Assembly (NCBI GenBank): GCA_026985675.1
Contig: JALSPZ010000203.1
Coordinates: forward strand, 1 to 34,163
DNA from: Flavobacteriales bacterium
GTDB taxonomy: Bacteria; Bacteroidota; Bacteroidia; Flavobacteriales; Flavobacteriaceae
Reading direction: 5' to 3'
DNA length: 34,163 nucleotides
Shown here: positions 1 to 34,163 of the stretch, piece after piece
Layout of the letters: every line of letters starts with the position of its first letter
How positions within the stretch are numbered: the stretch's first letter is position 1
Translations under genes and position numbers: made by a program
The notes under the pieces: generated by a model
The model's database searches: none
Told to the model about the DNA's origin: nothing
The model's input: the letters and a program-made list of their open reading frames with translations, nothing else

Positions 1-915
1 CAAATTAATTTGCTTGAATTTTGCTTGTACAAAAGGTTTTTCTTTGGATATTAAAAATGTAGAAAAGAAATGTTGCTTATAATCTACCCAATCCACATGG
101 TTGGCTTCATCTTCATCTTGGTCTTTCATAGGACTCAGCTCATCGGTTTCATCTTCATCAAATTCATATTTCAAAGTGGTAAATCTGTTTTCATAAGATA
201 CACCTTTTTCATGACGGTATGCTTTTAAATCCCAATGTAAGGGAATTGAATCATCGGAAATGGCATGTTCCAAATTTTTGGTTCGGATATTAAAATCAAA
301 CATATAATCATCCGACTTGAAAATATATTCATATTCCAAGTAAGAATCTTCTCCAGCATAAACTCGCATTATTACATGCGTTTGGTCTCCTTCTTTATTT
401 ACTTGCGGATGAAAATCCAAAATTTCGGTATTGATAAGTTTACCGTCTTTGGTTTGTAATTTTAAATTAAAATGTGCATTATCATTTTTAACAAGCATCA
501 AAGGTAACGAGTCGAAAGTCTTGTATTTTTTCAATTCAAAACTTTTAAAATATCCGCCTTTTTTGGAAATTACGGCTTTGAACAAATCATTTTCGTAAGT
601 AATATCTTTTGCCGGTTGCAAAGAATCCATTTTGAGATTATAAGAAAAGTCTCCTAAAACCGCTTGGGCTTGTTCTTCACCGGTATTTTCGATTTTTTGT
701 AAAGCGAGTTTAATAGAATCTTCCTTGACTTTTTGTAACGAATCTTTTTTACGTTGCTCTTTGACTGCCTCTTCTTTTAGTTTTCTCTGTTGTTCACAAC
801 TTCTCATCAACATCCAAGTGGACATGAAAAGCAAAAAATAAGTCAAGAAAAATCTAAAATTAAATTTTTGTTTGGTTTGCGTATTTTGTGGTGTATTTTT
901 TCTTTGTTTTGCCAT
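1..915 (-). CDS. yidC: Membrane protein insertase YidC, N-terminal part (gene runs off the left edge)
   Basis: Open frame on minus strand from ATG at 915 (MAKQRKNTPQNTQTKQKFNFRFFLTYFLLFMSTWMLMRSCEQQRKLKEE...), absent from the ORF track because it is truncated; N-terminal TM followed by long periplasmic beta-rich domain; directly downstream of pyrG. Confidence 0.8.
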   Translation of the reverse strand, partial: MAKQRKNTPQNTQTKQKFNFRFFLTYFLLFMSTWMLMRSCEQQRKLKEEAVKEQRKKDSLQKVKEDSIKLALQKIENTGEEQAQAVLGDFSYNLKMDSLQPAKDITYENDLFKAVISKKGGYFKSFELKKYKTFDSLPLMLVKNDNAHFNLKLQTKDGKLINTEILDFHPQVNKEGDQTHVIMRVYAGEDSYLEYEYIFKSDDYMFDFNIRTKNLEHAISDDSIPLHWDLKAYRHEKGVSYENRFTTLKYEFDEDETDELSPMKDQDEDEANHVDWVDYKQHFFSTFLISKEKPFVQAKFKQINL

Positions 916-917
916 TT

Positions 918-2579
<1,662 letters not shown>

Positions 2580-2661
2580 TTAGGAAAGTATTAAGCCGGT
2601 ATATTCAAACCATAAATTCAAATGAAATGAAAATTATTTTAATGTATCTTATCAAATACAT

Positions 2662-2694
2662 AAAAAAAGGCATCCGAAATTACGGACACCTTTT
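2662..2694 (-). terminator. Rho-independent-like terminator after tsf
   Basis: Minus strand AAAAGGTGTCCG-taattt-CGGATGCCTTTTTTT; stem with two G:U pairs and trailing T-run. Confidence 0.75.
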
Positions 2695-2718
2695 AAAAAA
2701 AATTGAACTTTAAAAAAA

Positions 2719-3543
2719 TTAACCCAATGCAACTCTTGCAAATCCGGTTACTTTTAAATCCGGATTTTTAGATTTTACATAGTCGGCAACAGATGTTTTA
2801 TTGTCTTTGATAAACATTTGATTGACCAAGGTATTTTCTTTAAAGAATTTTTTCAATTTACCTTGTGCAATTTTATCCAACATTTGTTCGGGTTTTCCTT
2901 CGTTTCGCAATTGTTCTTTGGCTATTTCGATCTCTTTTTCGATAACTTCGGTAGGAACACCTTTTTCGTCCAAAGCAACGGGATTCATAGCTGCCACTTG
3001 CATAGCCACATCGTGTGCAACTTCTTCTACACCTTCAACGGCATCGGAAAGTCCTACCAAGGTAGCAATTTTATTGTTCGCATGAACATAAGAACCAATA
3101 TATCCGGCTTCCAATGCTTTGAAATCACCTATTTCGATTTTTTCACCGATAACTCCTGTTTGCTCAATGATTTTATCAGCAACTGTTCCGTTTTCAAAAG
3201 GTGCAGCCATAAAATCATCTTTGGTAGAATAGTTAATGGCAACTTCTCCTAATTTTTTTGCCAAATCAACAAAATCTTGATTTTTAGCTACAAAGTCGGT
3301 TTCACAGTTAAGTGTAAAAACCACTCCTCTTTTCTTATCATCTGTTATTACTGCAACTGCAACACCTTCCGTAGATTCACGGTCGGCACGTTTGGCAGCA
3401 ACTTTTTGTCCTTTTTTACGAAGAATTTCTACTGCTTTTTCGAAATCGCCTTCTGCTTCGACCAATGCTTTTTTACAATCCATCATTCCGGCACCGGTCA
3501 TTTTTCTTAATTTATTTACTTCTGCAGCTGTTATTTTTGCCAT
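2719..3543 (-). CDS. tsf: Translation elongation factor Ts
   Basis: MAKITAAEVNKLRKMTGAGMMDCKKALVEAEGDFEKAVEILRKKG; typical EF-Ts N-terminus, adjacent to rpsB. Confidence 0.97.
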   Translation of the reverse strand: MAKITAAEVNKLRKMTGAGMMDCKKALVEAEGDFEKAVEILRKKGQKVAAKRADRESTEGVAVAVITDDKKRGVVFTLNCETDFVAKNQDFVDLAKKLGEVAINYSTKDDFMAAPFENGTVADKIIEQTGVIGEKIEIGDFKALEAGYIGSYVHANNKIATLVGLSDAVEGVEEVAHDVAMQVAAMNPVALDEKGVPTEVIEKEIEIAKEQLRNEGKPEQMLDKIAQGKLKKFFKENTLVNQMFIKDNKTSVADYVKSKNPDLKVTGFARVALG

Positions 3544-3569
3544 AGTTTTTTATTTATAATATTATGTAA

Positions 3570-4409
3570 TTAATCTTCTTTTTTATCCTCTTTAACTTCT
3601 TTTGTATCGGATTCTTCCGGTTTTTCTTCTTTTTTATCTTCTACTTTGGCGTCTTGCTCGGCTTTTTCTTTCATCATTTTAGCAGCTTCTTTTTCTGCTT
3701 TTGCTCTTTCTTTTTCTTGTTTTCTGATATCCAAACCTTCGGCAATGGCATCAGTCAAATAAGACAACACCAATTCGATGGATTTGGAAGCATCGTCGTT
3801 TGCCGGAATAGGGAAAGTTACTTTTCTTGGATCCGTATTGGTATCTACTAATGCAAATACCGGAATACCTAATTTGTTTGCTTCGGCTACCGCCACGTGT
3901 TCTTTGTTGATATCAACCACGATAAGTGCAGCAGGCAAACGTGTCATATCTACGATTGATCCTAAGTTTTTTTCGAGTTTTGCTCTTAGACGATCGGTTT
4001 GTAATCTTTCTTTTTTGGAAAGGGTTTCAAAAGTTCCGTCTTTTTTCATTTTATCGATAGCCGCCATTTTTTTTATCGCTTTACGAATGGTAACAAAATT
4101 GGTGAGCATTCCACCGGGCCATCTTTCTGCGATATAAGGCATTTTTACTTTTTGTGCTTGGTCGGCAATGATACCTTTTGCTTGTTTTTTGGTAGAAACA
4201 TATAAAATTTTTCTACCGGCCGAAGCTATTTGTTTCAAAGCTTTTTGTGCTTCTTCAATTTTAGCAGCGGTTTTATATAAATTGATGATGTGAATACCAT
4301 TTTTTTTACCATAAATATATGGTGCCATATTAGGATTCCACTTTTTGGTTAAATGTCCAAAGTGAGCTCCTGATTCTAATAGGTCTTTGATTTCTACTTT
4401 TTTTGCCAT
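3570..4409 (-). CDS. rpsB: 30S ribosomal protein S2 with charged C-terminal tail
   Basis: LLESGAHFGHLTKKWNPNMAPYIYGKKNGIHIINLYKT...VDTNTDP; acidic/basic low-complexity C-terminus. Confidence 0.97.
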   Translation of the reverse strand: MAKKVEIKDLLESGAHFGHLTKKWNPNMAPYIYGKKNGIHIINLYKTAAKIEEAQKALKQIASAGRKILYVSTKKQAKGIIADQAQKVKMPYIAERWPGGMLTNFVTIRKAIKKMAAIDKMKKDGTFETLSKKERLQTDRLRAKLEKNLGSIVDMTRLPAALIVVDINKEHVAVAEANKLGIPVFALVDTNTDPRKVTFPIPANDDASKSIELVLSYLTDAIAEGLDIRKQEKERAKAEKEAAKMMKEKAEQDAKVEDKKEEKPEESDTKEVKEDKKED

Positions 4410-4418
4410 TTTTTTAAT

Positions 4419-4490
4419 TTTAGTTTACGTTCCTTATGAAATTAGCAATGTACCATTTGGGGATACATTTGGATGCTAAACTAAACTTTC
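4419..4490 (-). ncRNA. Candidate structured leader RNA upstream of rpsB (nested inverted repeats)
   Basis: Minus strand: TTTAGTTTA(4485-4477) / TAAACTAAA(4427-4419); TTAGCA(4479-4474)/TGCTAA(4447-4442); ATGTA(4468-4464)/TACAT(4452-4448). Three co-axial perfect arms in the 116-bp rpsI-rpsB gap. Confidence 0.5.
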
Positions 4491-4525
4491 AGTTAAGAAC
4501 AAGTTTGTAATAATTGATTAATAAA

Positions 4526-4912
4526 TTAACGTTTAGAGAATTGGAATTTCTTACGAGCTTTGGGCTGACCGTATTTTTTACGTTCTACCATTCTAGGGTC
4601 TCGTGTCAATAACTTGTCTTTTTTCAAAACAGGTTTAAATTCCGGATTTACTTCTACCAAAGCACGAGCGATACCTAATTTTAACGCATCGGCTTGTCCT
4701 GTTACACCTCCTCCTTTAATTGTAGCGGTTACATCAAATTTTCCCAATGTATCCGTAACATTAAAAGGTTCAACAACTGCTTTTTGATGAGCAGGAATAG
4801 TAAAATATTCTGTAAATTCTTTTCCGTTTACCGTTATTTTACCGGTTCCTTCATTCAAAAATACTCTTGCAACAGATGTCTTTCTTCTTCCTATTGTATG
4901 AATTGTATCCAT
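4526..4912 (-). CDS. rpsI: 30S ribosomal protein S9
   Basis: [37 protein letters not shown]...RDPRMVERKKYGQPKARKKFQFSKR. Confidence 0.97.
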   Translation of the reverse strand: MDTIHTIGRRKTSVARVFLNEGTGKITVNGKEFTEYFTIPAHQKAVVEPFNVTDTLGKFDVTATIKGGGVTGQADALKLGIARALVEVNPEFKPVLKKDKLLTRDPRMVERKKYGQPKARKKFQFSKR

Positions 4913-5376
4913 TATTTAAATTTGTTTAAATCGATTTTTTTAGGTTTTTGTGCTTCTTGTTTGTGTTCAGCACCTGCATAAACATATAGATTTTTATAAA
5001 TCTTTCTGCCCAATTTATTTTTAGGCAACATTCCCTTAACAGCGATTTCAATCATACGGATAGGATTTTTTTTCATTAAATCCGTTGCTGTCATTTCTCT
5101 TCGTCCTCCGGGGTATCCGGTGTGTCTTACATAAACCTTATCCGACCATTTGTTTCCACTCAATTTGATTTTATCGGCATTGATTACTACAACATAATCA
5201 CCACCATCTACATGAGGGGTAAAGTAAGGTTTGTGTTTTCCTCTGAGCAATTTGGCAACTTTTGAAGCCAAACGCCCTAACGTCTGTCCTTCTGCATCAA
5301 CAAGAACCCATTCTTTATTTACGGTTTTGTCATTTGCAGAAACTGTTTTGTAACTTAATGTATTCACTCTCTTCAA
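4912..5376 (-). CDS. rplM: 50S ribosomal protein L13
   Basis: [48 protein letters not shown]...[16 protein letters not shown]; stop overlaps rpsI start by one base (TAATG). Confidence 0.97.
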
Positions 5377-5411
5377 TTTTAATTAATAAAATTCGCTTCT
5401 AAAACGGTTTG

Positions 5412-5442
5412 CAAAGATATAAAATATATTTGTAAATCACAA
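5412..5442 (-). promoter_or_regulatory. Promoter of the rplM-rpsI-rpsB-tsf block: TTG-N20-TATCTTTG
   Basis: Plus-strand caaagata (5412-5419) and caa (5440-5442); leader of about 30 nt to the rplM start. Confidence 0.75.
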
Positions 5443-5524
5443 AAGATGTTTCAAAGGAAGTTATTAACAATTGCCTGTGAAAAAACAAAGTAAAACATTA
5501 CTTCAAATTAAGTTATAATATTTC

Positions 5525-5980
5525 TTATAAAATTTTCTTTTGAATACCTTTTAATGATAAATAGGCTCCTGTTTTTTTTACCTCGTCGGCAAAATCTTTT
5601 ATGGTCTGTTCTTTAAATTTTTTTAATAATGCTTCTTTAAAAGGTAAAACTATAAAATGCACAGGACATGGATTTTCATCACTACATTGAGGAAGTCCCA
5701 AGAAACAACCGTCAAAAATATCTTCGTTTTCAATAATTTCTAATATATCACAGATATTTTTCTTTAAATTTTCAGAACTTGTATAAAAACCGCCATTAGG
5801 ACCTTTTATTGAAGAAATTACTTTGTTTTTTGCAAGTTTTTGTAAAAGTTTTGCTATAAACGGACGTGGAATTTCCAATTCTTCCGCAATAAACTTTGCA
5901 CCGAATTTATTATTTCGGGAACTATTTTCGGCCAAATATAAGACCGCCCTGATAGCATATTTTGAAGCATTGGATAGCAT
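5525..5980 (-). CDS. Rrf2 family transcriptional regulator with three-Cys putative Fe-S motif
   Basis: MLSNASKYAIRAVLYLAEN...GPNGGFYTSSENLKKNICDILEIIE...CFLGLPQCSDENPCPVH. Confidence 0.9.
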   Translation of the reverse strand: MLSNASKYAIRAVLYLAENSSRNNKFGAKFIAEELEIPRPFIAKLLQKLAKNKVISSIKGPNGGFYTSSENLKKNICDILEIIENEDIFDGCFLGLPQCSDENPCPVHFIVLPFKEALLKKFKEQTIKDFADEVKKTGAYLSLKGIQKKIL

Positions 5981-6052
5981 AGTTTAAATTTTAATGTAAA
6001 TATAATAAATAAAAATAATAAAATTTATAAATATATAAACCATTAATAATCA

Positions 6053-7399
6053 TTAATAATCAGGCAATGAAATTCCATTCAAATTCTTAAATAATTCTAC
6101 CGCTTGTCTATCGGTCATATTACTAACAAACATCGTTATGTTTAGTATTTTTTCATAATCATTCTTACCTGAACAATATTCTTCGGGGAGCAACTTAAAC
6201 AGTTGTTTATGATCTTTGGGCGCTATTACAGCTTGAATAAAATGATGTAATAAATTAGGAATAACTTTTTGTCCGGTTACTTCAATTTTTAACACCGGAT
6301 TAGATTGATAAATATTTTCCACACTATATCCGATAATATCATCTAAGACTTTTGATTTTTCTTCGTCCAGCAAATCCAACAACGGCACATCCAAATCACC
6401 CGACAAAAACTCTCGTTCCCTTTCAATAAAAATTTCCGAAGCATCTTTTACCAATTGATTTATTGCCAAACTTCTCAGATAATTAACTTTTTCTCTCTCG
6501 CTATAAATATCACGATAGCGCATATAATTTTCTCCATCCCAATCAATTATCGATTGAAAAAGTTCTTCCAACAATTTAAAAGGAACAAAATTCATATGAT
6601 ATCCATCTTCAAAATCTATGATATGATAACAGATATCATCGGCTGCTTCCACTAAAAAAGTTAAAGGAAATCTTTTCCAAGCTTTACCTTCATTTGTGTG
6701 TTGAGGCAATAAATTCAAGGCTTGGGCTATATGTTTTTCAAAAACCCCAATTTCACTTTGATAAATACCGAATTTTTTTAAACTGGCTTTTTTTTCTTTT
6801 TTTCTTTGAGGCAAAGATTCTTTCGGGTATTTTACAAAAGTGGCATAGGTTCCCAAGGTCAGACGTAATCCTCCCGGAAAATTTGAAATTACATCCGGAG
6901 TATTGGCTATCAACCTAAAACCGGAAGCATTTCCTTCAAAATTCTGTAAATCCGCTTTTTGTTTTTCGGTTAGATTACTAATGTATTTTCGGGCTTTATC
7001 CGACTTAAAATATGAACCGATGGAATCTTCTCCCGAATGTCCGAAAGGAGGATTACCAATATCGTGAGTCAGACAAGCCGCCGATACCAAATGACCGAAA
7101 TCTGTTGCATAAATTTTTATTTTTTTTTCAATTTCAGGATACTTCTCAACTATTGCCTTTCCTACTATATTTCCCAAAGAACGTCCTACGGATGCAGTTT
7201 CCAAACTATGTGTCAATCTGTTACGAACATAATCCGATTTGGGAAACGGCAATACTTGTGTTTTGTTTTGCAAACGTCTGAAAGCGGAAGAAAAAACAAT
7301 CCTATCATAATCTTTTTGAAATTCGGAACGACTATCTTCATTTTTATTATTTCCGTATAATCGTTGCTTTGCATTAAAAAAATAATCTGTCCAATTCAT
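6053..7399 (-). CDS. dgt: Deoxyguanosinetriphosphate triphosphohydrolase (HD domain dGTPase)
   Basis: SAFRRLQNKTQVLPFPKSDYVRNRLTHSLETASVGRSLG ... ACLTHDIGNPPFGHSGEDSI (HD motif). Confidence 0.93.
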   Translation of the reverse strand: MNWTDYFFNAKQRLYGNNKNEDSRSEFQKDYDRIVFSSAFRRLQNKTQVLPFPKSDYVRNRLTHSLETASVGRSLGNIVGKAIVEKYPEIEKKIKIYATDFGHLVSAACLTHDIGNPPFGHSGEDSIGSYFKSDKARKYISNLTEKQKADLQNFEGNASGFRLIANTPDVISNFPGGLRLTLGTYATFVKYPKESLPQRKKEKKASLKKFGIYQSEIGVFEKHIAQALNLLPQHTNEGKAWKRFPLTFLVEAADDICYHIIDFEDGYHMNFVPFKLLEELFQSIIDWDGENYMRYRDIYSEREKVNYLRSLAINQLVKDASEIFIEREREFLSGDLDVPLLDLLDEEKSKVLDDIIGYSVENIYQSNPVLKIEVTGQKVIPNLLHHFIQAVIAPKDHKQLFKLLPEEYCSGKNDYEKILNITMFVSNMTDRQAVELFKNLNGISLPDY

Positions 7400-8347
7400 T
7401 TATCTGATGGGTTTGGGAGGTAACGGACTGATAATTCTCACATCGTAAAACTCGATTGCTCCTTTTACTATTCCTTTAATAGTTTTAAACAAAGCATCAG
7501 TAATATTCTTTTTAAAAATATCTTTGGAATGTATTAAACTAACTTCCCTTGCTGGTTCCGGTTTTTTAAAATTTCTCAAATATTTTTTATCCTCCGGACA
7601 AAGGTCTTCGGTTTGCAAATAAGGCAAAAGTGTCATTCCCATACCTTCCTTACTCAGTTTTACCAAAGTATCAAAATTACCGATATTCAGTTCAAACCTG
7701 TTTTTTTCTGTCGAAACCATTCGGCAAATATTCAAAATATTATCTCTAAAACAATGCCCTTCATCTAATAACAAGATATCTTTAACATCCAAATCCTGTT
7801 CATCCAAAACTTTTTTTTGGAACAACCGGTGATTTTCGGGTATAAAACCTACAAAAGGTTCATAATATAAAGGTCGTTCAATAATTTTACTCTCTTGCAA
7901 AGGTGTAGCTGCAATCCCAGCATCTATTTTCCCTTCATTTATTTCATCTATTATCTGCTGGGTAGTCAATTCAAAAATTTCCAGATTTACATCGGGATAT
8001 TTTTTTAAAAAGGTTTTCATAAACATGGGGAGTAAAGTAGGAACAACTGTCGGTATAATTCCCAATTTATAATCTCCCCCGATATATCCTTTTTCTTGTT
8101 GAACCAAATCATTTATACGGGCACTTTCATTAACAATGGTTTTGGCTTGATCAATTATTTTTTGACCTACTTCGGTAATTTGAATGGGTTTTTTGTTTCT
8201 GTCAAAAATAATGACGCCTAATTCTTCTTCAAGTTTTTGCACTTGCATACTCAAAGTAGGTTGGGTAACATGGCATTCTTGTGATGCTTTGGTAAAATTC
8301 AAATGTTTGGCTACTGCCAACAGATATTTTAATTGTGCTATGGTCAT
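7400..8347 (-). CDS. oxyR: LysR-type hydrogen-peroxide regulator OxyR
   Basis: MTIAQLKYLLAVAKHLNFTKASQECHVTQPTLSMQVQKLEEELG; redox-Cys segment LLLDEGHCFRDNILNIC as in OxyR. Confidence 0.88.
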   Translation of the reverse strand: MTIAQLKYLLAVAKHLNFTKASQECHVTQPTLSMQVQKLEEELGVIIFDRNKKPIQITEVGQKIIDQAKTIVNESARINDLVQQEKGYIGGDYKLGIIPTVVPTLLPMFMKTFLKKYPDVNLEIFELTTQQIIDEINEGKIDAGIAATPLQESKIIERPLYYEPFVGFIPENHRLFQKKVLDEQDLDVKDILLLDEGHCFRDNILNICRMVSTEKNRFELNIGNFDTLVKLSKEGMGMTLLPYLQTEDLCPEDKKYLRNFKKPEPAREVSLIHSKDIFKKNITDALFKTIKGIVKGAIEFYDVRIISPLPPKPIR

Positions 8348-8366
8348 ATCAAAATATTTTGCACTA

Positions 8367-8374
8367 CAAAGTTA
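8367..8374 (-). promoter_or_regulatory. Candidate -7 box TAACTTTG for oxyR
   Basis: Minus-strand TAACTTTG about 20 nt upstream of the oxyR start; no clear -33 TTG at N20. Confidence 0.35.
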
Positions 8375-8450
8375 TAAATAAATTTTATAGTAGGATATGC
8401 ATCATTTATACTTTTTAAAAATTATCAATGAATTTGTCCGCTTTATTTTG

Positions 8451-8458
8451 TATTTTTG
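8451..8458 (+). promoter_or_regulatory. Candidate -7 box TATTTTTG for prs
   Basis: TATTTTTG 20 nt upstream of prs ATG; upstream TTTG at 8433-8436 is at sub-optimal spacing. Confidence 0.35.
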
Positions 8459-8478
8459 TATAACAAAAAAAAGTTTTC

Positions 8479-9420
8479 ATGGCTAAAAAATTTGAAGAAG
8501 CCAAAATCTTCTCTACTTCCACCAGTAAAGAACTTGCTAAAAAAATTGCAAAAGCTTATGGTATCCCGTTAGGAAAAATGGAATTACAAAGATTCAAAGA
8601 TGGAGAATTTAAACCTTCTTTTCAAGAATCTATTCGAGGAAAAAGAGTTTTTTTAATTGGATCCACTTTTTCTCCTTCGGATAATTTAATGGAATTGCTA
8701 CTTATGATTGACGCAGCCAAACGGGCTTCGGCTTTATATATCAATGCGGTTATACCCTATTTTGGTTGGGCTAGACAAGAACGAAAAGATGAACCCCGAG
8801 TTCCTATTGCCGCCAAACTGGTAGCCAATATGTTGGAAGCTGCAGGGGCGTCAAGAGTAATTACTATGGATTTGCATGCTGATCCCATTCAAGGATTTTT
8901 TGAAATTCCGGTTGATCATTTGTATTCCAGCACTATTTTTGTGCCTTATATACAGAATCTCAATTTAGATAATTTAGTTATTGCATCTCCCGATATGGGA
9001 GGTTCCAAAAGAGCTTATGCTTATTCCAAATTTTTAAATAGTGATGTCGTAATTTGTTATAAGCAAAGAAAAAAAGCCAATATTATCGGTAAAATGGAAT
9101 TAATCGGAGATGTTAAAGGGAAAAATGTTGTGCTGGTTGATGATATTATTGATACGGGAGGAACTTTAATAAAGGCTACCGATTTAATGTTGGAAAAAGG
9201 TGCTAAAAGTGTAAGAGCCATAGCAACACATGCATTGCTTTCAAACAATGCACAAGAACGAATTGCAGGTTCCAAGTTAAAGGAATTAGTTGTTACGGAT
9301 ACAATTCCAAGAAAAATTTTGTCAAAAAAAATAAAAGTGCTAACTTGCGCCCCGTTATTTGCGGAGGTTATGCACAATGTTCATTCGCATAAATCCATAA
9401 GTGATAAATTTATAATGTAA
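8479..9420 (+). CDS. prs: Ribose-phosphate pyrophosphokinase
   Basis: FGWARQERKDEPRVPIAAKLVANMLEAAGASRVITMDLHADPIQGFFEIPVDHLYSS; PRPP loop VVLVDDIIDTGGTL. Confidence 0.97.
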   Translation: MAKKFEEAKIFSTSTSKELAKKIAKAYGIPLGKMELQRFKDGEFKPSFQESIRGKRVFLIGSTFSPSDNLMELLLMIDAAKRASALYINAVIPYFGWARQERKDEPRVPIAAKLVANMLEAAGASRVITMDLHADPIQGFFEIPVDHLYSSTIFVPYIQNLNLDNLVIASPDMGGSKRAYAYSKFLNSDVVICYKQRKKANIIGKMELIGDVKGKNVVLVDDIIDTGGTLIKATDLMLEKGAKSVRAIATHALLSNNAQERIAGSKLKELVVTDTIPRKILSKKIKVLTCAPLFAEVMHNVHSHKSISDKFIM

Positions 9421-9438
9421 ACATAAAAAAAAAAGAAA

Positions 9439-10032
9439 ATGAAATCATTAACAATTAAAGGCTCTAAAAGAGAAAGCGTGGGCAAATCAGCAACCAAAGC
9501 CCTACGTAATGCTGGAAGAGTCCCTTGCGTTTTATACGGAGGTGACGAACCCTTGCATTTTTCAGCTGACGAACGTGAATTTAAAAAATTGGTTTACACT
9601 CCGGAAACGCATACGGTAGTGATTGAATTGGAAGATGGAAGCAAACACGAAGCAATTATGCAGGACATTCAGTTTCATCCGGTTACGGATAGAATTTTAC
9701 ATGTAGATTTCTTCCGTTTATTCCCTGATAAAGAAGTAAGCGTTAGTGTTCCCGTAAAAACCGAAGGTGTTGCTCCCGGAATTATCAAAGGGGGAACATT
9801 AAGTATGATAGTAAAAAAATTAAAAGTAAGAGCTATACCCGCTAACCTACCTGACGCAGTTGTTGTAGATATTTCCAAGTTGGATATAGGCGATAAAGTT
9901 TATGTATCGGAGTTGAGAAATGATCAATACAAATTATTGCATCCTGACAATGTTGTTGTAGTGCAAGTGAAGATGTCCAGAGCAGCAATGAAAGCAAAAC
10001 AAGATGCTTTGAAAGCAGCCAAAGAAGCTTAA
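9439..10032 (+). CDS. rplY: 50S ribosomal protein L25/general stress protein Ctc
   Basis: [54 protein letters not shown]-terminal TL5 domain. Confidence 0.95.
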
Positions 10033-10052
10033 TCAGGATTTTAGATAAAATT

Positions 10053-10088
10053 AAAGACTGCCTTATATATTCTGGCAGTCTTTTTTTA
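10053..10088 (+). terminator. Rho-independent terminator after rplY
   Basis: AAAGACTGCC-ttatatattct-GGCAGTCTTTTTTT. Confidence 0.9.
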
Positions 10089-10148
10089 TTAAATAGTTTT
10101 CATTTCAAAAAAGCTTTGTAACTTTACACAGTTAAATGTATCACCTAA

Positions 10149-11018
10149 ATGGAAAAATCAAAGAATCAAAAAAAATCAAAGTTCATAAAAAAACTAACCG
10201 ATCATTACAGGTTATTGATTATAAATGAGGATACTTATGAAGAAAAATTAAATTTCAGATTAAATCGTCTGAATGTATATGTTTGGACTTCATTAATTGT
10301 TTTATTGTTGATTATCATTACTACTGTCTTAATAGCATTTACTCCTTTAAGAACTTATATTCCCGGCTATACTATTCCCGGATTAAAAAAAAAGGTAATC
10401 TCATTAAAAATTAAAACAGATTCTTTGGAAACGGAACTCAAAACTAATCAATATTATCTTAATCAATTAAAAAAAGTTTTAAATAATGAAATCAGTTTTG
10501 AAGAATTTGAACATAATTATAAAAAACGCTTTATTGTAAATCCCGACACATTAGACCTGGCGCCTGGAAAGATGGACTCTTTATTAAGAAAAGAAGTAGC
10601 GGAAAGAGAAAAATATTCTATTCGAGGAGCACAGAATAAAAAATTATATAATTTTATAAATCCGGTAACCGGAAATATTACCAATACATTTGATATTAAT
10701 AAAAAACATTTTGCTGTAGATATCGGTTTAAAACAAAATACACCCGTTAAATCAATTGCCAATGGTATTATACTTTTTTCTGATTGGACAAAAGATGCCG
10801 GATATAGCATCATTATACAACATCCGGGAAATATAATTTCTATTTATAAACACAATAAAAAATTATTGAGAAAAGCAGGAGATATAGTAAAACAAGGCGA
10901 AGTGATTGCAATTTCGGGAAATACCGGCGAAAAATCTTCCGGTCCGCATTTACATTTTGAATTATGGATTAATGGAAATCCTGTCAATCCGCTTAATTAT
11001 TTATCATTTAAAAAATAA
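10149..11018 (+). CDS. M23 family metallopeptidase (LytM domain) with N-terminal TM anchor and coiled coil
   Basis: TM LIVLLLIIITTVLIAF; NKKHFAVDIGLKQNTPVKSIANGIILFSDW ... GEVIAISGNTGEKSSGPHLHFELWINGNPVNPLNYL. Confidence 0.92.
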   Translation: MEKSKNQKKSKFIKKLTDHYRLLIINEDTYEEKLNFRLNRLNVYVWTSLIVLLLIIITTVLIAFTPLRTYIPGYTIPGLKKKVISLKIKTDSLETELKTNQYYLNQLKKVLNNEISFEEFEHNYKKRFIVNPDTLDLAPGKMDSLLRKEVAEREKYSIRGAQNKKLYNFINPVTGNITNTFDINKKHFAVDIGLKQNTPVKSIANGIILFSDWTKDAGYSIIIQHPGNIISIYKHNKKLLRKAGDIVKQGEVIAISGNTGEKSSGPHLHFELWINGNPVNPLNYLSFKK

Positions 11019-11020
11019 TT

Positions 11021-12523
11021 ATGACTTTAAAATCTTCACTGGCAAAAATTTATGCCCGGACAGTTATCAAACGAAATCGTAAATGGATAGAACAGCCTAT
11101 TAAAGCACAAGAAAATACTTTTCGATATTTATTGAGTAAAGCCGAAAACACGAAGTTTGGTAAAGAACACAATTTTAAAAAAATAAGCTCTTATGATGAT
11201 TTTAAGCAAAACGTTCCCCTTCAAGATTATGAAAGTTTTCGCCCTTATATCGAAGAAATAATAAACGGGGCGTATAATGTTCTTTGGCCTGGACGTCCGT
11301 TGTATTTTGCCAAAACTTCAGGAACTACTTCCGGAGCTAAATACATTCCCATCAGTAAAGCCTCTATGCCCTACCATATCATAGGAGCCAAACATGCCCT
11401 TTTACATTATATTTATGAAACCGGAAATGCCGATTTTGTCAACGGAAAAATGATCTTTTTACAAGGAAGTCCTGTCCTTGATAATATCGGAGGCATAAAA
11501 ACCGGTAGACTTTCCGGTATTGCTGCACATTATGTTCCAAGATATCTTCAAAAAAACCGAATGCCTTCATGGAAAACCAATATCATTGAAGATTGGGAAA
11601 CCAAAGTTAATGCAATAGTTGAAGAAACTATAAACGAAGATATGACGCTTATCAGCGGCATTCCCTCTTGGGTACAAACCTATTTTGAAAAACTCATCGA
11701 TAAAGCAGGAAAACCGGTAGGAGAAATATTTCCCCATTTTAATTTGTTTGTCTATGGCGGATTAAATTTTGAACCATACCGAAAAAAATTTGAACAATTG
11801 ATTGGTAGAAAAGTAAACAGTATTGAACTATTTCCTGCTTCGGAAGGATTTTTTGCATATCAAGACAAACCCGACAGAGATGATATGTTATTATTGACCA
11901 ATCACGGAATTTTTTACGAGTTTGTTCCTGCCAACCAAATATTTGATGAAAATCCCAAACGTATTTCATTAAAAGATGTGGAGACCGGTGTAAATTATGC
12001 ACTCATCCTAAATACCAATGCAGGACTTTGGGGATATAATATAGGCGATACCGTCATGTTTACTTCTACAAAGCCTTATCGTATAAAAGTTACGGGGAGA
12101 ATTAAACATTATATTTCAGCTTTTGGAGAACATGTCATTGCCAAAGAAGTGGAAACCGCTATGAAAACGGCTATGGAAAAAACCGGTGCAATTATTTCGG
12201 AATTTACAGTAGCTCCACAGGTTAATCCACTGGAAGGACTCCCCTATCATGAATGGTTGATTGAGTTTGAAAAGGAACCTGAAGATATCAATAAATTTAC
12301 ACAAATTCTAGAAGAAAGTATGCTACAACAAAATCCGTATTACAAAGACTTAATCCAAGGAAAAATCTTACGTGCATTGGTTATTTCCAAAGTCAAAAAA
12401 TCCGGTTTTGACCAATATATGAAATCCATAGGTAAATTGGGTGGACAAAACAAAATTCCAAGACTTTCCGATAACAGAAAAATTGCAACGGGTTTGGAAA
12501 AAATGGATTTGATTATAAAATAA
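11021..12523 (+). CDS. GH3 auxin-responsive promoter family protein (ANL-like acyl-amide synthetase fold)
   Basis: FAKTSGTTSGAKYIPISKASMPYHIIGAKHALLHYIYETG (GH3 motif I); 500 aa; 2 nt after M23 gene. Confidence 0.88.
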   Translation: MTLKSSLAKIYARTVIKRNRKWIEQPIKAQENTFRYLLSKAENTKFGKEHNFKKISSYDDFKQNVPLQDYESFRPYIEEIINGAYNVLWPGRPLYFAKTSGTTSGAKYIPISKASMPYHIIGAKHALLHYIYETGNADFVNGKMIFLQGSPVLDNIGGIKTGRLSGIAAHYVPRYLQKNRMPSWKTNIIEDWETKVNAIVEETINEDMTLISGIPSWVQTYFEKLIDKAGKPVGEIFPHFNLFVYGGLNFEPYRKKFEQLIGRKVNSIELFPASEGFFAYQDKPDRDDMLLLTNHGIFYEFVPANQIFDENPKRISLKDVETGVNYALILNTNAGLWGYNIGDTVMFTSTKPYRIKVTGRIKHYISAFGEHVIAKEVETAMKTAMEKTGAIISEFTVAPQVNPLEGLPYHEWLIEFEKEPEDINKFTQILEESMLQQNPYYKDLIQGKILRALVISKVKKSGFDQYMKSIGKLGGQNKIPRLSDNRKIATGLEKMDLIIK

Positions 12524-12550
12524 AAGCTCCATTTTTCAATGGAGCTTTTA
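12522..12550. terminator. Bidirectional terminator between convergent GH3 and DUF2147 genes
   Basis: AAAAGCTCCAT-ttttca-ATGGAGCTTTT. Confidence 0.85.
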
Positions 12551-12564
12551 TAAAAAATTTTCAA

Positions 12565-12993
12565 TTATTTAACTCTATACCAATATTGAGTTCTTCCCAA
12601 CAAAGAAAAACCGATGTAACCTCTAACTTTGAGCTTATCAGGTTCCTCCAATTTGATATAGCAACTGTAAGTTTTTCCGTTTTTAGGATCCATTATTTCT
12701 CCATCTTCATATTCATCACCGTCTTTTTCAAGATCTTTGAGAATAACCAACCCAATAATATTCTTATTTTTGTATTTGGTCTCACAAGTTCTACAAACTC
12801 CGTCTTTATTTTCTTCGGTTAATAATTCAACAATTTTTCCATAATATTTATTGCCTTCTTTATAGATTTCAATAATAGACTTGGGTTTTCCGGTTTCATC
12901 GTCTATTGTTTTCCATTTTCCAATGACATCTTGCGCTTGTGTTGCAAACGAAAAAGCAAATATTGCTAATAAATTTAAAATTAATTTTTTCAT
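12565..12993 (-). CDS. DUF2147 domain-containing secreted protein
   Basis: Signal peptide MKKLILNLLAIFAFSFATQAQ; DVIGKWKTIDDETGKPKSIIEIYKEGNKYYGKIVEL ... GRTQYWYRV. Confidence 0.85.
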   Translation of the reverse strand: MKKLILNLLAIFAFSFATQAQDVIGKWKTIDDETGKPKSIIEIYKEGNKYYGKIVELLTEENKDGVCRTCETKYKNKNIIGLVILKDLEKDGDEYEDGEIMDPKNGKTYSCYIKLEEPDKLKVRGYIGFSLLGRTQYWYRVK

Positions 12994-13011
12994 AAGGTTA
13001 ATTTTGAATGT

Positions 13012-13042
13012 TAAATATATAAAATCTTTTAAAATAATCCAA
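13012..13042 (-). promoter_or_regulatory. Promoter-like TTG-N20-TATATTTA upstream of DUF2147 gene
   Basis: Plus-strand taaatata (13012-13019) and caa (13040-13042); -7 deviates in last base. Confidence 0.45.
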
Positions 13043-13059
13043 ATTTCATACCAAATGAA

Positions 13060-14337
13060 TTAATTTTCAACCAAAGAACCGACAACTTTATCAATCACAC
13101 CAACAAAAATATCTTTCAATCGATGTGTGCTTACTGCTTCTTTCAAAGCATCAATCGGAAGTATTCCTTCTTTATTCAAAACATAAGTAACCGCTGCCAA
13201 AGCCATACTTTTTCGATTGGCAAGTCTTGAAAACGGAACTTTTATAAGCGCCGGAAATTCTTGCTCCAACTCAGGTGTAACCAATTTTTCTTCAATGTAT
13301 ATTTTAGCTTCGGGATGTAATTTTTTTCTGACTTTATCCAAACCGTCTTGTGTTACAATTATAAAGTAGTCCGGTTTATCCAAGCCGGTATAATTGATTT
13401 TCTTTTGATCAAAAATTACTTCCGCTACTGAAAATCCTGTTCCTACCGTAATCGGATATTCTCCTTTCATTGTAGCTTCCAAACCTGAAAAAATTCCTGC
13501 CATTGCCAAATATTTTGCAGCGGATTGCACGCCTCCTCCGGCAGAACCGGCAATTAAAATTCCTTTTCTTTCTTTTAAATCCGAATCATATTTCTTTTGA
13601 ATTACAAGACTCTTATCAATCAATGATTGGGTTTGATTATCTCTAATTTGAGTTGCCGGACGTTCATGTTCCAAAATATTTTCTTCTTCAATCACCTCTA
13701 CCAATTCATTCATTCGTTTCATTCCGTAAGAAGGGCATAAACTGGCGGCTTCGACAATTGTAAAACCTTCGGTTTCAATAGCTTTTTTCAGAGTTTCTTT
13801 TATCTTGTTTGGGGCATTTACACGAACCGCCATTCTTGCTCCTGATGCATAAGCCAATTGAATTACGTCAAAAGGAGGTATATCTTGTTCAAAATCAATA
13901 ATTTCCTTATATTTTTGCGTAGATAAACCACTGATTTGTCCACCGGTCATTCCATAGAGCAAATTATTCAAAACAATCAAAGTCATATCAACATTACGAC
14001 GGGCAGCTTCCAAAATATGTTGCAATCCAATGGTTGCTCCACCGTCTCCGATGAAAGTAATGACTTTTTTTCCTTTGTTTTGATTAAGTCCCATAGCCAC
14101 TCCCAATCCTAATGCTGGAGAGCGTCCATGCAATCCGTGAATGGTATGTGTAGCAAAAAGCGGGTCTATCAATCCGCTACAACCGATATCACTCACAACC
14201 ACTACATCATTGGGACCATAATTCAATTCTTGCAATGCTTTATTTAGTGCATTTATAGTAATTCCGTGTCCACAACCGGGACAAAATGGAAATTTCTTAT
14301 CGGTTAAATAATTTGTTTTAGGTTTATTAGTTGTCAT
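13060..14337 (-). CDS. 2-oxoacid:acceptor (ferredoxin) oxidoreductase, beta (TPP-binding) subunit fused to a C-terminal gamma-type domain
   Basis: FCPGCGHGITINALNKAL; TPP motif GDGGATIGLQHILEAARRNVDMTLIVLNN; C-terminal ILIAGSAGGGVQSAAKYLAMAGIFSGLEATMKGEYPITVGTGFSVAEVIFDQKKINYTGLDKPDYFIIV resembling POR gamma domain. Confidence 0.85.
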   Translation of the reverse strand: MTTNKPKTNYLTDKKFPFCPGCGHGITINALNKALQELNYGPNDVVVVSDIGCSGLIDPLFATHTIHGLHGRSPALGLGVAMGLNQNKGKKVITFIGDGGATIGLQHILEAARRNVDMTLIVLNNLLYGMTGGQISGLSTQKYKEIIDFEQDIPPFDVIQLAYASGARMAVRVNAPNKIKETLKKAIETEGFTIVEAASLCPSYGMKRMNELVEVIEEENILEHERPATQIRDNQTQSLIDKSLVIQKKYDSDLKERKGILIAGSAGGGVQSAAKYLAMAGIFSGLEATMKGEYPITVGTGFSVAEVIFDQKKINYTGLDKPDYFIIVTQDGLDKVRKKLHPEAKIYIEEKLVTPELEQEFPALIKVPFSRLANRKSMALAAVTYVLNKEGILPIDALKEAVSTHRLKDIFVGVIDKVVGSLVEN

Positions 14338-14349
14338 TTTGATAATTTT

Positions 14350-15465
14350 TTAAACAAATGCTTGTATGATTTCTTCAGGAGTTATCATATTTCCCATTTT
14401 ATTAACTTGTTTTATATTTTTTACGGGTTTTACACCATATAAAATTTCTTTGAATTGTCCATTTAAATTTTCTTCGGCTATTACAACTTGGGGATATTTT
14501 TCTATAATCTGATATATTTCATCGGAAACAGGAAGTAAAGATTTTACCACCAACAAATCTACTTTATCGCCATTTTCTCTCATTTGCCCGATAGCATCTC
14601 TTGCAGCATCAGCAGTAATTCCCCAAGTTACCAATAACTTTTGACTTCCTTCTTGCTTGTCCAAATCATAAAGTGTCAATTCATCTATACGTTTCATAAA
14701 TTTTTCTTGTAAACGTCGCGTATTAGCCAAAGCTTCGGGATCATTTTTTCGGATATTGGCATATTCATCATGAGTTGAAGCTGTAATTCTTACTTGGTGT
14801 TCGTCATTTCCCAGAGGAATAAAATCAGGCACCAAATTTTCTCCGGCTCTGTAAGGCACGTATTCACCTTGTATTTCCGGCATTTTTCTTTCGACTTTAT
14901 TTATAGGTTTCAACCGGTTAAGGTCAAAAGCTTTTTGATACATTACCATTTCTTTTGAAGTCAATAAGAAAACAGGTGTTCTAAAATTGATAGCGGTTTT
15001 AACGGCTTTTTCGGAAAGTTCCCACATATCTTCAAAACTCGAAGGAGAAAAGACCGGCACAGGATATCCTCCGGAAATAATTCCTTTTAATAAAGACAAA
15101 TCTCCTTGCGCTCCGGTTGTTGCCGAACCTGTGGAAGGTCCCAATCTTTGCGTTACGATGATTACCATAGGAAGTTCCATAGCAAAAGCCATATTGATAC
15201 TTTCCACCATCAAAGCAATTCCGGGAAATGCACTTGATGTTACCGGCAAACGTCCGGCTGCTGACATACCTGCCATCCATTGTAAAGTAGTAATTTCATC
15301 AGGGGCTGCATAAAACTGCGGAAATCTTTCTTTTCCGTAACGATACATCCAGTTGGAAGGAGTTATTGGATAAGCTACAAAAGTATCTGCTCCGGCTTGC
15401 ACCAATGCTTCAATCATCAGTTTTGAACCATCGGTAAGTGTTATTTTTTTTTCTATTGTTTCCAA
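14350..15465 (-). CDS. 2-oxoacid:acceptor (ferredoxin) oxidoreductase, alpha subunit without the N-terminal gamma domain
   Basis: LTDGSKLMIEALVQAGADTFVAYPITPSNWMYRYGKERFPQFYAAPDEITTLQWMAGMSAAG ... TGAQGDLSLLKG; 371 aa. Confidence 0.87.
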   Translation of the reverse strand: METIEKKITLTDGSKLMIEALVQAGADTFVAYPITPSNWMYRYGKERFPQFYAAPDEITTLQWMAGMSAAGRLPVTSSAFPGIALMVESINMAFAMELPMVIIVTQRLGPSTGSATTGAQGDLSLLKGIISGGYPVPVFSPSSFEDMWELSEKAVKTAINFRTPVFLLTSKEMVMYQKAFDLNRLKPINKVERKMPEIQGEYVPYRAGENLVPDFIPLGNDEHQVRITASTHDEYANIRKNDPEALANTRRLQEKFMKRIDELTLYDLDKQEGSQKLLVTWGITADAARDAIGQMRENGDKVDLLVVKSLLPVSDEIYQIIEKYPQVVIAEENLNGQFKEILYGVKPVKNIKQVNKMGNMITPEEIIQAFV

Positions 15466-15487
15466 AATTTTTCTTTTTATTAATTGT

Positions 15488-15520
15488 CAAATATATAGAT
15501 ATTTTTATTTATAATTCCAA
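15488..15520 (-). promoter_or_regulatory. Candidate promoter TTG-N22-TATATTTG for the oxidoreductase pair, reaching into the 3' end of hutH
   Basis: Plus-strand caaatata (15488-15495) and caa (15518-15520); hutH stop at 15509. Confidence 0.5.
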
Positions 15521-17017
15521 TAAAGTTTCGTCAACTTGTATATTTTTTAAAAATTTTATACTTTCTTCTATATCAGGATATAAAAAACGATCTTTATCAA
15601 TGAAAGTAACTTGTTCTCGATAAGATTTCAAGATATTTTGCAACAATTCGGAAGTTTTTTTGTTTCTAAAATCCATTGCTTGGGCAGCAGTTAACAATTC
15701 AATAGCCAATACTTTGTAAACATTTTCTAGTACTTCAAAAGATTTTGTGGCGGCATTTGCTCCCATACTTACGTGGTCTTCTTGTCCGTTACTGGATTCG
15801 ATACTATCCACACTTGCTGGAGTTGATAATTGTTTATTTTGACTTACGGCACTTGCAGATGCATATTGCGGTATCATCAAACCGGAATTTAGACCGGGTT
15901 CATTTATTAAAAATGGTGGAAGTCCTCTTTTGCCTGAAATTAATTGATAAGTTCTTCTTTCAGAAATATTGGCAATCTCACTCATAGCAATAGATAACAT
16001 ATCCAATGAAAGTGCCAAGGGTTGACCGTGAAAATTTCCACCGGAAATTATCCTGTCTTCATCGGGAAAAATCAAAGGATTATCTGTAACCGAATTTATT
16101 TCATTGATTATCGTACGTTCTACATAAGTTACGGCATCTTTACTTGCTCCGTGTACTTGTGGAATACATCTAAAAGAATAAGGGTCTTGCACGTGTTTTT
16201 TGGGTTGAGCTATCAATTGACTTCCTTCCAGTATTTCTTTTATGATTTTAGCAGTATGAATTTGACCAGCATGAGGACGAAGGTTTTGTACCAGTTCGTC
16301 AAAGGGTTCTATTCTCCCATCAAAAACATCCAATGAAAGTGCGGCAATCATATCGGACAAATAGAGTAATTTTTTTGCTCTAAATAAATTAAACACTCCA
16401 TATGCAGACATGAATTGTGTACCATTGAGCAAAGCTAATCCTTCTTTGGCTTGAAAACTTATTTTTTTCCAACCCAATTTCTTTAAAATTTCTTCTCCGG
16501 AATAAATCTTATCCCGATATCTAACTTTTCCTTCACCTATTAAGGGTAAAGACAGATGAGCCAAAGGAACCAAGTCTCCCGAAGCCCCTAAGGAACCTTG
16601 CTTGTAAACAATAGGATAAACTTCTTGATTATAAAAATTTATCAACAATTCGACTGTTTCCAGTTGTACGCCCGAATGTCCTTTAGAAAGAGACAAAATT
16701 TTTAATAATAACATTAGTTTAACTATATCGACGGGGACTTCATCGCCAATACCGCAAGCATGACTTTTAACCAAATTTTCTTGTAATTCATTGATTTGTT
16801 TATCATCAATTTTGATATTATGCAAAGCTCCAAAACCGGTATTTATTCCATATAAAGGACCTTCGGTTCTTTTAAGTTTTCCATCCAGATATTTGCGGGC
16901 TTTTATTATTTTAAGTTTGCTTTCGTCGGACAATTTTAACTTTTTGTTTTCGGAATATATTTCCCAAAGCTTTTTTAAATCCAAAAAATCAGAATTTATA
17001 ATATGAAAAGTTTCCAC
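15509..17017 (-). CDS. hutH: Aromatic amino acid lyase, histidine ammonia-lyase type
   Basis: MIO-forming ASG in QGSLGASGDLVPLAHLSLPLIGEG; SH selectivity pair in LQENLVKSHACGIG; QEDHVSMG. Confidence 0.88.
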   Translation of the reverse strand: METFHIINSDFLDLKKLWEIYSENKKLKLSDESKLKIIKARKYLDGKLKRTEGPLYGINTGFGALHNIKIDDKQINELQENLVKSHACGIGDEVPVDIVKLMLLLKILSLSKGHSGVQLETVELLINFYNQEVYPIVYKQGSLGASGDLVPLAHLSLPLIGEGKVRYRDKIYSGEEILKKLGWKKISFQAKEGLALLNGTQFMSAYGVFNLFRAKKLLYLSDMIAALSLDVFDGRIEPFDELVQNLRPHAGQIHTAKIIKEILEGSQLIAQPKKHVQDPYSFRCIPQVHGASKDAVTYVERTIINEINSVTDNPLIFPDEDRIISGGNFHGQPLALSLDMLSIAMSEIANISERRTYQLISGKRGLPPFLINEPGLNSGLMIPQYASASAVSQNKQLSTPASVDSIESSNGQEDHVSMGANAATKSFEVLENVYKVLAIELLTAAQAMDFRNKKTSELLQNILKSYREQVTFIDKDRFLYPDIEESIKFLKNIQVDETLLEL

Positions 17018-17212
17018 GATTTTTTAATTTTTTTTGTCCGAAATATACAATTTTTATTGAATAAATTTATTGATAAAATTACTAAACTTTTATTACTTGA
17101 GGAAAGTTAGATAAAAAACTAAAACAATAGGTATTCTACTAAAAACTCACTTTAAACCCAAATGTATTTTTTTATTTATTGGTTAAACTATTCCTTGAAG
17201 ATTTTTGACAAT

Positions 17213-17244
17213 AAAAAAAACCGCAGGGAAAATCCTGCGGTTTT
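17213..17244 (-). terminator. Rho-independent terminator after the cyclophilin-FKBP gene
   Basis: CCGCAGG-gaaaat-CCTGCGG with flanking A/T runs; minus strand trails TTTTTTTT. Confidence 0.9.
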
Positions 17245-17265
17245 AATAAAGGGATAATATTGTGT

Positions 17266-18216
17266 TTATTGTTCGGCTTTAACCAATTCCACATCAAAAA
17301 CCAAATTTGCATTGGGAGGTATAACACCTCCGGCACCTGATTCTCCATAAGCCAAGTAAGACGGTATAACGAATGTTGCTTTGTCTCCTTCTTCCAATAA
17401 TCGAATACCTTCATCCCAGCCGGGGATTACATAACCTACCCCAATCGGAAATTCAATAGGTTCTCCTCGACCATAGGAATTATCAAAGACTGTTCCGTCT
17501 TCTAATTTTCCGATATAATGAACCGCTACATTTTTTCCTTTGACAGGTTTTATTCCACTACCGGATTTATGAGTAATTTTGTAATATAAACCCGACTTCG
17601 TTTTTTCAAATCCTTCGGTTAATTTTTTCATTTTTGCTTCAGCTTCCGCTTTAGCTTTTTTTATTCTTTCTTCTTTAGCGGCATTAAATTTTTTAAACTC
17701 TTCAGGAGCATCAAATTTTTCGGCTTCCTCTCCCACTCTGATAATTTCCACGGATTCAATTTTATCTCCTTGTTTAATATTGTTTACTACATCTTGACCT
17801 TCAATAACCTTTCCGAAAACCGTATGTTTCCCATCTAACCAAGGAGTTGCTTCGTGAGTGATAAAAAATTGACTTCCATTGGTTCCGGGTCCTGCATTTG
17901 CCATTGATAAAACCCCTGCCGAATCATGTTTTAAATCGGGATGGATTTCATCATCAAATTTATAACCGGGTCCACCCGCTCCTGTTCCCGTAGGATCACC
18001 TCCTTGAATCATAAAATTGTCAATCACACGATGAAAAGTAATTCCATCATAATATTTTTTTCCTTTGTAAGCATCGGTGACATCAGGATGATTTCCCTCT
18101 GCCAATGCTACAAAGTTTGCTACTGTTCCGGGGGTTTTATCATATGCTAATTTTGCTACGATATCTCCTTTATTGGTTTTAATTTTGGCATATAGCCCAT
18201 TATCTAATTTTCCCAT
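17266..18216 (-). CDS. Dual-domain peptidylprolyl isomerase: N-terminal cyclophilin + charged helical linker + C-terminal FKBP
   Basis: Cyclophilin [30 protein letters not shown]...GSQFFIT...[12 protein letters not shown]; linker [111 protein letters not shown]. Confidence 0.95.
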
Positions 18217-18230
18217 AAATATTCAAGTTT

Positions 18231-18265
18231 AAAAAAGTCAAAGCAATGACAATGCTTTGACTTTT
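18231..18265 (-). terminator. Terminator downstream of the DUF1931 gene
   Basis: AAAAGTCAAAGCA-atgaca-ATGCTTTGACTTTT. Confidence 0.75.
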
Positions 18266-18302
18266 GTTATTTAATTTCAGTGCATATTTGATATTATACT
18301 TT

Positions 18303-18752
18303 TTAAAGTAAAGTTTCAAAAATAGCCTTTGCTCTTTCCCAATGAGAAGTTTGAGGATTTTTGAGTTTAGGTTCAATAGTCTTGAAAGTTTTAATCAGGG
18401 CAATCAAAATACCTCCTGCGATATTGGGAAGTTCTTGTTCAACATCTTCACCAATTTCATATTTTAAAGGAGGATAATTTGTAATTGCTTCTAAAATTCC
18501 TGCTAAATCCAATTCTTCATTCAAATCCCTGAACTCTTGAATTTGTTTCTCTAATCCTTCTGTAATGGGAAGGTCTGTATACCACAATACATCTCTTCCA
18601 TTTAATGAAGCATTTTTCATTCCTACTACTAATAGTCTATAAATAGCTTCATTCGTAAAATCATAGATTCTTTTGACATCTGATTTATCAATGTCCATGC
18701 TTCCTGCTTTTCTAAAAAAAGCCTCAAATTTTGAAATTCCAATTACTGACAT
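18303..18752 (-). CDS. DUF1931 family protein (bacterial doublet histone-fold, Aquifex aq_328 / Thermus TTHA1479 type)
   Basis: KFEAFFRKAGSMDIDKSDVKRIYDFTNEAIYRLLVVGMKNASLNGRDVLWYTDLPITEGLEKQIQEFRDLNEELDL ... LPNIAGGILIALIKTFKTIEPKLKNPQTSHWERAKAIFETLL; matches remembered DUF1931 signatures (VDKSDLKR, NGRD, DLPIxxGLxxxxxEFR, LKNPQTxHxERA). Confidence 0.88.
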   Translation of the reverse strand: MSVIGISKFEAFFRKAGSMDIDKSDVKRIYDFTNEAIYRLLVVGMKNASLNGRDVLWYTDLPITEGLEKQIQEFRDLNEELDLAGILEAITNYPPLKYEIGEDVEQELPNIAGGILIALIKTFKTIEPKLKNPQTSHWERAKAIFETLL

Positions 18753-18777
18753 AAATTTTTTTGTTTAAAGTTTGATG

Positions 18778-18808
18778 CAAATATACAACATTCAAACAAC
18801 GAAGTCAA
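18778..18808 (-). promoter_or_regulatory. Promoter of DUF1931 gene: TTG-N20-TATATTTG
   Basis: Plus-strand caaatata (18778-18785) and caa (18806-18808). Confidence 0.7.
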
Positions 18809-18811
18809 TAT

Positions 18812-20641
18812 TTACATAATTAATCGAACGCCTCCCAATTCTTCTAAACGATAAGGGAATTTCTCATCAGGAGAACCTATAAACATAAAATTGATTGGGA
18901 TATTCCATTTTTTTGATAGTTCCCGTATTAATTCGGGACCGAATTCACCTTCTATAGGCACAAACTCGATATCGATTTCGGGATATTCTTCATCTAAAAT
19001 TTTAATATTTCTTATCAACTCTTCCGAAGGTTTTTCTCCCGGTTTCAATACTTTAACAATTTTTACACGTTTGGTATGCTCATTATCTCTAATATAAAGC
19101 ATTGCTTTATTCATATTGGCAATACTTTTACCTTTAGTAAAAAAGACAAATTCTTGTGAATTTATTTCATCAATCAAACTATCAATTCCTTTATGCAATC
19201 TTAGGAAAAATCTACGAATGGGTTCAAAAATATATTGAACAATATTCAACAAAAGTTTGAGCAATGCCGTACGATTGAGCATAATCATAATAAAAATCAA
19301 AGCCGGAATAAAATAATAAATAAACACTTGCCAATTATACGGATCATCAGGGTCTTCGGGTTTCATAATAATATTTCCTATCAAAGCAACAGATACCGCA
19401 CTAAAAGCTATAAAAATTCCAAGCCAAGGGGCTCGTTCGGGACGAGGCAAATGTTTTCTTTTGACTTTTAATAAAATATTCCCAATCACAAACAACAACA
19501 TAACCGATAAGAAAGAAATGGTATATACACCCGCAAGCGTGGTAACTTTACCTTTGGTAATCAACAGAACAGAAACGCTTAATAAGAAAAAGAAAATAAT
19601 AATTCGATAAGATGCCCCCCTTTTGTTTTTTCGTAAAAAGAAGTTGGGCATAATACGGTCGAGTGTCATACGTTCCAATAAACCCGTAACACCGATATAG
19701 CTCGTTAGGACAGCTCCCGACAATACTAGAAATGCATCTATTGAAATAAACAATGCCAGCCATTCCCCTACGGATGTTTCTCCTAATTGAATAAGTAAAG
19801 TATTTTTATCTACTTCATCAATGGGCAATGCTGCCAAAGCAAGAAAAGCCATTAAAGGGTTAAGAATACTAACCACTACCCACATATTACGTAAAGTTTT
19901 AGGAAAAACCCCTGGTTTTTGTTCTTCTACAAAATTTGCTGAACTTTCAAAACCCGAAATACCCAACATTGATGCGGCAAAACCAAAAAATATTGCCATC
20001 CAAACACTTCCTTCCTTTACGGGACGATGCCAATTCTCAATAAAAGTATCAAAACCGTGTTGGGCTACATAGATAGCTAATGCAATAATTAATGCTGACA
20101 TTACCGTCAAATGAAAAAGAAATATAGCAATTGCAACTTTTGCAGATTCTTTAATCCCCATAATAGCCAACCCGGCAAAAACAGCTAACAAACCAATAGT
20201 TCCGGCTAAAATAAATCTATTATCCGTTATATGAAACAAATGAAAAAGATAATGAATGGCTTCATTGGCAGAAATCACCGCTGTTGCCATATAAGAAAGC
20301 AAGGTTAAAGTAGCTGCTATTGATGACATTCTTTTGCTCGTAGTATTTAACAAAGCGTTATAAGCTCCACCGTTCAACGGTAATGCCCCTACTACTTCTC
20401 CATAAATCTTTCTAAAGAAAAATAAAACCATAGCTACAATCAACAGTGTTATCCAAGCATATTGTCCGGCAAAAGCAATCGCTAAAGCAGAAACGTATAA
20501 TACCGATGAACTGATATCATTACCACTGATCGCCGTAGCCGCCAGCTCTCCTAATTTTTCATGTTTTTTTAATTCGGAAGGGTTAAAATGAATTACTTCT
20601 TTCTTAGAGACAGAAGATTGTGTTGTTTCCTTTTCACTCAT
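18812..20641 (-). CDS. APC superfamily amino acid permease with soluble C-terminal extension
   Basis: Multiple TM segments; LPLNGGAYNALLNTTSKRMSSIAATLTLLSYMATAVISANEAI; GISGFESSANFVEEQKPGVFPKTLRN; about 130-aa soluble C-terminus. Confidence 0.85.
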   Translation of the reverse strand: MSEKETTQSSVSKKEVIHFNPSELKKHEKLGELAATAISGNDISSSVLYVSALAIAFAGQYAWITLLIVAMVLFFFRKIYGEVVGALPLNGGAYNALLNTTSKRMSSIAATLTLLSYMATAVISANEAIHYLFHLFHITDNRFILAGTIGLLAVFAGLAIMGIKESAKVAIAIFLFHLTVMSALIIALAIYVAQHGFDTFIENWHRPVKEGSVWMAIFFGFAASMLGISGFESSANFVEEQKPGVFPKTLRNMWVVVSILNPLMAFLALAALPIDEVDKNTLLIQLGETSVGEWLALFISIDAFLVLSGAVLTSYIGVTGLLERMTLDRIMPNFFLRKNKRGASYRIIIFFFLLSVSVLLITKGKVTTLAGVYTISFLSVMLLFVIGNILLKVKRKHLPRPERAPWLGIFIAFSAVSVALIGNIIMKPEDPDDPYNWQVFIYYFIPALIFIMIMLNRTALLKLLLNIVQYIFEPIRRFFLRLHKGIDSLIDEINSQEFVFFTKGKSIANMNKAMLYIRDNEHTKRVKIVKVLKPGEKPSEELIRNIKILDEEYPEIDIEFVPIEGEFGPELIRELSKKWNIPINFMFIGSPDEKFPYRLEELGGVRLIM

Positions 20642-20703
20642 AATTTAAAAATTTACACTGCGAAAATAACAAAATTCTAAGTAATATTTAACATTTATGA
20701 AAT

Positions 20704-20736
20704 AAAAAAGCACTCAACTAATCATCGAGTGCTTCA
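20704..20736 (-). terminator. Terminator after rpmE2
   Basis: AAGCACTC-aactaatcatc-GAGTGCTT with poly-A (poly-T on minus strand) at 20704-20709. Confidence 0.75.
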
Positions 20737-20759
20737 AATACATATTATGAAAACAAAAA

Positions 20760-21011
20760 CTATTTTTTGAATTTGGAATATTTTCTTTTGAATTTGTCAA
20801 TTCGTCCAGCAGTATCTACCAATTTAACCTTACCGGTATAAAACGGATGCGATGTACGAGAAATTTCCACTTTTACCAAGGGATATTCAACACCATCTAT
20901 TTCAATGTTTTCTTTGGCTTCTGCTGTTGAACGGGTAATAAATATATCTCCGTTAGACATATCTTTGAATGCTACCAGTCTATAATTTTCAGGGTGGATT
21001 CCTTTTTTCAT
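20760..21011 (-). CDS. rpmE2: 50S ribosomal protein L31 type B (start corrected to [10 protein letters not shown] at 21011)
   Basis: [83 protein letters not shown]; lacks the Cys residues of Zn-type L31. Confidence 0.95.
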
Positions 21012-21046
21012 TAGTTTAAAATTTTTCGTTCCTATATTTGAGTGTG

Positions 21047-21077
21047 CAAAGATAGTAAGTTTTTTTTTATTCTGCAA
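21047..21077 (-). promoter_or_regulatory. Promoter of rpmE2: TTG-N20-TATCTTTG
   Basis: Plus-strand caaagata (21047-21054) and caa (21075-21077); -33 box lies inside the 3' end of the MATE gene. Confidence 0.72.
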
Positions 21078-22425
21078 TAGATTTTAATTTTTTGTTTGAC
21101 TTAATATAATTTTTTAAAGTTCTATTAAATTTAATCCAGAGAGAACCTGCTCTTGATAACATCCAAATGTTATAGGTTATCCAAATTCCAATGAGTTTTA
21201 AATCCAGATAATCCATTAAATATAAAACTGGGATAAATACCAAAAATGTTGTGATCAATTGCATATTTCGCAAATATTCAACCCAGCCCAACCCTTTGAA
21301 CATTCCATCAAAAATGAATGCTATGCTTTCGGAAAACAAGATGAGAATAATCAACCAAAAAATTTGTTGAAATTTAATCAATACCACTATATCTTTGGTA
21401 AAAAGCTTGCCTACAAACGGGTATAAAGCTATAAAAATCAAAGCTAAAATCAAAGCTACTCTTATTCCGTATTTGGTTAATTTTTTTGAAAGAATTTTTA
21501 AATTTTTATAGTCTTTTGCTCCGATTAATTTTCCTGCCAATGAATTTCCCGCATCGGCATATCCATCGATAAAGAAAGCCGTAAATAACCAAATATTCAT
21601 AGCAATTACGTGAGCGGCTATGTATTCTTTTCCATAAGAAGTGGCTAATTTGTTGGATAGAAAAATTGCAAAATTCAACGCAATTGTCCTAATAATCAAA
21701 TTATAAGTTAAAACCAAAAAACGCTTAATCTCCGGATGAAATTGTTTATTCCAATGTAATTTAAAAGGAGTTTTTTTTAGAAAAACATAAATTGCCAAAA
21801 GCATCATAACAAATTGAGCCGTTAAACTTGCCCAAGCGGCTCCTTGGATGTTCATCGGTTGAATAATTCCGGCTATACCGTAAACAAAAATAAAGTCCAA
21901 TAAAATATTAAGCAATCCGCCGGTAATGCTTATCAACATTGCCCACCAAGTATTTTGTAATCCTCTAAAAATACCAAAAAGAGTAAAAGTTATTAAAGTA
22001 AATATCAGACCGAAGGCTCTAATCCTGTAATAATCGATGCTTAATTTTAGTATTAGATTCTTTGCGCTATAAAATCTAAAAATTTCTTCTGCAAAAATAT
22101 AGGTTAATATTACCAAAAAAATACCCAAAAACAGATTAAAGCCCAATACTTGGGGAACTAAACTTACTACGGATTTTAATCTGTTTTGTCCGAGTTTTTG
22201 TGAAATTATTGTAGAAATTGCATTTTTGGTTTGTCCCAAAATCCAAAAAAGTGCCGACATAAATGAACCTACCAAACCGACTGCTGCAAGACTTTCGGTT
22301 GGAAATTCTTTTATATGCCCGATAATAGCCGTATCACTAATGGAAATAACCGGCTCAATAATACCTGCTAAAATTGAAGGTATTGCCAACCGGTTTATCG
22401 TTTGGAAAGAAACTTTTTGCGACAC
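21067..22425 (-). CDS. MATE family efflux transporter
   Basis: [29 protein letters not shown]...[19 protein letters not shown]; 12-TM pattern, DinF/NorM-like. Confidence 0.9.
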
Positions 22426-22458
22426 AAAAATTTTCTTGCAAAAATACTAAACTTTAAT

Positions 22459-23009
22459 TTAAAAATGCCAGCCGGTTTTTATTCCGAATTTGGGTTGTAA
22501 TTCATCTATATAATCCGCATTGACAATTAAGAGCCGAATAAGTCCCCAATCCAGCTGAATAACAAATCCAGCTTTATTGGTCCATTTATAACCTATCGCA
22601 AAACCGGCACCGGCTCCCGAATAATTCCGTATTACAACGGGATTATTATATTGATTGTTATCCCAATCTTTATAATCTCCCGTTCTAAAAGTTAAAAATG
22701 CTTGTCCAAAAAAACCTTTACTTCCGTATTATTCCGTTTTAGTAAAATAACCTCTCCAAAAAGCTTCGGTATTAAATCGGGGGAAGTTTGTATCTCCCCA
22801 TTACCTATACTCATAATTCCTCCTATTGACATCCATTGATTGTATATTCTTTCGTGTTCAATATCCAAAGAAGGAAAAGTTAAGAGTTTTACCGCATCAA
22901 TTTTGATTTCGTTTTTCTTTTCAAATAAAGATTTTTGCGAATTGTTTTCTTGCGCCCGTACACTGAAAGAAAAAACAAATAAAGCGATAAATAAAAAATT
23001 CTTACGAAT
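22459..23009 (-). pseudogene. Decayed outer-membrane/secreted beta-barrel-like protein gene
   Basis: Conceptual frame IRKNFLFIALFVFSFSVRAQENNSQKSLFEKKNEIKIDAVKLLTFPSLDIEHERIYNQWMSIGGIMSIGNGEIQTS / frameshift at C5 run (22779-22783) / RFNTEAFWRGYFTKTE*YGSKGFFGQAFLTFRTGDYKDWDNNQYNNPVVIRNYSGAGAGFAIGYKWTNKAGFVIQLDWGLIRLLIVNADYIDELQPKFGIKTGWHF*; in-frame TAA at 22729-22731; ATT instead of ATG at the expected start. Confidence 0.75.
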
Positions 23010-23020
23010 GTTATATAATT

Positions 23021-23500
23021 TTAGTTAGATTTTAGGGGTGGAAATTTAGCTAATAATTTTTTAATAGCTCTTTGAAAAGCCTTGTAATCATTACCGGAAA
23101 GATCCAAATATGTTTTGCCTGTCCATACTACTTTTTTAGTATTTACATCAACAATATCCATATAAAAATTACCTTCGATAGATTTATAAACTCTTCTGTG
23201 ATAAGGAAAATAACCCGGATAAACATCGATGCGTTTATGTAAATCTGTAAAAACATTAACAATAAAATCCGGATGAGACGACTTGGTAAAACCTTTGGAT
23301 GACAGCTCTTCCGAAATGGCTTTCATTATAAATTTTTTCTTGGAAACCGGTGCATTTAAATTATCAATACCTTTTTTAAAAAAAGCAAAAGTTTTATATT
23401 GTCTAAAATCCACATTTTTGTCGTAATCAATTTTTGTTGAAGAACAACCAAGCGAAAACAAGATAAAGAAACTTAACAAAAGATACAAAATGTTTTTCAT
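23021..23500 (-). CDS. DUF4136 domain-containing lipoprotein
   Basis: Lipobox LFSLGCSSTKIDYDKNVDFRQYKTFAFF; KKFIMKAISEELSSKGFTKSSHPDFIVNVFTD. Confidence 0.82.
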   Translation of the reverse strand: MKNILYLLLSFFILFSLGCSSTKIDYDKNVDFRQYKTFAFFKKGIDNLNAPVSKKKFIMKAISEELSSKGFTKSSHPDFIVNVFTDLHKRIDVYPGYFPYHRRVYKSIEGNFYMDIVDVNTKKVVWTGKTYLDLSGNDYKAFQRAIKKLLAKFPPLKSN

Positions 23501-23539
23501 AGTAGTATGTTTTATTTGTTACATACAAAAACTATTCCG

Positions 23540-25168
23540 TTATTCTATTTTTTTGGAATAAAATCCGGACTTTAAATCTTTTTTTATCTTTTGGGGATAA
23601 TAGTTTTTGTATTTCATAAAATATTCCAATTGATTTTTATTAACAGCCGGCAAAGGAGCATTTCCGGTTTCCCAAAATAATGCTTTATTTTCCGGATAAT
23701 AATAAAGTAAATTTTCAATTTTACCTTGCTTAAAATTTTTATCATATCCGGAAACCCGATTCCTTATAAAAATTGTATCCCAATCAATTTGATTCCCGGT
23801 TTTTATCATATAAACATTTAACGGAATAATTAACAACAAAGAAAAAAATAGTAAGTATTGAAATCGAAATTTTGAGAATAAGGAATAGCTTACACCAATA
23901 AATAAAAATGGAATGAAATAGAAAAAAAATCTGAAATTGGGCTGAATAAACAATAGAGTCAAAAAATAAAACAATGCGGTTATATAAATGATAATCAACG
24001 ATTTGTTAATTTTAAATTTACTAGATGCCCAAGGAAAAACAAATAATAGAAAAACCCAAAAAATATGTAAGACGGTATGGATTTTATCTTTTAAAAGCCA
24101 AGATAAAAAATCCGATAAAACAAGCCTATTGAATTGTAAAGTTTGACTTTCATTTCGTCCCAAATTATTCATAAACTCCATCAATTCCGGAGGATATTTC
24201 CATAAAAAATGGATAATTCCGGAACAGCAAGAAAACGGATAAAATAGATAGCCGGATATAATTAAATTCTTAGAAATACATAAAATTAATGTAAAAAATA
24301 AAAAAATTGCAAAAAATATACTCAATGATTTGGAAGCTTTTTTAATAATCAACAGCAAAGGGAAAACAACTAAGGGCAAAGCGGTAAGTTTTATCATCAA
24401 AGCGAAAAAAAATAATAAAATCATTTGCTTAACCGAAGCATCCGAAATCCGGTTATAATTTTTTACAAATAAATAAAAAATCAATTGCGCTATAATAAAA
24501 ACAGGTAAATCGGGAGAAGGAGAATTGACAAATAAAAACAAAAAAGGAATAATAATAATTTGCAAACCAATCAATGCATCCGTTTTATTTTCGGTTCTAT
24601 TTAAAAAAGACAGTAATTTTTTTAAAACAAAAAAAACAAATAAAATAAATAATAAACCGTTTAAATCATTAAAAAACCTATTTTCATAACCAAACATTGC
24701 CGCTTGTAGGATATGCCAGCCGGAAAATTGCCCCAAAAAAGGATGAAGATTTATCAATCCGGGAACCAAACCATATTGACCAGCCCACTTGATGGTCTGT
24801 ACATAATAAGATTCATTGTCCGGTAAAAACGGAACCAAACTACTATTAAAAGCTACGATTAAAACCAAAGTAACAAAGAATAATAAAATTTTTTTATCAA
24901 TAAATAATTTTAAACTCGGATTAACCGGCGTTGAAAGAATATTTACAACAGAAAAAATCCCCGACAATATGATAAGGATCAATAAAATACTTGAATAAAC
25001 TCCTGTAAAATAAGAAGCAATCCACGAAATCATCAGATAATAATACAAGCCGTTGAGGAAATCAAAAATCGGTTCGTTTGCTTTTATTCCAATAAATCTG
25101 GAAATCTTTTGACCAATTCCCAAGGTAAAAAGCAAAATTATAAACCAATAAAACAAAATGGAGAGCAT
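23540..25168 (-). CDS. Polytopic integral membrane protein, GT-C glycosyltransferase-like / LIC_10190-like
   Basis: About 12 predicted hydrophobic segments; LVPFLPDNESYYVQTIKWAGQYGLVPGLINLHPFLGQFSGWHILQA. Confidence 0.55.
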   Translation of the reverse strand: MLSILFYWFIILLFTLGIGQKISRFIGIKANEPIFDFLNGLYYYLMISWIASYFTGVYSSILLILIILSGIFSVVNILSTPVNPSLKLFIDKKILLFFVTLVLIVAFNSSLVPFLPDNESYYVQTIKWAGQYGLVPGLINLHPFLGQFSGWHILQAAMFGYENRFFNDLNGLLFILFVFFVLKKLLSFLNRTENKTDALIGLQIIIIPFLFLFVNSPSPDLPVFIIAQLIFYLFVKNYNRISDASVKQMILLFFFALMIKLTALPLVVFPLLLIIKKASKSLSIFFAIFLFFTLILCISKNLIISGYLFYPFSCCSGIIHFLWKYPPELMEFMNNLGRNESQTLQFNRLVLSDFLSWLLKDKIHTVLHIFWVFLLFVFPWASSKFKINKSLIIIYITALFYFLTLLFIQPNFRFFFYFIPFLFIGVSYSLFSKFRFQYLLFFSLLLIIPLNVYMIKTGNQIDWDTIFIRNRVSGYDKNFKQGKIENLLYYYPENKALFWETGNAPLPAVNKNQLEYFMKYKNYYPQKIKKDLKSGFYSKKIE

Positions 25169-25176
25169 AATATTAA

Positions 25177-26322
25177 TTAGGTTACACTAATATCGTAAAT
25201 TTTTCCATCATCCACCATTATTTCTTTGGGTTTGTTTCTTAAATTATATTCGGAAGACATGGAAAAACCATAGGCACCGGCATTTTTAACTGCCAAAACA
25301 TCATCCGGTTTGATTTTGGAAATTTCACGATTATATGCAAAAGTATCTTCCTCACACAATTGTCCTACAATATCATAAGTTTCTGCAATATCTTGCGGGT
25401 TTGAAATGTTTACAATTTCATGATAAGCATCATAATACATTGGACGTATCAAGTGATGAAATCCGGAATTAACACCTACGAATTTTTTGCGATATCCTTG
25501 TTTAATTCCATTTACTTTTACCAATAAATATCCCGCTTCGCTAACTAAAAATTTTCCAGGTTCAAATTGTATTACTATTTTTTTATTGATTTTATTTAGT
25601 TGATTCTCAATAAATTTTGCATAAGACTCCAAATCTATTTCAACATCATCTGGTTTATATTTTACTTTGAAACCACTTCCCAAGTCCAAGTATTTTAAAT
25701 CGGGAAAATCTTTGACCTGCTCAAAAAGTATTTGGGCAGAATTTGCCAAATCAGACCAACTTTTCACATCTGACCCCGTATGAATGTGTAAGGTATCAAT
25801 TTTTATTTTGTCCTGTATAAATTCACGAATATAATTTAAGTCTTTCAAAGGTATTCCGAATTTGGAATCGGCATGAGCAGTAGCAATTTTTTGATTTCCA
25901 CCAATGGAGTTTGCAGGATTTATTCTCAATCCCAACGAAATACCCGGATAATTTTTCATAATATATTCCAGTGCATAAATTTCGCCAATATGAATTTTAA
26001 TATTATTTTCCATAGCAAAATCCAATTCATTAGTAGAAGGAAAACTGGGTGTATATGTGATATCCTTCGATAAAAATCCAACTTGCAAAGCCCTTTGGAT
26101 TTCTTCTGTGGAAACAGCATCAATTTTTGCCCCTAATTTTTTTAGTAAATCCAATAAATAAATATTCTCATTGGCTTTCATCGCGTAATGAATTTCATGC
26201 GAAAAGCTACTGAAAACATTTTGAAATTTATAATACTGCTCGCGTATTTTACTTGCATCATATATATAGACTGGTGTTCCGTATTTTTGTGATATTTCAA
26301 GTAATATTTGAGAGGTTATCAT
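25177..26322 (-). CDS. lysA: Diaminopimelate decarboxylase
   Basis: GTPVYIYDASKIREQYYKFQNVFSSFSHEIHYAMKAN; KYLDLGSGFKVKY; EPGKFLVSEAGYLLVKV; GQLCEEDTFAYNR. Confidence 0.93.
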   Translation of the reverse strand: MITSQILLEISQKYGTPVYIYDASKIREQYYKFQNVFSSFSHEIHYAMKANENIYLLDLLKKLGAKIDAVSTEEIQRALQVGFLSKDITYTPSFPSTNELDFAMENNIKIHIGEIYALEYIMKNYPGISLGLRINPANSIGGNQKIATAHADSKFGIPLKDLNYIREFIQDKIKIDTLHIHTGSDVKSWSDLANSAQILFEQVKDFPDLKYLDLGSGFKVKYKPDDVEIDLESYAKFIENQLNKINKKIVIQFEPGKFLVSEAGYLLVKVNGIKQGYRKKFVGVNSGFHHLIRPMYYDAYHEIVNISNPQDIAETYDIVGQLCEEDTFAYNREISKIKPDDVLAVKNAGAYGFSMSSEYNLRNKPKEIMVDDGKIYDISVT

Positions 26323-26332
26323 AAAAATAAAT

Positions 26333-27514
26333 TTAAGAAATAATCAAAGTTTCCATTTCTTGTAATGCATCTTCAATAAGTTGTTGTTCATCCAAACGTG
26401 CATATTGTTCATTGGTATATTTTAGATCAGCTTTTGTTTCGGGAGATTTGGGCGTAAACATACTACAAGCATCATCATGTGGTAAAATGGAAATATCATA
26501 AGTTCCTATTTGTCTTGCTTTTGCTATGATAAACTTTTTATCCAAAGCTATAAGCGGACGCAAAACCGGAAGTTTAACTCCATCTTCGGTAGCTCTCATA
26601 TTTTCCAAGGTTTGAGAAGCAACTTGTCCTAAAGAGTCTCCTGTAATAAGCGTTTTGGCTTTTTGGTCGGCGGCAATACGTTCGCCGATTTTTAACATAA
26701 TCCTTCTAAGCAAAATCAATCTCAATCTGGAATCAGTTTGTTGTGCTATTACTTGCTGAATTTTTAAAACGGGTATTAAATATAATTTTATTTCTCCTTG
26801 GAAATCAGTTAGTTTTTTGACTAAAGCTTTAACCTTTTCAATAGATTGAGGTGAAGTTTTGGGAACCGAATGAAAATGAGCTGCTGTTATATGCAAACCT
26901 CTATTCATTGCCATAAAAGTAGAAACCGGTGAATCTATACCTCCCGAAAGCATAGCAATTGCTTTTCCGGAAGTTCCAACCGGCAAACCTCCGATTCCAG
27001 GAATTATTTTGCTATAAATAATAGCGTATTTTCCCCGTACTTTGATATACAATTTAAAATCGGGAGAAGTTAAATCAACTTGTTTATCAAAAGTCTTACT
27101 GATTGCGCTGCCTACTTCAATTCCAATATCCAGAGAACTATAATTGACAGACTTATTTATTCTTTTGGGAACTACTGCAAAAGAATTAAAATCATTTTGA
27201 TATTTTGAGACATGTTTAATGGCAGTATCAATGATTTCACTCATTGTAATGCCGGAAACATCGGCAATATAAAAACCGGTAATACCCGGCGTGTTTTTAA
27301 TTTTATAAACAATCTCATTTAAAATATCAAAGGGGACTTCTTTTATTATTTCAATAAAATAGGATCCCCCATGAGATTTTTCAAATTGCAAATATTCAGC
27401 GTATAACTTTAATTTGCGTTTTAAATTTCTAACAAGTTGTTTTATAAAAATATTTTGATTTTTACCTTTAAGGTAAATCTCTTCAAAATTTATAATAAGG
27501 ATTTGATTGGTCAT
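26333..27514 (-). CDS. thiI: tRNA 4-thiouridine synthase ThiI, short form without rhodanese domain (start corrected to MTNQILIINF at 27514)
   Basis: EEIYLKGKNQNIFIKQLVRNLKRKL; THUMP; PP-loop AIAMLSGGIDSPVSTFMAMNRG; TGDSLGQVASQTLENM; DDACSMFTPKSPET near the C-terminus. Confidence 0.92.
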   Translation of the reverse strand: MTNQILIINFEEIYLKGKNQNIFIKQLVRNLKRKLKLYAEYLQFEKSHGGSYFIEIIKEVPFDILNEIVYKIKNTPGITGFYIADVSGITMSEIIDTAIKHVSKYQNDFNSFAVVPKRINKSVNYSSLDIGIEVGSAISKTFDKQVDLTSPDFKLYIKVRGKYAIIYSKIIPGIGGLPVGTSGKAIAMLSGGIDSPVSTFMAMNRGLHITAAHFHSVPKTSPQSIEKVKALVKKLTDFQGEIKLYLIPVLKIQQVIAQQTDSRLRLILLRRIMLKIGERIAADQKAKTLITGDSLGQVASQTLENMRATEDGVKLPVLRPLIALDKKFIIAKARQIGTYDISILPHDDACSMFTPKSPETKADLKYTNEQYARLDEQQLIEDALQEMETLIIS

Positions 27515-27532
27515 AATTTTGTATTGAAAATA

Positions 27533-27562
27533 CAAAATTACGATTTATTTTACTTTCTCCAA
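27533..27562 (-). promoter_or_regulatory. Candidate thiI promoter TTG-N19-TAATTTTG
   Basis: Plus-strand caaaatta (27533-27540) and caa (27560-27562). Confidence 0.5.
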
Positions 27563-28192
27563 CCAACTGTCTTTGATAAATCCTTCCTGTTTAAGTTCCT
27601 GTAACTCAGCAGAATCAAACTGATCCAATATTTTTTTCATCAACCAAGGTTTGTTTTTTCTGGCATAAACCCAGTAATACAACTCGCCCATTTTTGATTT
27701 GGGTTGAAACCACTTGGCTTTGGGATTTTCTTTTCTATTGTATCTGAATTTTTTCCATTTGGAAATACGGGTAGGAATATCATCACGTTTACGCCATTGT
27801 CTAACCTCACCAAATTTTTCTTTCCAAACTTTTTCGATTTCCTTTTGGGTGGACTTAGGAAGGATATCTCGCTTAGGCAAGATATACATATTGAAACGTG
27901 TGATATAACCACCTTTTCTGGGATTTGGATCCATTCGAAGATCACGAATAAATTTCAAAGCAACATCTTTGGGTTTTTTACTGTGAAATGTAAAATCAAC
28001 TCCAATTTCTTTTACTTTATTTTTCAATTCTTTTTTATTACTTCTTTTAACGCCGACTAACCAAGTTCCCAAACCTTTCCCTTTATATTTAAAACGGTGG
28101 TTTACTTGGATTTTTACTCCTTCATCGACTGCTTCTTTGAGCAATTTGAGCCAACGCTCATTAACTTTTTCAGAATAACTTTTTGTTCGCAT
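27545..28192 (-). CDS. Small very basic protein with degenerate helicase-associated (HA)-domain-like repeats
   Basis: W..LLKEAVDEGVKIQVNHRFKYKGKGLGTWLVGVKRSNKKELKNKVKEIGVDF and MGELYYWVYARKNKPWLMKKILDQFDSAELQELKQEGF resemble the LGxWlxxxR...L...G pattern of HA domains; no helicase nearby. Confidence 0.5.
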   Translation of the reverse strand: MRTKSYSEKVNERWLKLLKEAVDEGVKIQVNHRFKYKGKGLGTWLVGVKRSNKKELKNKVKEIGVDFTFHSKKPKDVALKFIRDLRMDPNPRKGGYITRFNMYILPKRDILPKSTQKEIEKVWKEKFGEVRQWRKRDDIPTRISKWKKFRYNRKENPKAKWFQPKSKMGELYYWVYARKNKPWLMKKILDQFDSAELQELKQEGFIKDSWLEKVK

Positions 28193-28245
28193 AATTAACT
28201 AATTTTTTTAAGGGTTTGTGTGTGATATTAAATTAAAATACTATC

Positions 28246-28569
28246 TCAAATTTCAGACAATAAATCACGTTCTATTTCTTCAAAATCGATAATATCCAAA
28301 GCTTCTTCCTCCGTAGGAGCTATTGATATAAACTCCGGAAGGTTTTCTTCATCTTCAGTTATCCAAAAAACCAAAGATTTGTTTTTTTTGAATTGCTTTA
28401 TTTGCGATTGATAATGTTCTAATACTTTAACAAATTCCTCATTTTCAATATATTCCGGAAAAATTCTTACTATATAATGTTTAACCGGATTTTTCTTACT
28501 AATTCTATGTAAAAAATCTTCTAACTGCTCTTTGCTTTTAGGTAAATAAACTTCATATTTTAATTTCAT
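28246..28569 (-). CDS. Hypothetical protein, about 107 aa (start probably MKLKYEVYLP at 28569)
   Basis: Uninterrupted ORF with acidic C-terminus EEEALDIIDFEEIERDLLSEI; promoter-like signal overlaps the longer start at 28602. Confidence 0.6.
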   Translation of the reverse strand: MKLKYEVYLPKSKEQLEDFLHRISKKNPVKHYIVRIFPEYIENEEFVKVLEHYQSQIKQFKKNKSLVFWITEDEENLPEFISIAPTEEEALDIIDFEEIERDLLSEI

Positions 28570-28599
28570 CCCGGCTCTATTTCTCACCCATTTAATATA

Positions 28600-28628
28600 C
28601 AAAAGTATAACATTTTTTTTAAAAACAA
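28600..28628 (-). promoter_or_regulatory. Candidate promoter TTG-N18-TACTTTTG
   Basis: Plus-strand caaaagta (28600-28607) and caa (28626-28628). Confidence 0.5.
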
Positions 28629-28655
28629 AAATTATTTAACATTAGAACGTAAAAT

Positions 28656-29669
28656 TTAATGCATTATTTTATAAATCACTTCGTTTATTATATCTTTATA
28701 ACTCATACTCCCCGAATCAACCCCTTTGCTTCTAACATCCGCTTGTTGCAAATACCCCATTATTTTTGTAATTTTCTTCATAGGATAATATCTCGCTCCG
28801 GTTTCATATTCCCCTACAAAATACGGATTAACTCCCAAACTCTTGGCAACCGAGTATTTGGTCTTATCCACCAATGTATGGTAAACAAACAAATCTTTAA
28901 AAAATTTATATAATACCGGAATAACGGCAGGCAAAGGATGCTCTTTGGGATTAGCCGAAAAATAATTTATAATTTTTTGAGCTTTTATATAATTCCCTTG
29001 TGCAATGGCGGATTTCAATTCAAAACTATTATAATCTTTACTGATTCCAATGTTTTTTTCTATAATTTCGGGGGTGATTGAAACCCCTTTTTCCAATAAT
29101 ATTTCCAATTTTTTCAGCTCATTATATATTTTCGACAAATCGGCACCCAGAAATTCCAATAACATTTGCGACGATTTAATATCAATAACAAAACCCATTT
29201 CAGCAACAGTTTCTTGAATCCATTGCAAAATATCCGAATCATACATACGCTTGGCTTCAAACCAAACGCCTTTCTCCTTGATCAATTTAAAAACTTTCTT
29301 ACGTCCATCGGGTTTTTTGTGCTTATAACTAAAAACCAACAAAGTTTGAGCCGAAGGATTTTGTAAATATTCCTCCAATACTTCATAATCCGATTGTTTT
29401 TTAAACAAATGTTGAGCTTCTTTGACCAAAATTACCAATTTTTCTCCCATCATAGGAAAACGTCCGGCTTGCATAACTATATCTTCCATTTTGGCATCCA
29501 GACCGTAAAAAATCATCTGATCAAAAGATTTTGCATCCTCCGGCAAAAATTCATTTTCTATAAAATCGGTTATTCTATCGATAAAAAAAGGAATTTCGCC
29601 CGTAAGAAAATATACCGGTTTAATATCGCCTTTTTTAATATCATTTATAATTTTGTTTGCCTCTTTCAT
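28656..29669 (-). CDS. holA: DNA polymerase III subunit delta
   Basis: IINDIKKGDIKPVYFLTGEIPFFIDRITDFIENEFL...RFPMMGEKLVILVKEAQHL...LLVFSYKHKKPDGRKKVFKLIKEKGVWFEAKRM. Confidence 0.92.
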   Translation of the reverse strand: MKEANKIINDIKKGDIKPVYFLTGEIPFFIDRITDFIENEFLPEDAKSFDQMIFYGLDAKMEDIVMQAGRFPMMGEKLVILVKEAQHLFKKQSDYEVLEEYLQNPSAQTLLVFSYKHKKPDGRKKVFKLIKEKGVWFEAKRMYDSDILQWIQETVAEMGFVIDIKSSQMLLEFLGADLSKIYNELKKLEILLEKGVSITPEIIEKNIGISKDYNSFELKSAIAQGNYIKAQKIINYFSANPKEHPLPAVIPVLYKFFKDLFVYHTLVDKTKYSVAKSLGVNPYFVGEYETGARYYPMKKITKIMGYLQQADVRSKGVDSGSMSYKDIINEVIYKIMH

Positions 29670-29708
29670 TCCAAAAGAATTTTATTTTTGTTCTTTTTAT
29701 TTTTCTTA

Positions 29709-29890
29709 TGGGCGTGCCCCTTCCTACACCAACCGCCCAAATCCTCGGGTCGTGTTTTCTGCTCATAGTCCCGCCTTGAAAAATGCACAAAAATATTCAA
29801 TATCCAAGAGCTTCCTGCGGTCGCTTTGTTTCTTGTATTTTTGTAGCATTTTCAAGTGCGGGAGCTACCGCTCCACCCACTCACGCAGGA
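29709..29890. repeat. Intergenic repeat-like element with long imperfect hairpin
   Basis: Starts GGGCGTGCCCC, ends CTCACGCAGG; internal inverted repeat CCCGCCTTGAAAAATGC-ACAAAAATA (from 29770) versus TATTTTTGTAGCATTTTCAAGTGCGGG (to 29862); small hairpin GGAGC-tacc-GCTCC 29861-29874. Confidence 0.6.
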
Positions 29891-29944
29891 CAAATCGCAG
29901 CTATATTTCATTTTCCATCTATCATTTCATCCATATTTCATACA

Positions 29945-29990
29945 GTATAGACAAGGCATGCCTTGTCTCAAGGTTATGCCTTGTCTATAC
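29945..29990. repeat. Nested palindromes: 20-bp perfect palindrome plus 15-bp perfect inverted repeat sharing one arm
   Basis: AGACAAGGCATGCCTTGTCT (29949-29968); GTATAGACAAGGCAT (29945-29959) / ATGCCTTGTCTATAC (29976-29990); CCTTG-tct-CAAGG hairpin between. Confidence 0.9.
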
Positions 29991-29997
29991 GTCTAAC

Positions 29998-30041
29998 CAT
30001 TAACAATTAACCAAATTCACAATTCACAATTCATAATTCAT
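29998..30041. repeat. Heptamer tandem repeat (AATTAAC/AATTCAC/AATTCAT)
   Basis: cATTAAC AATTAAC ca AATTCAC AATTCAC AATTCAT AATTCAT. Confidence 0.85.
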
Positions 30042-30046
30042 TTTCA

Positions 30047-30054
30047 TATCTTTG
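30047..30054 (+). promoter_or_regulatory. -7 box TATCTTTG only 4 nt before the HSDR_N-like ATG
   Basis: TATCTTTG-TATT-ATG(30059); no TTG at N20, heptamer repeats occupy that position. Confidence 0.45.
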
Positions 30055-30058
30055 TATT

Positions 30059-30502
30059 ATGCATTTGGATTTTAATAAATACAATTTTCGATACAAAAAT
30101 AAAGAAAATAAAACATATATTTTTGATATTATTCGTAAGAAATATGTTTTATTAACCCCCGAAGAATGGGTTCGTCAAAATTTGATACATTATATTATAT
30201 ATACCAAAAAATATTCTCCTGCATTGATTGCCGTCGAAAAACAATTAAACATCAACGGACTTCGAAGACGCTTCGATATTGTGGTTTTTAATCGAAATAC
30301 ACATCCGCAAATCCTTATTGAATGTAAAGCCCCAGATATTCCCATTGACCAAAAAACTTTTGACCAAGCCAATCGATACAATTGGCTGCTCAAAGCGCCC
30401 TATTTGGTATTATCCAACGGAAAGAAACACTATATTTGTAAAATTGATTTTGACCAAAACAAATACCAATTTTTAAAAGATATCCCCGAAAAAGATGAGT
30501 AA
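30059..30502 (+). CDS. Standalone type I restriction enzyme HsdR N-terminal-like (HSDR_N_2, PD-(D/E)XK-like) protein
   Basis: TPEEWVRQNLIHYIIYTKKYSPALIAVEKQLNINGLRRRFDIVVFNRNTHPQILIECKAPDIPIDQKTFDQANRYNWLLKAPYLVLSNG; D-(I)ECK catalytic pattern; 147 aa only. Confidence 0.85.
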   Translation: MHLDFNKYNFRYKNKENKTYIFDIIRKKYVLLTPEEWVRQNLIHYIIYTKKYSPALIAVEKQLNINGLRRRFDIVVFNRNTHPQILIECKAPDIPIDQKTFDQANRYNWLLKAPYLVLSNGKKHYICKIDFDQNKYQFLKDIPEKDE

Positions 30503-31454
30503 AACCGCTGTTGTCATACTAAATTGGAACGGAAAAGAACTATTGAAAGAATTTCTCCCATCGGTAATAACCCATACAACTGATGCGGATATATGGATAA
30601 TCGATAATGCTTCTACCGACAACTCCGTTGATTTTTTAAAAAATAATTTTCCAAGCATCAAACACATTCAATTGGATAAAAACTACGGTTTTGCCGGCGG
30701 ATACAATAAAGGTTTACAATCTATTGATGCCGAAAATTACGTTTTACTCAATTCGGATGTTGAAGTAACAAAAAATTGGTTACCCCCTTTGATAAATCAC
30801 CTGAATAAACATCCGCAAACCGCTGTTGTTCAACCCAAAATAAAAGATTATAAAAACAAAAAAAAGTTTGAATATGCAGGAGCAGCCGGAGGATTTTTGG
30901 ATTTTTTCGGTTATCCCTACTGCGATGGACGTATATTATTTAAAACCGACGAAGATAAAGGACAATATGAACAAGAAAAAGAAATTTTTTGGGCCTCCGG
31001 AGCTTGTTTTGTTATCCGTAAAGATATTTTTGAACAATTCAATGGTTTTGACGATACTTATTTTGCTCACCAAGAAGAAATAGATCTTTGCTGGCGAATA
31101 AAAAACAAAGGATATAAAATCAAATATATTCCCTCCTCTACCGTTTTTCATCTGGGAGGAGCAAGTTTAAACAAACAAAGTTCTTTTAAAACTTATCTTA
31201 ATTTTCGCAATAATTTACTCACTTTATTAAAAAATCTACCTACAATTTATATTTTTCCTGTAATTGTTACACGCCTCCTCCTAGACGGATTAGCCGGTAT
31301 GGTCTTTTTTCTGAAAGGAAAACCCCGGCATACTTTGGCTGTAATTAAAGCACACTTCGGATTTTATAAAAAAATACCTTCAACTTGGAGAAAACGATCA
31401 AAAAAACAAATTTCAAAATATTATAATCGGTTCTCTATTTTTTTAAATTACTAA
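30495..31454 (+). CDS. Glycosyltransferase family 2
   Basis: TAVVILNWNGKELLKEFLPSVI...IIDNASTDNSVDFLKNNFPSIKHIQLDKNYGFAGGYNKGLQSIDAENYVLLNSDVEVTKNWL; overlaps previous ORF by 8 bp. Confidence 0.92.
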   Translation: MSKTAVVILNWNGKELLKEFLPSVITHTTDADIWIIDNASTDNSVDFLKNNFPSIKHIQLDKNYGFAGGYNKGLQSIDAENYVLLNSDVEVTKNWLPPLINHLNKHPQTAVVQPKIKDYKNKKKFEYAGAAGGFLDFFGYPYCDGRILFKTDEDKGQYEQEKEIFWASGACFVIRKDIFEQFNGFDDTYFAHQEEIDLCWRIKNKGYKIKYIPSSTVFHLGGASLNKQSSFKTYLNFRNNLLTLLKNLPTIYIFPVIVTRLLLDGLAGMVFFLKGKPRHTLAVIKAHFGFYKKIPSTWRKRSKKQISKYYNRFSIFLNY

Positions 31455-31529
31455 CTTTATACAAGATTAATAAAACACTATTCTTGTTAAATAAAATTTA
31501 ATTTTTTAAATAACAAAACCTTTTTTTTT

Positions 31530-31537
31530 TATTTTTG
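31530..31537 (+). promoter_or_regulatory. Candidate -7 box TATTTTTG for M3 peptidase
   Basis: TATTTTTG 22 nt upstream of the ATG; no clear -33. Confidence 0.35.
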
Positions 31538-31558
31538 ACTGTAACAAAATTTACTTAA

Positions 31559-33694
31559 ATGAAATTAAAAATCTTAATATTAATTATAGGAATAACTCTC
31601 TCATCCTGCCAGGAAAAAAACAAAACGGAACAATCTATGAAAACCGAAACAACCACTGCCGAAAACCCGTTATTACAAGAATGGAATACTCCATTTGGCA
31701 CTCCTCCCTTTGACAAAATAAAAAATAAAGATTATTTGCCCGCATTTGAATTTGCTATTAAAGAACATAATCAAGAAATCCAAAAAATCATCAACAATTC
31801 GGAAAAACCAAGCTTTAAAAACACCGTAGAAGCACTGGAAAAAAGTGGAGCAACTCTTAGAAAAATCAGTAATGTTTTTTATGCCTTGGAAGCTGCCAAT
31901 ACCAATGATACCATCAAAGAAACCGCCAAAAAAATAGCACCCGAATTGGCAGCACATTATGATAATATTTCTATGAATCCCAAACTATTTAAACGGGTAA
32001 ATGAAGTTTATCAACAAAAAGACCAACTAAACTTGACCGACGAACAAAAAAAATTATTGGAAGAAAAATATAAAATGTTTGTTCGTTCGGGTATAGCCCT
32101 GCCCGAAGAAAAACAAAAACGGGTCAAAGCAATCAATAAAGAATTGGCGGCATTACAACAACAATTCAACGACAATCTACTGGCAGAAACCAATGACTTT
32201 GACCTTTATGTTACCAATGAAAAAGACTTGGGCGATATGCCGGAAAATATCAAGCAAGCCGCCCGAGAAGAAGCTCAAAAACGCGGACACAAAACCGGTT
32301 GGTCTTTTACACTGCAACGCCCGAGTTTTTATCCTTTTTTGGATTATTCTCCCAATAGAGAATTAAGAGAAAAAATTTTCCAAGGATATGCCAATCGTGG
32401 TAACAATAACAATGCACACGACAATAAAAAGGTCATACAAAAAATGGTGCAATTGCGTGCCGAAAAAGCGCATTTATTAGGGTATGATAATTTTGCTCAA
32501 TATATTCTCAAAGATAATATGGCCAAAACCCCCGAAAATGTATATGATTTGATGAACAAAATATGGCCCAAAGCACTGCAAACCGCCAAAAACGATAGGG
32601 ACTTGTTTGCTCAATTAATGAAAAAAGAAGGCATCAAAGAAAAATTTCGTGCCAGCGATTGGCGTTATTACGTAAGAAAAGTCAGAGAACAAAAATACAG
32701 TTTCGACGAAAATCAAACCAAACCTTATTTTGAAGTAAATGCCGTACGAGACGGAGCTTTTAAATTAGCTAACAAACTTTTCGGATTGAGTTTCAAAGAA
32801 TTAAAAAATATTCCTACTTGGCACAAAGACCAACAAGTATTTGAAGTAACCGATTCCACAGGGAAACATATTGGAGTGATATATATGGACTTTTTTGCAC
32901 GTCCCAGTAAAAAAGGTGGTGCTTGGATGAACGAAATCCGTATGCAAAGCAATATGGATGGAAAGTTTGTTACGCCTATTGTAACCAACAATTTCAATTT
33001 TCCGGCTCCTACAAAAGATACTCCTTCTCTATTGAGTTTTACGCAAGCACAAACCCTATTTCACGAATTTGGACACGGATTGCACGGATTATTATCCAAT
33101 GTAACCTATCCTTCCCTATCCGGCACCAATGTGCCACGAGATTTTGTGGAGTTTCCTTCGCAAGTTATGGAAAATTGGATGAGTGATCCCGAAATGTTGA
33201 AATTATATGCCAAACATTATAAAACCGGAAAAGTCATACCCGCTGAAATGATAGATAAAATGAACAAAGCCAATGCTTTCAACGAAGGATTTAGAACCGT
33301 TGAATATATGGCTGCCGCATATTTGGATATGGATTATCATACCAAAAAAGATACACTTCCGGTTGATGTTTTGAAATTTGAAAAACAATCAATGAAAAAA
33401 ATAAATCTCATTCCGGAAATCATCCCACGATACAGAAGTACTTATTACGCTCATATTTTCGGGGGTGGATATGCTGCCGGCTATTATAGTTATCTTTGGT
33501 CGGAAGTCTTGGATGCCGATACTTTTGCTGCTTTCAAAAATTCGGGTAATGTATTCAATCCCGAATTGGCAAAAAAATACAAAAAGATGATCAGTTCGGG
33601 AGGAAGTAAAGACCCAATGGAATTATATAAAGAATTTATGGGTAGAGCGCCCAAAATTGATGCACTGATGAAACGAAAAGGATTTGATAAATAA
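31559..33694 (+). CDS. dcp: M3 family metallopeptidase (peptidyl-dipeptidase Dcp-like), predicted lipoprotein
   Basis: Lipobox ITLSSCQEK; LFHEFGHGLHGLLSNVTYPSLSGTNVPRDFVEFPSQVMENW (HEXXH zinc motif); C-terminal RYRSTYYAHIFGGGYAAGYYSYLWSEVLDADTFAAF. Confidence 0.93.
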   Translation: MKLKILILIIGITLSSCQEKNKTEQSMKTETTTAENPLLQEWNTPFGTPPFDKIKNKDYLPAFEFAIKEHNQEIQKIINNSEKPSFKNTVEALEKSGATLRKISNVFYALEAANTNDTIKETAKKIAPELAAHYDNISMNPKLFKRVNEVYQQKDQLNLTDEQKKLLEEKYKMFVRSGIALPEEKQKRVKAINKELAALQQQFNDNLLAETNDFDLYVTNEKDLGDMPENIKQAAREEAQKRGHKTGWSFTLQRPSFYPFLDYSPNRELREKIFQGYANRGNNNNAHDNKKVIQKMVQLRAEKAHLLGYDNFAQYILKDNMAKTPENVYDLMNKIWPKALQTAKNDRDLFAQLMKKEGIKEKFRASDWRYYVRKVREQKYSFDENQTKPYFEVNAVRDGAFKLANKLFGLSFKELKNIPTWHKDQQVFEVTDSTGKHIGVIYMDFFARPSKKGGAWMNEIRMQSNMDGKFVTPIVTNNFNFPAPTKDTPSLLSFTQAQTLFHEFGHGLHGLLSNVTYPSLSGTNVPRDFVEFPSQVMENWMSDPEMLKLYAKHYKTGKVIPAEMIDKMNKANAFNEGFRTVEYMAAAYLDMDYHTKKDTLPVDVLKFEKQSMKKINLIPEIIPRYRSTYYAHIFGGGYAAGYYSYLWSEVLDADTFAAFKNSGNVFNPELAKKYKKMISSGGSKDPMELYKEFMGRAPKIDALMKRKGFDK

Positions 33695-33700
33695 TTTTAA

Positions 33701-33727
33701 AGAGCCGCTACAAAAAGCGGCTTTTTC
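33701..33727. terminator. Bidirectional terminator between M3 peptidase and heme A synthase genes
   Basis: AGCCGCT-acaaaa-AGCGGCTTTTT; overlaps the last codons of the minus-strand gene. Confidence 0.8.
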
Positions 33728-34163
33728 TTTTTTTGGAAAGAAAATAAACAAACAATAAACTGATAAACAATACAAAAGCCGTTACTTGATGTGTTACTGC
33801 CAAGGATATCGGAACTTTAAATAAAATGACCAAAACACCAAAAGTATATTGTAAAGTGATAAGAAAACCTATTATCCATAACATATTCATCAATAATTTA
33901 TCAGACAATTTTTTTTTAATTTTCATTAGCATCAACCAAACTACCAAAAGAATGACAAACCCCAACCAACGATGAATAAATTGAACGCTGGCAGGAAAAT
34001 TAACAAAACTTGAAATTCCTTCGGAAACATACATCTTCGATGCAATATCGGGAAACCATTTGGTTCCCATTTTGGGATAAGTCGGAAAAACATATCCCGC
34101 TTTTAAACCCGCTGTCAATCCGCCATATATAATTTGAATAACTAACAAACCCAAAACAATACC
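33708..34163 (-). CDS. ctaA: Heme A synthase (COX15/CtaA family), C-terminal part, truncated by window edge
   Basis: GLLVIQIIYGGLTAGLKAGYVFPTYPKMGTKWFPD...SVQFIHRWLGFVILLVVW...LAVTHQVTAFVLFISLLFV; frame remains open to 34163. Confidence 0.88.
   Translation of the reverse strand, partial: GIVLGLLVIQIIYGGLTAGLKAGYVFPTYPKMGTKWFPDIASKMYVSEGISSFVNFPASVQFIHRWLGFVILLVVWLMLMKIKKKLSDKLLMNMLWIIGFLITLQYTFGVLVILFKVPISLAVTHQVTAFVLFISLLFVYFLSKKRKSRFL

Follow-up and report, generated by a model that had tools for sequence, protein, structure and literature searches.

Between rpsI and rpsB on the minus strand of the window (the whole 34,163-nt stretch of DNA that was analysed) lies a gap filled with inverted repeats, in which the original prediction saw a candidate leader RNA for ribosomal protein S2 or another ribosomal protein. 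Ribosomal leaders as a kind, and an S2 leader in other phyla, are already known, and in E. coli and other gamma-proteobacteria S2 represses rpsB-tsf through such a leader (PMC10931766). The question raised by this locus is whether the repeats form an RNA structure that has been kept by evolution, and to which gene and which protein it belongs.

The rpsI-rpsB gap

The minus-strand gene order in the window was rplM, rpsI, a 116-nt gap, rpsB and tsf, and the genes around the gap were as follows.

4526..4912, minus strand: rpsI (uS9), upstream neighbour of the gap
3570..4409, minus strand: rpsB (uS2), directly downstream of the leader, with a PF00318 match in the window's genome
2719..3543, minus strand: tsf (EF-Ts), the gene after rpsB, named from its sequence

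The gap was measured from the rpsI stop (4526) to the rpsB ATG (4409), and its predicted length of 116 bp was confirmed. The outer arm pair, TTTAGTTTA (4485-4477) / TAAACTAAA (4427-4419), and the pairs TTAGCA / TGCTAA and ATGTA / TACAT were all present on the minus strand where they had been placed, the outer and middle pairs sharing the bases TTA and the right outer arm ending 9 nt before the rpsB ATG, as predicted. The signal from the window sequence alone was modest: the 81-nt leader folded alone gave -12.8 kcal/mol (z -2.17), 5 of 200 shuffles being equally good, and folding of the whole gap as a single sequence was unremarkable (z -0.69). Because single-sequence folding was unconvincing, the question needed comparison with relatives.

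Conservation and position upstream of rpsB

Upstream regions of rpsB were gathered from relatives, giving 110 Bacteroidia loci picked by similarity to the S2 of the window. Two nearly invariant blocks, GUUUAGYAUCYAAA and GAAYGUAAAC, were found at 104 of these loci, a proportion that differs from a class-wide frequency because the loci were chosen by that similarity. In 99/104 loci, the sequence preceding the motif could be identified as the end of rpsI (FQFSKR-stop or a close variant). The second block ends 0-21 nt 5′ of the rpsB start and the first block starts 4-144 nt past the rpsI stop, so that the element is positioned relative to rpsB, not rpsI. The element has in this respect what marks a ribosomal-protein leader, a consistent site directly upstream of a ribosomal protein gene.

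An alignment of 71 sequences (A1) was used for the covariance model R1, which has 71 training rows. On the window copy, R1 scored 53.9 bits (E 7e-9, search over the window); as this copy is itself one of the training rows, matches outside the training set weigh more. In the 2.1-Mb genome of the window, which belongs to the family labelled f1 and has Flavobacteriales/Flavobacteriaceae MAGs as its nearest named relatives, the rpsB leader was the only R1 match, with no second copy of the motif. A search of 397 genomes from the phylum with R1 found 47 positives, none with more than a single match; all 30 matches that were fetched, many from outside the training set, were directly upstream of rpsB. 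The exact pattern was found in 32/397 genomes. Both counts (47 by R1 with strict filters, 32 by exact pattern) are lower bounds for presence, and the motif was recovered by direct inspection in 7/7 re-examined R1-negative genomes of f1 and f6. No viral contig contained the exact pattern.

Two divergent loci were also seen. Upstream of rpsB at locus L083, a long insertion replaces P4 (the apical stem, see below) and 138 nt lie between the invariant blocks. L051:1780-1862 keeps the upper part GGACUCC...GGCUACC, lacks the invariant outer blocks, scored 24.9 bits with R1, and is possibly a decaying copy of the leader.

Consensus fold and covariation

The consensus fold runs, in order, through P1 (core GUUUA/UAAAC), a 3x3 internal loop (GYA/AYG), P2 (UCY/RGA), a 3′ bulge, P3 (about ten pairs) and the apical stem P4. 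Between P3 and P4 stands the element GRC ... CYAC, a conserved R-Y pair that has C.C and a bulged A as its neighbours.

Pairs were counted on MAFFT alignments not fitted to the structure; the structure itself had been drawn by inspecting the same sequences. Changes on both sides were present in 18 of 23 pairs, and the covariation score was 0.537, compared with 0.171 for shuffles and no more than 0.122 with the partners slid. RNAalifold, run without the proposed structure as input, returned the same fold plus P2, whose Y-R pair had the composition UA:40 CG:12, with no branching. A phylogeny-preserving test was then applied to 159 sequences, with an APC-corrected G-test and 40 null alignments in which the substitutions had been replayed along the tree; 13 pairs reached E<0.05, all 13 inside the proposed helices. 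The invariant core pairs of P1 had no covariation signal of their own. The evidence for P1 comes from its outer pairs, of which the one next to the core covaries to a value reached by 0/40 null alignments, and from three changes of U-A to C-G. In the 3x3 loop, facing pyrimidines (columns 16 and 77 of the trimmed 159-sequence alignment) vary together as C.C or U.U with a near-significant E of 0.1, which suggests a non-canonical pair.

The covariation is strong and indicates an RNA structure kept by evolution; a secondary structure backed by covariation is the second mark of a ribosomal-protein leader. Relatives had been named in the original prediction as the place where the stems could fail, and there they are kept and covary. 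A chance palindrome is refuted by this covariation. Together with a terminator or attenuator, which would also yield inverted repeats, it has a negligible probability; the modest margin of single-sequence folding energy over shuffles is what such readings would predict, and the conservation across relatives is what they would not. No terminator-like site was found (0), the stem is followed by no U-run, P1 in the window being followed by an A-rich stretch, and the combination of a G+C-rich stem and a U-run that defines an intrinsic terminator or attenuator was absent.

That AGUA/GAA might form a loop E (bulged-G) was considered and dropped because Flavobacteriaceae have AGCA at this place.

The copy in the window

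The location originally given for the element (4419-4490) held, and its extent was corrected to about 4414-4490. Its parts are listed below.

4414..4490 (approximate), minus strand: whole rpsB leader element, R1 match to model positions 1-89
4477..4485, minus strand: P1 5′ strand UUUAGUUUA, with the invariant core GUUUA at 4477-4481
4419..4427, minus strand: P1 3′ strand UAAACUAAA, ending 9 nt before the rpsB ATG
4474..4476, minus strand: 5′ side of the symmetric 3x3 internal loop, GCA (consensus GYA, from the alignment)
4428..4430, minus strand: 3′ side of the internal loop, ACG (consensus AYG; A replaces Y in a minority)
4471..4473, minus strand: P2 5′ strand UCC (consensus UCY), P2 having been found unprompted by RNAalifold
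4431..4433, minus strand: P2 3′ strand GGA (consensus RGA; RNAalifold)
4462..4469, minus strand: P3 5′ strand AAUGUAUC, from folding, the P3 pairs covarying
4447..4454, minus strand: P3 3′ strand GGUACAUU, likewise from folding and covarying
4455..4461, minus strand: terminal loop CCCAAAU, at the site of the GRC/CYAC element and P4 hairpin of most relatives
4434..4446, minus strand: variable 3′-side bulge, holding GCUAA (4442-4446), a possible partner of UUAGC (4475-4479) in an alternative register

The window copy is a shortened variant, in which P1 (extended to nine pairs), the 3x3 loop, P2 and an eight-pair P3 are kept, and the apical GRC/CYAC element is lost together with P4, the 7-nt loop standing in their place. 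The apical part is also short in the closest relatives of the window and at a few other loci. Since the apical element is missing in the short copies, the part common to all copies is the P1-loop-P2 region.

Alternative register and upstream hairpin

Of the three stems proposed as one co-axially nested fold, the outer corresponds to P1 and the inner to P3; the middle one (UUAGC/GCUAA) excludes P1 and is a mutually exclusive register. It had also been proposed that two registers compete, which is so in the window, where the leader alone folds at -12.8 kcal/mol with P1 and at -11.6 kcal/mol with the alternative, a gap of 1.2 kcal/mol. In a longer context the two folds differ by 0.3 kcal/mol with the alternative slightly favoured, and P1 has a pairing probability of about 0.25 there, the alternative one of about 0.65. 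The competition does not extend as a general property beyond one clade. Where the Y position is C, GCUA(A) follows P3 in 41/52 sequences; where it is U, the alternative register is found in 3/49, and because of this rarity it is not a general mechanism. A two-state switch between P1 (GUUUA/UAAAC) and UUAGC/GCUAA, which could act alongside the S2 control set out below in one clade, is unlikely; the closeness in energy and the 41/52 sequences favour it, no compensatory changes for the alternative stem were found, and the association with C at Y may reflect the ancestry of a single clade. The alternative register may be a clade-specific second state.

The predicted hairpin AACT-gaa-AGTT upstream of P1 was rejected as part of the leader, as it is not conserved in the closest relatives. 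Many Flavobacteriaceae (L005-L030) have an extra, sequence-variable hairpin within about 45 nt 5′ of P1, often after GUUGU; the lineage of the window has no clear extra hairpin before P1. Without the middle stem and this hairpin, what stands of the predicted leader RNA is a conserved, covarying structure tied to rpsB.

Comparison with known leaders

Rfam 15 gave nothing relevant for the window gap at E<=10, as the original prediction of a new element implied. The t44 family (RF00127) was found in none of 20 relatives at the gathering threshold and in none of 6 at E<=3, with the E. coli locus as positive control (RF00127, E 1.6e-19), and R1 did not match the E. coli rpsB leader. Like t44 and the rpsB motif of Meyer et al. 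2009 (PMC2704228), the present element is a structured leader just before rpsB. As in the E. coli t44 leader, its long stem is interrupted by an internal loop and capped by an apical hairpin, and GUAUC is found on the 5′ side both there and in many Bacteroidia leaders, possibly by coincidence. It differs from t44 in that neither the window gap nor the relatives searched had a relevant Rfam match. For the rpsB motif of 2009, the text of the paper names Proteobacteria, Cyanobacteria and Firmicutes, and not Bacteroidetes (PMC2704228).

L13 is a known autogenous regulator, and in the study by Eckert and Weinberg 2020 a Bacteroidia L13 leader is proposed for rplM-rpsI(-rpsB), with rplM as the first regulated gene (PMC7247131). 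The L13 leader would accordingly be expected before rplM. It comes from the same bacterial class and gene cluster as the present element, which, compared by table entry, is unlike it in lying between rpsI and rpsB. In the main-text table of 20 new leaders, only the L13 leader (from rplM) is given for this cluster (PMC7247131). The present family is thus absent from Rfam 15 and from that main-text table, and may have been described earlier in the supplementary alignments. It appears that in many Bacteroidia an essential ribosomal gene is under the control of an RNA for which Rfam 15 has no family, and the leader alignment could serve as a new annotation family.

The window's genome had no 16S match. 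With the 16S rRNA of a relative, the leader shared no word longer than shuffles did, and sequence mimicry of 16S rRNA was set aside on this weak test, which is blind to structural mimicry. The E. coli S2 operator has likewise been described as without visible similarity to 16S rRNA (PMC10931766).

Proposed mode of action

The element is read here as a cis-acting, S2-responsive translational leader of rpsB-tsf inside the rplM-rpsI-rpsB-tsf cluster, with a probability of about 0.7, the choice of S2 as ligand coming from adjacency and precedent. S2 would thus probably shut down its own production via the leader. Counted from the rpsB AUG, the 3′ strand of P1 in the window occupies positions of about -10 to -18. 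The Bacteroidia 30S subunit makes no Shine-Dalgarno (SD) contact and prefers an open, A-rich start region. Surplus S2 would bind the invariant internal-loop/P2 region (GYAUCY...GAAYG) and stabilise P1, whereupon the 30S subunit could not load and synthesis of S2 and EF-Ts would fall, tsf being controlled along with rpsB by polarity. With S2 incorporated into ribosomes, P1, which is rich in A-U pairs, would open and rpsB would be translated. In F. johnsoniae, structure near the start codon and upstream adenines are known to tune translation initiation (PMC6847099). An rpsB′-gfp reporter in the same species was indifferent to the bS21 state, which neither tests nor excludes S2. Against the reading stand the lack of sequence similarity to 16S rRNA beyond that of shuffles and the Bacteroidia families that have no such leader.

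Recognition of the structured leader by a factor other than S2, be it S9, L13, EF-Ts, S1 or a protein from outside the ribosome, is quite improbable. Both rpsI, recognised upstream in 99 of the 104 loci, and rplM lie in the same cluster, and the autoregulation by L13 and its proposed Bacteroidia leader (PMC7247131) lend this some weight. R1 found no credible second copy before rplM in the flanks of relatives, second matches elsewhere being weak and at chance level, and the position of the element after rpsI and close to the rpsB start limits direct control to rpsB-tsf.

Equally improbable is an element that needs no ligand, serving as a fixed structure for basal rpsB translation, as 3′-end protection of the rplM-rpsI message or as a processing site. 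An A-U rich P1 could open without a ligand, and some families without the element have short gaps or an SD sequence; against this, the invariant unpaired GYA and GAAYG and the conserved GRC/CYAC exceed the needs of a simple stem and suggest a binding surface.

Ribosomal protein feedback at the translation start is known from the same bacterial group, rpsU of Flavobacteriales being controlled autogenously by bS21 through an extended SD sequence and ribosomes lacking bS21, with no structured leader (PMC9976891). The motif-bearing rpsB genes are unlike rpsU in having no SD-like sequence. Ribosomes of Bacteroidia do not recognise SD sequences (PMC9976891), which makes the leader a clean system for studying translational repression where local structure governs access to the start site.

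A different rpsB leader in other classes, and loci with an SD sequence

Other classes of the same phylum have a different conserved rpsB leader with strong covariation (model R2; loci L173-L194 and L204-L223, upstream of rpsB), laid out as CAUAC-P1-CGAU-P2-GUGU-P3 ... AUGA-P1′-GUAGAAG. R2 recovered seven loci outside its alignment (E 7e-12 to 4e-7) and four more divergent ones. It matched neither the Bacteroidia loci tested nor the E. coli leader, R1 did not match the R2 loci, and the R2 leader had no relevant match in Rfam 15. The two leaders are alike in their place before rpsB and in having P1, an internal loop and stacked upper stems. The R2 leader differs in the longer 3′ side of its internal loop, in its invariant letters (CAUAC, CGAU, GUGU, AUGA, GUAGAAG) with a 5′-side GUGU bulge, and in the distance of P1 from the ATG, mostly 20-55 nt against 0-21 nt in the R1 leader. 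A tandem G.A next to P1 gives the R2 leader a kink-turn-like look.

The R1 element is absent from several Bacteroidia families, and the R1 negatives include the very small genomes of f15. SD sequences at rpsB in certain Bacteroidia have been reported by a published survey. Among 224 distinct Bacteroidia rpsB loci, 171 had the motif and no SD-like sequence, 13 had an SD-like sequence and no motif, and 40 had neither. The 13 SD-bearing loci (L170-L172, L249-L256, L262 and L268) all belong to families f17 and f23 and have an AGGAGG-type sequence in a gap of 18-21 nt; since they come from only two families, the coincidence of SD with leader absence may represent one or two events. It is a tentative and somewhat doubtful idea that modes of control have been exchanged, with one rpsB leader in the sister classes, the present one in many Bacteroidia, and in f17 and f23 the replacement of S2 feedback on a structure by control that uses an SD sequence and the bS21/bS18 pocket. 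Such an exchange is testable, since SD-like sequences are missing from the rpsB genes with the motif and present in two families without it.
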